A stretch of DNA of 64,000 nucleotides from Leptolyngbya sp. BC1307 (GTDB taxonomy: Bacteria > Cyanobacteriota > Cyanobacteriia > Phormidesmidales > Phormidesmidaceae), in the NCBI RefSeq assembly GCF_002286735.1, contig NZ_NRTA01000015.1, positions 1-64,000 of the forward strand. Reading direction: 5' to 3'. Of the stretch, positions 1 to 64,000 are shown in pieces. Below the pieces are notes generated by a model. That model ran no database searches, was not told the DNA's origin, and saw only the letters and a program-made list of their open reading frames with translations. A program made the position numbers and the translations under genes. Positions within the stretch are counted from its first letter, which is position 1, and each line of letters starts with the position of its first letter.

Positions 1-83
1 AACTGCCTTGCGTCATCGAGGTAAGCCTCATGCCACAACTCCACAATAGCCTGCTGCCAGGCGATTGAATAGGCATTCCTCAT
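1..83 (-). CDS. 5' end of an unidentified gene running off the left edge
   Basis: On the minus strand an ATG at 81-83 opens a frame that stays open to base 1 (27 codons, beginning MRNAYSIAWQQAIVELW). The fragment is hydrophilic with an amphipathic look, but it is too short to name a family. There is no convincing Shine-Dalgarno sequence before the ATG. From 84 to 361 I see no other gene, only a HIP1 octamer at 176-183. The call could be chance openness. Confidence 0.35.
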   Translation of the reverse strand, partial: MRNAYSIAWQQAIVELWHEAYLDDARQ

Positions 84-361
84 AATGAGAATTGCTGTAG
101 TTATTAAGACAGCAGACTGCACTATCTCCCTTCCGATTGAGAGAGTTATCTCCTGTGAAGGAAGAAGAGTGATAGGCGATCGCGGTAGTCTCATAGATGA
201 ATAGCGAAATAAATCAGCCAGCGTGATTCGGTAGCTTTGCCTACTAGCGCGGAGCCCTTTGAGGCTTTTCGTATGCGGTTGCTCTCATCCGCCAGGTGAT
301 AGGTATCAGGTCTGGAACGTTATTTGAGAGCCCCCTATAGACGACGATTAACCAGGAAACT

Positions 362-715
362 ATGAGTACACAGCCTATGCAAGCCGATAAAGTAACTGTC
401 AACGCCAGCCAAGCCAATACTGGCAAGTTGGGTCAAAAGCTACTGATCAGCGGCGACCTGATCGCCCTGCGCCTCTGGGACGAGCAGCCTGGCGATGGTG
501 AGGACAAGTCCGTTCATACCTGCGACTACGAAACCGTTGGCTACGTTATTGAAGGCCGCGCAGAGCTAACCCTAGCGAAAAAGACTATTGTTTTAGAGCC
601 GGGTGTCTCCTGGGTAGTGCCACAAGGCGCTGAGCATTCTTATCGCATTCTAGAGCCCTTTCGCGCTGTAGAAGCGACCCATCCCCCCGCTAGAGGCTAC
701 CGCGACGGCAAGTAG
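362..715 (+). CDS. Small cupin-domain protein
   Basis: A 117-residue protein, essentially one cupin beta-barrel. The second half has the cupin pattern: a conserved Gly-Tyr-Val-Ile-Glu-Gly-Arg-Ala stretch (about residues 60-67), then ELTLAKKTIVLEPGVSWVVPQGAEHSYR, whose P-x-G-x-x-H is cupin motif 2 (the His is a metal-ligand type residue). Such cupins bind metal or small ligands; substrate and reaction cannot be told from sequence. The ATG follows CCAGGAAACT, a reasonable ribosome site. It is followed after 45 bases by a baeRF gene on the same strand, so the two may be cotranscribed. Confidence 0.75.
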   Translation: MSTQPMQADKVTVNASQANTGKLGQKLLISGDLIALRLWDEQPGDGEDKSVHTCDYETVGYVIEGRAELTLAKKTIVLEPGVSWVVPQGAEHSYRILEPFRAVEATHPPARGYRDGK

Positions 716-760
716 ACTCTTCTCTCGCCTACGGCCCCATTGTCTCTTCAGAGGAACCTT

Positions 761-1933
761 ATGACACTGCTATCAAGAACAGAACTACAGTCGCTTTTAA
801 CTGGCCAAAAGCCGCCTTGTGTCTCTATTTACCTACCGACTCACAAAGCAGGCAGAGAGATTCGGCAAGACCCTATCCGTCTAAAAAATCAGCTGACTCG
901 GGCTGAAGAACTTTTAGGCCAAGCGGGTATTAATTCGACAAAAAGCCAGCAATTGCTCAAATCTGCCGCTGCTCTGTTAGAAGACCAAGACTTTTGGCAG
1001 CACCAAGAAAATGGTCTGGCCCTGTTTATCACATCAGAACAGCTGCGCTATTACCGCGTGCCGTTGGAGCTAGAAACGATGACGGTAGTGAGTGACCAGT
1101 TTCAGGTGAAGCCGTTGCTACCGCTAGTTACCGATGATGGACAATTTTATGTGCTTGCGGCTAGTCAGAACAAGGTAGCGCTATATCACGCGACTCGCGA
1201 CAGTGTGCAAGCCGTAGATTTGGGTGATACGCCTCTAAGTGAGGCGGTGGCTCTGCGTTATGACGACCCAGAAGAGTCTTTACAGGGGCACAGCAGCAAT
1301 CGCGGCGGTGGTCAAAGAACGTTTCACGGACAGGGCGGCGGCAAGGATTCCGAGAATTCCGATATTCTCAGGTTCTTTCACCTCGTGAGTGACGGTGTTG
1401 AAGACGTACTGGCCGGGCAGAATGTGCCGCTAGTGTTTATGGGTGTAGACTTTCTATTCCCGATTTACAAAGAGGCCAATAAGTACCCTCATCTGTTGGA
1501 TGAGGCGATCGCCTTTCAGCCCGACCAGCTCAGCCCCAAAGAAATCCGCGATCACGCGCTGAAAGCCGTAGAACCATATTTCACCGCCAGTCGCAAAGCC
1601 GTTGTCGAACAATACGGCAGCTTGAAAAACAATAGTCAGGCGACTGCTGACTTAGAGACTATCCTAACGGCTGCTCACGATGGTCAGGTAGACACACTTC
1701 TCATTGCCACAGACGCTCAGCGGTGGGGCAGTTTTGATGCCAAAGCACGCAAAGCAACTCTCTACGACGGGAAGACGGTTGAGAGTCAAGACCTAATTAA
1801 TATGGCCACTGTTTTGGCCCTGTTTACTGACGCTAAGGTATACGTGATAGACCGCGATGAAGTGCCCGAAAAGGCTGACGCTGCTGCGACGTTGCGCTAC
1901 CCCATTTTGGCCCCTGAGCTAGTCGGCGCGTAG
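761..1933 (+). CDS. baeRF-family protein (archaeal/eukaryotic release-factor-like domain)
   Basis: A 390-residue cytosolic protein. The N-terminus (LSRTELQSLLTGQKPPCVSIYLPTH, broken here by description only) has the Leu-rich entry and SIYLPTH segment seen in the bacterial relatives of the eRF1 release factor (baeRF families). A Gly-rich, charged stretch (about residues 180-200) is followed by the segment FFHLVSDGVEDVLAG, and the C-terminal third resembles an L7Ae/eRF1 domain-3 fold (VDTLLIATDAQRWG). Family members are of unproven function, suggested to act near ribosomes or in stress. The start is put at ATG 761 rather than the in-frame TTG 740, because AGAGGA lies 6-8 bases before the ATG. 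Confidence 0.7.
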   Translation: MTLLSRTELQSLLTGQKPPCVSIYLPTHKAGREIRQDPIRLKNQLTRAEELLGQAGINSTKSQQLLKSAAALLEDQDFWQHQENGLALFITSEQLRYYRVPLELETMTVVSDQFQVKPLLPLVTDDGQFYVLAASQNKVALYHATRDSVQAVDLGDTPLSEAVALRYDDPEESLQGHSSNRGGGQRTFHGQGGGKDSENSDILRFFHLVSDGVEDVLAGQNVPLVFMGVDFLFPIYKEANKYPHLLDEAIAFQPDQLSPKEIRDHALKAVEPYFTASRKAVVEQYGSLKNNSQATADLETILTAAHDGQVDTLLIATDAQRWGSFDAKARKATLYDGKTVESQDLINMATVLALFTDAKVYVIDRDEVPEKADAAATLRYPILAPELVGA

Positions 1934-1976
1934 GCCAAGGCAAGACGCTCTAAGCAAAGCAACTTAGACATACACG

Positions 1977-2007
1977 AGGACACTACTTCAAAAGCAGGTA
2001 GTGTCCT
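1977..2007. terminator. Perfect 10-bp inverted repeat between converging genes
   Basis: AGGACACTAC (1977-1986) and GTAGTGTCCT (1998-2007) pair perfectly around an 11-base loop and are followed by TTTGTTA on the plus strand. It lies between the stop of the baeRF gene and the stop of the converging TIR gene, as expected of a bidirectional intrinsic terminator. Confidence 0.75.
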
Positions 2008-2010
2008 TTG

Positions 2011-2544
2011 TTATCGAGGATAGTGTTGATTGGTCTGAGTGGCGCTGTTACCATCACCAACGACAATCTGACTATTATGGGCACTGCCGCCGATAGAGAT
2101 GTGGCGATCGCCCCTACCTGCCATCTGGCCCAGCTCTACAGACGACGGCTTGTCCGACCCGATCTGATGCAAATCTCGCACCAGCGACATCAGCCCCAGC
2201 GTATAGTCAGATTCGGCAGTGAGATCGTGATAGTGCAAACGGCTCAGCTCTTCTGGAATAGCGGACTCTGCTACCCGCAGCGGCAGTACTGGTTTCTCAA
2301 CCATTTGAGCCATTTCCCACTCCCACGCCACGTACTGGGAATCGGCTGCACTTGGTGTAAGCAGCACTAGCACCGCGTCAACCTGTCTGATAGCTGCCCT
2401 TAGCTGTTCTTTCCAGGCTTGCCCGCCCTGCATATTTTCAATATCTTGCCAGACCGTAAATCCGCTACGGTTCAATTCGGTGCGCAGCCGGGCAGCGGCA
2501 TTAGCACCGTCAGCGCGGGCGTAAGATAGAAATACCTGAGTCAT
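2011..2544 (-). CDS. TIR-domain protein with a C-terminal IGGSAHNSQIVVGDGN tail
   Basis: A 177-residue protein. Residues 1-125 are a TIR domain: QVFLSYARADG (box 1), GFTVWQDIENMQGGQAW, DAVLVLLTPSAADSQYVAWEWEMA with Glu75/Glu77 where the NADase glutamate of TIR enzymes lies, then KPVLPLR. Residues 148-166 carry a GG-x3-NSQIVVGDGN motif, a short repeat-like tail often found in cyanobacterial proteins next to TIR, CHAT or NACHT modules. The role may be signalling or NAD-cleaving defence, but no partner gene adjoins it. ATG 2544 is preferred over TTG 2565 because the TIR fold starts there. It is divergent from the next gene with 14 bases between the starts. Confidence 0.8.
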   Translation of the reverse strand: MTQVFLSYARADGANAAARLRTELNRSGFTVWQDIENMQGGQAWKEQLRAAIRQVDAVLVLLTPSAADSQYVAWEWEMAQMVEKPVLPLRVAESAIPEELSRLHYHDLTAESDYTLGLMSLVRDLHQIGSDKPSSVELGQMAGRGDRHISIGGSAHNSQIVVGDGNSATQTNQHYPR

Positions 2545-2558
2545 GAGAACCCCTGCTT

Positions 2559-3341
2559 TTGCCAACCGACTTGTTTACCTTACTCACCCCGCCAGGGCAG
2601 GTGCTGCCAATTGTAGCCAATTTGCCTCACAGCGGCCTACAGCTACCCCCGGATATTGCCAGGCAGTTCATTCCTGAGCAGCTGCGCCGCCTGCCTAACT
2701 CTGACTGGCATCTACAGCAACTCTATAGTTTTTTACCCAGCTTGGGTATCACCGTTTTGCAGGCTAACTACAGCCGGTACGTCGTCGATCTAAACCGGGC
2801 ACTAAAGCCACCTTTGTTCGGCTCTTTTTGGTCGGCGGTCGTGCCAGAGCAGACAGCGTTCAAGCAGCCTATCTACGTGCAGAAGCCTACTCCATCAGAA
2901 GTGCGATCGCGCATCGACCAGTTCTACCAGCCCTACCACCATCAGCTAACAGCCCTGCTCAACGAAAAAGTCGCCCAGTTCGGCAAAGTCTACCTGCTAG
3001 ATCTACACAGCTTTATGGGGCTGATTACCGATGATGTTTGTCTAGGCAATGCCAATGGCGAAAGCTGCTCAGCCGCTCTGATTGACCAGGCCGCTGATAG
3101 CTTCGCTCAGCAGACGTATCAGGTCGTCAAAAACAAAGTCTTTACCGGTGGCTTTATTACCCGGCACTACGGTCAGCAGCCCAACGTCGAGGCGTTACAG
3201 ATTGAGATTCGTTATCCCACCTATCTACCCGACGATCAGTTAGAGGTTGATAATATCCCGCAGTGGCAAGGGCCAAAGTTTGAACAGGCGCAGACTAAGC
3301 TCAAGCAGGTATTGGAGGCGATCGCTCTCATCTGCCGCTGA
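2559..3341 (+). CDS. N-formylglutamate amidohydrolase family protein
   Basis: A 260-residue hydrolase of the N-formylglutamate amidohydrolase family, which in histidine degradation releases formate from N-formylglutamate. Family landmarks: NLPHSGLQLP near the N-terminus (about 20-29), YSRYVVDLNR (about 74-83), YLLDLHSFMG (about 146-155) with the metal-binding Asp/His, and GGFITRHYGQQPNVEALQIEIR (about 198-218). The length is usual. No other hut genes lie nearby, so a general deformylase or amidase role is possible. The only start options are TTG 2559 or TTG 2571; an in-frame stop lies at 2544-2546. Confidence 0.82.
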   Translation: MPTDLFTLLTPPGQVLPIVANLPHSGLQLPPDIARQFIPEQLRRLPNSDWHLQQLYSFLPSLGITVLQANYSRYVVDLNRALKPPLFGSFWSAVVPEQTAFKQPIYVQKPTPSEVRSRIDQFYQPYHHQLTALLNEKVAQFGKVYLLDLHSFMGLITDDVCLGNANGESCSAALIDQAADSFAQQTYQVVKNKVFTGGFITRHYGQQPNVEALQIEIRYPTYLPDDQLEVDNIPQWQGPKFEQAQTKLKQVLEAIALICR

Positions 3342-3349
3342 AACGCCTG

Positions 3350-3967
3350 CTAAGAAAAAATCTGCGAAAGCGATCGCCCCTCAATCCACCCCCCAATCAG
3401 TCCGCTCAGTCCCCAACCCGTCATCCACCCCAGCGGCAGAGCCTCAATCGCTCCCGAAAGCTCCGGGCCCAGCGGCAATACCGTATGAGTTACAACCACA
3501 GCCGTTATCAAGCTGACTACAATAGCGATCGCCCCCGTCCAAATCCACTGCTTATACGGCGCAGTGCGTCTAGTCAGCGTCAGACATTGAATGCTGCTAC
3601 GAATCGCGCCTGCCAATAGAAACGCAGTAAGCAGTGTCGACAAGACAGTCACATCGTCCACCCAATTATTATTTGCCAGGTAGCTTGAGTCTAGATAGGC
3701 CCCTAGCAGCATCGCAAATAAGAACAAAACGGTAAATGCCAAGTAGCCGCCAACAACGGTTGCCAGTAGCCACTGCCAGGCCTTAGTCACATATCGCCGC
3801 AAGACTACCCACTGACCAATGCTTAGCCACAGCGGGCACAGAGCGGGCATAGCAACCGAGGCAGTCAGTAGCGCCACGCCGTCGCCGCTGCCCACTGAAT
3901 GACGAACCTCTGACCCAAGGGCTGAGTCATGATCATAAGCATCAGGGGTGAGGCAAAAGTCTAACAA
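3350..3967 (-). CDS. Membrane protein of unknown function
   Basis: A protein of up to 205 residues with four to five hydrophobic segments (about residues 30-55, 65-88, 105-122, 143-163, 178-197 of the longest form). The GQWVVLRR motif after the first segment is typical of cyanobacterial membrane proteins of unknown role, which repeat a GxxxGxxQWLVLR element. The longest frame starts at a TTG (3967); ATG 3850 would lose the first segment, so the true start is unsettled. It converges on the N-formylglutamate amidohydrolase with an 8-base gap. Confidence 0.5.
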   Translation of the reverse strand: MLDFCLTPDAYDHDSALGSEVRHSVGSGDGVALLTASVAMPALCPLWLSIGQWVVLRRYVTKAWQWLLATVVGGYLAFTVLFLFAMLLGAYLDSSYLANNNWVDDVTVLSTLLTAFLLAGAIRSSIQCLTLTRRTAPYKQWIWTGAIAIVVSLITAVVVTHTVLPLGPELSGAIEALPLGWMTGWGLSGLIGGWIEGRSLSQIFS

Positions 3968-4191
3968 GCAATTGTCGCCAGATCTGGCAACTTAAAAAGC
4001 ATAGAGCAAAAAACCGAATGTGCTTTTTAATGCAGCCACTTTTAGGCAATCACTCTGAGGCAAAAAACGTCAACCCTATGCACTGCTACTTTTTAGCATG
4101 ATTGTGATAAATCCCTGAGAAACAATTGACACACTGAAGAAAATGGTTGGACGCCAATTTTCATTTTCAGCAGTCGCCGCTTACCCAAAAA
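3968..4191. other. Intergenic AT-rich stretch
   Basis: No gene is seen between the membrane protein and the pilC terminator. An imperfect hairpin, GAAAATGGTTGG-ACG-CCAATTTTC (4142-4165 region), could be a second stop signal for the leftward pilus transcript. TTGACA at about 4125 has no matching -10 box at proper spacing. Confidence 0.4.
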
Positions 4192-4237
4192 AATGGCTGT
4201 TGCCGGTGTTGGGTGCGAACCCATGCCAGCAACAGCC
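4187..4237 (-). terminator. Intrinsic terminator after pilC
   Basis: On the minus strand GGCTGTTGCTGG (4226-4237) pairs with CCGGCAACAGCC (4195-4206), one mismatch, with a further TGGGT/ACCCA inner stem, and is followed by ATTTTTTT (4194-4187). This is a classical terminator for the leftward pilus gene cluster. Confidence 0.85.
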
Positions 4238-4295
4238 CTTCCATCTGACTAGACCCGTTCAGCGTGAGTAAAACGCAGCCTTACGAGTACTGACG

Positions 4296-5516
4296 CTAGC
4301 CCAAGTGATCCATCACTGAGAACATCGGCAGGTACATCGCCACCAGAATTGAACCCACCATCCCGCCTAGCACCACGATCATAATCGGCTCCATAATGCT
4401 GGTGAGTGCCTTCACCGCCTGCTCTACTTCGTCCTCATAAAAATCTGCTACCTTCATCAGCATCTGGTCGAGTTCACCCGTTTCTTCACCGATGCTGATC
4501 ATCTGAATCGCCATCACCGGAAACACGCCATGCTCTTGCAAGGCAATGCTGATCATCCCACCCGACTGAATCTCTGTTTGAGCCGAGTTGATAGCATTTG
4601 CAATCACCTGATTGCCCGACGTATCGCGAACAATTTCCAGCGCTGTCAAAATCGGCACCCCCGAACGCGACAGCGAACCAAAGGTACGGCAAAATCTGGC
4701 CGTTGCCGACTTCTGTGCTAAGTCACCAAATAGCGGCATTTTCAAGAAAAAGCCATCCATCGTCACCCGACCCACAGGCGTCTTGTAATACTGCTTATAG
4801 ACAAATACCAGTACGGCGATAACAGCAACCAGTCCTAAGCTGAGATACCAGGTACGCAGCATCTTACTAATAGCCATGAGCGCCTGGGTAAACAGCGGCA
4901 GCGGTGCGCCCAAATCATCAAAAATATCAGCAAAAATCGGCAGCAAAAACACCGTCATGCCGATAAAAATGGTGGTTGCTAAAAAGCCTACCGTCACTGG
5001 GTAAGCCATTGCTGACTTGATCTGGTTCTGTAACCGGTTGAGGTCTTCGAGCAGCTTTGCCAGCCGGTTTAATACTTCATCTAGTACACCGCCTACTTCA
5101 CCCGCTTGCACCATACTCACGTACAGATTGTCAAAGCACTTAGGATGCTTCCGCATAGAGTCAGATAGGCTAGTACCCTGCTGCACGTCGGCGTTGATGC
5201 CCATTAGGGCGGCCTTGAGCCGGGCGTTCGGGCACTGATCGGCCAAAATGCTAATGCCGCGTACCAGCGCCACCCCCGAGGAGACTAGCGCTGCAAACTG
5301 ACGCGAAAAGACCGCTTTATCCTTGACGGTGACACTCGTCATTGAGGTTTTGATATCAGCCATACTGAAGCTGAAGCCCACACTCTCTTTAATATCTTGA
5401 ATGTGCATCCCCTTCTGTGACATCAGGTTACGCGCATCAGAGGGTGAAGCTGCTTCTACTTTCTGGCGAATAGCTTTACCAGTATTATTCCGGCCAATGG
5501 CAACGTAGGTAGGCAT
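4296..5516 (-). CDS. pilC: Type IV pilus inner-membrane platform protein PilC
   Basis: A 406-residue member of the type II secretion F / PilC family, the inner-membrane platform on which the PilB and PilT motors act. After a short N-terminal cytosolic domain (MPTYVAIGRNNTGKAIRQ, about 1-60) come two repeated T2SSF domains (about 70-195 and 275-395), each ending in membrane segments (about 170-195, 220-240, 375-400). The motifs FSRQFAALVSSGV and the GEETGELDQML near the end are family hallmarks. It is third in the pilB-pilT-pilC order and is followed by a strong terminator. Length is normal. Confidence 0.95.
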   Translation of the reverse strand: MPTYVAIGRNNTGKAIRQKVEAASPSDARNLMSQKGMHIQDIKESVGFSFSMADIKTSMTSVTVKDKAVFSRQFAALVSSGVALVRGISILADQCPNARLKAALMGINADVQQGTSLSDSMRKHPKCFDNLYVSMVQAGEVGGVLDEVLNRLAKLLEDLNRLQNQIKSAMAYPVTVGFLATTIFIGMTVFLLPIFADIFDDLGAPLPLFTQALMAISKMLRTWYLSLGLVAVIAVLVFVYKQYYKTPVGRVTMDGFFLKMPLFGDLAQKSATARFCRTFGSLSRSGVPILTALEIVRDTSGNQVIANAINSAQTEIQSGGMISIALQEHGVFPVMAIQMISIGEETGELDQMLMKVADFYEDEVEQAVKALTSIMEPIMIVVLGGMVGSILVAMYLPMFSVMDHLG

Positions 5517-5613
5517 GGGGTTTCTCTCTTTTTTAGTGGCTGAAGTGTGAGTGGCTGAAAGGTTCTAAAAGGCGCAAAGTAGTTACACGCCTCACAATCG
5601 AAAGGCTATAGCG

Positions 5614-5688
5614 TCTGCCAAAGCAGAAGTCCGATTGGTTGTGGCTTCGACTACGCTCAGCCAGAGAAAGATTCTGGTTGCCGGACTT
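5614..5688. repeat. Structured intercistronic element between pilT and pilC
   Basis: The 190-base gap between pilC and pilT holds two nested palindromes: TCTGC-CAAA-GCAGA (5614-5627), then AAGTCCG (5627-5633) pairing with CGGACTT (5682-5688) around an inner TGGCT/AGCCA stem (5642-5646 and 5659-5663). The inner GGCTTCGACTACGCTCAGCC resembles a short palindrome that I recall as dispersed in many cyanobacterial genomes. It could stabilise or process the mRNA between the two genes. Confidence 0.5.
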
Positions 5689-5706
5689 ATGCTAAACACT
5701 GCAAAA

Positions 5707-6825
5707 TTACTGACGAGCGCCTGCTTTAGCCCCGGCCTTGGCAGCCCCTGGTTTATCGCCAATTAGCCGCTGTAGTTCTTCAGGGCGAGAAGTTTTAGCC
5801 ATCGCCGAGTCGAAACTAATTACGTTCTTTCTATAGAGGTCAGCCAGCGCCATTTCCAAAGTTTGCATAGACAGCCTTCCTCCTGTTTGAATTGCGCCGT
5901 AAATCTGAGCGGTTTTACCCTCGCGGATCATATTCGAGATGCCCGGTGTCACCACCATAATTTCTTGCGCCATCACTCGGCCAAATTCACCGGGTTTAGG
6001 ATTAGCTTTAGAGACTAGAGTTTGGCTCAATACTGCAACAAGTGAGTTAGAAAGCTGGACTCTAATCTGCTGATGTTGGTTGGGCGGGAAAACGTCTACA
6101 ATTCTGTCTACGGTCTGCGCCGCTGAGCTGGTGTGCAAAGTGCCAAATACGAGGTGACCGGTCTCTGCTGCCGAAATTGCTAGCGAAATGGTTTCTAGGT
6201 CACGCATCTCACCAACTAGAATAACGTCCGGGTCTTCTCGCAGCGCGCCTCTCAACGCATTGGAGAAACTTTTGGTGTCTTCTCCTACCTGCCGCTGGTG
6301 AATCAGGCTTTTGATGGGCTCATACACAAATTCAATCGGATCTTCTACCGTCAAGATGTGCTCTGCCCGGGTCAAGTTGATGTTGTTGATCATCGAAGCC
6401 AGCGTGGTTGTCTTCCCCGATCCCGTAGGGCCAGTCACCAGCACTAGCCCTCTAGGTTTCTCTGAGAGTTCGGTGACAATTGGCGGTAAGCACAGCACAT
6501 CCATGCTAGGAATTTTAGAGCTTAGCGCTCGCAAACAAGCCGCATAGGTGCCGCGATCTTTATACACGTTCACCCTAAATCGAGCTAATCCGCGTACCCC
6601 GTAAGAGCAATCTAGCTCCCAGGTTTGCTCTAAGATTTTTCGCTGCGAGTTGTTCAACATGCTAAAGATTAGCCGCTGGCACTGATCTGCCGACATCGCT
6701 GGGTGGTCGGTAGCCGTCAGATGACCGCTCACTCGAATATAAGGCGGGAGGCCGGTAGATAAGTGCAGGTCGGAGCCACCGCGCTCAATGACTTCTTCCA
6801 TCAAGTCTTCGATCATTAATTCCAT
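5707..6825 (-). CDS. pilT: Twitching motility ATPase PilT
   Basis: A 372-residue hexameric ATPase that drives pilus retraction at the inner membrane. An N-terminal PAS-like domain (GGSDLHLSTGLPP, about 17-28) precedes the RecA-like core with Walker A GPTGSGKT at 132-139, the Asp box (TVEDPIEF), Walker B-type DPDVILVGEMRD and His box (GHLVFGTLHTSSA). The AIRAGK-like signature of PilT reads MIREGKTAQIYGAI. A short basic Ala/Gly-rich tail ends the protein. It lies between pilB and pilC on the same strand. Confidence 0.95.
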   Translation of the reverse strand: MELMIEDLMEEVIERGGSDLHLSTGLPPYIRVSGHLTATDHPAMSADQCQRLIFSMLNNSQRKILEQTWELDCSYGVRGLARFRVNVYKDRGTYAACLRALSSKIPSMDVLCLPPIVTELSEKPRGLVLVTGPTGSGKTTTLASMINNINLTRAEHILTVEDPIEFVYEPIKSLIHQRQVGEDTKSFSNALRGALREDPDVILVGEMRDLETISLAISAAETGHLVFGTLHTSSAAQTVDRIVDVFPPNQHQQIRVQLSNSLVAVLSQTLVSKANPKPGEFGRVMAQEIMVVTPGISNMIREGKTAQIYGAIQTGGRLSMQTLEMALADLYRKNVISFDSAMAKTSRPEELQRLIGDKPGAAKAGAKAGARQ

Positions 6826-6954
6826 GAGATGTTTCCTCTAGTGAGTCGTTGTTGGGTTGTTGTTGAGTGAGCGTGTTGGCTGTTGCTGAAGGAAAAAGCT
6901 GGTGAAAGCTTTTGCAGTGTGAGATTAGCGACTTTGGGACACGGCGATCGCCCG

Positions 6955-8964
6955 CTAGTCCTTATAGCGCGGTGTCAAACAGTAAGGGCAATCCATCCAT
7001 TCGTGATGTAGCTCAGCAGTGCACTGTGTGCAGGAGAGTACGCTTTTGCGCTTAGCCTTTAGCTCAGCTTCTAACCCTTTGTCGGTAAAGGTTACTCGCT
7101 CTACCTCTTCTAAGGTGGTATGGCCCTCCTTAACTAGATTTAAGCTGTAGGCCAGCAGCGTATGCATACCCTCTTCCACCGCTGCTTCTTTGATTTGCTC
7201 AGTGGGTGCACCCTCTGAAATCAGCTGCTGCAATCGCTCAGTCACGCGCATAACTTCATACACACCGACCCGTCCCTTGTAGCCGTTGCCCTGACACTTA
7301 CCGCAAAGCTGACCTGACTCTCTCATTTGGGCAGTTTGGTCACTAGGTACCTGGTTGGCCTTATATAGCGTCATCTCAAAGTCGCCAGAGGCCGTCATGC
7401 CAAATCGAGCTAGCTCTTCTGAAGTCGGCTGGTACTCGACTCGACACTCAGGGCACACCCGGCGCACCAGACGCTGAGCTAGCACCCCAATCAAAGAGCT
7501 AGACACCTGAAAGGACTCAACGCCCATCTCTCCTAATCGAGAAACCGCACCGGCTGCGTCGTTAGTGTGCAGCGTCGTCAATACCAGGTGCCCTGTTAAA
7601 GCGGCCTCAATTGCTGTTTTTGCCGTCTCAGGGTCACGAGTTTCACCCACCAGGATCACATCTGGATCTTGTCGCAAAAAGGCCCTCAAGATAGAGGCAA
7701 AGTTCATCCCCTTCTCGCGAATTACCTGCACCTGAGTGATGCCCGGCAGCGCATATTCAATCGGGTCTTCAGCCGTACTGATGTTCACCCCCGGATCGTT
7801 ACGCTCTGAGAGGACAGAGTACAGCGTGGTGGTTTTACCTGAGCCGGTCGGTCCGGTTACCAGGATCAAGCCAAACGGCTTTTTGGCCATCTCCTGAACG
7901 ATGTGTAGCGTTTCACTATCGGTGATGAGTTTGTCTAGCCCTAGCTGAGTTGCTGAGTTATCCAAGATGCGCAGCACGACTTTCTCGCCGTAGCGACTGG
8001 GTAAAGTACTCACCCGGAAATCGACCTTGCGATTTTGAAAGACTCGGCGAATTCTGCCGTCTTGGGGCATACGGCGCTCGGCGATGTCTAATTCAGAGAT
8101 GATTTTGAAGCGTGCCGTTACCGCTGGAATGATCTTCTTAGGCAGCGGCGGGAAAGCCTCCTGCAAGACGCCGTCTTTGCGAAAGCGAATGCGTAGCGAC
8201 TCTTCTTGGGGCTCCACATGGATATCTGAGACATCTTCCTGCAGGGCTTTCACTAAGATCTTGTTGACCAGGGCGATCACTGGGGCCGCGTCCGCATCTT
8301 GTAAAGCTGCATCGAGGTCAGCGTCCTCTTCAGCGACAGCCTCTAGGCTGTTGCCATCGAGTTCTAGGTCGTTTAGGTCAGTTCTGACATCGACCGATTT
8401 TTCAAGGTCGCGCTTTTTTTCTCTGGCAACTTGTTCGTCCAGGTACTTGGCCATCAGGCGCTGATAGTCATCTACTGTGATCACCATGCGCCGCAGCTTG
8501 ATGGCTTTTGGCCTGAGAATGCGGTTTAGATCATCTTGCGCCTCTAGATTTTCCGGATCGACCATCGCTACCAATACTGCCTGGTCTTCGGCTTCGCCCG
8601 TTTGTGAGAGGGGAATTAAGCGATGACGACGGCAGATATCTACCGGAATGAGATTGCCAATTAAATTGGTAACTTGAGCATCTGATATGTTTTCTATTTC
8701 GGGGTCGAGAGACTCAACACCGTAGATAATTTTGAGTTCAAAAAGCTGCTGCTTTTTATACTGACGCAGTAGCTCTGGCGATAGCTGCTGCCCGGCTATC
8801 GTCTCCAAAACATCGGTGAGCGCGCGGCCTGATTTACGGCTTTCAACCAGGGCTTGCTGCATCTGACTGCCGTCTACAAAGCCTGCTCGAATCAGCTGAT
8901 TGCTAAAGGGCGAAAAGCTCTTTTGTAAGACGAGGGCCTTTCGCGTGGATGAGGAGTTTGTCAT
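6955..8964 (-). CDS. pilB: Type IV pilus assembly ATPase PilB
   Basis: A 669-residue extension ATPase of the GspE/PilB family. Residues about 1-165 form MshEN-type N-terminal domains (FVDGSQMQQALVESRKSG; LIPVDICRRHRLIPL), which in relatives can bind c-di-GMP. The core has GPTGSGKTT, the Asp box, DPDVILVGETRD and GHLVLTTLHTNDA. A tetracysteine zinc site (CPEC ... CGKC) follows, and the extreme C-terminus has a second CTQC ... CPYC pair. It starts the leftward pilB-pilT-pilC cluster and is divergent from grpE over a 282-base gap holding a HIP1 core. Confidence 0.95.
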   Translation of the reverse strand: MTNSSSTRKALVLQKSFSPFSNQLIRAGFVDGSQMQQALVESRKSGRALTDVLETIAGQQLSPELLRQYKKQQLFELKIIYGVESLDPEIENISDAQVTNLIGNLIPVDICRRHRLIPLSQTGEAEDQAVLVAMVDPENLEAQDDLNRILRPKAIKLRRMVITVDDYQRLMAKYLDEQVAREKKRDLEKSVDVRTDLNDLELDGNSLEAVAEEDADLDAALQDADAAPVIALVNKILVKALQEDVSDIHVEPQEESLRIRFRKDGVLQEAFPPLPKKIIPAVTARFKIISELDIAERRMPQDGRIRRVFQNRKVDFRVSTLPSRYGEKVVLRILDNSATQLGLDKLITDSETLHIVQEMAKKPFGLILVTGPTGSGKTTTLYSVLSERNDPGVNISTAEDPIEYALPGITQVQVIREKGMNFASILRAFLRQDPDVILVGETRDPETAKTAIEAALTGHLVLTTLHTNDAAGAVSRLGEMGVESFQVSSSLIGVLAQRLVRRVCPECRVEYQPTSEELARFGMTASGDFEMTLYKANQVPSDQTAQMRESGQLCGKCQGNGYKGRVGVYEVMRVTERLQQLISEGAPTEQIKEAAVEEGMHTLLAYSLNLVKEGHTTLEEVERVTFTDKGLEAELKAKRKSVLSCTQCTAELHHEWMDCPYCLTPRYKD

Positions 8965-9246
8965 GGTCGATGCGAAAAAATCTCACACCAGTGTGCCCAC
9001 AAAGCCCAAACCAATACCCGGCCTCATCCTCAATTCGTAACTGCGCAGCTAGCGTCTTCGGCTTGAGCTGTGGCTATGTAGCGTTGGCAGGCGATCGCGC
9101 TGGGAGGAAAACCCACTACGGAAAACCGCTCCTCAATTGCTGCTTCAGACCCTAATATAGACAGGGTAAATAGGCTCAGCTAGTATTTGTCTAGCCCACA
9201 CCTGTCTGAAGTCTGATGCTTTAGTGCTTTAGATGGGAGGGGACGC

Positions 9247-10017
9247 ATGCCAGTCACTGACGCTGAGCTGCTGGGAGCGAAGAGTTTGAGTGGAGAGTTT
9301 GACAAAATGATGGACGCAGATACAAACGATAACCAGCCGGGCACGAACCCAGACCCGGAGAATATTGAGGAGCTTCGCGCGGAGGATGCCTCAACTGAAA
9401 TTGACTTTGATAAAGCCTTTGAGACAGATGCCCAAGGACAGACAGGTGAAGCCTCAGGGCAGCAGTCGGAGGATATTTCGGCAGAAGATGCGTTTGCGGC
9501 TGAAGCCAGTGCCCAAGAGGAGCTGCAGCGTCAGGTCAGCGAACTAAAAGCTCAGCTAGAAGATCGCACCGGGCAGTTTACCCGGCTGACTGCCGATTTT
9601 GATAACTTTCGCAAGCGCACCGCTAAAGAACGGGAAGAGCTAGAGGTCAAAGTCAAGTGCAATACCATTAGCGCCATGCTAGAGGTGGTGGACAATTTTG
9701 AGCGGGCCCGGTCGCAAATCAAGCCTCAAACTGAGGGCGAAATGGCCATTCATAAGAGCTATCAGGGGGTTTATAAGCAGCTAGTCGATGCCTTTAAGAA
9801 GCTAGGCGTATCGCCTATGCGCTCGGAGGGGCAAGAGTTTGACCCGAATTTGCATGAGGCGGTCATGCGTGAGCCGACCGATCAGCATCCGGAAGGCACT
9901 GTTATTGATGAGTTCGTCCGTGGGTATGTTTTAGGAGAGCGTGTCTTACGTCATGCCATGGTCAAAGTGGCCACGCCGCTAGATCCTTCTGCTGAACCCA
10001 GCGATCCTTCATCCTAG
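9247..10017 (+). CDS. grpE: Nucleotide exchange factor GrpE
   Basis: A 256-residue GrpE, the ADP-release factor of DnaK. An acidic, disordered N-terminal third (about 1-85) leads into the long coiled coil (EELQRQVSELKAQLEDRTGQ), the DFDNFRKRTAKEREEL segment, and the C-terminal beta domain (VSPMRSEGQEFDPNLHEAVMRE ... YVLGERVLRHAMVKV). ATG 9247 has a strong GGGAGGGG just before it, so the acidic extension is probably real. It is followed by dnaK after 187 bases. Confidence 0.95.
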   Translation: MPVTDAELLGAKSLSGEFDKMMDADTNDNQPGTNPDPENIEELRAEDASTEIDFDKAFETDAQGQTGEASGQQSEDISAEDAFAAEASAQEELQRQVSELKAQLEDRTGQFTRLTADFDNFRKRTAKEREELEVKVKCNTISAMLEVVDNFERARSQIKPQTEGEMAIHKSYQGVYKQLVDAFKKLGVSPMRSEGQEFDPNLHEAVMREPTDQHPEGTVIDEFVRGYVLGERVLRHAMVKVATPLDPSAEPSDPSS

Positions 10018-10054
10018 GTCTATGACTTGGCGATCGCAAATCCAGGTTCAGTGC

Positions 10055-10070
10055 TGACTAGAGTTAGTCA
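10055..10070 (+). other. Small perfect hairpin in the grpE-dnaK gap
   Basis: TGACTA-GAGT-TAGTCA forms a perfect 6-bp stem with a 4-base loop 38 bases after the grpE stop. No U-run follows, so it may be an mRNA processing or stability element rather than a terminator. Confidence 0.35.
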
Positions 10071-10204
10071 TGAAGGCTGTCGCGGCGTAGCGCAATGACT
10101 TGAGGTGACGGCATTTTGCCTCTCTGCAGCGGCTCCAAGCGGCTGTCAGGAGACAGTTTGACGTGCTCGCAAGCGTCCTTCATTTAGCATCGTCCGAACG
10201 AACT

Positions 10205-12220
10205 ATGGGAAAAGTGATCGGCATCGACCTGGGAACGACAAATAGTTGCGTAGCTGTGCTCGAAGGCGGCAAGCCGGTGGTGATTCCCAATACAGAGGGT
10301 GGCCGCACCACGCCTAGCATTGTCGGTTTTGCTAAAGGCGGCGAGCGGCTAGTGGGTCAGTTGGCTAAACGGCAGGCCGTCACCAACGCTGAGAACACGG
10401 TACACAGTATCAAGCGGTTTATCGGTCGGCGGTGGGACGATACTGCAACTGAGCAGTCGCGCGTTCCCTACAAATGCACTCGTGGGAAGGACGATACGGT
10501 CGATGTGGTCATCCGCACTAAAAGCTTCACACCTCAAGAAATTTCAGCCATGACGCTGCAAAAGCTGAAGCGTGACGCCGAGGCTTATTTAAGTGAACCG
10601 GTGTCTCAAGCTGTGATCACCGTCCCGGCTTATTTTACCGATGCGCAGCGGCAGGCGACTAAAGATGCGGGTGCAATTGCTGGCTTAGAAGTGCTCAGAA
10701 TTATCAATGAGCCAACGGCAGCAGCGCTCTCTTACGGCATGGACAAGCAGGATCAAGACCAGACTATTCTGGTATTTGACCTCGGTGGCGGCACGTTTGA
10801 CGTTTCGATTTTGCAGCTAGGAGACGGCGTCTTTGAAGTCAAGGCGACCTCTGGCAATAACCATCTGGGAGGAGATGATTTCGACAATTGCATTGTTGCC
10901 TGGATGACAGCAGCCTTTGAGCAGCAAGAAGGGGTAGATATTACCAGCGATCGGATGGCGCTTCAGCGGATTCGGGAGGCGGCTGAGAAGGCCAAAGTTG
11001 AGCTTTCGACGATGACTAAAACATCGATTAATCTGCCGTTTATTGCTGCTGATGAGACGGGACCTAAGCATTTGGAAATGGACCTGACGCGATCGCAGTT
11101 TGAAGAGCTAGCGGTTACCCTGATCCAAAACACCCTAGATCCGGTTAAGCAAGCGCTCAAAGACGCCGAACTCACGGTCACCGATATTGACCGCATTTTG
11201 CTAGTCGGCGGTTCGACCCGGATTCCTGCTGTGCAGACGGCCATCACGAATTTTTTTGAAGGCAAAACCCCAGATCGTTCGGTTAACCCAGACGAAGCTG
11301 TCGCCCTCGGAGCCTCTATTCAGGCAGGCGTGCTCGGCGGCGAAATCAAAGACTTGCTTTTGCTCGATGTGACGCCGCTCTCGCTAGGCATCGAAACGCT
11401 AGGTGAAGTCTTTACAAAGATTATTGAGCGCAATACGACGATCCCCACCAGCAAGAGTCAGACGTTCTCAACGGCAGCTGATGGCCAGACGGTTGTAGAA
11501 GTCCATGCGCTACAGGGCGAAAGAGCGATGGCTCGCGATAATAAAACCCTGGGGCGGTTTGAACTCACCGGCATTCCCCCCGCTGCTAGAGGCATTCCAC
11601 AAATCGAAGTTTCTTTTGAAATTAACGCCGACGGCATTTTACAGGTATCGGCTAAAGATCGGGGAACCCATCGCGAACAAAGTATAGAAATCACCAATCG
11701 GGGCAGCTTGACCTCTGCTGAGATCGCTCAGATGCGGGAAGAAGCCGAAGCCTATGCTGGTGAAGATGAAAACCAAAAAGTTTTGGCGGAGCTACAAAAC
11801 CAGGCTGATTCACTGTTTTACAGCTATGAGTCGGCGCTGCGAGATAGCGCCAGCAGTCTATCGGTAGAGCTAAAAGCCCAAGCTGAAGCTGAAGCCAAGG
11901 CACTTAGGAAAGCAGTTGCTGATAAGGCTATTCGGCCAACTGATCTGGCCCAGAAGTTAGAGGCTTTGCAGCAAACCGTCTTTAATATTGGCGCTGGCCT
12001 TTACCGTCACGCTAATGGCGAAGATAGCAACTCGCCTATGAGCAGCGAGCCTGCTCGTTCAGCGACTGTCGAATCTGACGAGGTAGCGGCAAACAATAGC
12101 CAGGCAGCCCCAGCCATACCTGTGCCGGTATCCCCTATGGCTACCAAGTCTCGTCGCGCCGCCGATGATGAGTTTGATATTGACAGCACGGTTGCGGCTG
12201 ATTACGAAGCCATTGAATGA
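10205..12220 (+). CDS. dnaK: Chaperone DnaK (Hsp70)
   Basis: A 671-residue Hsp70. The ATPase domain begins [14 protein letters not shown] and includes the phosphate loops ([24 protein letters not shown]); the substrate domain has [14 protein letters not shown], and the helical lid and a variable Ala/Ser/Pro-rich tail (about 600-671) end in DYEAIE. ATG 10205 is chosen because the family begins at [10 protein letters not shown]; the frame could be extended upstream to a GTG at 10163, which would add 14 unrelated residues. It sits in a grpE-dnaK-dnaJ order. The stop codon lies inside a 13-base tandem repeat. Confidence 0.96.
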
Positions 12221-12244
12221 AGCCATTGAATGAAGCCATTGAAT
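12206..12244 (+). repeat. dnaK: Three tandem copies of a 13-bp unit over the dnaK stop codon
   Basis: GAAGCCATTGAAT occurs three times in exact tandem (12206-12218, 12219-12231, 12232-12244). The first copy encodes the last residues EAIE and its end makes the TGA stop. As 13 is not a multiple of three, losing or gaining a unit would leave the stop in copy one unchanged, so the extra copies are in the 3' untranslated region. Confidence 0.95.
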
Positions 12245-12294
12245 AAAGGTCGATAGACCATCAATGGTAAGACTGTAAGACTACTTATCGCCGT

Positions 12295-12323
12295 GCTGAC
12301 GGCTATCGAAATGAGCCGTCAGC
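12295..12323 (+). other. Perfect 10-bp hairpin between dnaK and dnaJ
   Basis: GCTGACGGCT (12295-12304) and AGCCGTCAGC (12314-12323) pair perfectly around a 9-base loop, 75 bases after the dnaK stop. The following bases are GACGCCGTG, not a T-run, so it looks like an mRNA 3'-end stabiliser or processing site, or a weak terminator. Confidence 0.55.
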
Positions 12324-12454
12324 GACGCCGTGTCATGAAAGTAGGAAGTTGAAAGCATAAAGTGGTTGACAAGCCCCCCTATGCATCAGGAGGTTTGCTA
12401 TACAATGGTCCAATGCGTGTTGATTTGTGACCTGCTAGTTCTCTTTCTGATTGA

Positions 12455-13825
<1,371 letters not shown>

Positions 13826-13829
<4 letters not shown>

Positions 13830-14998
13830 GCCTGGCTGCTCGCGACCAGCTTTCTCAGCCGCTACCTACGGACGGGCTATGGATAGGAACGGTCACCGCT
13901 ATTCAGGCTAATTACTATTCAGTGCAGCTAGATGATTCGCTGGCGCTGGCGGCTGTGGCTGAGCAGCGATCGCTCGATTTGCCTTGCCAGCCTGCTTTGC
14001 TGTGCATTCGTCGGGGCCTTTTAAAGAAGCTAAATCAGCAGATCATGGTGGGCGATCGCGTTGCCGTAGAAGAACCTGATTGGCAGGGCATGCGAGGGGC
14101 GATTACGACCGTCTATCCGCGCCAGACCGCTCTAGATCGACCACCGATTGCCAATGTGGATCAGATTTTGTTGGTATTTGCGATCGCAGAACCGGCCCTC
14201 GATGCGCATCAGCTCAGCCGGTTTTTGGTTAAGGCCGAATCGACCGGGCTTGCAATTACGCTGTGCCTGAATAAGCGAGACTTGGTCACAGATGACATCG
14301 CCGGCCACTGGCAGCAGCGACTAGTCGGTTGGGGCTATCAGCCGCTGATGGTGAGTATTCGCAAAGACACTGAGCTACAGGCTGATTTGATAGCCGAACT
14401 GCAAGACAAAATTACGGTGGTTGCCGGGCCGTCAGGCGTTGGTAAATCTAGCCTGACTAATCGCCTTGTGCCTCAGCAAGGGCTGCGGGTGAGCGCGGTC
14501 TCAGGTAGGCTAGGGCGAGGTCGTCACACTACGCGCCATGTGGAGCTATTTGAGCTGCCTATGGGCGGCTTTTTAGCAGATACGCCCGGGTTCAATCAGC
14601 CAGATATTGCCAGTACGCCCGAAGCGCTGGGCGATTACTTCCCAGAGATTCGGCAGCGGCGGGCAGTTGCGGCCTGTCAGTTTAGTAACTGTCTGCATCG
14701 CGATGAGCCAGGCTGTGTCGTGCGCGGCGATTGGGAGCGATACGAATACTACCTAACGCTGTTAGAGGAAGTAACGATGCAGCAGCATCAGGTTTTTCAG
14801 CAGCGGGATGCGGAAGCGACTGAAAAGACCAGAATGGGAGAAGATGGCAAAGCCGTACAAGAGCCCCGGCTAGCGGCAAAAAAATATCGGCGAACCTCTC
14901 GCAAAACTCGCAATCAGGCTTTTCAGGAGCTTTGTGTGGATCTATCGGCAGTCGAAGATCTAGAAGATTTGGAAGACCTGGAAGATATCGGTAGATAA
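13826..14998 (+). CDS. rsgA: Small ribosomal subunit biogenesis GTPase RsgA
   Basis: A 390-residue circularly permuted GTPase that helps mature the 30S subunit. An N-terminal OB fold (about 15-95) is followed by the G domain in permuted order: G4 (LNKRDLV, about 149) comes before G1 (GPSGVGKSS, about 206-214) and G3 (DTPGF, about 254-258). The zinc-binding Cys/His cluster (CQFSNCLHRDEPGC, about 286-299) follows. The C-terminus is a basic stretch and an unusual acidic Glu-Asp-Leu run (SAVEDLEDLEDLEDLEDIG). It starts within the tusA-like stop. Confidence 0.94.
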
Positions 14999-15001
14999 GC
15001 G

Positions 15002-15391
15002 CTAACTGCCGCAGTAGACGATGAGATCGATCTCAACATCACCAAACCCAGCTAGCGCCGTGACGCCAACGGTCGTTCGCCCCGGGTGGCGGCCTGCTGT
15101 AAAGTAGCTGGCGTAGATCTGATTGACTGCTTCGTAGTAGCGAAAGTCGGTCACAAAAATTCGTGACATCACGACTTTTTCAAAGCTGGTATCTGCATGG
15201 GCTAAGACCATTTGTAAATTGGCCATGACGCGCTCAGTTTGCGCTTCAATGCTGCCTTTGACCACTTGCCCGCTGTCGGGGTCTTCGGCGAGCTGACCGG
15301 TTACAAACAGAAAATCGCCGGCACGAACGGCGTGAGAGTAAGGGGCAACCGGCGGCAGCTTGCCCTCAGGAAGGTTGATAAATTCCAGCAT
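15002..15391 (-). CDS. RidA family protein (enamine/imine deaminase)
   Basis: A 129-residue RidA/YjgF/UK114 protein. The family pattern is complete: APYSHAVRAGDFLFVTGQL near the start, QTERVMANLQMVLAHA, and GRTTVGVTALAGFGDVEIDLI at the end with the conserved Arg and Glu of the imine-binding cleft. RidA hydrolyses reactive 2-aminoacrylate and similar enamines made by PLP enzymes. It reads toward rsgA with only 3 bases between the stops and lies 17 bases after cysS on the same strand, so it is likely cotranscribed with it. Confidence 0.9.
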   Translation of the reverse strand: MLEFINLPEGKLPPVAPYSHAVRAGDFLFVTGQLAEDPDSGQVVKGSIEAQTERVMANLQMVLAHADTSFEKVVMSRIFVTDFRYYEAVNQIYASYFTAGRHPGRTTVGVTALAGFGDVEIDLIVYCGS

Positions 15392-15408
15392 ATGTCGGGT
15401 GTTGTGAA

Positions 15409-16857
15409 CTAGCGATGCCAGGTGGTGACGCCGCCCGGCTTGTCGATCAGCGTAATGCCTTGGGCGCTGAGCTGATCTCGGATGCGGTCAGATTCGGCAT
15501 AGTTTTTAGCTTTTTTGGCGGCGGCGCGCTCGTCTATTAGGGCTTGTATATCGCTGTCGCTAATACCGCCGCCGCTATCTGAGCTGTCTGTCCCAGCTGC
15601 TTGAGCTTCCAGCCCTAAGACTTGGGCTAGCTGCACCAAGGTATACCAGCGCTGCTGAAGCAGAGAAGATTCACTGTCGGGGCTGCCTTCGTGAACGATG
15701 AGATTGCCCTGACGCTGGAGTTCTTTAGCAAGACCAAATAAGACGGCGATCGCCCCTGGCGTATTAAAGTCATCGTCCATTGACGCTTGAAATTGCTGTA
15801 GCGCCTCTTGATCTAATGCTATCTCTGTGTCTGCCCAGTTGAGTGAGCTGCCATATGAAGGCCCAAAGTTGAGTGCCTCATTCAGGGTGGCCCAGCCGTT
15901 TTTGGCTGAGGCGATCGCCCCTGCCGTAAAATCTAGCGGCATCCGATACTGAGACTGCAAAACGAACATCCGAACGGCCATTGGATCAGGGCCATCGGGT
16001 GAATCAAGCAGGCTGCGGATGGTGGTGAAGTTGCCCAGCGACTTAGACATCTTGGTACCGCCTACATTCACCATGCCATTGTGCATCCAGTAGGTAGCTA
16101 GGGGCTGACCGGTGGCGGCTTCGGATTGGGCAATTTCATTTTCGTGATGGGGAAACTGCAGGTCGGCCCCGCCTACGTGGATGTCGATAGTTTCACCGAG
16201 GCGATCGCGCACCATCGCCGAGCACTCAATATGCCAGCCCGGACGCCCCGATCCCCAAGGCGACTCCCAGGCAGGCTCGTCCGGTTTCGCGGCTTTCCAC
16301 AGCGCAAAGTCAAATGGGTCATGTTTGATCTGCTGATCTTCACTGACGCGGCCACTGGCCCCGGCCTGCATATCCTCTAACTTGCGGCCTGACAGCTTGC
16401 CATAGCCCTCAAACTTGCGTACCGAGTAATACACATCGCCCTGCGCTGAGTAGGCATAGCCTTTTTGCTCAAGCTCATAAATTAGCCGTTTGATGCCATC
16501 AATCGTGTGTGTGGCATAGGTGTACTCATCGGCCTCTAGAATATTCAGCCGCGCCATATCTTCAAAGTAAGCAGCTGTGTAGGCTTTGGCGACTGCCTCC
16601 ATTGAGGATTTTTCCTGGCGAGCGCGATTGAGAATTTTGTCGTCAATATCGGTAAAATTTTGTACGTAGCGCACCTCATAGCCGCGCCAGGTAAGGTAGC
16701 GGCGCACCGTGTCCCACACGATATACGAGCGGGCATGACCCAAATGGCAGTAGTCATAAACCGTCACCCCACAGCAGTACATTTTCACCTGATTAGGCGA
16801 CAGGGGAGCAAAAGCTTCCTTCTGGCGAGAAAGCGTGTTGTAAATGGCTACGCTCAT
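15409..16857 (-). CDS. cysS: Cysteine--tRNA ligase
   Basis: A 482-residue class I aminoacyl-tRNA synthetase. The HIGH-like motif reads HLGHARSY (about 37-44) and KMSKS is intact (KMSKSLGN, about 269-276). Zinc ligands include the Cys of YCCGVTVYD and the later CSAM and HHENE segments. The C-terminal anticodon-binding domain has a Ser/Gly/Asp-rich insertion (about 420-435). It likely heads a two-gene unit with ridA-like. Confidence 0.96.
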
Positions 16858-17075
16858 GAGAATTCGGTAAAAATTTGGGTGCTCAAAGCAGCCGCCTTGA
16901 GCCTTCTCATAGTAAGTTGAAACCTGGCTGACCGGCTAACTTTTACGGCTGCTTTTTGAGTCCGCTGTGCTATGAATTCTTTTAATTGACGTAAACTTAA
17001 ACCCGCAACTCCTAACAGATGCGAGATAATTGAACTCTAAAGTCATTCACACCTGCCCATCATCAGTAGATTTCT

Positions 17076-18254
17076 ATGACTGCTACGACGCCCGCTCCTA
17101 ATCAGTCAGCGCTTCAGGCAATGGACGCTTCTAAGCATGGCCTGCCTGTGACTATCATCACCGGCTTTTTGGGCAGTGGAAAAACCACCCTGCTCAATCA
17201 TATTCTGACCAATCAGGAAGGGCTGAAGACAGCAGTGCTGGTGAACGAGTTTGGAGAAATAGGGATTGACAATGAGCTGCTAATCACCACTGGCGATGAC
17301 AACATGGTGGAGCTGAGCAACGGCTGCATCTGCTGCACTATCAACAACGACCTGCTAGAGGCGGTATACAAGGTTTTAGAGCGTTCAGATAAAATTGACT
17401 ATCTGGTTGTTGAGACCACCGGATTGGCCGATCCTCTGCCGGTAGCGCTAACTTTTCTAGGCACTGAGCTGCGTGATCTAACCCGCCTGGATTCGATTGT
17501 GACCGTAGTCGATGCTGAAAACTACAGCCTGGATTTGTTTAACTCTCAGGCGGCCTATAACCAGATTGCCTACGGCGACATCATTTTGCTGAACAAAATG
17601 GATGTGGTCGATGAGGCCGATGCTGACCTACTGGAAGTGAAGCTGCGCGACATCAAGCAAGATGCTCGGATCCTGCGGACCGATCACTCCCAAGTGCCAC
17701 TGCCGCTGATTCTCAGTGTGGGCCTGTTTGAGTCAGATAAGTACTTTGGCGAAGCGGCAAATACCGTCGAAGGCCACGATCACGCTGCGCATGGGCACGA
17801 GGACCATCAGCACGAAGGTCACGATCACTCAGCCCATGAGCATGACAGTGACCACGACGAGCACGCTAACTGCGATCACGGTCATGGTCACTGCGAGCAT
17901 GACCACGACCACAGCGCTCATTCTCACCTGGATATAGATGGCTTCACCTCAGTGTCTTTTGATCGGGTGCAGCCGCTAGCAATTCGTAAGTTTCAGAACT
18001 TTTTGGACAATCAGCTCCCGGCGTCAGTTTTTAGGGCAAAGGGTATCCTGTGGTTTGATGAAAGCCCGAAACGCCATGTCTTTCATCTGAGCGGTAAGCG
18101 GTTTTCGCTGGAAGATGAAGAGTGGAACGGTCGTCCTCAGAAGAATCAGCTTGTGCTCATTGGCCAAAATTTGGATGAAAAAGTCCTGCGCGAACAGATT
18201 GAAAGCTGCTTTTGTCTTGAATCGGCTGATCGGGGTAAGGGATTTGGCCGGTAA
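17076..18254 (+). CDS. CobW/COG0523 GTPase with a His-rich metal-binding insert
   Basis: A 392-residue G3E-family GTPase and probable metallochaperone. Walker A GFLGSGKTT is at 30-38, the metal-binding GCICC at 83-87, NKMD (G4) at 173-176, and the C-terminal CobW_C domain from about 290. Residues 233-286 hold 20 histidines among 54 residues, mostly as GHDH/AHEH repeats, together with two cysteines. Such inserts bind zinc, nickel or cobalt. The exact client enzyme is unknown; the lack of cobalamin genes nearby favours zinc or another metal. No Zur-like operator could be confirmed upstream. Confidence 0.9.
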   Translation: MTATTPAPNQSALQAMDASKHGLPVTIITGFLGSGKTTLLNHILTNQEGLKTAVLVNEFGEIGIDNELLITTGDDNMVELSNGCICCTINNDLLEAVYKVLERSDKIDYLVVETTGLADPLPVALTFLGTELRDLTRLDSIVTVVDAENYSLDLFNSQAAYNQIAYGDIILLNKMDVVDEADADLLEVKLRDIKQDARILRTDHSQVPLPLILSVGLFESDKYFGEAANTVEGHDHAAHGHEDHQHEGHDHSAHEHDSDHDEHANCDHGHGHCEHDHDHSAHSHLDIDGFTSVSFDRVQPLAIRKFQNFLDNQLPASVFRAKGILWFDESPKRHVFHLSGKRFSLEDEEWNGRPQKNQLVLIGQNLDEKVLREQIESCFCLESADRGKGFGR

Positions 18255-18382
18255 GCGCTGATATTCTCTGGCATTAGTTAATCTGATTGAATTGCAGAAA
18301 AACAATCCCCTATTTCAATGAATGGCCTGTTAAGGTAAAGAAGCGTTAAGCTTCTGCAGTAAAAGTTGCCGTTTGCACTACT

Positions 18383-19159
18383 ATGTCTGCCTGTAATTCT
18401 TTCCTCTGTGCCGTTCCTTCCAACCTCAGGCATTCTATTGCTAGGCCAGTGGTGTTCTGCGATTTTGACGGTCCGATTGTCGATGTCTCAGAGCGCTACT
18501 ACCAGACCTATCGCATGGGGCTGGTGGCTATTGAGCAGCAGCATCGGCTCGGCTCGGCTCTTCAGCCTTTGAGCAAGGCGCAGTTCTGGCAGATGAAGCA
18601 AAACCGGATCGCTGATATTGAGATTGCGATGAAGTCAGGGCTATCAGCTGCGCTGTTTGATCCTTTTATGCAGCAGGTAGAAAGGATTGTTAACCATCCT
18701 AGTCTGCTGCGGTGGGATCGGATACAGCCGACTGCTCAAGCTGCGCTCAAATACTTCAGGCAGTCTGGCGTACGCCTGGTTTTAGTCACGCTGCGTCATC
18801 CGAGACAGGTTCAGGAGTTCTTGCAGGCTCAGGGCTTGACGCACTTAGTCGATGAGGTCTATGGTGCTTGCGATGTGAGAGCCGCTCACGCTAACCGGGT
18901 GGCGCAAAAGTATGAGCTGCTGGCCGAGGCGATCGCTCAGCAGCAGACCCAGGGCCACCTCACTCAAAACAGCTGGATGGTGGGTGATACAGAAGCTGAT
19001 GTTTTAGCCGGTCAGTCGGCTGGGCTATCGACAGCAGCGATCGCCTGCGGTGTGCGCAGCGCTAGCTATTTGCAGCAGCTGGAGCCCACAGAACTCTACA
19101 GCTGCTTACTCACTGCGGCCCGTGGCGTTGTCAAGGCAGCCATACCTCAGGCAGCATAA
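18383..19159 (+). CDS. HAD-superfamily hydrolase
   Basis: A 258-residue HAD phosphatase-type protein. Motif I is VVFCDFDGPIVDV (about 28-40) with the nucleophile Asp; motif II is LVLVTLRH (about 130-138, Thr); motif III lysine lies near the cap end and motif IV reads WMVGDTEADVLAGQSAG (about 195-211). A helical cap lies between motifs I and II, as in phosphoglycolate phosphatase and phosphonatase relatives. The substrate is unknown. Gene order gives no hint. Confidence 0.82.
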   Translation: MSACNSFLCAVPSNLRHSIARPVVFCDFDGPIVDVSERYYQTYRMGLVAIEQQHRLGSALQPLSKAQFWQMKQNRIADIEIAMKSGLSAALFDPFMQQVERIVNHPSLLRWDRIQPTAQAALKYFRQSGVRLVLVTLRHPRQVQEFLQAQGLTHLVDEVYGACDVRAAHANRVAQKYELLAEAIAQQQTQGHLTQNSWMVGDTEADVLAGQSAGLSTAAIACGVRSASYLQQLEPTELYSCLLTAARGVVKAAIPQAA

Positions 19160-19174
19160 GATATAAGACCGCGC

Positions 19175-19735
19175 TCAATCTTTGAGTCTGTATTTTTCCC
19201 ACCAGCGCTTGAGCGGGTAGTAGAGTGCAGGTGCCCAAAGGCTGCTGAGAATAGCAGAGCTGAGGGCGACGCGCTGATGGTATTGCCAGATGGAGCCGAG
19301 GCTGTTATGCGTCTGCTCGCCAAATAGATGCTGCGCAGTCAGCTGAAGCGCCATACAGGTCTCAGTGATGACAGCTAGACCAAAGACCACTAGCACGACT
19401 GAAATCAGATCTTCTGGCAAAAATCGACGCTGCTGCAGGCGAGCTGTTAAAACCCCAGCAATGGTGAGCCCTAGCGCGTGAGTTGGGAAAGGCGCAGTCA
19501 GGCCATCTTGCAAAAGGCCCAGAGTAATGCCAGCGATCGCCCCATCTAAAGGCGTGCGGCTAATGCTCCAAACCACGACCCAAATCAGCAGCCAGTTTGG
19601 CCCAACGCCCAAGATATCCATACCCGGCAAACGGGTCGGTAAGATCAGCAGACAGAAAAACACTGAGCCGATAGTGACTACCCAGTTCCACAGCTGCTTG
19701 CGAGGCCCTGAGCGCCGGGATCGATAGGAAGTCAT
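19175..19735 (-). CDS. mreD: Rod shape-determining membrane protein MreD
   Basis: A 186-residue protein with about five membrane segments (from 17 to 175). The N-terminus is basic, then IGSVFFCLLILPTRLPG starts the membrane part; the FxDG-type segment reads GLLQDGLTAPFPTHALG, a typical MreD feature. MreD is part of the elongation complex that guides lateral peptidoglycan synthesis. Sequence alone is weakly conserved, but the place after mreB and mreC on the same strand settles the call. Confidence 0.88.
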   Translation of the reverse strand: MTSYRSRRSGPRKQLWNWVVTIGSVFFCLLILPTRLPGMDILGVGPNWLLIWVVVWSISRTPLDGAIAGITLGLLQDGLTAPFPTHALGLTIAGVLTARLQQRRFLPEDLISVVLVVFGLAVITETCMALQLTAQHLFGEQTHNSLGSIWQYHQRVALSSAILSSLWAPALYYPLKRWWEKYRLKD

Positions 19736-19816
19736 AGCGTAGGGCCAACGGGGGTATGACCAGAAAAAATACTTAGAGAAGAGGTCTAGAGGAAAGCGAT
19801 CTAGATAAAAAGATAC

Positions 19817-20611
19817 TTAGGGATTGTCTTCAGTGACAATTTCAGCAGGGGCTGCGTCTACATCTAGTTTGGGTGTGTAGGGATGAATTGTCACCCATTC
19901 CAGATTGCTGACCGGTACCGAAAGCTGAATAACGGCCTCTGGCGCTGGACTGGTCCCTAGATCAATCGAAGCAATTCGCCCAATAGGAATACCCTGCGGA
20001 TACAAGCGGCTAAAAGCGGAAGTGACAATCACATCGCCGGGCTTAACGTCTGGAATCTTCTCAAAAAACTGCATGGTTGCCTGGCTACCGGCTCCCCCCC
20101 GAACATAGCCAGTCGAGCGGCTGCGGCTCACCTTTGCCCCAATCTGACTGGTCGGGTCGCTCAGCAGCAGCACCCTGGAAGTGTGTAGGGTAACCGTTGT
20201 CACTCGCCCGACTAATCCGCCTGGGCCAGTGGCGATATCGCCAACTTTGACATCGTCTTGGGTGCCTTTATTCAGCGTAATCTGCTGCCACCAGTGGTCG
20301 GCGCTACGCCCAATAACGGCTGCTAGCGATGTCGTGTCTAGCTCGCTGCCCTTTTCGTAATCAATCAGCTCGCGCAGCTTTTGATTTTGGTTTTCTAGCT
20401 CTACAACGCGCTGCTGCAGGTCGAGCACATAGGCGTTTTCTAATTTTTTAGCGGTGGAAGGCCCACCTGGAAAAGGCCGCGCTATGAGCTGATAGGTTTC
20501 GTAGATAAACGTGCCGTTGGTTTGCCGAATACCCCAAGCAGTCCCCACAGCCAGGCAGATAAGTCCGGCTTTGAGGGCGTTTTTCTCCCACCATCGTCTT
20601 AAAGTAAACAT
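19817..20611 (-). CDS. mreC: Cell shape-determining protein MreC
   Basis: A 264-residue MreC, anchored by one N-terminal membrane segment (about 10-30) with a coiled coil (AYVLDLQQRVVELENQNQKL, about 60-82) and a periplasmic beta domain with GGLVGRVTTV and VKPGDVIVTSAFSRLYPQGIPIGRI. It links MreB to the peptidoglycan synthases. The ATG at 20611 is preferred over the TTG at 20620. It lies between mreB and mreD; the mreC-mreD gap is 81 bases. Confidence 0.93.
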   Translation of the reverse strand: MFTLRRWWEKNALKAGLICLAVGTAWGIRQTNGTFIYETYQLIARPFPGGPSTAKKLENAYVLDLQQRVVELENQNQKLRELIDYEKGSELDTTSLAAVIGRSADHWWQQITLNKGTQDDVKVGDIATGPGGLVGRVTTVTLHTSRVLLLSDPTSQIGAKVSRSRSTGYVRGGAGSQATMQFFEKIPDVKPGDVIVTSAFSRLYPQGIPIGRIASIDLGTSPAPEAVIQLSVPVSNLEWVTIHPYTPKLDVDAAPAEIVTEDNP

Positions 20612-20783
20612 TGAAGCCAATATATCAACTAATCTCTGAGCGCACTTAAGCGAGTATGCCAGTTAGCCCATCTCAAACAGCCAGGCTGAGCCGGTCGATT
20701 CGATGTCATACGAGCATTCTTGAGAGAGAAGGGGCGATACCACCCCGCCTATTTTCTACAGGCCCACCCTACTGAGCGCAATG

Positions 20784-21827
20784 CTACAGATCACGCGATC
20801 TGGCACTGAATACTCGCTCCATCTGGCTGAAGTTTTCGAGCACGCGCCCTGTCCCTAAGACCACACAGCTAAGCGGGTCAGCGGCCACATGCACGACGAT
20901 TCCGGTCTCGTGTGAAATTAGGGTGTCAAGGCCCTTGAGCAAAGCGCCACCGCCCGCCAGCATAATTCCCCGATCAATAATATCAGCGGCGAGTTCAGGG
21001 GGCGTATTTTCTAACGTGCGCTTGACGGCTTCGACAATTACCGATAGCGGCTCGGCCATGCTTTCGCGGATTTCCGGGCTCTTGACGGTGACGGTTCTCG
21101 GCAGGCCAGAGAGCATATGGACGCCGCGCACTTCTAACGAAATTTCATCATCATCAGGGCTCGGGTAGGCAGAGCTGATTTTGACTTTGATTTCTTCAGC
21201 AGTGCGATCGCCAATCTCTAGATTGTTCACCTTTTTCATGTACTGCTTGATCGCGTCGGTGAGTTCATCGCCTGCTACCCGTACCGACTCGCTGATGACA
21301 GTCCCCTGCAAACTCAGCACGGCAACTTCGGTGGTCCCGCCGCCAATATCGACGATCATATTGCCAGTCGGCTCATCGACGGGCAGGCCCGCGCCGATTG
21401 CCGCTGCGACCGGTTCGTCAATCAGATAAACCATGCGGGCTCCGGCCTGTAGTGCCGCGTCCATGACTGCCCGGCGCTCGACGCCTGTGACCCCGCTGGG
21501 AATACCAATCACGACACGAGGCGACACTAGCGCTTTGTTTTCGTGTACCCGGCGGATGAAGTGTTTGAGCATCACTTCAGCGATGTCAAAGTCGGCAATT
21601 ACCCCATCTCTCAGCGGGCGAATGGCTCGAATGTTGCCAGGGGTACGGCCTAGCATCCGCTTTGCCTCTTCTCCGACTGCCAAGGGCTTGCCATCGGTTT
21701 CATCTATGGCGACCACGGAGGGCTCTTGCAAAACAATTCCCCGACCGGAAACGTAGACCAGGGTATTGGCTGTGCCCAGGTCGATACCCATGTCACGGGA
21801 GAGGGATAAGCGATTGAAGAAAGCCAC
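20784..21827 (-). CDS. mreB: Rod shape-determining protein MreB (bacterial actin)
   Basis: A 347-residue actin homologue. Phosphate-1 loop [16 protein letters not shown] (about 14-29), phosphate-2 [17 protein letters not shown] (about 157-173) and adenosine motif [14 protein letters not shown] (about 288-301) are all intact. It polymerises under the membrane and organises side-wall synthesis. The start is a GTG at 21827; ATG at residue 14 would cut the amphipathic N-terminus that binds the membrane. It heads mreB-mreC-mreD and is divergent from ssb. Confidence 0.96.
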
Positions 21828-22121
21828 AGGCTAAGGGTTCCTAAGAGATATCGGTTAAAACTTATACGTTTGACGATTCGAATGAATTTTATTACGTTTC
21901 ATATCAAGCCGTCTAGTTAATTTTGATCGGCGCTGCGCTCTCAGTCAGCGATCGCATTTAATAAACTGGCAGGAATAAACTGTCAAGAATAAACTGGCAG
22001 GATTCAGCTTTCTGCCCAGTGAGCGCCTATGAGGATTACGCTGCTCCCAATTGTACAGAGGTGGGGGACAATTAATATAGGTGAATCAGACACTAAGTTA
22101 AGTTTAGGAATTTGAATTGTT

Positions 22122-22481
22122 ATGAGCGTGAATGTAGTCACTTTGGTCGGACGGGTTGGACGAGATCCTGAGGTTCGGTATTTTGAATCGGGCAATGTGC
22201 TGGCAAAGTGCGGTCTGGCGGTTAACCGGCGATCGCGCAACAACGATCAGCCGGACTGGTTCAACCTGGAAATTTGGGGCAAAACAGCAGAAATTGCCGC
22301 CAACTACGTGCGTAAAGGCAGCTTGATTGGCGTAACCGGCTCTCTCAAACTCGACAGCTGGCAGGACCGCAGCACGGGCGCACTGCGAACTAGCCCAGTA
22401 ATTCGGGTGGCGCAGCTAGACCTACTGGGATCAAAGCGGGACAACGAATCGCCGATGGGGGACAACGACGACGAGTTTTAG
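22122..22481 (+). CDS. ssb: Single-stranded DNA-binding protein
   Basis: A 119-residue SSB. One OB fold (SVNVVTLVGRVGRDPEVRYFESGN at the start; FNLEIWGKTAEIAANYVRKGSLIGVTGSL in the middle) fills most of the protein, and the short tail ends GDNDDEF, the acidic tip that recruits repair and replication partners in SSBs. The linker is very short (about 15 residues), as in many cyanobacterial SSBs. It is a single gene, divergent from mreB and convergent with mfd. Confidence 0.93.
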   Translation: MSVNVVTLVGRVGRDPEVRYFESGNVLAKCGLAVNRRSRNNDQPDWFNLEIWGKTAEIAANYVRKGSLIGVTGSLKLDSWQDRSTGALRTSPVIRVAQLDLLGSKRDNESPMGDNDDEF

Positions 22482-22521
22482 AGGTGGCTTCGCGTGAGTT
22501 CTTAAATTAGAGGACACCGCA

Positions 22522-25500
22522 TCAGAGAACACTGCCTGAGAGCGCTGGCTCTTTTAGGGCACTTTGCATCTGTCCGAGCCAGTCGATCAGATTTTCGACC
22601 TGTTTGTCTGGCTTAAGCACGCCTAATCCTCGGACGGTGACTTTGCCAGGGGCGTAGACGAAGCGCGATCGCAAATGATCAGGCAGCTTCTCTTGCAGCA
22701 GAGTCCAGGCCGGTTTTTCCATGGGCGTTTCCATGATGACGTGCTGTGCGCCTTCTGGTTTGATCCGGGAAAAGCCCAGTGGCTTGGCAATTTGCTTGAG
22801 TTCTAGCACCTTAACGAGCTGCCCGACCGCCGGGGGCAAAGAGCCGTAGCGGTCGTTGAGATCGGCGACGACTTCCATCAGCGATCGCTTCGTTTCAGCG
22901 GCAACCAGGTCGCGATAGGTACTCATTTTTTGGTCGAGATCAACGATATATTCAGCCGGGATGAAGGCGGTCACTTTGAGGTCTACCTGCGTTTCATCCA
23001 CTTGAGGAATCTCCTGCCCGCGAATTTCGGCAATTGATTCTTCCAGCATGTCCATATAGAGATCAAAGCCAATGGTTTCCATTTGGCCAGACTGCTGCGC
23101 GCCGAGCAGATTGCCAATACCGCGAATCTCCATATCTCGCATCGCTAGCTGATAGCCCGATCCCAGCTGGGTAAATTCTTGGATGGCCCGCAGTCGTTTG
23201 CGGGCTTTGTCCGAAAGCTGGTTTTGCTTGGGGAAAAGCAGCCAGGCATGGGCCTGAATGCCCGACCTGCCAACTCGCCCGCGCAGCTGATAGAGCTGCG
23301 AAAGACCAAAGCGGTGAGCATCTTCAATAATGATGGTGTTGACTCTAGGAATATCCAACCCCGATTCAATAATGGTAGTGCAGACCATCAGGTCGGCGTT
23401 GCCGCTGCTAAACGTCAGCATGGTAGCTTCGAGTTCGCCTTCGGGCATTTGGCCATGGGCGATCGCCAGCCTGATCCCCGGCACCGCTTCCCGAATGCGC
23501 CCGGCTACTTCTTCAATGCCGTCAACCCGAGGCACCACGTAAAAAATTTGCCCGCCCCGGTCTAGCTCCTGGCGGATGGCTGCTCGCACTTTTTCAGGGT
23601 CATAGGGCGAGAGGTGAGTTTTGATTGGGCGGCGAGACGGCGGCGGTGTCGTGATCAGGCTCATCTCGCGAACGCCAGAAAGAGCCATGTATAAGGTTCG
23701 AGGAATGGGCGTGGCGCTGAGCGTGAGCACGTCTACCTGCGCTTTCATTGCTTTGATTTTTTCTTTTTGGTTGACGCCAAAGCGCTGCTCTTCATCTACC
23801 ACGAGCAGCCCCAAGTCTTTGAACTTAACGGTTTTACCTAAGAGCTGATGCGTACCTACGACGACATCGAGTTCGCCGGAGATCAGCCGCAGCAAAATGT
23901 CTTTGCGTTCGCTGGCGCTGCGAAAGCGGTTGAGCAGTCCGATCTGAATTGGGTAGGGGGCAAAGCGTTCTTTAAGCGTGTGATAGTGCTGCTGAGTCAG
24001 GATGGTGGTGGGCGCGAGCAGTGCGACCTGCTTTCCGGCGATGACTGCTTTAAAAATGGCGCGCAGGGCCACTTCAGTTTTGCCAAAGCCGACATCGCCG
24101 CAGACCAGGCGATCCATTGGGCGATCGCTCTCCATATCTCGCTTCACGTCCTGCGTGGCCTTGAGCTGATCCGGCGTCGGGTTATAGGGAAAAGAGTCTT
24201 CTAGTTCCTGTTGCCAGGGCATATCTTCTGGATAGGTAAAGCCCTGCATCTGGGCGCGCTTGGCGTAGAGCTTGAGCAGATCGACCGCCACTTTTTGAAT
24301 GGCTTTGCGAGCTTTGCCTTTGGTCTTCTCCCAGGTTTTGCCCGTCATTTTGTTGAGCTGAGGCCGCTGGTCTACCGCCGTGCGATAGCGAGAGAGCGCC
24401 GCCATCTGATCGACCGCCACCCTTAGCAAACCGTCGGCGTATTGAATCACCAAATATTCGCGGGTCTCGTTATCGACCGTCAGGCTGTCGAGCCGGAGAA
24501 ACTGCCCGATGCCGTGATTGCGATGAACGACGTAGTCTTTGGGCCGTAGCTTATTAGGATCGACCTGCTTAGAGGCGGCGCGGCGGCGTTTGCGAACGTA
24601 GCTGGGTGTGGCTAACGTGTGCTGACCAAAAAATTCGCGGTCTGTAACCACGACGATGCGGAAGGTCGGTAGGATGAAGCCTTCGAGTTCGGCCAGGCCC
24701 GAATATTTCACCGCTACCGGAACCCGCTGATTCTGAAGCTTGTCAATCGCAGGATAGTCTTTGGGGTTGGGAATGAACTGGGCGGGGCAGTCGTGCTCTT
24801 GCAGCAGAGCAACCGAGCGGGAGGGCTGGGCAGAGATTAGCCAGGGGGAAAATTTGCGATCGCGCTCTGCCCGCAGCAAATTAGCCAGCTTGCCAAACTG
24901 ATGAGGAATCGTCGGGATCGGTCGGCTCGCCAGGTTGAGGCCAACGCCCTCTTCGGCAATTTCTGAGAGTTCCACCCGCTGAAACAGGCTGAGTTCTTCG
25001 AGGGCGGCGGCAAACGGCCTATGAATTTTGGGCAGTCCGGCAGCAGGCAGCTTGATATCGTCACTCGCTCTGAGCGCAGCTTGGGTTTCTGCCCAGCGAT
25101 CTTCGACGGTTTCTAGCCAGCGGTCGGCGTGAGCCTGGCACTGCTCGGGCTCATCGAGGGCAATTAGCGTATTTTCGGGCAGATAGTCAAGCAGCGAAGC
25201 AGGCTGGTCAAAGGCTAGGCCCATAAACCGCCGGATGCCTTCTACTTGGGCGTTGGTATCAAAGCTTTCTTGATCTTCGACAGGCAGCAGATCTTCTAAT
25301 AGTCCTTTCTTTGCCAGGATTTCTGAAATAATCGGGCTGTAGTCAGTGGTCGTGAGCAGTAGGGTGTCGATGCGGTCGAGCGATCGCTGATTGGCCGGAT
25401 CAAATTCTCTCAGGCGCTCTAGCTCATCGCCAAATAGCTCCAGTCTGACCGGCAGCTCTGCCGCCACCGGAAAAACGTCCACAATGTCGCCGCGTTGACT

Positions 25501-26064
25501 CCATTGCCCCTCGGTTTCCACCGTAGCTACCTTCTCATAGCCCAGCTTAGCCAGGCTCAGGGCCAACTCCTTTAGATTCAGATCCATGCCCTGATTAATT
25601 TCCAGGCAGTAGGGGCGAAAGATCTCTACCGGCGGCAGGTGCGGCTGCAGCGCCCGTTCAGTGGCGACAATGGCCATCGCCCCCAAATGCTTAGATCCCG
25701 GCGGCAAATGGTCAGCCTGAGCCTTGCCGTTAATCAGGTCAGATAAAACCTGAAGCTGTCCCCAAATCAGCTCTGACTCGGGATTAAAGGCATCGTATGG
25801 GGAGGATTCGGAAGTGGGGTAAAACGCCACCGTCGCCCAGCCCATTGCCTCTAGCTGAGCGGCCCAGCGACCGGCTTCTTCTAGCGTGGCAGCGATCGCC
25901 AGCAAAGGCCGCTGCTGAGACTGTGCTAAAGCGGAGGCGACCAGTCCCTTCGGCAATCTCGGTACGCCGCTGAGCTGCAAAACCTGCTGCTGCGCTAGCT
26001 TGGTGACCAGTTCTTTGCCCAGGGCTGTGCGTGCGATCGCACGAGTAATCGAAGAAAACGCCAT
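22522..26064 (-). CDS. mfd: Transcription-repair coupling factor Mfd
   Basis: A 1180-residue Mfd, which removes stalled RNA polymerase and recruits UvrA. The N-terminal UvrB-homology module (about 1-350), the RNA-polymerase-interacting domain ([24 protein letters not shown], about 505-528), and the SF2 translocase are present: [14 protein letters not shown] (Walker A, about 660), DEEQRFG (motif II), [15 protein letters not shown] (motif III) and QLRGRVGRS (motif VI). The C-terminal domain (TRCF) follows from about 1015. Length is normal and the frame is unbroken. Confidence 0.97.
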
Positions 26065-26171
26065 GAAAGTTTTTTAAAGCGCGAAACGGCCCAAAACAAT
26101 AGGCATCCATTGTAAAGTCATCCCCTCTAAAAGGCATCGCCCTTTTTGAATGGGCAATCCGCACTTCCCGC

Positions 26172-27758
26172 CTAGCGAGCCGAAACCTTCAACGACGCTG
26201 GTTGACTGGGATCGCCCTGAATCTTGACCATGCGACCGTTAGCGTCAAGATGACGCACAATTTTGTAGATATTTTCAGCTTTGCCTGAATCGCCAATCTT
26301 GTCGGCAATTTCAGCTAGAGACAGGGGCGCTTCGGCGCTGCTCAGTAAGTCTTTGACCTGATTTTGCAGGTCGAGCACGTCAGCCGCCGCTTTTTTGCCG
26401 GCTTCTACCCCCGGCTGATGGTAGGCGTTGATATTGACCAAAAAGGCATAGAGACCGACAGCTCGCTCATAGAGGGCAATTAGCGCACCTACCATGCGAG
26501 GGGTCACCTCAGGAACGGTGATCGTAATGGAGTCCCGGTGATTTTCATAAAGCGCCCGGCGGGTGCCTTGCAGCAGTCCAGAAAGATAGTCGCCTGAGGT
26601 TACATCAGGCTCTACCTCGACTGAAGTCCCCTCACGGTCTTGCAGCACCTCGATCAGCGTGGCAAAGAAGTTGGGCACGCCCTCTCTCAGCTGCTGAACG
26701 TAAGCGTGCTGGTCAGTAGAGCCTTTATTGCCATAGACAGCAATGCCCTGATAAACCGTATTGCCCTCCAGATCAGTTTCCTTGCCGAGTGACTCCATCA
26801 CCAGCTGCTGCAAGTAGCGACTAAAGAGTAAAAGACTGTCTTTGTAAGGCAAAACAACCATGTCTTTTTCGCCTTTGCCTTTACCCGCAAAGTACCAAGA
26901 AAGGGCTAAGAGCGCCGCCGGATTTGTCTGCAGGTCAGCCATGCGGGTGGCGTCATCCATTTCTTTAGCGCCGTCTAGCATGGCCTGGATATCGATGCCC
27001 TGTAGTGCGGCGGGCAGCAGGCCCACTGCCGATAGCTCAGAAGTGCGTCCCCCGACCCAGTCATGCATTGGGAAGCTTGCCAGCCAGCCTTCTGAAGACG
27101 CGATTTTATCTAGCTTGCTGCCTTCACCCGTGACGGCCACTGCCTGCTTCGCAAAATCGAGCCCAGCTTTTTCAAAGGCTGCTTTACTCTCAACCATGCC
27201 GTTACGGGTTTCGGGGGTGCCGCCAGATTTAGAGATGATCAGGACGAGAGTGCTTTTGAGGCGATCGCCAATCTCAGCAAAAGTGTGATCGATCCCCACC
27301 GGATCGGTGTTGTCAATAAAGTGAATGTCAATGTCTGGTTGAGCATCGGTTAGCGCTTTAGAGACAAACTGAGGCCCAAGCGCTGAGCCGCCAATGCCCA
27401 CCGAGAGAATGTCGGTAAAGCGGCTTTCTCCCGGTGGTGTAATTTCTCCAGTCCGTACTTTTTGGGCAAATTCTTTGACGGCACTGAGCGTTTCGGTGAT
27501 GTCTTTTTTGAGCGCTTCAGAAGGAGCCAGATCAGGGTTGCGCAGCCAGTAGTGGCCGACCATACGGTTTTCGTCAGGGTTGGCGATCGCCCCCCCTTCC
27601 AATTCCGCCATCGCCTCAAACGCATGCTCAAACCGGGGGGTGAGCTGTTCGACAAACGCCTCGTCAAAGCTCATCCGACTGACATCGACATAGATGCCCA
27701 GTCCCTCGTGGTAGTAGAGCCAGTCTTGATAGCGCTGCCAGAGTGCCGCCTCGTCCAT
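26172..27758 (-). CDS. pgi: Glucose-6-phosphate isomerase
   Basis: A 528-residue phosphoglucose isomerase interconverting glucose 6-phosphate and fructose 6-phosphate. Substrate-binding segments are [18 protein letters not shown] (about 117-134), [12 protein letters not shown] (about 174-185), [17 protein letters not shown] (about 240-256) and [15 protein letters not shown] (about 349-363). The tail from about 470 differs from the E. coli enzyme and looks winged-helix like ([26 protein letters not shown]), as in other cyanobacterial enzymes. Spaced 107 bases after mfd start on the same strand, so possibly co-transcribed. Confidence 0.95.
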
Positions 27759-27986
27759 GATGATTCTCTCAGTGATGGGTTTCTGTGAATTTGTATATCT
27801 GTACTTATGTATATCTGTACTTATAGGTGCAATCCGACTTAGCAGCCGTTGTCTAAGCTACGGCCACTGATCGGTCAGGGGGAAATTAACATTCATTCAG
27901 TTCTATCACCCTTCGCATCTCCTATCGGTAAGATATAGAAAGGGATCAGTGCCTGAGATTAAGAAAGACTGAAATAATTGCCGCTT

Positions 27987-29012
27987 ATGGATATCGCCAA
28001 TCTGAATCTTGCAAATCTAGAAAGCTGGTTAGATAACACTGCTTTTGCCGTTCTGTTTGTCACTATGCTGGCCTACTGGGGCGGTCTGACATTCTCAGAA
28101 GTCAAGCTGCTGCCGGTAATTGGCGGAGCTGGCATGGCAATTGGCAACCTCTGTCTAGCGGCTTTGCTCACCGCCCGTTGGATAGAAGGCGGCTACTTTC
28201 CGCTCAGTAATCTGTACGAGTCTCTATTTTTTATTGCCTGGGGCATTACCGCGATGCACTTTGTCGCTGAGCGTATGAGCGGCAGCCGCTGGGTGGGAGC
28301 GGTGACTTCTCCGGTGGCCATGGGCATCACTGCCTTCGCCGCCCTGACCTTGCCCGCCACGATGCAGGTTTCTGAGCCGCTAGTGCCCGCGCTCAAATCT
28401 AACTGGCTGATGATGCATGTAAGTGTGATGCTGCTCAGCTATTCGGCGCTGATGGTGGGGGCGCTGATTGCGATCGCCTTCCTGATCATCACCCGAGGGC
28501 AGTCTGTCGAACTAAAAGGTAGCTCTATTGGAACAGGCGGCTTTCGGGATAGAAAGTACGCCTTAAAGCGAGCCGATTCTGTTTTGGTAGAGAAAGGGCT
28601 ATCTACCGAGCCGTTGAGCCTCTCTAGTGGCGGTACCGCCGTGCTCGAAAGAACTCAGCCTGCTGTGACGACCGCCCTCTCTCCCCAGCGGTTGACCCTG
28701 GCCGACACGTTAGACAATATTAGCTATCGCATGATTGGCTTAGGTTTTCCACTATTGACTATCGGCATCATTGCAGGCGCGGTTTGGGCCAACGAAGCCT
28801 GGGGATCTTACTGGAGTTGGGATCCTAAAGAAACCTGGGCACTGATTACCTGGCTAGTGTTCGCCGCCTATCTGCATGCTCGTATTACCAAAGGATGGCA
28901 GGGGAGAAGACCCGCTATCTTAGCCGCCTCAGGATTTGTCGTGGTCTGGATTTGCTATCTGGGCGTCAATCTTTTGGGTAAAGGGCTTCACAGCTACGGC
29001 TGGTTCTTCTAG
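27987..29012 (+). CDS. ccsA: Cytochrome c biogenesis protein CcsA (System II haem handling)
   Basis: A 341-residue thylakoid or plasma membrane protein with about eight membrane helices. The WWD haem motif reads [20 protein letters not shown] (about 261-280), with the flanking His of [12 protein letters not shown] (about 142) and GLHSYGW at the C-terminus. With Ccs1 it delivers haem to apocytochromes such as cytochrome f and c6. ATG 27987 is taken rather than TTG 27978. A Ser/Gly-rich loop (about 170-220) is longer than usual. No ccs1 lies in this window. Confidence 0.94.
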
Positions 29013-29032
29013 GCAGAAAATCGACCCATTCT

Positions 29033-29692
29033 CTAGCCGACGTTGGCAAATAGGGTGGCCAGCGGCTGTGAGGCTGCGCTCTCGCTTGTGACAATTTCTA
29101 CCACTTTATTTTTGGCGGCGGGCTGACTTAAAGCCTCCACGCAGACCTGCGCTACCTTCTGCCGGGGAATGTTCCCTTCAAACAGCGTATCTGCTGACGA
29201 CATGACAATGGCCTGGTCATTATCTTCCTCTCTCAGGCCGCCCGGACGGACAATGGTGTAAGGAATGCCGCTGTTCTTCAGGTAGTCTTCGGCCTGCTGT
29301 TTCCAATAGAGCACGCCCCAAAACAGATTGAGCGGGTGAAAGATCTTAGAGACACACAGCGAAGAAACCATGACAAACTGATCGATATCAGCAATCTTGG
29401 CCGCATCAATCAGGTTCTTAGTGCCTTCGTAGTCAACTTTATAAGGCCCAGTCGGATCCAGGCTAGGCGCAGCACCTGTCGCGCTGATCAAAAACTGAAC
29501 ATCCGTCAACGCACCGCCGAGGCTACCCGGCTCTAGCACGTCGCCCACAACAGTCTCTATATCCGCCGGTAGCTCGGCAGCGGCCTTAGCCGGATCCCGA
29601 ACTAGCGCCCTGACTGTAATGCCCTGTTCAATTAGCTGCCTGACAATTTTTTGACCCGTCTTACCGGTTGCTCCTGCGACCAATGCTCTCAT
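29033..29692 (-). CDS. Atypical short-chain dehydrogenase, NAD(P)-binding
   Basis: A 219-residue single Rossmann-fold protein. The dinucleotide loop GATGKTGQKIV is at 7-17, the VRALVRDPAKA segment sets NADP preference, and VVGDVLEPGSL and FVMVSSLCVSK follow. It lacks the Tyr-x3-Lys pair of classical SDRs, like the cyanobacterial and plastid Ycf39/Tic62-type family, members of which act in photosystem assembly or as redox sensors. It converges on ccsA (20-base gap). A precise role cannot be read. Confidence 0.8.
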   Translation of the reverse strand: MRALVAGATGKTGQKIVRQLIEQGITVRALVRDPAKAAAELPADIETVVGDVLEPGSLGGALTDVQFLISATGAAPSLDPTGPYKVDYEGTKNLIDAAKIADIDQFVMVSSLCVSKIFHPLNLFWGVLYWKQQAEDYLKNSGIPYTIVRPGGLREEDNDQAIVMSSADTLFEGNIPRQKVAQVCVEALSQPAAKNKVVEIVTSESAASQPLATLFANVG

Positions 29693-30067
29693 GTGCTATT
29701 TATCCTTTGCTGCAAAGCTGAGGGCAGTATAGAGGGTTCCTTGTCGTGATGAGCCCCTTCTCTGTGCGTATCCTTTAAGTATGTCCGCCAGGCATCTGTT
29801 TGGGCATATCCGTAAATCAGCGAATGTCGCGATCGCTCGGCAATAGATATTGTGAGTCTGAGGTATATTTTGTGCCTGTCAAGTCTGCTTTGTACGGACA
29901 AAATTAAAGCTTCTGTATGCCATAACGTTTCTATCACTAGGCTTTATTCCTAGCTAGAAAGACTGGCGATCTAGCTCAAGCGTGAACAGACAGGTTGAGC
30001 GTGGCCTGAGCTACAGTTTGTTGACCCGTCCCAAAAATAGACTGAAACCATCTTCTGACTTGCCCTT
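29693..30067. other. Intergenic region, no gene seen
   Basis: The 375 bases between the divergent SDR and DUF1997 genes hold a HIP1 core and a 5-bp hairpin CTAGG-(7)-CCTAG (about 29938-29955). An 82-codon open frame on the minus strand has no family features. No promoter with good spacing could be defined. Confidence 0.4.
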
Positions 30068-30775
30068 ATGCAAATTCCTTCTAGCCCATCTTCCTCCCCG
30101 CTAGGCTCCCAATTTCTTAAGGCGGGTGCTAGTCTGATTGAAGGTCAAAAAACTTCACACGCAGAATTTTCTTCGAAAGAGACATTGCACTTTCAAGGCA
30201 ACTATATCGGCCACATGGAGATGTATGCGGATGCGGCGAGCGTTGCCAAGTATCTAGATGCTCACCAGGAGTGGTTTCATCGCTGCGCTAAGCCAATGAC
30301 CGTAGAGTCTATTGGAAACAATGGCTATGGTCTAACGGTGGGCAAGTTTAAGAGTTTGAACCACGAGGTAGAGCCCAAGATCGGTTTGCACCTGCTGCCT
30401 CAAGATGAAGGCGTCTATCGCATCGAGACCATTCCTGTCCCTGGCTACGATCCGGTCGGCTACGATGTCGACTTTCGCGCTTCGATGTCGCTGTGCGAAA
30501 GCGCTGCAGAAGACCTTGAGGATTTACCGCCGGATCTACAGATCGATAAGACCACTCATATCGAATGGGAGCTAAACCTCTCTACCTGGGTAGAACTGCC
30601 GCGATTTGTTCAGGTCCTGCCCGATAACCTGGTCAAAGCCTCAGGTGATAAGCTGCTCAACCAAATTGTTCGCCAGGTCTCTAAACGACTGACCAGAAAG
30701 GTGCAGCAAGAATTTCACGCGGCCCTGAGCTTGCCGGTTCCCTGTGAGAATAAGCGTCGCTTCTGGCAGCGCTAG
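30068..30775 (+). CDS. DUF1997 family protein
   Basis: A 235-residue soluble protein of the DUF1997 family, found in cyanobacteria and plants. The core runs from about residue 35 (FSSKETLHFQGNYIGHMEMYADAASVAKYLDAHQEWFHRCAKPM, described not copied in full) to 200, including GLTVGKFKSLNHEVEPKIGLHL and WELNLSTWVELPRFVQVLP. No catalytic motif or membrane segment is visible. Function is unknown. The last 15 residues are basic. Confidence 0.75.
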   Translation: MQIPSSPSSSPLGSQFLKAGASLIEGQKTSHAEFSSKETLHFQGNYIGHMEMYADAASVAKYLDAHQEWFHRCAKPMTVESIGNNGYGLTVGKFKSLNHEVEPKIGLHLLPQDEGVYRIETIPVPGYDPVGYDVDFRASMSLCESAAEDLEDLPPDLQIDKTTHIEWELNLSTWVELPRFVQVLPDNLVKASGDKLLNQIVRQVSKRLTRKVQQEFHAALSLPVPCENKRRFWQR

Positions 30776-30837
30776 GGTCACCGCTTTAGAAACACAGCTT
30801 TATAAGCACAGCTTTAGAAAGGCAGCTTTCAGCAAAG

Positions 30838-31785
30838 CTAGAGGTCTGCGAATCGATCAGTAGCGGCTAGAAGGGCACTGGTGATTTCGGGCTCGGTAGC
30901 TGAGTGACCTGCTGCAGCGACTATTGTTAATTCAGCTTCGGGCCAAGCGCGGTGCAGTTCCCAGGCTGAGGCCATCGGACAAACCACGTCATATCGCCCT
31001 TGCACGATGACGGCTGGAATTTGACGGATGCGGTCTATGTTTTTGAGCAGCTGATCTGCTTCTGTGAAAAAGCCGCCGTTAACAAAGTAGTGACATTCAA
31101 TCCGAGCGAAGGCTTCGGCAAAGCGATCTCTGCCAAAGCGCTCAATCAGGTCAGTATCGGGGATTAATTTGCTGGTGCTCGCTTCCCAAATCGACCAGGC
31201 GCTGGCGGCGCTCTGACGAATCTGAGCATCGTCACTGGTCAGACGCTTGTAGTAAGCCGCGACCAGGTCATCGCGTTCAGCCGGGGGAATAGGGGCCAAA
31301 TAGCCTTCCCACGCATCCGGAAAGATGTAGCTTGCGCCAGACTGGTAGAACCAGCGAATTTCCTTGGCACGCAGCATGAAAATGCCTCGCAGGATCAGCG
31401 CGTAGCAGCGATCTGGATGGGTTTGGGCGTAGGCCAAAGCCAGGGTGCTGCCCCAGCTGCCACCAAAGACGGTCCATTGGGGAATAGAGAGATGCGATCG
31501 CAGCCGTTCAATATCGGCAACCAGATCCCATGTTGTGTTTTCAGTCAGCTCTGCGTGGGGTGTGCTGCGCCCGCAGCCCCGCTGGTCAAACAAAATAATG
31601 CGCCACCGGGCCGGGTCAAAAAACTGGCGATAGAGAGAAATGATGCCGCCACCGGGGCCGCCGTGTAAGAAGACAACGGGCTTACCGGCTGGGTTGCCCG
31701 CTTCTTCGTAGTACAGCGTATGCAGGGTTGAAACCGATAGCGTACCTTGGCGATAGGGTTGAATGGGGGGATATAGCTGGGGCAT
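30838..31785 (-). CDS. pip: Proline iminopeptidase
   Basis: A 315-residue alpha/beta hydrolase that removes N-terminal proline from peptides. Features: oxyanion segment LHGGPGGGI (about 40-48), DQRGCGRSTPHA (about 66-77), nucleophile elbow GGSWGSTLALAYA (about 106-118, Ser of GxSxG), the acid in GRYDVVCP (about 260-267) and the catalytic His in AGHSATEP (about 288-295). Length and motif order match the bacterial enzyme. Cytosolic, no signal peptide. Confidence 0.94.
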   Translation of the reverse strand: MPQLYPPIQPYRQGTLSVSTLHTLYYEEAGNPAGKPVVFLHGGPGGGIISLYRQFFDPARWRIILFDQRGCGRSTPHAELTENTTWDLVADIERLRSHLSIPQWTVFGGSWGSTLALAYAQTHPDRCYALILRGIFMLRAKEIRWFYQSGASYIFPDAWEGYLAPIPPAERDDLVAAYYKRLTSDDAQIRQSAASAWSIWEASTSKLIPDTDLIERFGRDRFAEAFARIECHYFVNGGFFTEADQLLKNIDRIRQIPAVIVQGRYDVVCPMASAWELHRAWPEAELTIVAAAGHSATEPEITSALLAATDRFADL

Positions 31786-31909
31786 GGTAAGAGACGATGA
31801 CTGCTGCCATTGTGACAGGAGATCTGACCCTTTAGCCTCTCTTTAGCCTGTAGATAGGCTGCTGCCGAGCTTTTCGGATCTGACGAAATATATTTAGGGT
31901 ACGATCACC

Positions 31910-32053
31910 CTATTCGAGCCGTTGCTCGGATTGCGCTTTTCGCAGACGTTGCTGGCGAGACCGCTTTAAGATCACCCTCCACTTGCCTGTTTTAGGGTCG
32001 CGCAGTGAGATAAAAGGGTTCGGTTTGAGCGGACGACGGCTGGCTTTGGGCAT
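31910..32053 (-). CDS. Small basic conserved protein
   Basis: A 47-residue protein starting MPKASRRPLKPNPFISLRDP and ending in a highly basic helix (ILKRSRQQRLRKAQSEQRLE). The KPNPFxxxRDPxTGKW pattern is, as I recall, conserved in many cyanobacterial small proteins of unknown function. The ATG at 32053 is preferred over an upstream ATG at 32104, since the extra residues look random. Its basic charge would allow nucleic-acid binding, which is only a guess. Confidence 0.6.
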   Translation of the reverse strand: MPKASRRPLKPNPFISLRDPKTGKWRVILKRSRQQRLRKAQSEQRLE

Positions 32054-32230
32054 ATCATGCACCCGGGAATACATTCTATTAGGGTACTCGGTATAGATTG
32101 ACACCAGTGTGACGGCGGCGGTTAGCGGCTAGTGATAGGCATCACCATAGTCAATTGCGCTGAGGCTGGCTTTCAGCTCACTACAAATTTTGGTACGGTT
32201 GCACTAAGGATACGAACGGTTTTGGGGTCT

Positions 32231-34414
32231 ATGACAGTAGAAGTTTGGCCAGGGCGATCGCACCCACTTGGCGCAACCTGGGAGCGAGAGGGGACTAATT
32301 TTGCGCTGTTTTCTGAAAACGCGACTGGGGTCATCCTATGTCTGTTTGATTCCACTGGCGGCGAGACCCAGGTGCGTTTACCCCAGGTAACCAACTACGT
32401 CTGGCATGGGTTTTTACCCGGCATCGGGCCAGGTCAGCACTATGGCTTCCGGGTAGAAGGGCCTTATCAGCCGGAGGCAGGTCATCGGTTTAACGCGAAC
32501 AAGCTGCTGATCGATCCGTACGCTAAAGCGATTACGGGTGATATTCGCTTCGGGCCGGAGCTATTCAGCTTTCCGATGGATCACTTTGGCGATCGCGAAC
32601 GGGATCTAGCCTTTTCGACTGCCGATAGCGCGGCCTCAATGCCTAAGTCAGTGGTCATTGATCCTAGCTTTGACTGGCAAGATGACGTTCATCCCGATAT
32701 CCCCTGGGATCAAACCATCATCTATGAGGTTCACGTTCGCGGCTTTACTCAGCAGCAGCCGAAGATTCCGGTAGAACTGCGGGGTACATACGCAGGGATG
32801 GCGCATCCGGAGGCGATCGCCCATCTCAAAAAACTGGGGATTACGGCTGTAGAGCTGCTGCCGGTTCATCACTATGACGTTCATCCAGGGCATTTGGTGA
32901 CCACCGGGCTGCACAACTATTGGGGGTACGATTCTCTAGGTTATTTTTCGCCCCATGCTGGCTATAGCTCAGATGGCTGCCACGGTCAGCAGGTGCGCGA
33001 GTTCAAAGAAATGGTGAAAGCGCTGCATCAGGCAGGCATTGAAGTCATTCTAGATGTGGTCTATAACCACACTGGCGAAGGCAATCACCTTGGCCCGACA
33101 TTTTCCCTTAGAGGGACAGACAATGCCGCCTACTACCGCCTGGTCGAAACCGCGCCCCGCTATTATATGGACTTCACAGGCTGCGGCAATTCGCTCAATG
33201 TGCGTCACCCTCAGGTGCTCAAGCTGATTATGGATAGTCTGCGCTATTGGGTGCAGGAGATGCACGTAGACGGCTTCCGGTTTGACCTGGCTTCGGCGCT
33301 GGCCCGCGAGCTGTACGAAGTGGACCGGCTTTCGGCCTTTTTCGACATCATCCATCAAGATCCGGTGCTATCGACGACCAAACTCATCGCTGAACCTTGG
33401 GATCTCGGTGAGGGCGGCTATCAGGTCGGCAATTTCCCGCTGCTATGGTCTGAGTGGAATGGTAAATATCGAGATACTATTCGCGACTTTTGGCGAGGTG
33501 AGCACTATAGCTTGGGAGACTTTGCGTCTCGCTTCACCGGCAGCTCTGACCTCTACCAAAATGACGGTCGTCTGCCCCATGCCAGTATCAACTTCATTAC
33601 CGCTCACGATGGCTTTACCATCAACGACTTGGTGAGCTACAACGAAAAGCACAACGAAGCCAACGGCGAGGGCAACCGCGATGGCGAGAGCTACAACCGC
33701 TCCTGGAACTGTGGCGCAGAAGGGCAGAGTGACGATCCCCAGATTTTGGCGCTGAGGGCCCAGCAGCGTCGCAATTTGCTGACTACTCTGATGCTCTCTC
33801 AAGGGGTACCTATGCTCTTAGGCGGCGATGAGATGGGCCGCACAACTCAGGGCAATAACAACACCTATTGTCAGGATAGTGAGCTGTCCTGGTTTCAGTG
33901 GAACCTTCAGCCCGACGACCAGGCGCTACTGACCTTTACTCGCCAGCTCATTGCTTTTCGCCGGGCTCACCCCGTCTTTAGCCGCCATCACTGGTTTTTT
34001 GGCCGTGAAATTCACGGGTCTGGCGTGGTCGATATTGGCTGGTTTCATATCGACGGGAGTGCCATTGACAATGACGAATGGCATAATAACGCTACCAAAG
34101 CCATCAGCATTTTTGTCAATGGGGCGGAGATCCCCAATGTAGACAGCCGGGGGCAGCGCATTTTTGACGATAGCTTCTTACTGTTTTTCAATCCTTCGGC
34201 TGAGCCATTGCCGTTTAGTGTGCCTACTTCGATTGAGAACCAGCAGTGGCAGACTTTGATAGATACTAAAGAGCCCAGTGGTTTTGTTGAAAAGGGAAAG
34301 ATTTACTGCCGGGAGCATACGGTGACGGTAGCGGCGCGATCGCTGATGGTGCTAAGCTGCGCCCACTGCTTCAGCATGGCTGCTATCAACGATCCCACTT
34401 ATCACGCTGAGTAA
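32231..34414 (+). CDS. glgX: Glycogen debranching enzyme GlgX (isoamylase type)
   Basis: A 727-residue GH13 enzyme that cleaves alpha-1,6 branches of phosphorylase-limited glycogen. The N-terminal CBM48 (PGRSHPLGATWEREGTNFALFS) is followed by the (beta/alpha)8 barrel with DVVYNHTGEG (about 276), the nucleophile Asp in GFRFDLASAL (about 348), the acid Glu in IAEPWDLG (about 384) and FITAHDGFTIND (about 457). The C-terminal beta domain starts near 610. ATG 32231 is chosen; the frame extends upstream to 32132 but those residues are not family-like. Confidence 0.95.
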   Translation: MTVEVWPGRSHPLGATWEREGTNFALFSENATGVILCLFDSTGGETQVRLPQVTNYVWHGFLPGIGPGQHYGFRVEGPYQPEAGHRFNANKLLIDPYAKAITGDIRFGPELFSFPMDHFGDRERDLAFSTADSAASMPKSVVIDPSFDWQDDVHPDIPWDQTIIYEVHVRGFTQQQPKIPVELRGTYAGMAHPEAIAHLKKLGITAVELLPVHHYDVHPGHLVTTGLHNYWGYDSLGYFSPHAGYSSDGCHGQQVREFKEMVKALHQAGIEVILDVVYNHTGEGNHLGPTFSLRGTDNAAYYRLVETAPRYYMDFTGCGNSLNVRHPQVLKLIMDSLRYWVQEMHVDGFRFDLASALARELYEVDRLSAFFDIIHQDPVLSTTKLIAEPWDLGEGGYQVGNFPLLWSEWNGKYRDTIRDFWRGEHYSLGDFASRFTGSSDLYQNDGRLPHASINFITAHDGFTINDLVSYNEKHNEANGEGNRDGESYNRSWNCGAEGQSDDPQILALRAQQRRNLLTTLMLSQGVPMLLGGDEMGRTTQGNNNTYCQDSELSWFQWNLQPDDQALLTFTRQLIAFRRAHPVFSRHHWFFGREIHGSGVVDIGWFHIDGSAIDNDEWHNNATKAISIFVNGAEIPNVDSRGQRIFDDSFLLFFNPSAEPLPFSVPTSIENQQWQTLIDTKEPSGFVEKGKIYCREHTVTVAARSLMVLSCAHCFSMAAINDPTYHAE

Positions 34415-34485
34415 AAGCAGTCCGACTAAGCGCCGTTCAGCCGCGCCACACGATCACGCTTCATAATCAGCGCCCTACAAGAACA

Positions 34486-34848
34486 ATGTCTTGCTATCCC
34501 AATATCTATCAAGTGGTCAAACAGATTCCTTATGGGAAAGTGGCTACCTATGGTCAGGTAGCCGACTTAGCAGGGCTGATGGGTAAGCCCAGAGTAGTTG
34601 GCTATGCCCTTTACCAGGTAACCGCCGACAGCGACATTCCCTGGCATAGAGTCATCAACGCCAAAGGAGAAGTTTCCCGCTCTTCACTAAGAGACGGTAC
34701 TGACGATCTACAACAGCTATTGCTAGAAGCAGAAGGGATCGCGTTTAAGAAAGGAAAAGTAGACCTGAAGCAGTACAGATGGCAACCCGATTTCGCGCAA
34801 ATCGACCAACTGATTGAGGGTCACGTAACTAAGTCAGCTCAAAACTGA
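34486..34848 (+). CDS. Alkyltransferase-like protein (ATL), MGMT fold
   Basis: A 120-residue protein of the MGMT DNA-binding fold: IPYGKVATYGQVADLAG (about 14-30) and the PRVVGYAL (about 35-42) arginine-finger helix. Where MGMT has Pro-Cys-His-Arg with its alkyl-accepting cysteine, this protein has PWHR (52-55, Trp53). That replacement defines ATL proteins, which bind O6-alkylguanine, flip it and flag it for nucleotide excision repair without transferring the alkyl group. No UvrA/B genes are near. Confidence 0.9.
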   Translation: MSCYPNIYQVVKQIPYGKVATYGQVADLAGLMGKPRVVGYALYQVTADSDIPWHRVINAKGEVSRSSLRDGTDDLQQLLLEAEGIAFKKGKVDLKQYRWQPDFAQIDQLIEGHVTKSAQN

Positions 34849-34925
34849 TAGCTGAAGACCGCAACTACCTGATCAAGAAGCCGCTTGTCTGCCGGTCTGT
34901 ACAATCTGGAACTTAGCCTGGTCTC

Positions 34926-35192
34926 TTAGACGGGCATCATCACTGAAGACTGCATCGCTGTCTCTAGTTCGATAGTCAGCTCGTCGGGTTCTGAGCTGTG
35001 CTGCAGGCTAGTTTGAATTTGCTGCGCCCCTTCCTGCTGCAGGTCTTCAATATAGCCAGGCTGGGCTTGAATCGCTTCTGTCTCGCTATCAAATGGTCCG
35101 AAATAATAAATGCAATGGGGTTCTGCCGTAGTGATTTTGACCCACCAAGGCGTAGAGAACAGACCGAACAAGTTACCAAAAAAGTTTTTCAT
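34926..35192 (-). CDS. DUF1816 domain protein
   Basis: An 88-residue small cyanobacterial protein. PWWVKITTAEPHCIYYFGPFDSETEA (about 15-40, split in the family as WWVxIxT..P.C.YYFGPF) is the DUF1816 signature. The rest is acidic and Gln-rich. The ATG at 35192 begins where family members begin; the frame also opens at an upstream ATG (35240). Function is unknown. Confidence 0.75.
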   Translation of the reverse strand: MKNFFGNLFGLFSTPWWVKITTAEPHCIYYFGPFDSETEAIQAQPGYIEDLQQEGAQQIQTSLQHSSEPDELTIELETAMQSSVMMPV

Positions 35193-35528
35193 CACAGTAA
35201 TAGGGGATGTCTTTACAGATGGACGGATGCGGCTAGCCAAACGAATATGACCTGCGGATGGCTAGAGGAAACCTTTTATATCTGACTGTCAGAGGAGCCT
35301 GTAGCCCCTCTATAGAAACTTTAGCTATGCCCTTAGCTGCACAAGGAAGAGGTGAAAATTTGGATGGCTGCTAGGCAAACCGCTGGGGAAGCAGTGATAC
35401 AGCTTGGCGTGCAGCCACACTTCCTGGATAAACAGATTGTTCAAGAACTTTATCTTAGAGCAAATGCCTAGCTATGAATGTTTGAGCATAACAATTTTGA
35501 AGAGAAACCATATTCAGCACTTGCATCT
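35193..35528. other. Intergenic region with one hairpin
   Basis: Between DUF1816 and rlmB, both reading left. AGAGGAGC-CTGTA-GCCCCTCT (35291-35311) forms an 8-bp stem with one mismatch. There is no U-run on either side. It could be an mRNA end or attenuator for the upstream rlmB. A 64-codon plus-strand frame (35404-35598) that enters rlmB antisense is not supported. Confidence 0.4.
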
Positions 35529-36635
35529 TTATACTTCGTTACCTGAAGAACTAGCAATCGTTAAAGCCGGCAATTTTTTTACCCAGGCTTGGCGATAGAT
35601 CTCGTAGAGAGCCATGCCAGTCGCCACAGATGCATTGAGGCTAGGCGTTTTGCCCCGTAGCTCAATCGCTACCAGCGAATCACAAAGATTTTGTACCGAT
35701 AGGCTCAGACCGGCTCCCTCAGCCCCTACCACCAAGACAACAGGGGCGGAAAAGTCAGCGGTGTGAATCGGCTGCGCGGCTTCGGCAGCTAAGCCGTAAA
35801 TCCAGAACTCACTCTTTTTCAGGTATTCTAACGATCGCCCTAGATTCACAACTCTAGCAATAGGAATATTCTCCAAAGCGCCAGCGGCCACTTTAGAAAC
35901 AGTAGAGGTGACCCCCACTGCTCGCCGCTGCGGGATCACGATCCCCTGAGCGCCAATGGCCTCTGCTGAGCGAATAATCGCGCCTAAATTATGCGGATCG
36001 GTAATGCCATCAGCGGCAACAATCACCGGGCGGCGAGCCGCTGCTTTGGCCTGTTCCACCAGTATCTCTAGCTCGACATATTCGTAAGCTGCTACCTGAG
36101 CCACAATGCCTTGATGGCTGGCTCCCTGTGTCATCTGAGACAGGCGCAGGCTGTCAACTTCATCAATCACCGCCCCGTTAGCCTTGGCTTCTACAATCAA
36201 GGGGCGAAAGCGGGAATCGTAGCGGAGCTTGGCATTAATCCAGAGGCGATTGAGCGATCGCTTAGCGGCGATCGCCGCTTCTACTGAATGACGGCCATAG
36301 ATCAGGTCTGGTTTAAGATCTTCTAGGGCAGTATCGCCATCTTCAATATCGTCGCGACGGCGGTCTCTAAAATTTTCGCCAGAGGCGCGGTCAGATCTGG
36401 GCTTGCCAAACGACTTACCGGGCTTAGCGGGAACTCTCCCTTTGGCTAGCTGCGGGCGGTCCGACTGCTTAGGTCTGCTGCTGCCAGTAGACTTTCCAGT
36501 AGACTTTGATTTAATTCTTGGCTTTGACCCAGCGTTAGAACTGGCGCTGGTACGAGGTTTAGGGCCTGATTTTCGGTGGCGAGAAGGTTTCGAAGATGGT
36601 GCTGAAAAATCGGATGGATGCTCTGGGCCGCTCAC
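35529..36635 (-). CDS. rlmB: 23S rRNA 2'-O-ribose methyltransferase (TrmH/RlmB family)
   Basis: A 368-residue SPOUT methyltransferase. A long, basic, disordered N-terminus (about 1-105, Ser/Lys/Arg/Pro-rich) precedes the substrate-binding domain ([22 protein letters not shown]) and the SPOUT core: [20 protein letters not shown] (motif 1), [12 protein letters not shown] (motif 2) and [20 protein letters not shown] (motif 3, knot). It most likely methylates G2251-type sites of 23S rRNA. GTG 36635 is favoured over TTG 36668, because AGAGGA lies 7 bases before GTG. It may share a transcript with mini-RNase III. Confidence 0.9.
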
Positions 36636-36826
36636 GCGCAATTCCTCTGATAGTTCCTGGTCTGACAATTCCTTTGGAGCTGAATACTCTTACAACCAGT
36701 GTAGGCGGACTGATACCTGATGGGTATGACGTTTAAGTCACAATAAAACATCTAATGTTGGGAGATCTATAACCTGCTGCAGAGATAAACTGGCAGACCT
36801 TAAGTACCTCCAGGTCAGAAAGGGGC

Positions 36827-37387
36827 CTATATTTCCAACCGATTCAGCAAATTGAGCAGGCGAGGCTGATCGTTGAGATAGAGAAAACCGACTAAAGCCT
36901 CAAAACCAGTGGCTTTTTGATACTCTTTGGCTCCTACTCGGCGATGGCGGCCAGAGGTCGCATTTCGCCCGCGCCGCAAAATTTCTTTCTCTGCGTCGCT
37001 TAAGTAGGGGATAAGGACATCTGCGTACTCTGCCTGCTGTTCGGCTTTAACCTCAGCGACGACCTGCTGGTGGTAGTGGCGGATGCGCTTAGCGGGAATC
37101 AGGAGGCGCGATCGCACATACAGCTCAAAAACGGCATCGCCTATGTAAGCCAGAGAGATGGGTGCAATCGAACCTGTCCGAGCAGCCGAAAGCTCATCCC
37201 CTAGCGGCGTGTTAATCAACTGAGTGAAACTGTCTTGCCCGCTCTCTTGAGCGGGATCAGCCGCTAACTCTTTGTCTGGTGGTGACGGCGGAACATTGGC
37301 TGATGAATGATTGGACGGCAGCTGTACCACAGTGGATTTTGCCAGAAACAGCAGACAGCCGCCTTGCCCATGGCCGCTGAGCCCCAA
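36827..37387 (-). CDS. mrnC: Mini-ribonuclease 3 (MrnC)-like protein
   Basis: A protein of up to 186 residues with an RNase III catalytic domain but no dsRNA-binding domain: ISLAYIGDAVFELYVRSRLL (about 76-95) with the catalytic Asp/Glu helix, RNATSGRHRRVGAKEYQKATGFEALVGFLYL (about 138-168). Mini-III trims 23S rRNA precursors in Bacillus and probably here. The N-terminal 60 residues are variable. The start is a TTG at 37387 in the longest form; GTG 37330 is an alternative; neither has a clear ribosome site. Confidence 0.8.
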   Translation of the reverse strand: MGLSGHGQGGCLLFLAKSTVVQLPSNHSSANVPPSPPDKELAADPAQESGQDSFTQLINTPLGDELSAARTGSIAPISLAYIGDAVFELYVRSRLLIPAKRIRHYHQQVVAEVKAEQQAEYADVLIPYLSDAEKEILRRGRNATSGRHRRVGAKEYQKATGFEALVGFLYLNDQPRLLNLLNRLEI

Positions 37388-37494
37388 CGCTAAAAGCGAG
37401 TGCCTGAGCGTTGACGACGATACTTACGGCAGTAGAGCAGCAGAGGGCCATGAAAAAGTCTTCAGGCAAAGGGATCTCTAATGTAGAGAAACCG

Positions 37495-37863
37495 CTAAAG
37501 CTTTTTCAAGTTTTCGATGGCGGCATCTACATTGGGCTGCAAAGATAAAAACTGCTCTAATCGAACCAGCTTAACCGTTTGCGTCACCCGAGGATTGCTG
37601 ACCACTTGGAGGCTACCGCTCTCGCCTTTGGCCTTTTTAACCAAGCGAACCAGTGCGCCCAGGCCAGAACTGTCAACAAAGTCAATTGTGGACAAATCTA
37701 GGATGATATGAGCTGGGCCATCTTCAATGTACTTATTGATAACCTTCAGAAAAGTTGGCTCTGAAAAAGCATCTAAAAGCCCGGTGAGGCGAAAAATTTG
37801 ACATTTTCCCCTAACTTCGCGGGTGCCTCTAAGACTAACTGTTAGGGTGAGCGACTCAGCGAT
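37495..37863 (-). CDS. STAS-domain anti-sigma factor antagonist, probable ATC start
   Basis: A 122-residue STAS protein. From the proposed start it reads xAESLTLTVSLRGTREVRG, then QIFRLTGLLDAFSEPTF, HIILDLSTIDFVDSSGLGAL (Ser65/Ser66 in the phosphorylatable DSSG) and VTQTVKLVRLEQFLSL. Such proteins release partners by partner switching with a kinase. The family start aligns with codon ATC at 37861-37863. AGGAGG lies 7 bases before it; an in-frame TAA lies 15 codons upstream, and no ATG, GTG or TTG occurs between that TAA and a TTG inside the domain (37695). Confidence 0.85.
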   Translation of the reverse strand: MAESLTLTVSLRGTREVRGKCQIFRLTGLLDAFSEPTFLKVINKYIEDGPAHIILDLSTIDFVDSSGLGALVRLVKKAKGESGSLQVVSNPRVTQTVKLVRLEQFLSLQPNVDAAIENLKKL

Positions 37864-37870
37864 GGGAGGA

Positions 37871-37876
37871 CCTCCT
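37871..37876 (-). promoter_or_regulatory. Shine-Dalgarno AGGAGG placing an ATC start
   Basis: On the minus strand AGGAGG (complement of 37871-37876) is followed by TCCTCCC and then ATC. The strong site at ideal spacing is the main reason to accept the non-standard start. GGAGG and the following CCTCC are complementary but too close to fold on themselves. Confidence 0.75.
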
Positions 37877-38025
37877 GATGTGCCTAGCGTTGAACGACAA
37901 TATGACGCTTAAGTATAGGTCAAGATACTATCGACTGCAAGATAGAATTTAGTCTTGCGGTATATCCCTCTCAAGACATGGCTATTATGCCCGCCACTGG
38001 GGCATTCTCTTGCAGACAAAATAAA

Positions 38026-39240
38026 TCATTGCGTCGTTTTTGCGGATGCTTGCCGCTCGCGCATGGCCTTTACAAAGTTGGCAAACAGGTAGTCAGCATC
38101 GTGGGGGCCAGGACTCGCTTCGGGGTGATATTGCACAGAGAAGACGGGCAACTGACGGTGGCGGATGCCTGCGACCGTCCGATCATTGAGATTGAGATGG
38201 GTGATCTCGACCTGTGTTTCGTCAATAGAGTCGGCATCGAGCGCAAACCCATGATTTTGACTGGTAATTTCAATCTGCTCGGTGAGACCGCAGGGCTGGT
38301 TGAGTCCGCGATGGCCAAACTTAAGCTTGAAGGTTTCAGCGCCTAGAGATAGCCCCAAGATCTGATGACCCATACAGATGCCAAAGGTGGGTAGCTGACT
38401 TTCGACTAGCGCGCGGGTGAGCTGAGGCGCATTGGTGACAGCGGCTGGATCGCCTGGGCCATTGGATAGAAATATACCGTCGGGCCGGTAGCTCAATATC
38501 TCTTCTGCTGATGTGTCAGCGGGAACGACGGTCACATGACAACCATAGCTAGCCAGGCGTCTTAAGATGTTGCGCTTGATGCCAAAATCAACGGCAACGA
38601 CCTTTAAAGGTCGCTCTTCAGTGCTAGTAGCGGGAGGCTCTAGGACTACGCCAGGACTGCCGGGATCGGCTATAGGCTGGCTCTCAGCGCTGAAAGCCCA
38701 GCCCTGACCTGTGGCCTCGCGCCATTCATAGATCTCCTGAGTGGTGACTTCTCTGACTAAGTTCAGCCCTTCCATCGAAGGGAGGGTTTGTAGCTGACGC
38801 AGCAGTTCTTCTGGGTCAAGCACTTCACTGGAGATAGCGCCATTCATTGCCCCGGCGCTGCGCAATTGGCGGGTGAGGGCGCGCGTATCGATGCCGTAGA
38901 TGCCTGGGATAGAATGCGCTTTGAGATAATCGCTGAGCGATTGAGTTGATCGCCAGCTGCTGGGGCGATCGCAGATATTTTTGGCGATCGCTCCGCGTAC
39001 AAAGGGCCGAGCTGATTCTTCGTCTTCAGGATTGACGCCGGTATTGCCCAGCTCTGGATAGGTGAACGTGACAATTTGACCGCAGTAACTAGGGTCTGTC
39101 AGCACTTCCTGGTAGCCGGTCATTCCTGTATTGAAGACAACCTCACCCATCGTGGTACCCGCCGCTCCAAATGACCAACCTCGATAGATAGAACCATCTT
39201 CTAAAATGAGCAAAGCAGGCTGAGCAGCGGGATTAAACAT
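38026..39240 (-). CDS. carA: Carbamoyl-phosphate synthase small subunit
   Basis: A 404-residue glutaminase subunit providing ammonia for carbamoyl phosphate. The N-terminal CarA domain ([35 protein letters not shown]) is followed by the class I glutamine amidotransferase domain: [12 protein letters not shown] (oxyanion), [16 protein letters not shown] with nucleophile Cys, and the late [10 protein letters not shown] with catalytic His/Glu. It reads left and is divergent from the protease gene; carB is not in this window. Confidence 0.96.
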
Positions 39241-39280
39241 AAGTTAGCTAAAAGTGAACGCCAAGCTGAAAATACTGAGT

Positions 39281-39327
39281 CTGTCAGAGGTTTGACTAAA
39301 GATCTATCAGAGTCTGACCAAAAGATC
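39281..39327. repeat. Imperfect 24-bp direct repeat upstream of carA
   Basis: CTGTCAGAGGTTTGACTAAAGATC (split for reading: first half CTGTCAGAGG, 39281-39304) and a near copy beginning CTATCAGAG (39304-39327) differ at about four positions and one shifted base. An inverted AGTCAGAC follows at about 39343. The repeats lie between carA and the divergent protease gene and might be a regulator site. Confidence 0.4.
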
Positions 39328-39397
39328 CGTATTAAGACGAGAGTCAGACAGAAAATAGTCAGGGAAATTTAGAGATAGATCAGGTGAAACATCAATC

Positions 39398-40288
39398 ATG
39401 GGCCCGTCTCAATCCGCCTATCGCTTCATATTATTGCCTAGTTTTGTCGGATTGGTATGCTGTTCTTGTGCTTCTGCTCCCAAGATGACCCGTATAGCAG
39501 AAGAATCGACCGATCCGTCCAGCAGCCTCTCGCCTGTAGCTTCTACCTCAGTGGCTGTGCCGCCATCTCCCTCGGCTGCTACGCCCGCACCGGCTTACAG
39601 AGAGGGGATCAACCTCGCCTCTAGTGCCTACCACTTGAGTCAGACGGCGATTTCGCCGGATGATTGGACCTTGATTGCTGGCCGATGGCAGCAGGCGGCT
39701 AATCAGATGAAGCAAGTGGGCGCAGGTGATGAAAATTATGAGGTAGCCCAGCAAAAAATAGCAGAATATGCTCGTAACGCTGCGCAAGCCAACGCGGTGG
39801 TAGCAAACCTGCAGGCATCGGTCTATGCGCCGCTAGCGCCGCTGCCGCCTGAGGCGATCGCTCCCACCAGGCCAAAAGTTGCCATTGCGGTCACTGGCGC
39901 GCCTCCTAGCGCTCAACGAGTGCGAGTGCCCATTGTTCGTCGGCTCTACGGCACGCCCGTTGTGCGAGTCACCTTCAATGGTGTAAAAACCTACGAAATG
40001 ATCCTAGATACCGGCGCTAGCCGTACCCTAATTACTCGCCAGATGGCTAATGATCTAGGCATTGTGGCGACCGAGAGCATGATTGCCGCAACTGCCAGCG
40101 AATCGGCAGTGACCTTTGAAATAGGGCAAATGCGCTCAATATCGCTGGGCGCAATTACGCTTGCTGATGCGCGAGTCAGTATTGGCGACTCAGTGAGTAT
40201 TGGCCTGCTGGGCAACGATTTTTTGAGTGGGTATGACGTGACGATTCGCGATCGCGAAAATACCGTCGAGCTAGTTGAGGCTAATTAA
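39398..40288 (+). CDS. Retropepsin-like aspartic protease, exported
   Basis: A 296-residue protein with a hydrophobic N-terminal signal (FILLPSFVGLVCCSCAS, about 10-26) that could be a lipobox or signal peptide. A Ser/Pro/Ala-rich linker (about 35-75) leads to a helical part and, from about 190, a retropepsin domain: TFNGVKTYEMILDTGASRTL with the catalytic Asp-Thr-Gly-Ala, then AVTFEIGQMRSISLGAITLADARV and GLLGNDFLSGYDVTI. Clan AA proteases of this type act as dimers in the periplasm. The substrate is not known. Confidence 0.82.
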   Translation: MGPSQSAYRFILLPSFVGLVCCSCASAPKMTRIAEESTDPSSSLSPVASTSVAVPPSPSAATPAPAYREGINLASSAYHLSQTAISPDDWTLIAGRWQQAANQMKQVGAGDENYEVAQQKIAEYARNAAQANAVVANLQASVYAPLAPLPPEAIAPTRPKVAIAVTGAPPSAQRVRVPIVRRLYGTPVVRVTFNGVKTYEMILDTGASRTLITRQMANDLGIVATESMIAATASESAVTFEIGQMRSISLGAITLADARVSIGDSVSIGLLGNDFLSGYDVTIRDRENTVELVEAN

Positions 40289-40342
40289 ATGAGCCGCGCT
40301 TATCATCCAACGCTATAGCTGTCAAAACTGGTTTATACCGCT

Positions 40343-41470
40343 TTACTTAGCTATAGATGCCGACTCTACAGCAGGAAAATATATAGCAGGGCGGGGGGCA
40401 GCAGATGTTCTCAGCCCCGCTACCAAAGGAGAGTACAGATAGCCAGCACTATAGTACAGATTGGCTTTAGGCGTTGGCTTAGCTAAATTGCCATCAAACA
40501 GAACTGTCTCAGGCAACCCCTGCTGCAGCGTCTGTAGGCTTACGGCTGCTGGCGAAGGGTTTAGTGCAGCCTGAAGGTCAGCAAGCAACACAGACTCCTG
40601 AAGCGATAAAGACCGGGTTAGGTCAGCTAGAGCCCGGTCTGTAACGGTTTCGGCAGTCGTTAGACCAGCTGTTGTGCCAGTAGGGTCTGCTGCTGTTCCT
40701 GACAGCCGCTGTAAGTCGAGCAGAATAGCAGTGCCAATTGAGTCCTCTTCGGTCTCACTTGTCTCCATATCAAGGTCTGGCTGAGTCACCTTTGCTGGGG
40801 CTACGACTGGCAGAGGGTTTGGTGTCATCAGCGCTGGTGCAGAAGCCTCGGCTGATTCTTCTAGAGCAGCAGTAGAGAGAGGGGGCTGAGCGATTACTGC
40901 ATCGGCTGTTTTAGGGGGCAGCATCGGTAGGCCATCGGCGGAGCGGGCTGGCGACTCTGCGGCGGTATTGCGCTCGGTCTGTGTGTCTGCCTGAGATGGG
41001 ACCCTCAACGGTGGGGGGGCTGATGCCGCCAGTACAGTGCGAGCCGCCAATGAATCAACTAGTGGGGGCGAGGCTGGCACTGGGCTTCCTGTTGCCGGAA
41101 TTGAGTTCGACGCGACCGAATTAGCAGTCTGCTTAACCTGGGACTGATCAAAAGGTGGCGAAGCGGGCAGGTAGACCTGTGAGCTGGTGGGGGCGTAGCG
41201 AGCAGGCGTGCGGGCGCTGGCAACATTGTTGAGGAGAACCGGGCGTTTGCTAACCGTCTCTGATGTTACAGTCTGCTCAAAATCTGGCTCTGTCGCGTCG
41301 CTAGTGGGTAAACTTGCCTCTGCTCTGGCCGAAACGTAAGCGCTTTCACCCGGCTCATCAGCAGGCGCTTCAAAACTCCACTCTGGAACGCGATCGCTCT
41401 GACCGCAGCCAGTCAGCCCAGCGAAAATAGCAGCCAGTGAAGTGACGAAGGCAGCGGTGACTTTACGCAT
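40343..41470 (-). CDS. Predicted lipoprotein, low complexity, unknown function
   Basis: A 375-residue protein with a lipoprotein signal: MRKVTAAFVTSLAAIFAGLTGCGQS (Leu-Thr-Gly-Cys lipobox, Cys at about 22). The mature part is rich in Ala, Ser, Pro and Thr and looks disordered, with a small folded-looking segment near 290-375 (LTRSLSLQESVLLADLQAAL; NLYYSAGYLYSPLVAG). The ATG at 41470 is taken because the signal begins there. The neighbour lnt acylates lipoproteins but is not linked in a unit. I do not recognise a family. Confidence 0.65.
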   Translation of the reverse strand: MRKVTAAFVTSLAAIFAGLTGCGQSDRVPEWSFEAPADEPGESAYVSARAEASLPTSDATEPDFEQTVTSETVSKRPVLLNNVASARTPARYAPTSSQVYLPASPPFDQSQVKQTANSVASNSIPATGSPVPASPPLVDSLAARTVLAASAPPPLRVPSQADTQTERNTAAESPARSADGLPMLPPKTADAVIAQPPLSTAALEESAEASAPALMTPNPLPVVAPAKVTQPDLDMETSETEEDSIGTAILLDLQRLSGTAADPTGTTAGLTTAETVTDRALADLTRSLSLQESVLLADLQAALNPSPAAVSLQTLQQGLPETVLFDGNLAKPTPKANLYYSAGYLYSPLVAGLRTSAAPRPAIYFPAVESASIAK

Positions 41471-41588
41471 TAGCTTTTGACTCTTCGATATATATAGGTA
41501 ACAATGACGACTTTTTGCCTGCAAAAGTTTCGCGAGATTGCAAGGGTAATGGCCTCTCCTAATGGCCGCTCTGCTTTTGGCTAATTGG

Positions 41589-42923
41589 TCAGGTTGTGTA
41601 TTCAGCGTTTATTTTTACGTAGTCATAGCTGAGATCGCAGCCCCAGGCTAGACCTTTACCAGGCCCAGCGCCCACGTTGACAGCGATTTGTACTGGATGA
41701 GCAAGGGCTTCTATGCTCTGAGTCTGGTGCATGAGGGACTCTTCGGCTGACAGAGGTGCGCTCTTATCTAGACGGGTAATCAGCACCTGGGACATGGCCT
41801 GAGTACTGCGCTCTGCTTGCTGTTTGAGATAGGCACTGGCAGCTGCTCGATCAAAAGGCTGAGGGGCTCCGTCAGTCATCAGCGTAAAGTCGCCTAGACT
41901 GATGTTGAGTTCGGCCTGGTCAAAGGGGATGCCCGCTCGTCCGGCAGCGCCCGCAATGCGGCCCCAGTTAGGATCGCGGCCAAAAATGGCGGATTTAACC
42001 AGGGAGGAGCCAGCCACGGTGCGGGCAATTTGACTGGCAGCGCGATCGCTCATCGCCCCCGTCACGGCTACTTCAATCAGGCAAGTGGCACCCTCCCCAT
42101 CCCGGGTAATAGATTTGGCTAGATAGATACAAACCTCGGTCAGCATGGCTTCTAGCTTGTCAGCTTCGGGGCCAGGGGCGGTAATCGCTGGGGTGCGCGA
42201 CTCACCGTTAGTCAGGGCGAGCAGACAGTCGTTAGTGCTGGTATCGCCATCGACAGTGATTTGATTAAAGCTTTTTGCGGTGGCGCGGCGCACCATATCT
42301 TGCCAGAGCTGTGAAGAGACGGCTGCATCGCAGGTGACAAAGCTCAGCATCGTTGCCATGTTGGGGTGAATCATGCCCGATCCTTTGGCAATGCCGCCAA
42401 TGCGGACGGGGCGATCGCCGATCTGAGTTTCAAGCGCAATTGACTTGGTGATCAAATCGGTGGTGACAATGGCTCTAGCTGCTGCCGCCGATCCGGTGGG
42501 TGAGAGAGCCGCTACCGCATCTGGAATGCCAGCCTTTAGAATATCTAGCTTGAGGGGCTGACCAATTACACCGGTAGAGGCGAGCAATATTTGATCGGGA
42601 GAAATTTGCAGAGCGGCAGCGGCGGCGGCGGCGCTGGCTAAGGCGTCTTGCTTGCCCTGTTCGCCAGTACAGGCATTGGCTTGACCGGCATTGCAGAGAA
42701 TGGCGCGAGCCGCCGGTTTGGCCTCTAATAGATCTTGGCAGTAATCGACGCAGGCGGCGCGTACCTGGCTCATAGTGAAGACTCCAGCAGCGATCGCCTC
42801 ACAGTCTGACACGATCAGCGCGACATCAGGAGCCCCGGATGGCTTTAGTCCGGCGACAATACCAGCGGCGCGAAAGCCCTTAGGCGCAGTTACGCCTCCT
42901 TCAATTACCTGCCAGTCTGCCAT
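41589..42923 (-). CDS. argJ: Bifunctional ArgJ, glutamate N-acetyltransferase / ornithine acetyltransferase
   Basis: A 444-residue ArgJ for the arginine cycle. The autocleavage site lies in GMIHPNMATMLSFVTCDA (about 182-199; the Thr of ATM becomes the N-terminal nucleophile). Other family segments are PKGFRAAGIVAGLK at the start, GDTSTNDCLLALTNG (about 225) and IFGRDPNWGRIAGAAGRAG (about 311). The sequence ends with DLSYDYVKINAEYTT, the usual ArgJ end. Length is normal. Confidence 0.96.
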   Translation of the reverse strand: MADWQVIEGGVTAPKGFRAAGIVAGLKPSGAPDVALIVSDCEAIAAGVFTMSQVRAACVDYCQDLLEAKPAARAILCNAGQANACTGEQGKQDALASAAAAAAALQISPDQILLASTGVIGQPLKLDILKAGIPDAVAALSPTGSAAAARAIVTTDLITKSIALETQIGDRPVRIGGIAKGSGMIHPNMATMLSFVTCDAAVSSQLWQDMVRRATAKSFNQITVDGDTSTNDCLLALTNGESRTPAITAPGPEADKLEAMLTEVCIYLAKSITRDGEGATCLIEVAVTGAMSDRAASQIARTVAGSSLVKSAIFGRDPNWGRIAGAAGRAGIPFDQAELNISLGDFTLMTDGAPQPFDRAAASAYLKQQAERSTQAMSQVLITRLDKSAPLSAEESLMHQTQSIEALAHPVQIAVNVGAGPGKGLAWGCDLSYDYVKINAEYTT

Positions 42924-43053
42924 GGGTTTCCTTGCTTTTTAAGATAAGGGGGAGTGAATTGGCAATGTGCGATCGCCATCACCTGGATCAAACTACCTTG
43001 TGAAGAGGGATTATATCAATAACTATGAAGGTGTTAAGTAGAGAGATGCTGAC

Positions 43054-44700
43054 TTGAAGGGCTTACTGTCGAATTCGCGGTCAGATCTGCCGCTATCAAA
43101 AGCAGTTACTAAAGAAACTACGGGTTTGCTCAGTCAGCGCAGGTTAATCCTCAGTTTACTGGGCGGCGGCTTCCTTATGGGCGTAGCGCCGGTCAACGCT
43201 TGGCCGCTAGCCTGGGTCGCTATGGTGCCTTTATGGAGCGTGTTGCACAGGCCGCAGCAAACCGTTCGCAGTGTTTTAGTAGGCGCAGCGCTGTGGGGAG
43301 TGGCCTATCACGGGACAGCGCTCTCCTGGATCACTGGCCTGCATCCGCTGACCTGGATGGGAATGTCTTGGCTGGAAAGCATGGCGATCATGCTGTTTGC
43401 CTGGCTATTTATCACTCTCTGGGGCGCGGCTATCGGTATTACCTGGGTAGCGCTGATGCGCGGATTAATGCGATGGCAGGGGCTCAAAGGTGGCAATCGG
43501 GTCCTGGTCGGGACAGCGCTGTGGTGCGCAGTGGAATGGATCTGGAGTCAGGGGCCGCTGTACTGGACTTCTTTAAGCTACACTCAGAGCCCTTATAACC
43601 TAGTCGGATTGCAGCTAGGTCAGCTATCGGGGCCGATTACCGTCACAGCGGCCATCGTCGCTGTCAATGGCCTACTGGCTGAAGCTTGGTACGGGTGGCG
43701 CATTCGTTTACTGGCTCGCCAGTCTTTAGGCCAGTATTCGGGCCGGTATTTTGGTAGTGCGCTCGCCTTGTTCGTCGCCGTTCACTTACTAGGGCTCGGG
43801 CTCTACAGCAGACCTCTGGCAGACCGCCCCGCTGAGGCGCTAGTCGTTGGCTTAATTCAAGGGAATATTCCCACTGATCAAAAGCTAACGGCCAAAGGCA
43901 TTCAGACCTCAAGGCAGGTTTACCTTGACGGGTATGAAGCGCTAGCCGCTGAGGGCGTCGATCTGGTCTTGACCCCTGAGGGAGCCATTCCTCAGGTGTG
44001 GAACCCGTTTCTGCAAAACCGTGATCTGCTACAGCGGGCAGTCGTGAAAAACGGGGTGCCGCTAGTTCTGGGCACCTTTGCTCGTCAGAACCCGGCGGAG
44101 AACCAGGGAGCGCTGACCCAAAGCCTACTGACTCTGACACCTGCAGGCGAAGTCGTTGGCCGCTATAACAAAGTCAAGCTAGTGCCGTTAGGGGAATACA
44201 TTCCGCTAGAAAGCATCATCGGCATGCTGGTGAGCAGACTATCGCCTTATGGTGACAGCCTGGTTCCTGGCAAATTTGACCAGCTTCTAGAGACACCCTT
44301 TGGCCCGATAGCAGCGGGCATCTGCTACGAGTCGGCCTTTGCTGACCTGTTTCGTCAGCAGGTGCATAGAGGCGGTCAGGCCATTTTCACCGCTTCTAAT
44401 AATGACCCCTATTCCCCCCGGCAGATGATTCAGCACCACGCGCAAGACGTGATGCGAGCTATTGAAACTGACCGCTGGGAAGCGCGAGTGACCAATACTG
44501 GCATCTCTGGCATCGTCGATCCGCGCGGGCGATCGCACTGGCTCTCAGCGCCCAATGAATATGTTACTCACCTGGATACCCTTTACCTCAGGCAAACCCA
44601 AACCCCCTACGTTCGCTGGGGCGACTGGCTGACGCCACTGCTGCTAGGAATCGCCTGCATCCGGTACGGACAGGAGATGGTCAATAGCGATCGCCGGTAG
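43054..44700 (+). CDS. lnt: Apolipoprotein N-acyltransferase
   Basis: A 548-residue integral membrane enzyme that N-acylates lipoproteins. Six to eight membrane segments (about 30-250) precede a periplasmic nitrilase-like domain with the catalytic triad: Glu in LTPEGAIPQVW (about 310), Lys in RYNKVKLVPLGEYIP (about 369) and Cys in AAGICYESAF (about 427-431). A final membrane segment near 525-540 follows. The start is TTG 43054 (GAGAGA 7 bases upstream) or an internal codon. Its 3' end overlaps the converging GGDEF gene by 57 bases. Confidence 0.92.
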   Translation: MKGLLSNSRSDLPLSKAVTKETTGLLSQRRLILSLLGGGFLMGVAPVNAWPLAWVAMVPLWSVLHRPQQTVRSVLVGAALWGVAYHGTALSWITGLHPLTWMGMSWLESMAIMLFAWLFITLWGAAIGITWVALMRGLMRWQGLKGGNRVLVGTALWCAVEWIWSQGPLYWTSLSYTQSPYNLVGLQLGQLSGPITVTAAIVAVNGLLAEAWYGWRIRLLARQSLGQYSGRYFGSALALFVAVHLLGLGLYSRPLADRPAEALVVGLIQGNIPTDQKLTAKGIQTSRQVYLDGYEALAAEGVDLVLTPEGAIPQVWNPFLQNRDLLQRAVVKNGVPLVLGTFARQNPAENQGALTQSLLTLTPAGEVVGRYNKVKLVPLGEYIPLESIIGMLVSRLSPYGDSLVPGKFDQLLETPFGPIAAGICYESAFADLFRQQVHRGGQAIFTASNNDPYSPRQMIQHHAQDVMRAIETDRWEARVTNTGISGIVDPRGRSHWLSAPNEYVTHLDTLYLRQTQTPYVRWGDWLTPLLLGIACIRYGQEMVNSDRR

Positions 44701-46662
44701 CGCTTCCGACAGCCACGGTCCCTGACCTAGACGACAGCCTAACGCTATCAGGGTCTGCATTTGCGTCTCTGTCTCGACCCCTTCAGCAATGACCGTCATG
44801 TTGGCACTGCGGCCCAAACAAACAATCGTTTTCACCATACTGCTGCTTTGACCGAGATCCAGCTCTTTGACAAACTCTCGGTCAATCTTGAGCGTATCAA
44901 CCGCTAGCTGATGAAGCCGACTGAGGGAGGAATTTCCCCGCGCGAAATCATTCACGCAGAGACCAACGCTCAAGGCTTTTAGCTGCTGCAAAACCGCCGT
45001 AGTAATCGGGTCGCTGTTAACTAGAACCGATTCATTAAACTCTAGTTGGAAGGCCGAGGCCGATAGCTGAGCTGCCCTCAAACTGTCCTGCCAGTGAGAG
45101 ACCATCTGGGGAGATGTCATCTCCAACACAGAAAGAGAAAGATGCACTCTCAAATTAGACCCGGCTGGTAGCTGTCGCCATTGTTTCAACTGCTGGCAAG
45201 CGGTGTGTATGACCTGCTCGCACAGCGGGCGGACGATGCCGATTTCTTCAGCTGCCGCCATAAACTCTTCGGCTTCTAAACAGCCTTGAGTGGGGTGATG
45301 CCAGCACAAGCGAACGGCAAGCCCCGATATCTGCCGGGTCCCCATATCAAAAATGGGCTGATAGTACAGATGGAACTGATGGCTCAGCAAAGCCTGCCGC
45401 AAATCATTCTCTAGTGTCACCCGATCTTTTGCTCGCCCTGGCATCGTCGGATTAAATAGGGCGTACGACTGGCCGCCGAGTGGCCCTTCATCTTGAATAA
45501 TGATCGGTGAGCTGAGCGCGTCAGCGGGCTGCTGGTTTTGAAACGCCCGGCGGCTAAGCCGCTGTTTGGTTCGTTTTTTAGCCTGATACATAGCGGTATC
45601 GGCATCTCTAAGCGCTGCTTCGGGCTGATAGTAGCCACTGTGGCTAAAGGTAATGCCAATGCTAGCGCTGATAAAGACTTTTTGCCCTTCAATCAGGAAA
45701 GGCTGCTGGAGCTGCTCTTGCAATCGTTTTACAGCTGTGATGGCGTGCGCTTCATTCGGAATATCGTCTAGAAGTACCGCAAACTCATCGCCGCCCAGCC
45801 GAGCGACCAGATCTCTTCTACGCAGTATCTTCTTAATCTGAGCGGCGACCTGCTTCAGCAGCTGATCGCCGACGCCGTGTCCTAGAACGTCATTAACTGG
45901 CTTGAAGTTATCTAGATCAATAAACCAGACCGCATAGAGGTGATCAGGCTGGCGGTGGGCTAGCTGAATGGCTTGATAGAGCCGCTCAAGAAAATAACTG
46001 CGATTAGGGAGGCCAGTTAGCGGGTCGTGCAGAGAACTGTGGCGCAAGGCTGCCTCTCGCTTGAGCAGCTTTGTCTGATTCTTGAGCAGGAGATGCAGAG
46101 CCGAAGTGAGCACAGACGTACGCGCTTTGACTCGCTGCTCCAAGCGCTCGTTGGAGAGTTTGAGCTGATGGGCATGACGGGCAAGCTCCATCTGCGCCAT
46201 GATCTGGCGGCTCAGCACCTGAAGCGTACTCAGCTGATGCACTGTGAGCTGGCGAGGCTGATAGTCAACGACGCACAGAGACCCAAGGTGATGGCCATCG
46301 GGCGTGGCTAGCGGGGCCCCGGCATAAAAGCGAATGTAGGGGGGGCCAGTCACCAGCGGATTTTGACAAAACCGAGGATCTTGCTGCGCGTCTTCTACAA
46401 TCATTACCCCCATCTGCTGGATGGTATGAGCGCAAAAGGCTACACTGCGGGGCGTTTCATTAACGTCGGCCCCAACTTTCGCCTTAAACCACTGGCGATT
46501 AGCATCTATGAGACTGACAAAAGCGGCTGGCGTACCGCACACATGAGCCGCGAGCGCAGCAATGTCATCGTAGGCAGGCTCTGCCGACGTATCTAAAATA
46601 TTGTAGTCTTGGAGCTTTGCAAGACGGAGGGTTTCTTTAGCCGGCCAAGAAGCTACTCTCAT
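44644..46662 (-). CDS. GAF-GGDEF-EAL protein with intact GGDEF and degenerate EAL
   Basis: A 672-residue cytosolic c-di-GMP protein. GAF about 20-155; a coiled coil about 165-205; GGDEF domain about 207-370 with intact GGDEF at 290-294 and the product-inhibition site RRRD at 281-284, so diguanylate cyclase activity is expected. The EAL domain (about 412-665) has lost its motif: the EAL position reads A449-V450-R451, the NDFARG at 571-576 replaces DDFGTG, and HLSLS replaces NLSxxQ; KIDREFV and AEGVET remain. The phosphodiesterase half is therefore probably inactive. Confidence 0.9.
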   Translation of the reverse strand: MRVASWPAKETLRLAKLQDYNILDTSAEPAYDDIAALAAHVCGTPAAFVSLIDANRQWFKAKVGADVNETPRSVAFCAHTIQQMGVMIVEDAQQDPRFCQNPLVTGPPYIRFYAGAPLATPDGHHLGSLCVVDYQPRQLTVHQLSTLQVLSRQIMAQMELARHAHQLKLSNERLEQRVKARTSVLTSALHLLLKNQTKLLKREAALRHSSLHDPLTGLPNRSYFLERLYQAIQLAHRQPDHLYAVWFIDLDNFKPVNDVLGHGVGDQLLKQVAAQIKKILRRRDLVARLGGDEFAVLLDDIPNEAHAITAVKRLQEQLQQPFLIEGQKVFISASIGITFSHSGYYQPEAALRDADTAMYQAKKRTKQRLSRRAFQNQQPADALSSPIIIQDEGPLGGQSYALFNPTMPGRAKDRVTLENDLRQALLSHQFHLYYQPIFDMGTRQISGLAVRLCWHHPTQGCLEAEEFMAAAEEIGIVRPLCEQVIHTACQQLKQWRQLPAGSNLRVHLSLSVLEMTSPQMVSHWQDSLRAAQLSASAFQLEFNESVLVNSDPITTAVLQQLKALSVGLCVNDFARGNSSLSRLHQLAVDTLKIDREFVKELDLGQSSSMVKTIVCLGRSANMTVIAEGVETETQMQTLIALGCRLGQGPWLSEALPAIAIDHLLSVPDAGDS

Positions 46663-46997
46663 AGGTTAGCTATTGAAGCTGATCACATCATAGATGAACG
46701 GGTTAAAACTGTCTTGATTGACTAATAAAGGGCAGTCACCCTGGCGTGGTTGAGGTCTCAACGTGCTCCAAGGATAGTGGGCTTTGTGAATGACAAGTCA
46801 TCAGGTTGCACTGGGTCAATACTTTCCTGATTTTATTTGTGCTTTTACTCTCAGTTGAAAGACTGATGCGGCTACCTATGCTGGTATCGCCAAGAATAAA
46901 CCAGTCTTGCTTCTTTTTTGTATTAAAAGACACGGATGTAGGCAAAAGTTGAGCTTAAATCAAAAATGCTGCTGGCCACGGCTGTATGATACCTGAA
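46663..46997. other. Intergenic region, no supported gene
   Basis: A 335-base gap between the GGDEF start and the hydrolase stop; both read left. It has an AT-rich part (46800-46970) and a 69-codon open frame without family features. No U-tailed stem with strong pairing was found. A promoter for the GGDEF gene must lie in its right half, but no -35/-10 pair stands out. Confidence 0.4.
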
Positions 46998-48116
46998 TCA
47001 GTCATGGGCTTGCTGAGATTCGATGTCTGGATTCACGAACTGATTAGCTGTGCTGGCGCGATCGCACCAATCAAGCACCCGGTTCCACGCCCACCAGCGG
47101 TCGGGATCTTGAATTTGCCGTTGGCAAGCGGCGCTGCTGACATAGCCTACGTGGCCACCCTGCTCGGTTAGTCTCAGATCGATCACTGGATTAGCGGCGC
47201 AGGTAGTCCGAATCTCTTTGACTAGGGCAGGGTCAAAGAGCGGGTCATCTGCGGCATAGAGAATTAAGGTTGGCTTATTAATCTGAGGTAGTAGGGAAAG
47301 CCCATTGGTGAGGGTATAGTACTCCTCCACAGAGCTAAGGCCCAACCGGGGAACCACTATCTCTTGGTCAAAACTGCGAATGCCATGGACGCGCTGAATA
47401 GCGTCTGGGTCAAAAGCATTGGGATGGTCTTGGTAGATCTGCTGTAGCAGGGCTTTGAGGTTGCGGGTGATGGCTTTTTCGAGGTATTTGCCGACGGGGG
47501 CATTGACTAGATAGTTGAGCGATCGCAGCGAATCCAGTGCTGGGCAAATCACCGCGCAGCCACCGATATCATCATCTTCTAAACCCAAATCAGCTCCCCA
47601 TTCTTCAATCGTTTGAGCCGCCTTGATACCCCACAGCGCCAGCAGCCCGCCCAGCGAAAAGGCTGTGAACCAGATCGGAGCTGGACAGCCCATCTGCTTA
47701 GCAGCAGCGGCAATACGGACAAAGTCTTCGCCTTCATATAGCCCATCAGAGGTCAGGGTAGGCGAGAGTGTAGCCGTTTTACCGTGAGCCCGCCAGTCGA
47801 AAATGACCACTGCGTAGCCTCGGGCATAGGCTTTGCAGGCCATCAGCCTGAGAAACCACTGGTCTTCTAGACTGCCAGTGATGCCATAGGTGCCCACAAT
47901 AGTGCCGATAGGATTTTCAGGAATGGCAACCAGCCCAAAGATGGGAACGCCCTGCGCGCCTGTAAAAATTTTCTCCTGGTAGACCGGCTCGGGTTCAGCG
48001 ATGGTACGTTGCCAGTTGGCACCGGCGCGGAGCCCGGCATAGAGGGTCATTGCCAGGCCATTGCTCAGCAGCCAGGGGGCACGGTAGGGAGTTGAATTCA
48101 TGCAGGCAGATTTCAT
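46998..48116 (-). CDS. Alpha/beta hydrolase
   Basis: A 372-residue serine hydrolase-like protein. After a segment that may be a membrane anchor, YGITGSLEDQ and GYAVVIFDWRAHGKTA (about 98-113) fit the alpha/beta fold; the nucleophile elbow reads AFSLGGLLALWG (about 150-161), with Ala before the Phe-Ser-Leu-Gly-Gly in place of the usual Gly. ILYAADDPLF (about 288-297) carries the acid and QGGHVGYVS (about 321-329) the His. It resembles the YheT/COG0429 group, whose substrates are unknown. The start is ATG 48116 or 48101. Confidence 0.75.
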   Translation of the reverse strand: MKSACMNSTPYRAPWLLSNGLAMTLYAGLRAGANWQRTIAEPEPVYQEKIFTGAQGVPIFGLVAIPENPIGTIVGTYGITGSLEDQWFLRLMACKAYARGYAVVIFDWRAHGKTATLSPTLTSDGLYEGEDFVRIAAAAKQMGCPAPIWFTAFSLGGLLALWGIKAAQTIEEWGADLGLEDDDIGGCAVICPALDSLRSLNYLVNAPVGKYLEKAITRNLKALLQQIYQDHPNAFDPDAIQRVHGIRSFDQEIVVPRLGLSSVEEYYTLTNGLSLLPQINKPTLILYAADDPLFDPALVKEIRTTCAANPVIDLRLTEQGGHVGYVSSAACQRQIQDPDRWWAWNRVLDWCDRASTANQFVNPDIESQQAHD

Positions 48117-48340
48117 TGTGAGTTGCAACGATCTTAGCCGGTAGCCAGAATTTCACAGTGCCCTTTTGCTCGAAAGCAACCTGCGAGAATTCGGCGCAGA
48201 CGTTCTAAGGTCTGTTAATTTTGAAGCGTTTGCGGTAGCCGATGGCAATTTGATCATCGGTCAAAATCTGATATCTTCTGAGCTATTGGCTGAGAAGACG
48301 TTGAGCGCAATTTGCCCAAAACTTCACGCCTAAAGAATTT

Positions 48341-49000
48341 ATGAAAAAGCTGATTGATCTGAGCCACACCATAGAAGATGGCATGATCACCTACAAGGGT
48401 GTTCCTGCGCCGCTGATCTGCGATTTTCTCACCCGAGAAGCCTCGAAAGCTTACTACGCTGAAGGTACGACCTTTCACATCGGCAAGATCGAGATGGCGG
48501 CAAATACCGGCACCTATATAGATTCGCCGTTTCATCGCTATGCGGATGGGAAGGATTTGTCTGAGCTAGGCTTAGAGGCGCTAGCAGATCTCGACGGTAT
48601 TTTATTCCATGCCGAACCGGGCCAAACCAACATCGGCCCTCAGCTATTTGCCAACGCCGATGTTAAAGGTAAAGCTGTCTTAGTTCATACCGGTTGGGAC
48701 AAGCATTGGCGAACCGATCAGTACTTTGAAGACCATCCGCACCTGAGCGAATCTGCCGCTGCTTGGCTAAAGGAAGCGGGCGCTACGTTAGTCGGCATTG
48801 ATTCTTACAACATAGACGGGACGAAAACAGGCGATCGCCCTGCCCACTCTATCTTGCTAGGGGCTGACATCCCCATCGTTGAGCACATGTGTCGCTTGCA
48901 GGACGTGCCCGACAGCGGCTTCAAGTTCAACGCTGTGCCTGTGAAGGTAAAAAAGTTCGGTACGTTTCCCGTTCGAGCGTATGCCGTTGTCTCTACGTAG
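48341..49000 (+). CDS. Cyclase-family protein (kynurenine formamidase fold)
   Basis: A 219-residue metal-dependent hydrolase of the cyclase family. The family motif HxGTHxDxPxH reads NTGTYIDSPFH (residues about 54-64), so the first His is Asn and the second His is Tyr; this variant occurs, as I recall, in a recognisable subgroup. Later landmarks are ALVHTGWDKHW (about 107-117) and IDSYNIDGTKTGDRPAHSILLGADIP. The exact substrate is not known. The gene is divergent from the alpha/beta hydrolase. Confidence 0.8.
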   Translation: MKKLIDLSHTIEDGMITYKGVPAPLICDFLTREASKAYYAEGTTFHIGKIEMAANTGTYIDSPFHRYADGKDLSELGLEALADLDGILFHAEPGQTNIGPQLFANADVKGKAVLVHTGWDKHWRTDQYFEDHPHLSESAAAWLKEAGATLVGIDSYNIDGTKTGDRPAHSILLGADIPIVEHMCRLQDVPDSGFKFNAVPVKVKKFGTFPVRAYAVVST

Positions 49001-49074
49001 GCTGAAAACGACCTTCGATTCCTAATCAAGGATGGCTGAACCGTATTTTTGTAGGTACCTCGCAGGGGCATTGC

Positions 49075-50535
49075 CTACTGCGCCATCATAGGATTCTGAA
49101 TCTTTTTCAGCAGGTCATAGCAAGGTTGCCAATTGTCTGTGGTGGTGATGGGTTCCCAGACGGCTTCAATTTGCGATCGCAAAAGCACCGTCATCGGGTT
49201 GGTAGCGCGCAGGCAGGTTTGGACATCGGCCATTTTTTCGGAGGGGAGCTGGCTGAGGCAGGTTTGGTAGAGCGATCGCCACCCCTTTAAAAGCTCAGCC
49301 GCCACCGGATCTGACTTTTCGACGGCAGAGGTGAGAATGCTATCAGGTTCGGTTTGCCACTGCGGGGTAAATTGCTGGGTGAGGGCGGTAAAAAAGTCGT
49401 GGTAGCCGACGTGGGTTTCTTCTAGCAGATGGATGGTCTGTAGAAGGAGATCGCGCTGCAGATCGGCAGGCAAGGTGGCGGCAAGTTCAGAAGGGATGCC
49501 GAGTTTTTTGAGAGTGCGATCGCAAAACACCTCGGCATACTTCGGCTGATACTGGGCTAGCCCTGCCTCCATGCCAGCGCTATCGACGATGCCTTTGAGC
49601 GCGATCGCCAGCTTTTCTAAATTCCAGTAGCAGGCGGCTGGCTGATTGCCATAGCTATAGAGACCCGAATAGTCAAAGTAGGCCGCTGTAAACTTTGGAT
49701 CGTATTCGTCCATAAAGGCAAACGGGCCATAGTCAAAGCTTTCGCCGGTAATCGACATATTGTCGGTATTGAGTACCGCGTGGCAAAAGCCAACGCTCAT
49801 CCACTGGGCAACCAGCGTTGCTAACCGCTCAGCAAGCTCGGCAAACCAGAGGGCATAGCGCTCTTGATCAGACTTTACCGACAGCAGATGAGGGTAATAC
49901 ACCTCAATCACATGGTTTAGCAGCTTGCGAATCAGATCGGGCTGCTTCAGGTATTGCAGCCGCTCAAAGGTGCCAAAGCGGATGTGAGAATGGCTAAAGC
50001 GCACCATCACTGCCGAGCGCGTGGGGGAGGGCTCATCGCCTCGATGGAGAGATTCTCCCGTTTCAATCAGGCTGAGCGTGCGTGAGGTGTTGACGCCTAA
50101 TGCGTGTAAAGCCTCAGAAGCGAGCACTTCGCGCACACCGCCTTTTAAAGTCAGTCGCCCGTCGCCGCCGCGAGAATAGGGCGTGGGGCCAGAGCCCTTA
50201 GTGCCAAAGTCATAAAGTTTGCCATCATGACGACCTCGCACCTGGCCGTATAAAAAGCCACGTCCGTCGCCTAGAAAAGGATTGTAGCTGCGGAACTGGT
50301 AGCCGTGGTAGCGGAGAGCGAGGAAGGTATCGTGATCTTTGAACTGGCCAAAGGCTTCGATGAAGTCGCGATCGCTCACCTGCTCGGGCAATAAACCCAA
50401 CTGCTGCAAAACATCGCCATTGCGAAACCGCAGAATGTGCTGAGGAAACGTCGCTGGCGTGACCGCATCAAAATAGTCATCCCCTAACGCTAATAAGGGC
50501 GACTCATAGGGCAAAGTTAAAAAAGGATTGGGCAT
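49075..50535 (-). CDS. selO: Protein adenylyltransferase SelO (YdiU)
   Basis: A 486-residue pseudokinase-fold AMPylase, which adds AMP to proteins in redox stress. The family pattern is clear: RYHGYQFRSYNPFLGDGRGFLYGQV (nucleotide loop region), GTKGSGPTPYSRGGDGRLTLKGGVREVL (about 107-134), HSHIRFGTFERLQY (about 180) and CHAVLNTDNMSITGESFDYGPFAFMDEYDP (about 255-284) with the metal-binding Asn/Asp. Length matches. Spaced 37 bases after rel/spoT on the same strand, so it may be part of a stress transcript. Confidence 0.94.
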   Translation of the reverse strand: MPNPFLTLPYESPLLALGDDYFDAVTPATFPQHILRFRNGDVLQQLGLLPEQVSDRDFIEAFGQFKDHDTFLALRYHGYQFRSYNPFLGDGRGFLYGQVRGRHDGKLYDFGTKGSGPTPYSRGGDGRLTLKGGVREVLASEALHALGVNTSRTLSLIETGESLHRGDEPSPTRSAVMVRFSHSHIRFGTFERLQYLKQPDLIRKLLNHVIEVYYPHLLSVKSDQERYALWFAELAERLATLVAQWMSVGFCHAVLNTDNMSITGESFDYGPFAFMDEYDPKFTAAYFDYSGLYSYGNQPAACYWNLEKLAIALKGIVDSAGMEAGLAQYQPKYAEVFCDRTLKKLGIPSELAATLPADLQRDLLLQTIHLLEETHVGYHDFFTALTQQFTPQWQTEPDSILTSAVEKSDPVAAELLKGWRSLYQTCLSQLPSEKMADVQTCLRATNPMTVLLRSQIEAVWEPITTTDNWQPCYDLLKKIQNPMMAQ

Positions 50536-50572
50536 TTTCTAGAAATATCTGGACAGGGACGGAAAGCAGCGT

Positions 50573-52909
50573 TTATCCAAATCGACTGTCCGCAGCAGTT
50601 ATCCGCTTAAGATTTAAGACATCAGACATCTTACGAATTTGGGCAAAGGTCTTATTCAGGTGGTCATGGTCAAGAATATCAATACCCAAATCAATTTCAG
50701 CAATCTGATTGGGGTGAGTCTTGACGCCAGCATTATTCACGTTAATTTTGAGATCTGAGAGGCGAGTCAAAATATCTTTTAGCACCCCTACCCGGTCAAT
50801 CACTTCTACTCTCAGCTGAACCGGATAGGTCTCTGCCTGACCCTTGGCCGTGTCAGGCTCATTCCACCGCAGCGGAATTAGCCGTTCTCCCGGAATGTTT
50901 TCTACATTGGTACATTCTTGCAAGTGCACAGCAATCCCTCTACCGCCCGTAGAAACAACGCCCAAAATTGATTCGCCTGGCAGCGGATGACAGCAGCCAG
51001 CAATGTAGTGCAATAGCCCCTCTAACCCAGCAATTGGCGCGTGATCGTACTTTTGCTTGCGGTTAGAGATCGCCTTGCTAGCAGGCAGCTCATCTTCTAG
51101 CGTGGCAGCTTCTGGCTGAATCGGCTGGGTTTCTTTGACCGCCTCTTGCAGCCGGTTAACCACGGCATTGAGCGTGACCTCGCCGTAGCCTAGCCCGGCT
51201 AGTAGGTCATTGACCGAAGCATAATTGCAGCGCTCAGCAGTCGCCTGAGCTGGGGCAGACTTGAGCAGCGCGTCAAGCCCGCCTTTACCCATGACTTTTT
51301 CAAGCATTTCGTGACCGCGCACCCTGTTTTCGTCGTGGTGAAAGTTTTTATACCACTGGCGAATGCGGTTGCGAGCGCCCGTACTGACGACAAAATTGAG
51401 CCAGTCAAGGCTGGGATGGCTGTTTTTCTGAGTGATGATTTCAACGATGTCGCCGTTGTGCAGCTCGGTATTTAGCGGTACGATTCGACCGCTAACCTTA
51501 GCGCCCGCGCAGCGGTTGCCCACCTCGGTATGGATACGATAGGCAAAGTCTACGGGCGTTGCGCTCCGGCTAAGCGGAATCACATCGCCTCGGGGAGTAA
51601 AAGCATAAACCTCTTCGTCAAAGAGATTGTTTTTGACGCCAGAGAGGTATTCTTGAGCGTCTTTGAGTTCGTTTTGCCAGTCTAAGAGCTGCCGTAGCCA
51701 GGTAAATTTTTCGTCGTTGCCGCTGATGGCGGTGTGGCTGTTGCCCACCTCCTTATATTTCCAGTGAGCGGCGATGCCATATTCAGCGATGTGATGCATC
51801 TCAACGGTACGAATCTGCACTTCGATGGGACGACCGTGGGGGCCCATGATCACGGTATGCAAAGACTGATAGCGGTTGGGTTTGGGCAAGCCGATGTAGT
51901 CTTTAAAGCGGCCAGGAATCGGGCGAAACAGATCGTGAACGACAGCTAAGGCGCGATAGCACTCATCTTTGGTATTGACAATCAACCGAATGGCGGCGAT
52001 GTCATAAATGTCGCTAAATTCTTTTTGCTGCCGCTGCATTTTGCGATAAATGCTGTAGAGGTGCTTCGGGCGGCTGCTGACATCTTCACAGCGGATGCCT
52101 AATTCGCTGATGCCCGCCTGTAATGTGGAGCCTACTTGCTCTAGCCGGACCTCGCGGTCAGTACGCTTTTCGACGATTAGCTGCTTAAGTTGGCTGTAGG
52201 CTTCGGGTTCGAGGTGTTTGAAACAGAGATCTTCTAGCTCCCACTTAAACCGACCGATACCCAGACGGTTAGCCAAAGGTGCAAAAATCTCCAGAGTTTC
52301 GCGGGCAATGCGGATCTGTTTGTTGGCTGGTAAATGCTCTAATGTGCGCATGTTGTGCAGCCGGTCGGCGAGCTTAACGACAATCACGCGGATATCTTTA
52401 GCCATGGCCAAAAACATGCGACGAAAGTTTTCGGCCTGCTGCTCGGTTTTGCTATCAAAGTTAAATTTGGAAAGCTTGGTAACGCCTTCTACCAGATGGC
52501 GCACCTCCTGGCCAAAGACCGCTTCGATCTCATCGGCGGTAACTGCCGTATCTTCGACCACATCGTGCAAAAACCCAGCGGCGATCATGGCGCCATCTCC
52601 CCCCAGACTGCGCAGTAGGCCCGCAACTGCGACCGGATGGGCAATGTAGGGGTCGCCCGAAGCCCGCTTTTGGCCCTTATGGAGCTGATAGGCAAATTCA
52701 AAAGCCCGACAGACTAGCTGGTTGCCATCGATAGGTAGCTCTGCGGTAAGTGCGTCGTCGTCTGCTGTATCCGCTGGCGCTTCTGCTGTGTCCGCTGGCG
52801 CTTCTGCTGCCTCAGGTACATCAGCTCTTGTCTGCTGCTCTATCAGGCAGGAGGACAGCCAGTCGGGTAGCGAACAATCTTGAGGAAGGGCAAGGGCTGT
52901 TGCGGTCAT
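50573..52909 (-). CDS. Bifunctional (p)ppGpp synthetase/hydrolase (Rel/SpoT)
   Basis: A 778-residue RSH enzyme. A short low-complexity N-terminus (with a 7-residue repeat EAPADTA) precedes the HD hydrolase (HDVVEDTAVT, about 120), the synthetase (YDIAAIRLIV; GRFKDYIGLPKPNRYQSLHT; EVQIRTVEMH, about 300-390), the TGS domain (VYAFTPRGDVIPL, about 452), a helical/CC part with HPLPGESI, and the C-terminal ACT domain (LRVEVIDRVGVLKDILTRL, about 700-718). Both catalytic halves look intact. ATG 52909 is chosen over TTG 52918. Confidence 0.95.
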   Translation of the reverse strand: MTATALALPQDCSLPDWLSSCLIEQQTRADVPEAAEAPADTAEAPADTADDDALTAELPIDGNQLVCRAFEFAYQLHKGQKRASGDPYIAHPVAVAGLLRSLGGDGAMIAAGFLHDVVEDTAVTADEIEAVFGQEVRHLVEGVTKLSKFNFDSKTEQQAENFRRMFLAMAKDIRVIVVKLADRLHNMRTLEHLPANKQIRIARETLEIFAPLANRLGIGRFKWELEDLCFKHLEPEAYSQLKQLIVEKRTDREVRLEQVGSTLQAGISELGIRCEDVSSRPKHLYSIYRKMQRQQKEFSDIYDIAAIRLIVNTKDECYRALAVVHDLFRPIPGRFKDYIGLPKPNRYQSLHTVIMGPHGRPIEVQIRTVEMHHIAEYGIAAHWKYKEVGNSHTAISGNDEKFTWLRQLLDWQNELKDAQEYLSGVKNNLFDEEVYAFTPRGDVIPLSRSATPVDFAYRIHTEVGNRCAGAKVSGRIVPLNTELHNGDIVEIITQKNSHPSLDWLNFVVSTGARNRIRQWYKNFHHDENRVRGHEMLEKVMGKGGLDALLKSAPAQATAERCNYASVNDLLAGLGYGEVTLNAVVNRLQEAVKETQPIQPEAATLEDELPASKAISNRKQKYDHAPIAGLEGLLHYIAGCCHPLPGESILGVVSTGGRGIAVHLQECTNVENIPGERLIPLRWNEPDTAKGQAETYPVQLRVEVIDRVGVLKDILTRLSDLKINVNNAGVKTHPNQIAEIDLGIDILDHDHLNKTFAQIRKMSDVLNLKRITAADSRFG
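52764..52805 (-). repeat. Two tandem 21-bp units in the Rel/SpoT N-terminus
   Basis: Units at 52764-52784 and 52785-52805 differ at one base and encode EAPADTA twice. The repeat lies in the variable disordered N-terminal leader, so its expansion is unlikely to affect the enzyme. Confidence 0.9.
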
Positions 52910-52918
52910 GGCTGGCAA

Positions 52919-53255
52919 TCTCTTATCAGGCGAAGGTGTACTCAGAAGGATAAAGAAAAACTATATAGGGATCAGATCAATCAAGGTTAGATAACATTAA
53001 ATGAAGCAAAAATTAAAATACGCTCAGATAAAAATAAGACTGAAAATACAAAGCTGCTCTCCCGGTGTGGTCAGGAGAAGGATAAAGGTGACTATAGAGA
53101 TCTGAACACCGAGTTTCGGTGGTAAGTGGCTGAGCCGTTAAAGCAACTGCTTAGACTCATCTGCAACCCATCGTTTTGCAGGTGCCCAAAGGCTTTAGTA
53201 GTACGCTTGAAGAAGCGGTGATATCCCTTGGGAGATATAAAAGTGCTATTGAGCA
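52919..53255. other. AT-rich gap with stem-loops between rel/spoT and patD-like
   Basis: The 337-base gap between divergent rel/spoT and the patD-like gene holds hairpins on the plus strand: CACCGA-GTT-TCGGTG (53107-53121), CTGCAA-(9)-TTGCAG (53161-53181) and an imperfect ATATCCC/GGGAGATAT (53220-53238) that hides a GGGAGA. It might be a structured 5' leader or a small RNA; I cannot name a family. The left half (52940-53040) is AT-rich. Confidence 0.45.
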
Positions 53256-53717
53256 ATGATAAACAAAACTGACCCTTTTCGAGAAGATGTTGAGGAGATT
53301 GGTCAGAAAATTGAGCTTTTGGGAGACTTCGAGTCGATGCCGTCAGCACCTTCAGTCAGCCATGTATGTGACCAGGTGAAAGCGCTGGTACGTTTGCTGA
53401 GTGAGCTATCGGTTAGCTTAGCCGCTGATCCACTGGATGCCCATGCCATTCAGCAGCAGCAGTTTCAGTTGCAAAGACAGTTTCAGGACATACTAGCGAC
53501 CGTTGCCAGCGCTGACATCGACCCGGCGGTAGAGCAGCAGCTACGCCCCCATCAGACTGAGGCGCACAGGCGGTTGCGCCTGCTGGGGATCGAGGCGATG
53601 CGACTGCGCACAGCCAAACAGCCAGCTACTTTAGAACGGCAGCGATCGCAGCTCCAAATCCATCTGAGCGAGCTACAAAAATTCGTGCAGGCTATGGCTG
53701 ATCAAGTTTGTACCTGA
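53256..53717 (+). CDS. patD: PatD-like heterocyst-frequency control protein
   Basis: A 153-residue alpha-helical protein. The C-terminal half matches, from memory, the PatD family of filamentous cyanobacteria: a long helix with QLQRQFQDILATVA, then RPHQTEAHRRLRLLGIEAMRL and RTAKQPATLERQRSQLQIHL (about 106-140), the Gln-Thr-Glu-x-His ... Leu-Arg-Leu-Leu and Ala-Lys-Gln-Pro-Ala-Thr being the pattern. In Anabaena/Nostoc PatD modulates heterocyst frequency; it also occurs in filaments without heterocysts. The N-terminus (1-40) is variable. This could be a paralogue. Confidence 0.6.
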   Translation: MINKTDPFREDVEEIGQKIELLGDFESMPSAPSVSHVCDQVKALVRLLSELSVSLAADPLDAHAIQQQQFQLQRQFQDILATVASADIDPAVEQQLRPHQTEAHRRLRLLGIEAMRLRTAKQPATLERQRSQLQIHLSELQKFVQAMADQVCT

Positions 53718-53834
53718 CGCTCTGCACTTAAATCGGTGGCCAATAACGGCTGAGACGAGTTTATAGTAGGCTGCAAAAGATGCATTTGATTTTTTGAGTG
53801 CATGCTGTCAGCAATCCTGATTCGGGAGGCTTTT

Positions 53835-54401
53835 GTGCGCTGCCCCAAAGAAACGACATCTGAACTGGTCGCCGAGCAGTTGACTGCAGATCTACCCGTG
53901 AAGCGCTGTCCTAGCTGCAAAGGGAACTGGGTCGCCGCTCACGATTATCAGCACTGGCAGTCGCTCCATGCCGGTTTAGAAGTGATCCCCGATAAAGTTT
54001 TGCCGCTTACCTTAGAGAGCGATTTTGAACCGGCTCTTTTAGATAGTAAGGCTGGCCTCTGCCCGGAATGTGGCACTTACATGAAGCGATCGCGTCTGAC
54101 GCTTAAACAGGCCGCTTTCTACATTGAGCGCTGCCCGCTGTGTGAGGGTTTCTGGTGCGACCAGGGCGAATGGCAGGTGCTCGAAGCGCTGGGCTTACAT
54201 GTGCAAATTCCGATTGTGTTCAAGCCTGACTGGCAAGCGCAGGTGAGAGCGCTCGAACAAACAGAACGTCAGCGCCTGGTGATGATTGACAAACTTGGCC
54301 CCGAGCTAGCAGGTCGGGTATTTGAGCTAGCTGATGTACTCAAAGGCCATCCTCAAGGTGACATCGGCGTGGCCTATTTGATGCGAAAATTTGAGAAGTA
54401 A
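53835..54401 (+). CDS. Zinc-ribbon (zf-TFIIB type) protein
   Basis: A 188-residue protein with two CxxC zinc-ribbon halves: RCPKETTSELVAEQL then RCPSCKGNWV (about 2-32), and LCPECGTYMKRS ... RCPLCEGFWCDQGEW (about 75-115). The CxxCxGxWxDxxE pattern is typical of zf-TFIIB proteins. The C-terminal part (about 120-188) is helical with basic and acidic faces. GTG 53835 is chosen since GGGAGG lies 5 bases before it; the upstream ATG 53802 would add 11 residues unlike the family. Function unknown. Confidence 0.78.
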   Translation: MRCPKETTSELVAEQLTADLPVKRCPSCKGNWVAAHDYQHWQSLHAGLEVIPDKVLPLTLESDFEPALLDSKAGLCPECGTYMKRSRLTLKQAAFYIERCPLCEGFWCDQGEWQVLEALGLHVQIPIVFKPDWQAQVRALEQTERQRLVMIDKLGPELAGRVFELADVLKGHPQGDIGVAYLMRKFEK

Positions 54402-54448
54402 AGGCACCGCAGCGCCGCTATCCTGCTGACTCCGAGCGACTATTTAAT

Positions 54449-56128
54449 ATGGCCGATTTCCCCCTTCCCCCAGATAGCACGTCAGTTGCCTCATCTTCTC
54501 CGTCGCTCTTTGCGGTAGAAAATTTTCGGGTGTCTTATCCGGGTCACTCGGCCTGGGCGGTGGACGGCGTGTCTCTATCTCTGCAGCCGGGTGAAAGGCT
54601 GGGATTGGTAGGAGAGTCGGGCTGCGGCAAAAGCACCTTAGGAAGAGCGGCGATGCGACTGCTGCCCCCAACGACTCGGATTGAAGGGCAGGCTACCTTT
54701 GCGGGGCGCTCAATCTTGGAGTTTTCGCCTGCAGAGCTGCGGCACTTTCGCGGCGAGGCAGTTTCGCTGGTGTTTCAAGACCCGATGACCCGGCTAGATC
54801 CGCTGATGACGATTGGGGATCACTGTGTAGAGACGCTGCTAGCGCATCAGCCTGAGCTAAGTAAAAAGGCGGCTAAAGAAAGAGCGATCGCCACTTTGGC
54901 CTCCGTCCAGATCCCGGCCAGCCGCTGGCATCAATATCCGCACGAATTCAGCGGTGGTATGCGACAGCGAGTAGCGATCGCCTTAGCGCTAGTGCTTGAC
55001 CCGAAGCTAATTGTCGCTGATGAACCGACAACGAGCCTGGATGTGACCGTCTCAGCGCAGATTTTAGAGCAGCTGACCGAGCTTTGCGCAGCGCGGAATA
55101 TGGGCCTGATTTTGATCTCTCACGATCTGGCTTTGGTGGGGGAGTATTGCGATCGCATTGCCGTCATGTATCAGGGTCGCCTCGTTGAAGTTGGGCCGAC
55201 TCAATCGGTGTTTTACAATCCGCAAGCTGACTACACGCGATCGCTGCTCCAGTCGGCTCATCAGCTCCAGTCAGCGGGCGCACAAAATTCGGCTACTTCG
55301 TTTAGCAATGAAGCCCCGCCCATTCTAAGCCTGCGAAATTTGACTAAGCACTACACCCTTGAGCAGGGCCTGCTCGGTCGCCTGCTGCGACAAGACCCGC
55401 CCGAGCCGATTAAGGCAGTAGATGGCATTTCGCTAGATCTTTACCCCGGTGAAATATTGGGCTTAGTGGGAGAGTCGGGCTGTGGTAAGAGCACGCTCTC
55501 ACGGACGCTGCTGCGAATTGTCGAGCCGACCGCCGGGGAGATTACCTTTCAAGGCATTGACTTTACCCGTCTGTCACGAAAGGATCTGCAGGCCAGGCGG
55601 CGCGATGTTCAAATGATCTTTCAAGATCCTAACGCTTGCCTCAATCCGATGATGACGCTGGGCCGGGGCATTGCCGATCCGCTGCTGATCCACAAGCTGG
55701 CTACCCCTGCTGAGGCGGAAAAACAGGTTGTTGCCATGCTGGAACGGGTGGGGTTAACGCCTGTAGACGACTACTATCACCGATATCCGGGGGATATTTC
55801 GGGCGGACAGCAGCAGCGGGTGGCGATCGCCCGTGCCCTGATCACTCATCCGAAGCTAGTGATCTGCGATGAGCCGGTCAGTATGCTCGATGCCAGCGTG
55901 CAGGCCCAGGTTTTAGAGCTGATGCTTGATCTCAAAGATGAGCTGGACTTGACCTATCTATTCATTACGCATGACTTGTGGGTAGCGAAATATCTGTGCG
56001 ATCGCATCGCGGTAATGAGCGACGGCAAGATTGTCGAGACTGGCCCCACTGAGCAAATTTTTAGAGCCCCGGCCCACCCTTACACCAAAACTCTCTTGCA
56101 GGCTGCGCCGTTGCTGGCTAAGGCTTAA
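54449..56128 (+). CDS. Fused double ATPase of a peptide-type ABC transporter
   Basis: A 559-residue protein made of two OppD/DppF-type ATPases in one chain. NBD1: Walker [10 protein letters not shown] (about 54-62), signature [15 protein letters not shown] (about 168), and [11 protein letters not shown]2: Walker [10 protein letters not shown] again (about 341), signature [15 protein letters not shown] (about 450), DEPVSMLD. The Q-loop FQDP repeats in both halves. It would energise oligopeptide or nickel import, but no permease or binding protein adjoins it. The fused arrangement is known from GsiA-type and other systems. Confidence 0.92.
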
Positions 56129-56168
56129 ACATTGACAACATTGACCGAGCGATCCCAGGCAAGCGCTC

Positions 56169-56273
56169 TTGTTACGGAAATCACCCCATCGGACAGATCA
56201 TTCCTGCCGACTGCCCTTGTTACGATACGGGTAACGAAAACGTAACAATACCTATCAGTCAGATAGGGTAACG
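56169..56273 (+). promoter_or_regulatory. ftsH: GTTAC/GTAAC repeat cluster upstream of ftsH
   Basis: In the 147 bases before ftsH the word TTGTTACG occurs at 56169-56176 and 56217-56224, its inverse CGTAACAA at 56241-56248, and GGGTAACG at 56229-56236 and 56266-56273. The last lies 2 bases before the start codon, where a ribosome site should be. The inverted pair TTGTTACG/CGTAACAA spans 56217-56248. Such a dense set suggests an operator, possibly of a stress or light regulator. Confidence 0.55.
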
Positions 56274-56275
56274 CT

Positions 56276-58174
56276 ATGCCAATTAAGGACAAAAAGCCGC
56301 AGCAGCGCCGCATCGCCAACTGGGTGTTTCTGGCAATTAGTGCGGTTCTGGTTCTCAGCACTTTTCTGCCGCCTGCCTTCGGTCAAGAGACTGACAAAGT
56401 GCCTTACAGCACCTTTATTAGCCAGGTCAAAGACCAGCAGGTCACCAGCGCCACTGTTGGCGAAAAAAACATCCGCTATCAGCTAGAAGCTGGTGGCGCT
56501 GTCTATGAGACCGCGCCCGTCTTCGATCTAAATTTGCCAACGCTGCTGCAGGACAACGACGTAGAATTTTCAGCGACGCCAGCTTCTGGCAACGCCTGGT
56601 TTGGGAGTCTGCTGAGCTGGGTGATCCCACCGCTGATCTTTGTGGGTGTGTGGCGCTTGTTCCTCGCTAGAGGCCAGGGCGGTGGCCAGGGCGGCGTCTT
56701 TTCGATTGGGAAAAGCCGCGCCAAGGTGTATGTAGAAGACGAAGACACCAAGACGACCTTTACCGATGTTGCTGGCGTTGACGAAGCTAAGACCGAACTG
56801 GTCGAAATCGTTGACTTCTTGCAAAATTCCACGCGATTTACTGATCTGGGGGCGCGCATTCCTAAAGGGGTGCTGCTGGTTGGCCCACCGGGAACAGGTA
56901 AAACGCTGCTAGCTAAGGCCGTAGCCGGAGAGGCGGGCGTTCCCTTCTTTAGTATTTCAGGCTCCGAATTTATTGAGATGTTCGTCGGCGTGGGATCGTC
57001 TCGCGTGCGTGACCTGTTTGATCAGGCCAAAAAGCAAGCGCCCTGCATCATCTTTATTGACGAGCTAGATGCCATCGGTAAATCGCGTTCCTCAGGCGGC
57101 TTCTATGGTGGCAATGACGAGCGCGAGCAAACCCTTAACCAGCTGCTGGCTGAGATGGATGGCTTTAATGCCAGCGAATCGACCATCATTGTACTGGCCG
57201 CGACTAACCGCCCCGAAACGCTTGATCCCGCCCTGCTGCGCCCGGGTCGCTTTGACCGACAGGTGCTGGTAGACCGGCCCGATCTCAAAGGCCGGGAGGC
57301 GATTTTGAATATTCACGCGACTGAGGTGAAACTCTCAGACGGGGTGGACTTGAAGGCGATCGCCACGCGCACCCCTGGCTTTGCCGGCGCAGATCTAGCC
57401 AACCTGGTCAACGAAGCCGCGCTCTTAGCCGCTCGCAATCACCGCGAATCGGTCGAGCAACAAGACTTTGCCGAGGCGATTGAGCGGGTCGTGGCTGGTT
57501 TAGAAAAGCGCAGCCGCGTGCTCAATGATAAAGAAAAGGAAATCGTTGCCTATCACGAGGTTGGTCATGCGCTGGTGGGTTCGGCCATGCCCGGCACTGA
57601 CCAGGTCGAGAAAATCTCCATCGTGCCTCGGGGGATGGCAGCGCTGGGCTACACTCTGCAGCTGCCGACAGAAGATCGCTTCTTGCGGGATCAAGCTGAG
57701 CTGAATGGGCAAATTGCTACCATGCTCGGCGGTCGCTCGGCTGAAGAAGTCGTGTTTGGATCGATTACCACAGGCGCTGCCAATGACTTGCAGCGCGCTA
57801 CAGATGTTGCTGAGCAAATGGTCACCAGCTACGGCATGAGCGAAGTGCTCGGGCCGCTGGCTTACGACCGCAGCAAGCAAAACAACTTCCTGGACAACGG
57901 CTCGGCTCCGAACGCTCGTCGCATCGTCAGTGATGAGACGGCCAAGGCGATTGATGAAGAAGTGAAAAGCATCGTAGAATCGGCCCATCAGCGAGCGCTC
58001 ACCATTTTGCGAGACAACCGCGATCTGCTAGAGGAGATTTCTCAGCTGCTGCTCGAAGAAGAGGTGATTGAAGGTCAGCGGCTGCGAGACATGCTCTCTA
58101 AAGTCGAGTTCAGTGAGCCCGATCAGTCTTCAGGGTCAGCAGACCACCTTAACCGGCAAGTCATAGAGGTTTAG
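56276..58174 (+). CDS. ftsH: ATP-dependent zinc metalloprotease FtsH
   Basis: A 632-residue membrane AAA protease. Two membrane segments (about 18-38 and 108-125) flank a short lumenal domain, then the AAA ATPase (Walker A GPPGTGKT, about 201-208; FIDELDAIG Walker B; the arginine finger region RPGRFDRQ) and the peptidase domain with zinc motif HEVGH (about 426-430). Cyanobacterial FtsH proteins degrade damaged photosystem II D1 and other membrane proteins. Its paralogue class (FtsH1-4) cannot be told from sequence alone. Confidence 0.96.
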
Positions 58175-58248
58175 GCAGCCTGTCAGCTCAGGTAGACAGT
58201 GAACATTAGTTTGAGCATCTAAAAGCAAACGAGCAGTGGGTACCCTTG

Positions 58249-58269
58249 AGCGGTTTCCGCTGCTTTTTT
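58249..58269 (+). terminator. ftsH: Intrinsic terminator after ftsH
   Basis: AGCGG-TTT-CCGCT (58249-58261) is a tight hairpin directly followed by GC and then six T (58264-58269). It lies 74 bases after the ftsH stop. Confidence 0.8.
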
Positions 58270-58449
58270 GCTGACGCCTTCTTCACTTAGCCTGTCCTCA
58301 TTAATTTGATTAATCTAATCATTAATTTTCTGCCTCAGCGTAAAAACTGTTTTATCATTTGGGGTAACAGTCGTCGGGCTAACTTGGGAAAAATCTCCAG
58401 TCAGCTCATCCACTTTGCGCCGTCCTCCTGGCGTATTCATGCTTTATCT

Positions 58450-59157
58450 ATGCCAAGCAAAAGAGCGATCGCTAAAGCGTTAACGGGTCGGGCTGTCCTT
58501 TGCCAGACCTCCTCTGACCGCCGCAGTTGCCTTAAAAGCCGCTCTCGGCGCAATGCTAAGTCTTCAAATGTTAAGTCTTCAAATGTTAAGTCTTCAAGCC
58601 TGAAGCTGTGGGCTGGGCTGCTCGTTTTAGCTTCCCCCTTTGCGGGCTTGGCCTATCTGCACTACCAGCAGCAGTTTCTACACCCCTCAGTAGCTTTAGT
58701 CCTGGGCGGTGCCCCTGAACGTGAGCAGTTTGCCGCTCAGTTTGCTAAGAGCCACCCTGATGTGGAGATTTGGGTGTCGTCGGGCAGCAATCCGGAATAT
58801 GCGCAGTGGGTGTTTGACCAAGCGCGTATCCCAACTGAACAATGGCAGCTAGACTACCAGGCCGTTGACACGGTGACCAACTTTACTACGCTGGTAGATA
58901 AGCTCCAGGCCAGACAAATTGAGGAAGTTTATCTGATTACGTCTGACTATCACATGCGCCGCGCGAGCGTGGTGGCCCAAATCGTTTTAGGCAGTCGAGG
59001 GATTGGCTTTCAGCCCGTAGCCGTCACTACGGGGCATGGCCCTGAGCGGCCAGAAACCATACTTAAAGAAGTGCGAGATGGCGTGCGATCGCTGCTGTGG
59101 GTATTGACCGGCAAAACTGGCTCGGAGTGGAGACAGGCCCTCAGACATAAGCCTTGA
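58450..59157 (+). CDS. YdcF/DUF218 family protein, membrane-anchored
   Basis: A 235-residue protein with a basic repeat-containing N-terminus (about 1-50), one membrane segment (LWAGLLVLASPFAGLAYL, about 54-71) and a DUF218 domain: VALVLGGAPEREQFAAQ (about 86), VEIWVSSGSNPEYAQ, EEVYLITSDYHMRRA (about 155-169, the His/Arg of the family), and a C-terminal helix. DUF218 proteins (SanA, ElyC, YdcF) are linked to cell-envelope and carrier-lipid functions. The ATG at 58450 is preferred over the longest frame start (TTG 58306). Confidence 0.8.
   Translation: MPSKRAIAKALTGRAVLCQTSSDRRSCLKSRSRRNAKSSNVKSSNVKSSSLKLWAGLLVLASPFAGLAYLHYQQQFLHPSVALVLGGAPEREQFAAQFAKSHPDVEIWVSSGSNPEYAQWVFDQARIPTEQWQLDYQAVDTVTNFTTLVDKLQARQIEEVYLITSDYHMRRASVVAQIVLGSRGIGFQPVAVTTGHGPERPETILKEVRDGVRSLLWVLTGKTGSEWRQALRHKP
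58552..58596 (+). repeat. Three tandem 15-bp units in the YdcF-like gene
   Basis: Units of AATGYTAAGTCTTCA lie at 58552-58566, 58567-58581 and 58582-58596; they differ at one base. They encode a basic Lys-Ser-Ser-Asn-Val type repeat just before the membrane segment, keeping frame (15 is 5 codons). Confidence 0.9.
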
Positions 59158-59188
59158 TACCACTAACTGAGAATTGCGACATTGAACC

Positions 59189-59923
59189 ATGACATCAGCT
59201 ATTCAAGATTCTCCCTACACGCAGTCACAAATTCAGGTATGGCTGCGCGGACTGCTAACCGTTGCCTGGGCCGACGGTCAGTTTGATGACGCCGAGAAAT
59301 CAATCATCCACACGATGGTGGAATCTGAATTTGCCCCTGGCATTGACTTTGCTACCCTAGCGCCGATTGAACCGGCAGCCCTGGCTACCGAGCTGCGGCT
59401 AGACAGTGCAGCCGCTCAAAACTTCTTGCGCATGGCGGTAATGGTGGCTCTAGCCGACGGGGTTTACTCAGGCGCTGAGAGCGACCAGATTATGGCATTT
59501 GCCGCAGCTTTGAAGTTAGACCCGGCTGCTCTAGAGGCGCTGCAATCAACGCTCTATCAGCTAAAATCGTCTGCTTCTGAACTGACTGAGGCCAATGAGC
59601 AGTCTGCCTCTAACTCAGAAAGCGTGGCGACCAGTTCGCTGCATCCGCCCAAATCTGCGGCGGGCATCGATCCGCTCAAGCCCGCCCGCGCCTGGCTTGA
59701 TCAGCTCAGTGTCGAAGATCCGCGTCTGGCTCGGTTTGTCTGTAAGCTGGTGCCTTCTCAGTGCCCATTTGAGCGGGATGTGACGCTGTTTAATCGCAAA
59801 GTCGTTCACATTCCCCCTATGTGCAAGATCAATCCGCTGTACGAACAGCTTGTAGGGCTGAGGTTTCGGGCCTTATCTTATCTGGCAGATGACTGTGGTG
59901 AAGATGTCACTGCCTACATGTAA
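59189..59923 (+). CDS. TerB-like domain fused to a Mo-nitrogenase C-terminal domain
   Basis: A 244-residue soluble protein. Residues about 10-130 are a TerB-like helical domain with two paired motifs (VAWADGQFDDAEKSII; MVALADGVYSGAESDQIM), the repeated Ala-Asp-Gly helix typical of that family. A Ser/Glu linker (about 130-155) precedes a C-terminal Mo-nitro_C domain: ARFVCKLVPSQCPFERDVTLF, HIPPMCKINPLYEQLVGLRFRAL and DDCGEDVTAYM. This domain is named from its presence at the end of nitrogenase proteins, but occurs here alone. No nif gene is seen in the window. Role unknown. Confidence 0.85.
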   Translation: MTSAIQDSPYTQSQIQVWLRGLLTVAWADGQFDDAEKSIIHTMVESEFAPGIDFATLAPIEPAALATELRLDSAAAQNFLRMAVMVALADGVYSGAESDQIMAFAAALKLDPAALEALQSTLYQLKSSASELTEANEQSASNSESVATSSLHPPKSAAGIDPLKPARAWLDQLSVEDPRLARFVCKLVPSQCPFERDVTLFNRKVVHIPPMCKINPLYEQLVGLRFRALSYLADDCGEDVTAYM

Positions 59924-59993
59924 GGTCTGAGAAGCAGGTGCCTGCGACGATAAAACCTTATGCTGCTCTAGCAGAGTTAAGAGAGCGCAACAG

Positions 59994-61859
59994 GTGAGTA
60001 GTGACGTGATCGCAGCCGATGTCTTAGTCGTAGGGGGCGGTACCGGCGGCACAGCCGCAGCGATTCAAGCGGCGCGGCGCGGCGTCAGTGTCGTGCTAGT
60101 GTCTGAGTTGCCCTGGTTGGGCGGCATGCTGACGGCGGCAGGTGTCTCTGCGCCCGATGGCAATGAACTAGCGGCGTTTCAAACCGGTATTTGGGGCGAG
60201 TTTTTAAAGGCGCTGCGTCGCCGACAGCCGGAGGGATTAGACCACGGCTGGGTCAGCTTCTTTACCTATCAGCCAGCGGTGGGGGCGCAGATTTTTGCTG
60301 ACTGGGTGAATGCACTGCCTAACCTGCGGTGGATTGTCGGGCAGCGACCGCGTCAGGTATTGCGCCAGGGCGATCGCATCACGGGCGTCCGATTTGATCA
60401 GATAACCGTACAGGCTCAAATCACGCTGGATGGTACTGAGCTGGGTGACTTACTAGCACTTGGCGAAGTGTCCTACCGCTGGAGCTGGGAGCCGCGACAG
60501 TCCGCTGAGTTAGATTGTTGGGAACCGAGTGCGCCCGGCTCCTTAAGCGATCCCGCTGATCCCCTCTATGCGATTACCCAGCGCTATCCGGTGCAGTCAC
60601 CTACCTGGGTCGTGGTCATGCAGGACTACGGAGAAGGCCAGCGTGCGCCCCTCATCGAAGCCCCGCCGCAGGTATCGCCAGACAGCGATTTTGAGGACGC
60701 TTGGGCTAGCTATGGCACCGCTGATACCCCAGCGGGTGAGCATTTTCTTAACTATGGTCGCTTGCCCGGTGACTGCTTCATGATCAACTGGCCCCATCGG
60801 GGCAATGATTACGGCGCTGGTTTACACCGCCTGATCGAGTCAGAATCAGCCCGGTTGCAGTACGGTCAGGAAGCGCAGTGGCACAGTCAGTCTTTTGCCC
60901 GATATATTCAGTCTCAGCTCGGCAGACGCTATGGTCTAGCATCAAGCGTATTTCCCCCAACCGACCACTCGCCGGGCGGCGCTTTTGCGCTCATGCCTTA
61001 CTATCGCGAGAGCCGTCGGCTAAAGGGGCTGATGACGGTCTGTGAGGGCGATATTTTGCCTGTAGAGGGCGGACAAACGGCGGCGCTGCCGGTGAATCAG
61101 GCGGGTGAGATGAGTGCGATCGCCATTGGCAACTACCCGAACGATCATCACTATCCGGGCTTTGAGATGCCTTTAGCCCCTAAGTCTATTCACTGGGGCG
61201 GCAGGTGGACTGGGACGCCATTTGCCATTCCCTATGAGGCGCTAGTTCCTGAAACCGTCGATGGGCTGCTGGCGTGCGAGAAAAACATTTCGGTCTCTCA
61301 TATTGCCAACGGTGCGACTCGTTTGCAGCCGGTGGTGTTGGGCATTGGTCAGGCGGCGGGCATGGCGGCGGCGCTCTGCGTAGAGCAAGGATGTCAGCCG
61401 AGGGATCTGATGAAAAAGGGCGGGGTGCGATCGCTCCAGACAGCCCTGATCACTGACCCGATCGCGCCAGCCGCCGTGATCCCTTTATTTAACCTGGTGC
61501 CCGAGCATCCTCAGTGGCGAGCCTGCCAGCAGCACTACATAGCGCGGCCAGAAGACTATCCGATCAGGGGCTACCATTCGCCAGACAGTCCTGATCGAAG
61601 ATACAACCTAAGTTCACCTGCGGCTTCTCTCCAGTCTCTCCAGTCTCTTCAGGGTGAGTTCAGGCATACTCATGATGGTCGGTACGAGCTGCATCAAAAT
61701 ACATCAAAAACCCTGCCAGATCGCATCGTTTTGTTAACAGTTAGATCAGAAATTACCGAAGCTTTTTCAAATACATTAGAAGGCCAAAAAGTACGGCTTT
61801 TAGGTATATGGAATTCATCTGGGAAATGGCTGCTCTGCGAACAGATCCAGCCCCTGTAA
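59994..61859 (+). CDS. FAD-dependent oxidoreductase
   Basis: A 621-residue FAD_oxidored family protein. The N-terminal dinucleotide loop VVGGGTGGTAAAIQAARRG (about 12-30) and PWLGGMLTAAGVSAPDG are classical; later LDGTELGDLLALGE (about 145) and DGLLACEKNISVSHIANGATRLQPVVLGIGQAAGMAAAL (about 424-461, FAD adenine/isoalloxazine binding) confirm it. The last about 110 residues form an extra domain with an LQSLQSLQG repeat. The start is GTG 59994. Substrate is not known. It lies just upstream of patX and hetR on the same strand (86-base gap). Confidence 0.88.
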   Translation: MSSDVIAADVLVVGGGTGGTAAAIQAARRGVSVVLVSELPWLGGMLTAAGVSAPDGNELAAFQTGIWGEFLKALRRRQPEGLDHGWVSFFTYQPAVGAQIFADWVNALPNLRWIVGQRPRQVLRQGDRITGVRFDQITVQAQITLDGTELGDLLALGEVSYRWSWEPRQSAELDCWEPSAPGSLSDPADPLYAITQRYPVQSPTWVVVMQDYGEGQRAPLIEAPPQVSPDSDFEDAWASYGTADTPAGEHFLNYGRLPGDCFMINWPHRGNDYGAGLHRLIESESARLQYGQEAQWHSQSFARYIQSQLGRRYGLASSVFPPTDHSPGGAFALMPYYRESRRLKGLMTVCEGDILPVEGGQTAALPVNQAGEMSAIAIGNYPNDHHYPGFEMPLAPKSIHWGGRWTGTPFAIPYEALVPETVDGLLACEKNISVSHIANGATRLQPVVLGIGQAAGMAAALCVEQGCQPRDLMKKGGVRSLQTALITDPIAPAAVIPLFNLVPEHPQWRACQQHYIARPEDYPIRGYHSPDSPDRRYNLSSPAASLQSLQSLQGEFRHTHDGRYELHQNTSKTLPDRIVLLTVRSEITEAFSNTLEGQKVRLLGIWNSSGKWLLCEQIQPL

Positions 61860-61871
61860 GTATGTCAATTC

Positions 61872-61899
61872 TTCACATAGAATGTCCTGACTTTATAGA
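61872..61899 (+). promoter_or_regulatory. Candidate promoter of the RGSGR gene
   Basis: TTCACA (61872-61877, 5 of 6 of the -35 consensus) and TATAGA (61894-61899, 4 of 6 of the -10) are 16 bases apart, which gives a start of transcription near 61906 and a leader of about 40 bases. Two GTAAC words (61908-61912 and 61918-61922) lie just after. Confidence 0.35.
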
Positions 61900-61945
61900 G
61901 AATTAGCGTAACAGTGAGTAACGACTTGGAAATCATCTAGCAACC

Positions 61946-62212
61946 ATGCTGACTTCTTATCATTACTTACTCGGCGGCATTATGACCGTTTCGTGCGCCA
62001 CTGGCTCTGTTGCTCATAGCGTAGCTGTCTCCCAAATGTCACCTATCTCTTTTGAGCAGAGACAGCGTGAGCTGATTCAAGTTTCTGATCGGGGCAGCGG
62101 TCGTCTAGGTGGCAACCCAGCCAATACCCAAGAACCAGGCGAGGAAGCTCTGACTACTGTGCCCTGGAGCATAGGCTCTTTCGCCTCTATTCTCAGTAGA
62201 GCGTCCATTTGA
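61946..62212 (+). CDS. patX: PatX-like RGSGR-containing small exported protein
   Basis: An 88-residue protein upstream of hetR. Residues about 6-29 look like a signal or membrane segment (YLLGGIMTVSCATGSVAHSVA). Residues 49-53 are exactly RGSGR (62090-62104), preceded by Asp, as in the PatX family. RGSGR is the active sequence of PatS and HetN in Anabaena, where it binds HetR and blocks differentiation. PatX proteins encoded just upstream of hetR are known in many filamentous cyanobacteria. Here 35 residues follow RGSGR. The start ATG 61946 lacks a strong ribosome site. Confidence 0.85.
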   Translation: MLTSYHYLLGGIMTVSCATGSVAHSVAVSQMSPISFEQRQRELIQVSDRGSGRLGGNPANTQEPGEEALTTVPWSIGSFASILSRASI

Positions 62213-62304
62213 CTGTCGCCAAAAGTGTGCTCAAGCAGACGGTAAGAGGGATTGACAGGCTGCTGCTAAAAAGTTAGTTAGCTGTCAGTTGGGAATGGCT
62301 TTTA

Positions 62305-62333
62305 TTAACTAGCATCCGTATCCGGTGTAGAAT
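62305..62333 (+). promoter_or_regulatory. hetR: Candidate hetR promoter
   Basis: TTAACT (62305-62310, 4 of 6) and TAGAAT (62328-62333, 5 of 6) are spaced exactly 17 bases, giving a start near 62340 and a leader of about 144 bases. The match is suggestive only. Confidence 0.35.
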
Positions 62334-62350
62334 ATGGGCTAAGTAAAGGA

Positions 62351-62385
62351 TTCTTAAGAAGCTGTTGTTATAGGCACAGCTGTTG
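62351..62385 (+). repeat. hetR: Palindrome and direct repeat in the hetR leader
   Basis: TTCTTAAGAA (62351-62360) is a perfect 10-bp palindrome. AGCTGTTG follows twice (62360-62367 and 62378-62385), 18 bases from start to start. They lie just after the candidate promoter and could be a protein-binding site; no known HetR-site consensus is recognisable. Confidence 0.5.
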
Positions 62386-62459
62386 CGATACAGGTTTTCT
62401 CCGCTAGCAATATGCCAGGCTGCTTCGCTAGTCCGTCTTTTGTGCATTCTATACATTAA

Positions 62460-63407
<948 letters not shown>

Positions 63408-63603
63408 GCATCCTCACCAGCCTTTTAAGTAACCGCTCGTAAGGCCAGCATCAGTTAGGGTGGTCCTCAGCAATGGATCACCTCAGCCATTTCGTGTGGA
63501 AATGTTTATAGCGTTGGCCACTTCGCTTAATACATACATAGGCGATCGCAAGAACCGCTGTAGATGGCAAGCAAAGTGGCAGATAAGCCTAAAATTTGGT
63601 TTC

Positions 63604-64000
63604 CTAACGCTTAAAGCTCCCTGCCTTGGCCCTCTCAAAGGTCGGTAGCTGAACAGCCGCCATAGAACTTACTTTTTTGGGCGATCGCTCAGGCTTAACC
63701 AGCGGCGAGACCGTAGAGCCAGCCTGGTTATTCATCAGGGGTGAATAGTCTGCAGGCTGATTGACAGTGGTCTTAACGGCAGCTCCAACTGCTGCTTCCT
63801 CAGTGGTTTCAGGCAGAGTGGTTTCAGGCAGAGTGGTTTCAGGCAGAGTGGTTTCAGGCAGCGGCTTACCCCAGGGTGAAGGCTCGGTAAAGCCGATTTC
63901 CTCAGCTGATGATTGACCCGTGGCGGCGGCGAACGACTCTTCTACTCGGGTAGCGATCGCCTCTGCTGGCTGCTGTTCAATAGCGGTAGACGGTTCCTTA
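63604..64000 (-). CDS. C-terminal part of an unknown protein with LPETT repeats (gene continues past the right edge)
   Basis: The minus strand is open from the right edge to TAG at 63604-63606 (132 codons). It reads KEPSTAIEQQPAEAIATRVEE, later an LPETT run of four copies, then ADYSPLMNNQAGSTVSPLV, and ends MAAVQLPTFERAKAGSFKR. The composition (Pro, Glu, Thr, Ser, Ala) and lack of hydrophobic segments point to a disordered tail of a larger protein. No family is recognised. It converges on hetR with 196 bases between stops; that gap shows no gene or terminator. Confidence 0.7.
   Translation of the reverse strand, partial: KEPSTAIEQQPAEAIATRVEESFAAATGQSSAEEIGFTEPSPWGKPLPETTLPETTLPETTLPETTEEAAVGAAVKTTVNQPADYSPLMNNQAGSTVSPLVKPERSPKKVSSMAAVQLPTFERAKAGSFKR
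63802..63861 (-). repeat. Four exact tandem 15-bp units encoding LPETT
   Basis: AGTGGTTTCAGGCAG occurs four times in exact tandem (63802-63816, 63817-63831, 63832-63846, 63847-63861). Read on the minus strand it encodes LPETT four times in frame, inside the unknown C-terminal tail. Confidence 0.97.

Follow-up and report, generated by a model that had tools for sequence, protein, structure and literature searches.

A Stand-Alone TIR Protein of Leptolyngbya with a C-Terminal Motif Found on Effectors and STAND Receptors of Related Cyanobacteria

The TIR gene and its surroundings

The window, that is, the whole stretch of DNA analyzed here, is 64,000 nucleotides of the Leptolyngbya sp. BC1307 genome, and its first base is the first base of contig C15. 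Near this end, an ORF on the minus strand (2544..2011; ATG at 2544, stop codon ending at 2011) encodes a stand-alone TIR protein of 177 residues, or 184 if an alternative upstream TTG start is used. Its C-terminal tail reads RGDRHISIGGSAHNSQIVVGDGNSATQTNQHYPR. The ORF, the TIR domain, and the tail sequence of the preliminary description were all confirmed. The features are as follows.

2011..2544, minus strand: TIR protein gene, 177 amino acids, ATG start, stop codon included (ORF; TIR_2 PF13676, E 1e-24; Nodosilinea orthologues)
2206..2535, minus strand: TIR domain, residues 4-113 (TIR_2 match; AlphaFold model; nearest solved folds SARM1 TIR and SPARTA TIR)
2320..2322, minus strand: codon of Glu75, predicted to be catalytic (opposite SARM1 Glu642; invariant in the alignment)
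2047..2112, minus strand: tail motif GDRHISIGGSAHNSQIVVGDGN, residues 145-166, putative coupling module (profile matches)
2014..2046, minus strand: final 11 residues, SATQTNQHYPR (alignment with orthologues)
1977..2007, no strand: inverted repeat of 10 bp without mismatch, AGGACACTAC/GTAGTGTCCT, loop of 11 bases (read directly from the sequence)

The TIR gene has genes for a cupin, a baeRF protein, and an N-formylglutamate amidohydrolase as neighbors, and no NTPase was matched in any of the four nearest genes. A pattern search found no second motif-bearing frame within the window. The earlier remark that no sensor gene adjoins therefore holds as far as the contig goes; since contig C15 begins there, only 2 kb is known on one side of the gene. 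The baeRF gene (740-1933; bacterial release-factor-like family 7/3, E 8e-48) is convergent with the TIR gene, and the inverted repeat lies between the two. It is a possible shared terminator; a terminator scan, whose loop limit is 8, did not score it. The idea of a frameshifted second motif or partner just 3′ of the TIR stop codon was dropped, since the end of the baeRF gene is only 77 bases away. Farther into the window, three minus-strand genes (4296-8964), by eye those of the pilus assembly proteins PilC, PilT, and PilB, have no visible connection to the TIR gene.

The TIR domain scores 87.8 bits with the TIR_2 model PF13676 (curated cut-off 28) and 25.0 bits with the ThsB_TIR model PF08937 (cut-off 21.2). 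The PADLOC models rank in the order of SAVED-TIR (E 2e-15), Argonaute-TIR (E 3e-13), and the best ThsB model (E 6e-9). In the AlphaFold model, which was the best of five (two were poor) and was built from four sequences, the block mean pLDDT of the TIR domain is mostly 81-91, with three blocks at 59-71. The closest PDB folds are the TIR domains of human SARM1 and of SPARTA, and the MyD88 and MAL filaments are among the structural matches. From residue 133 onward the pLDDT is below 50 and the tail has no modelled structure. Thus, the tail is probably flexible. An alignment of PDB-profile HMMs places Glu75 opposite Glu642, the catalytic residue of SARM1. Glu75 and Glu77 are both invariant in all six aligned sequences, the window protein included, and Glu75 is the likelier catalytic residue of the two because of its alignment with SARM1 Glu642. 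The protein is a member of the TIR family with a conserved glutamate at the SARM1 catalytic position. TIR proteins of this kind often destroy NAD, and the window protein is likewise predicted to be an NADase-type enzyme. It resembles the SARM1 and SPARTA NADases in fold and in this glutamate, while its presumed activation device is a short tail, in contrast to the SAM/ARM domains or the Argonaute partner of those systems.

The tail motif in cyanobacterial genomes

Is the tail motif conserved? With the whole window protein as the query, three full-length relatives were found in 63 genomes of the same family: those of the MAG D1_MAG_00036 (56% identity), Nodosilinea sp. LEGE 07088 (53%), and Nodosilinea nodulosa PCC 7104 (51%). 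All three orthologues keep both the TIR domain and the motif, and the identity of 51-56% extends across nearly the whole protein in the alignment. Among seven genomes of the genus, only the window genome has a full-length TIR protein with such a tail. A relative in the same genus (G054) has a close TIR domain (55% identity), which forms the end of a leucine-rich-repeat, GTPase-like chain (domains named by eye). Two distant TIR-related proteins were found in a plasmid collection and none in a phage collection.

When the four tails were made into a profile, 21 of 60 family genomes had a match at E<=0.1; this count includes the four source genomes, and its weakest and partial matches may be noise. 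Twenty-seven aligned motif copies gave the consensus DRSIxIGGSxxGSxxxxGDGNxV. The 27-row profile matches the window at 2023-2118 (E 9.5e-13), the window tail itself being one of the rows. A 23-copy profile, which leaves out the four C-terminal TIR tails and has two rows from caspase-motif-TIR fusions, scores the window tail at 30.9 bits (E 3.6e-8 at Z=5000), a score that none of 2000 shuffled tails reached, although statistics are weak for short motifs. Together with the conservation in the orthologues, this score indicates that the motif is more than a chance resemblance. The accessible parts of nine publications (PMC7889193, PMC9815663, PMC8195603, PMC7159879, PMC7885112, PMC8086366, PMC10907252, PMC12881547, and PMC12261475) contain no description of the motif by sequence.

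I performed a census of the motif with the 27-row profile in 242 genomes of the class, which are an even draw from a larger set and mostly drafts. At E<=0.001, 50 matches were found in 25 genomes, 10 of the 50 being rows of the profile itself. In nine genomes, a total of 27 matches lie 10 kb or less from another match on the same contig, whereas random placement gave on average 0.35 and at most 6 such close matches in 2000 trials. The other 23 matches, some of which are on short contigs, are isolated at the 10 kb scale, and of the 25 motif-bearing genomes, 15 have a single match.

Pfam was run on 45 motif-bearing frames, a partial set picked from the loci of the four-tail and 27-row searches; since these loci span only 1.5 kb on each side, a motif remote from its NTPase could be missed. 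Eighteen of the 45 proteins are STAND NTPases, namely 12 NACHT-like proteins (two of them below the Pfam cut-off) and six nSTAND1 proteins, and the motif is N-terminal of the NTPase in all 18. Of the 12 NACHT-like proteins, four have a Pfam EAD10 match that contains the motif. On the enzymes, the motif usually lies at the other end. Eight proteins are caspases, of which six are single with the motif C-terminal of the enzyme and two are caspase-motif-TIR proteins. In four of the five CHAT proteases the motif lies behind the enzyme, the exception being a protein of the sister species G057, in which it lies in front. The remaining proteins are three pentapeptide proteins, one alpha/beta hydrolase, one TPR protein, two proteins with EAD10 only, and seven without a Pfam domain at the thresholds used. 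In seven loci, a caspase or CHAT gene lies 2 kb or less from a STAND gene and both genes encode the motif (L097 of G003, L105 of G035, L179 of G172, L180 of G183, L181 of G140, L184 of G076, and L186 of G192).

The motif is thus a module carried by caspases, CHAT proteases, TIR proteins, and STAND receptors of cyanobacteria, often in neighboring genes, as is expected of a docking part. This bears out the preliminary description, in which the tail was taken for a module placed on different enzymes. In related genomes, the motif is paired between effectors and STAND receptors.

Two of the motif genes, L097:4025-5536 and L107:1-1704, encode caspase-motif-TIR triple fusions, the one in G003 (L097) being near a motif-NACHT gene. 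Small motif proteins of about 142-164 residues are a recurrent uncharacterised partner (L103:5010-5435, L102:7044-7484, L183:3111-3572, L110:5292-5783, and L112:6582-7022). The three of the five that were scanned (L103, L102, and L183) have no Pfam domain. Large motif genes adjoin the small ones, and the large protein is an nSTAND1-WD40 protein in both loci scanned (L103 and L183).

Possible partners in Nodosilinea and Leptolyngbya

In the two Nodosilinea orthologues (PCC 7104 and LEGE 07088), the tail has the motif and then a second, EAD10-like motif, which is absent from the final 11 residues of the window protein in the alignment. The EAD10 model gives 22.8 bits with the PCC 7104 tail, below the cut-off of 24.1. 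In both strains, the TIR gene is followed by a gene whose product has an EAD10 N-terminus (E 6e-11 and 1e-10); the C-terminus of this partner was modelled as helical with the LEGE 07088 copy. In the MAG, the contig ends directly behind the TIR gene. In Nodosilinea strains LEGE 07298 and WJT8-NPBG4, the TIR domain is fused directly to this helical domain without the motifs, at the same place and between the same flanking genes (judged by eye). Motifs and direct fusion thus interchange in Nodosilinea, a pattern classically read as evidence that the two parts are joined by the motifs.

It had been proposed that the tail is a docking part for a distant partner carrying the same motif and that such partners be sought in the genome. 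The modular and paired motif of the relatives favors the docking part of this proposal, while a partner in the Leptolyngbya genome itself is weakly supported. Outside the rows put into the profiles, no clear second copy was found in this genome with the 43-residue tail alone, the 27-row profile, or a 5-row profile. The 27-row profile recovered the tail itself and a 15-position match (E 0.06) that has a stop codon inside and was taken as noise. In the seven genomes of the genus, the 5-row profile recovered its own five rows and seven other matches (E 0.09-1.5), also taken as noise; among the five noise frames inspected, the one on G053:C15 appears by eye to be helical and to end in a short Gly/Asn-rich stretch. 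Clear copies were present only in G000, the genome of the window, and in G057, each of which has a receptor and clients (the TIR protein in G000; a CHAT protein and a pentapeptide protein in G057). Since the profile was made from these same five rows, this search shows only the absence of further clear copies. No EAD10 protein was found over the cut-off in the Leptolyngbya genome (best E 0.6). The other TIR_2 matches of the genome, on contigs C2 and C18, were set aside, as they have no such motif.

Two candidates emerged from targeted comparisons only. The second-best place of the tail query in the genome, C13:91443-91505, has an E value of 0.7, which is not significant alone. This segment directly precedes NB-ARC in an NB-ARC-TPR protein of 1036 residues (gene at L065:5096-8206), and 12 of 18 residues are identical (AHNSQIVVGDGNSATQTN / ADNSQISIGDGTTLNQTN). 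The score was reached by one of 20000 shuffled tails and none of 20000 shuffled linkers. The segment has no counterpart of the motif's first arm, and its scores with the two family profiles are negative. The N-terminus of the protein, which has no Pfam match over the cut-off, looks like the Bell domains of BASS systems, where BASS stands for the bacterial amyloid signalling sequences of Dyrka et al. 2020. In homologues of the C13 protein, the same place before the NB-ARC domain is, by eye, taken by a TIR-like region in some and by one of several different Gly/Asn-rich stretches in others; effector and connector have apparently been swapped in this family. In the homologues at C4:163280-164038 of the same genome, at G014:C11:125735-126763, and at L140, a stop codon (TGA in C4, TAG in G014) lies just after the Gly/Asn-rich stretch. 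Thus, a motif protein and a receptor appear there as two abutting genes, while C13 has one fused gene.

The tail was also compared with 669 frames of at least 60 amino acids near the NACHT, NB-ARC, nSTAND1, EAD10, and other TIR matches of the genome, frames of overlapping loci being counted repeatedly. This comparison added a 1168-residue protein on contig C10, in which GDVTVQISGDLTGQLIVGDHN precedes a P-loop NTPase, followed by a hydrophobic segment (seen by eye) and then by Ig- and cadherin-like repeats. This STAND-like protein (gene at L208:4004-7510) looks like a membrane-spanning receptor. The pairwise match is modest, since 365 of 20000 shuffled tails equalled it. With a profile containing its G057 counterpart, the segment scores 8.6 bits (0 of 2000 shuffles), and without the G057 row, 1.3 bits (16 of 2000). 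The counterpart in G057 adjoins the same aspartyl-tRNA synthetase-like gene (named by eye), and its motif is clear (2 of 20000 shuffles; E 0.002 with a TIR-only profile). The window protein, the C10 protein, and the G057 proteins have a VGD form of the motif in common in the copies seen. Neither gene is a near neighbor of the TIR gene, given the distance to the closest contig edge of 56 kb or more for C10 and 17 kb or more for C13. PADLOC gave only a TPR model on C13 when run on the C10, C13, and EAD10 partner proteins. The C10 and C13 STAND proteins are treated as candidates for unlinked receptors of the window TIR protein, not as findings.

A proposed receptor-coupled NADase and its alternatives

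It is fairly probable that the tail couples an NADase-type TIR domain to a STAND/NLR-type receptor. Of the readings considered, coupling, as published for BASS and EAD10, is the most likely because the motif is modular, enzyme and STAND genes carrying it are neighbors, and Nodosilinea has both the pairing and the fusion. Counting against docking is the absence of an adjacent motif partner in the window, although the contig end 2 kb away hides that side. Also counting against it are the 23 isolated matches and the 15 single-match genomes of the census, the lack of a second copy in the Leptolyngbya genome by profile, the weakness of the C10 and C13 segments, the CHAT protein with its motif in front, the restriction of the tailed full-length TIR protein to one of seven genomes of the genus, and the unstructured tail of a model set in which two of five were poor. 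The window protein is probably an effector, and the gene for its receptor would lie elsewhere in the genome. It would consist of three parts, namely the NADase-type TIR domain, the flexible linker, and the C-terminal coupling motif, and would be inactive at rest as a dispersed protein. A STAND/NLR-type receptor with a matching motif before its NTPase, for which the unlinked proteins on C10 and C13 are candidates, would sense a trigger and oligomerise, and its motifs would then recruit and cluster the TIR tails. Clustering of TIR domains is the usual switch for such NADases. The clustered domains would cleave NAD+, leading to growth stop or death of the infected or damaged cell, which would be a role in defence. 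The recruitment may proceed via beta-arch or amyloid templating, as proposed for BASS, or via a different homotypic contact of the kind proposed for EADs; given that the tail docks to a STAND receptor, the chances of such an amyloid mode are about even.

What else could the tail mean? The protein might be an orphan relic, that is, a TIR protein from a Nodosilinea-type two-gene system which has lost the second motif and the partner and now does little or works alone. Two orthologues do combine a double-motif tail with an EAD10 partner next door, whereas the window has one motif and no partner; the Leptolyngbya genome has no EAD10 protein over the cut-off, and the TIR gene is patchily present in the genus. 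However, the frame is intact, conservation covers Glu75, the core of the TIR domain, and the motif's anchor residues, and STAND proteins with matching segments are kept in the same genome, so that I regard the relic as unlikely. Still less likely is a tail for self-assembly, by which the motif makes homo-filaments of the TIR protein and the trigger acts on the TIR protein itself without a receptor. MyD88 and MAL are examples of filament-forming TIR domains with a related fold, and according to the review PMC7889193, BASS motifs have been turned into prions. Self-assembly needs no motif on a neighboring gene, but different neighboring genes have the motif in common far above chance in the relatives.

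A Thoeris-type role, in which the protein would act like ThsB and produce a cyclic ADP-ribose as the signal to a separate effector, is very improbable. Like ThsB, the window protein is a stand-alone TIR protein that passes the PF08937 cut-off, and the PADLOC ThsB models match it. However, the TIR_2 model fits far better, the SAVED-TIR and Argonaute-TIR models rank above ThsB, and there is no ThsA-like neighbor, 2 kb being known on one side. The window protein also differs in its tail motif; ThsB proteins are not known to have such a tail. A bolder form of receptor coupling was also considered, in which the TIR NADase is an unlinked, exchangeable client of the membrane-spanning STAND receptor on C10, and one receptor has different clients in different species: the TIR protein here and the CHAT and pentapeptide proteins in G057, with the TIR lineage in Nodosilinea tied to a phycobiliprotein-fold partner. 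It is rather improbable in this full form. If true, it would be a plug-in immune circuit joined only by a short, possibly amyloid, motif.

Receptor coupling through such a motif resembles systems already in print, and the docking idea is thus not new. BASS are short motifs that an effector carries at its C-terminus and an NLR at its N-terminus. The review PMC7889193 mentions effectors of the TIR and CHAT types for BASS, and amyloid templating was shown for some of the motifs. The window protein likewise has a short conserved G/N-rich motif at its C-terminus. In contrast, an adjacent NLR with the same motif was not found at the window locus, where the contig ends 2 kb away, while adjacent motif-NLRs are present in other loci of the same motif class. 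EADs are proposed in PMC7159879 to couple effectors to NTPase cores via homotypic contacts, which is the same idea. As for EAD10 (PF19954; Kaur et al. 2020/2021), the Nodosilinea partner is an EAD10 protein, and the motif lies within EAD10 in some NACHT-like proteins. The window protein itself has only the motif part, with no Pfam EAD10 match at E<=1 and no second copy next door. Taken strictly, it departs from BASS at one tested point and from EAD10 at two. By analogy, it is likely to work like a BASS or EAD10 effector; its orphan position and the VGD form of the motif are distinctive.

If receptor coupling is right, the locus would offer a compact and testable case in which a bacterial NLR signals to a TIR protein via a short motif and the two genes are apparently unlinked, and one could ask whether the motif sequence alone pairs a receptor with an effector. 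The coupling motifs of the relatives, found on caspases, CHAT proteases, and perhaps a phycobiliprotein-fold protein, suggest that cyanobacteria swap effectors behind one connector.

The last of these is the TIR-linked protein of Nodosilinea (L060:6368-7396, L061:3145-4158, L064:3809-4972, and L148:4001-5182), whose C-terminal domain resembles phycobiliproteins. Every leg of this reading is weak. In one of the three relatives scanned, the Pfam Phycobilisome model matched with E 4e-4, which does not reach the cut-off; the fused relative gave E 0.11, and the third has no listed match. With the partner model (mean pLDDT 58.6, higher over residues 189-332), Foldseek found no match at E<=0.001 (best E 0.01), and a PDB sequence search found nothing at E<=1. 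VIA-align gave Z 14-16 over residues 189-332, although, by the tool's own caution, helical models that lack true relatives commonly score a Z of about 14. Among the 50 VIA-align matches listed, all but one ("bacterial fluorescent protein") are phycobiliproteins by title. A TIR domain fused to a phycobiliprotein-like domain would be odd and is worth a look.

Follow-up and report, generated by a model that had tools for sequence, protein, structure and literature searches.

The question raised by this locus is at which codon translation of a STAS-domain gene begins when its reading frame offers no canonical start ahead of the domain. The window analyzed, the whole stretch of 64,000 nucleotides from Leptolyngbya sp. 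BC1307 (contig NZ_NRTA01000015.1), carries this gene and its neighbors as follows.

37495..37863, minus strand: CDS of the STAS protein (122 amino acids, Ssr1600 ortholog), start ATC, stop 37497-37495, open frame
37861..37863, minus strand: initiation codon ATC, aligned across orthologs
37871..37876, minus strand: Shine–Dalgarno AGGAGG, 7 nt from the ATC
37864..37865, minus strand: di-pyrimidine CC at −2/−1
37909..37911, minus strand: in-frame stop TAA, 16 codons 5′ of the ATC
37693..37695, minus strand: first canonical in-frame codon, TTG (codon 57), an implausible start
38026..39240, minus strand: carA, upstream neighbor, canonical start, same strand wherever found
36827..37387, minus strand: mrnC-like gene (mini-RNase III, named from its translation), downstream neighbor, same strand in 162/162 loci
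35529..36668, minus strand: rlmB-like rRNA methyltransferase gene (named from its translation), next downstream, same strand in 127/127 loci

Reading frame and start site in Leptolyngbya sp. BC1307

The STAS frame is open on the minus strand between the TAA at 37911-37909 and the stop at 37497-37495. An earlier note on this DNA had claimed that no ATG, GTG or TTG occurs in it from the upstream TAA to the middle of the STAS domain, and this was borne out, the first such codon being the TTG at 37695. Read as its reverse complement, 37876-37861 gives AGGAGG TCCTCCC ATC and continues GCT GAG TCG CTC ACC. A search of the 64-kb window for (A)GGAGG-N5-9-ATH opening a frame of at least 60 codons returned the STAS gene as the sole instance.

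The encoded protein is a STAS domain/anti-sigma factor antagonist, both domain criteria being met: the match to PF01740 (STAS) scored 63.2 bits against a curated cut-off of 22.6 and spanned residues 16–115, and that to TIGR00377 (NCBIfam ant_ant_sig) scored 58 bits against 53.45. The conserved phosphorylatable serine motif (DSSGLG) is present as VDSSGLGALV. A start at the TTG of codon 57 would cost about 40 residues of the Pfam match.

First codon and upstream signals in cyanobacterial orthologs

Orthologs were drawn from whole genomes and 80 named genome contigs, several of the genomes being MAGs, and the first codon of each was read at the ATC position, anchored on the protein alignment. STAS orthologs were found in 378 of the 388 genomes of the class Cyanobacteriia. 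After removal of identical sequences, 174 orthologs were left, ranging from close relatives to picocyanobacteria-like small genomes (family f2, 46–53% identity) and including many other families; counts refer to sequences and not to independent events. The first codon was ATT in 115, ATC in 46, ATA in 12 and CTG in 1, and in none was it ATG, GTG or TTG. The proposal that the gene starts at ATC with AGGAGG at 7 bases is strongly supported by this comparison, the aligned codon being AUH in 173/174 orthologs. At least 13 first-codon changes were placed on gene trees, all within ATT, ATC and ATA except for one CTG.

A canonical alternative was sought in the 388 class genomes using a degenerate pattern, consisting of ATG, GTG or TTG followed by the conserved codons, the tail of which fits 168 of the 174 known sequences (sensitivity about 97%). 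A single genome (G176) matched, with ATG exactly at the AUH position; the site (L246, G176:C1:22062-22099) reads GGGAGGCGGTT ATG CCT GAA CAA CTG ACC and is preceded by GGGAGG. Since this ATG lies exactly where others have ATT, it locates the start codon independently. The earlier note had named ATG at the same place in relatives, along with read evidence for ATG here, as grounds for refutation; the one exception found confirms the position and does not refute the AUH start. In non-photosynthetic members of the phylum no ortholog was found; matches there were weak and at the level of paralogs (best 3e-9), so no outgroup start codon is available.

On the basis of these alignments, the position of the AUH start, the identity of its codon and its conservation can be regarded as established. 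It is very unusual for a near-cognate start to be kept, as here, by essentially all photosynthetic cyanobacteria sampled.

Two variants may be recorded in their own right. The ATG of G176 amounts to a natural codon swap at a conserved AUH position, and L180 (G368) has CTG as its first codon; it retains AAGGAGG, and 10 codons 5′ of the CTG lies an ATG in the same frame.

The same comparison bears on the possibility that the ATC is an artifact. Because six other genomes of the genus carry ATC at the same place and 173 of the 174 orthologs carry ATT, ATC or ATA, it is not a misread ATG, a possibility that the earlier note had raised together with a comparison of close relatives. The wider suggestion of a sequencing error or pseudogene in this genome found no support and retains next to no credibility: it is refuted by the codon comparison across the 174 orthologs, every genome of the genus shows this type of codon, as do genomes across the class, and the intact protein shares >90% identity with those of same-genus relatives.

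Conservation around the codon was then considered base by base. Upstream of −12 each base carries about 0.1 bit of information; values are high at the Shine–Dalgarno, at the pyrimidine pair at −2/−1 and from codon 1 onward. AGGAGG was present in 137/174 orthologs and GGAGG, AGGAG, GAGG or GGGGG in almost all others, with a spacing to the start codon of mostly 5–9 nt. Two pyrimidines occupied −2/−1 in 168/174; a pyrimidine pair before the start has been proposed to act as a signal for initiation in cyanobacteria (PMC5622118). Amino-acid conservation sets in at codons 2–3, and codons 2–6 are conserved. Pro, Ala and Ser predominate at codon 2 and would permit removal of Met; codon 3 encodes Glu or Asp without exception. 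In 56 sequences an in-frame TAG at codon −4 overlaps the Shine–Dalgarno (TAGGAGG). No leader RNA element was detected, there being neither an Rfam match nor conserved sequence 5′ of the Shine–Dalgarno.

A palindrome, GGAGGTCCTCC / GGAGGATCCTCC, lies over the Shine–Dalgarno in a few members of the group (the window at 37865-37875, L004 and L006), and a small hairpin is possible there. The GGAGGTCCTCC hairpin was rejected as a general feature, being absent from the close relatives L002 and L003.

Neighboring and paralogous genes served as controls. The genes carA-STAS-mrnC-rlmB, in this order, shared a strand at every locus where they were found. For carA, the start was canonical in 91/91 loci and AGGAGG occurred in 0/91, against 137/174 for the STAS gene. 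In the window's genome, the two paralogous STAS genes that were examined have ATG starts. Weaker controls, with N-termini that vary, were mrnC and rlmB, in which a canonical start lay ahead of the aligned part in 122/131 and 99/107 loci, respectively. Candidate anti-sigma kinase genes (PF13581) were left out of the comparison, their start codons being unresolved.

Relation to Ssr1600 and placement of the start

The best-studied counterpart to which the gene could be related is Ssr1600 of Synechocystis sp. PCC 6803. According to the published account (PMC12329169), Ssr1600 is an anti-sigma antagonist that binds Slr1861, is phosphorylated by it and controls formation of RNAP-SigC. The dose of Ssr1600 matters: cells overexpressing it grow more slowly in 3% CO2, and lowered levels rescue an rpoZ deletion mutant. 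In that work, Kurkela et al. give L24, G43, S59 and S60 as key residues and TTG as the initiation codon. These residues correspond to L30, G49, S65 and S66 of the window protein, with M1 of Ssr1600 set at codon 7, and TTG is found at codon 7 in two Microcystaceae-like loci and one Microcystis locus. Ortholog matches greatly outscored those to paralogs (E about 1e-8 for the latter) and synteny was conserved, meeting a one-to-one ortholog criterion. The fit of the residue numbering, together with a TTG at codon 7 in relatives that matches the published TTG, establishes the window STAS gene, as far as sequence comparison can, as the Ssr1600 ortholog.

The published TTG start thus contrasts with an AUH start 6 codons upstream in the orthologs. 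Judging from relatives, Ssr1600 as published is probably missing six N-terminal residues, with a conserved ATT/ATC start 6 codons upstream. An AUH start for Ssr1600 is not mentioned in the available part of PMC12329169.

That same TTG, as used in the Synechocystis literature (PMC12329169), is one of two observations favoring a start elsewhere, be it an upstream canonical codon, an upstream ORF joined by a frameshift, or an internal codon; the other is that some upstream in-frame NTG occurs in 37/174 sequences. We consider this very improbable. No NTG precedes the upstream stop in 136/174, and the upstream sequence is unconserved, which leaves no shared upstream ORF; an upstream start or frameshift was rejected given the in-frame stops, the lack of a conserved upstream ORF and the absence of anything conserved beyond the Shine–Dalgarno. 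The first internal NTG is scattered from codon 4 to codon 99, and an internal start was rejected on this lack of conserved position. Conservation of codons 2–6 and the G176 ATG at the AUH position also speak against any start other than the AUH codon.

IF3 and precedents for a near-cognate start

The gene for IF3, infC, has an AUU or AUC start and is autoregulated by IF3. The earlier note had offered infC as the known case, and the comparison proved apt. The sole infC match in the genome of the window (G000:C8:87250-87699, L232) encodes a divergent IF3 of the short type (E 1e-44); its frame has no canonical codon after an upstream TAA and starts GAGGAAAATACA ATC behind a GAGG site, the AUC start being established from the DNA itself. 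Short infC genes of other cyanobacteria likewise use ATC, ATT or ATA, preceded by a purine-rich site. In each of the 30 long-type infC loci examined, ATG, GTG or TTG precedes the domain in the same frame. Genomes of the same genus (G000-G006) gave matches to the short IF3 only and none to long infC, which suggests that the standard IF3 has been replaced by the short one in this genus; most genomes outside this lineage carry long infC with a canonical start. IF3 and the antagonist both being AUC-started in one genome is the arrangement expected if both were read by IF3.

We regard it as probable that a selected, IF3-limited AUH start keeps the antagonist Ssr1600 low, as with infC and sigR, although no expression, profiling, peptide or IF3-titration data are at hand. 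Initiator Met would be inserted at the near-cognate AUH codon (AUC in the window), placed by the strong Shine–Dalgarno, and this weak start would be kept by selection across the class Cyanobacteriia, with IF3 probably discriminating against the codon. The antagonist would then be scarce relative to its Slr1861-type anti-sigma kinase, preventing unwanted release of SigC, and its level may track the condition of the translation initiation apparatus. That the codon lowers translation, that IF3 governs it and that a small dose is advantageous are inferences; the low dose or initiation control suggested in the earlier note fits the data. Besides the conserved start and Shine–Dalgarno and the canonical starts of the controls, the AUH starts of the short infC genes, the sensitivity to Ssr1600 dose and the Streptomyces sigR precedent speak for this reading. 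Two findings weigh against it: AUH is not absolutely required, one genome carrying ATG, and, for the IF3 circuit, the type of infC varies by lineage, unlike the AUH start of ssr1600.

The main rival accepts the AUH start as real and takes it to fix a low translation rate, without a physiological regulatory role for the IF3 level. Retention of AUH in lineages that differ in IF3 gene content fits such a constant rate, as does the lack of a conserved regulatory RNA element (or Rfam match) upstream. A weak Shine–Dalgarno with AUG could, however, give constant low output just as well, and the strong conserved Shine–Dalgarno, along with the AUC-started IF3 gene of the same genome, fits an IF3-sensitive design. 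We hold a merely fixed rate to be unlikely, though not dismissed. More speculative, and in our view somewhat doubtful, is an extension of the IF3-limited reading in which the class-wide ssr1600 and the short IF3 gene, both keeping AUH, would belong to an ancient cyanobacterial regulon read by IF3; IF3 availability or ribosome state would tune SigC release, linking translation capacity to carbon-dependent growth control.

The results point to a sigma-factor switch controlled at the initiation codon, in a globally important phylum. Many annotations of ssr1600 orthologs are predicted to be truncated, and ATG-started overexpression constructs of Ssr1600 would be expected to bypass native control.

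Against known noncanonical starts, the case differs in several respects. Proteogenomics of Nostoc 7120 gave peptide evidence for ATT and ATA starts, with 8 revised genes, and the available part of that report describes no conservation of them (PMC8557916); the AUH start of ssr1600 may already figure in proteogenomic lists. Of about 69,000 ancestral start codons covered by one survey, only two had switched to AUU (PMC5622118). The genes discriminated by IF3, infC and sigR, have a conserved noncanonical start with a strong conserved Shine–Dalgarno, and ssr1600 has both features. With infC it shares an AUH start behind a Shine–Dalgarno, infC of its own genome starting ATC; infC, however, encodes IF3 itself, whereas ssr1600 encodes a sigma-factor regulator, for which control would be in trans. 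Closer in function is Streptomyces sigR, whose GTC start, behind an extended AGGAGG site, is repressed by IF3 (PMC5472188). For sigR, repression by IF3 at a near-cognate start within a sigma/anti-sigma system is already proven. Like ssr1600, it combines an extended AGGAGG with a near-cognate start in a system of this kind, where stoichiometry matters; unlike ssr1600, which carries AUH on the antagonist throughout a class, it carries GTC or GTT on the sigma factor itself, in the 34 Streptomyces genomes examined (PMC5472188).
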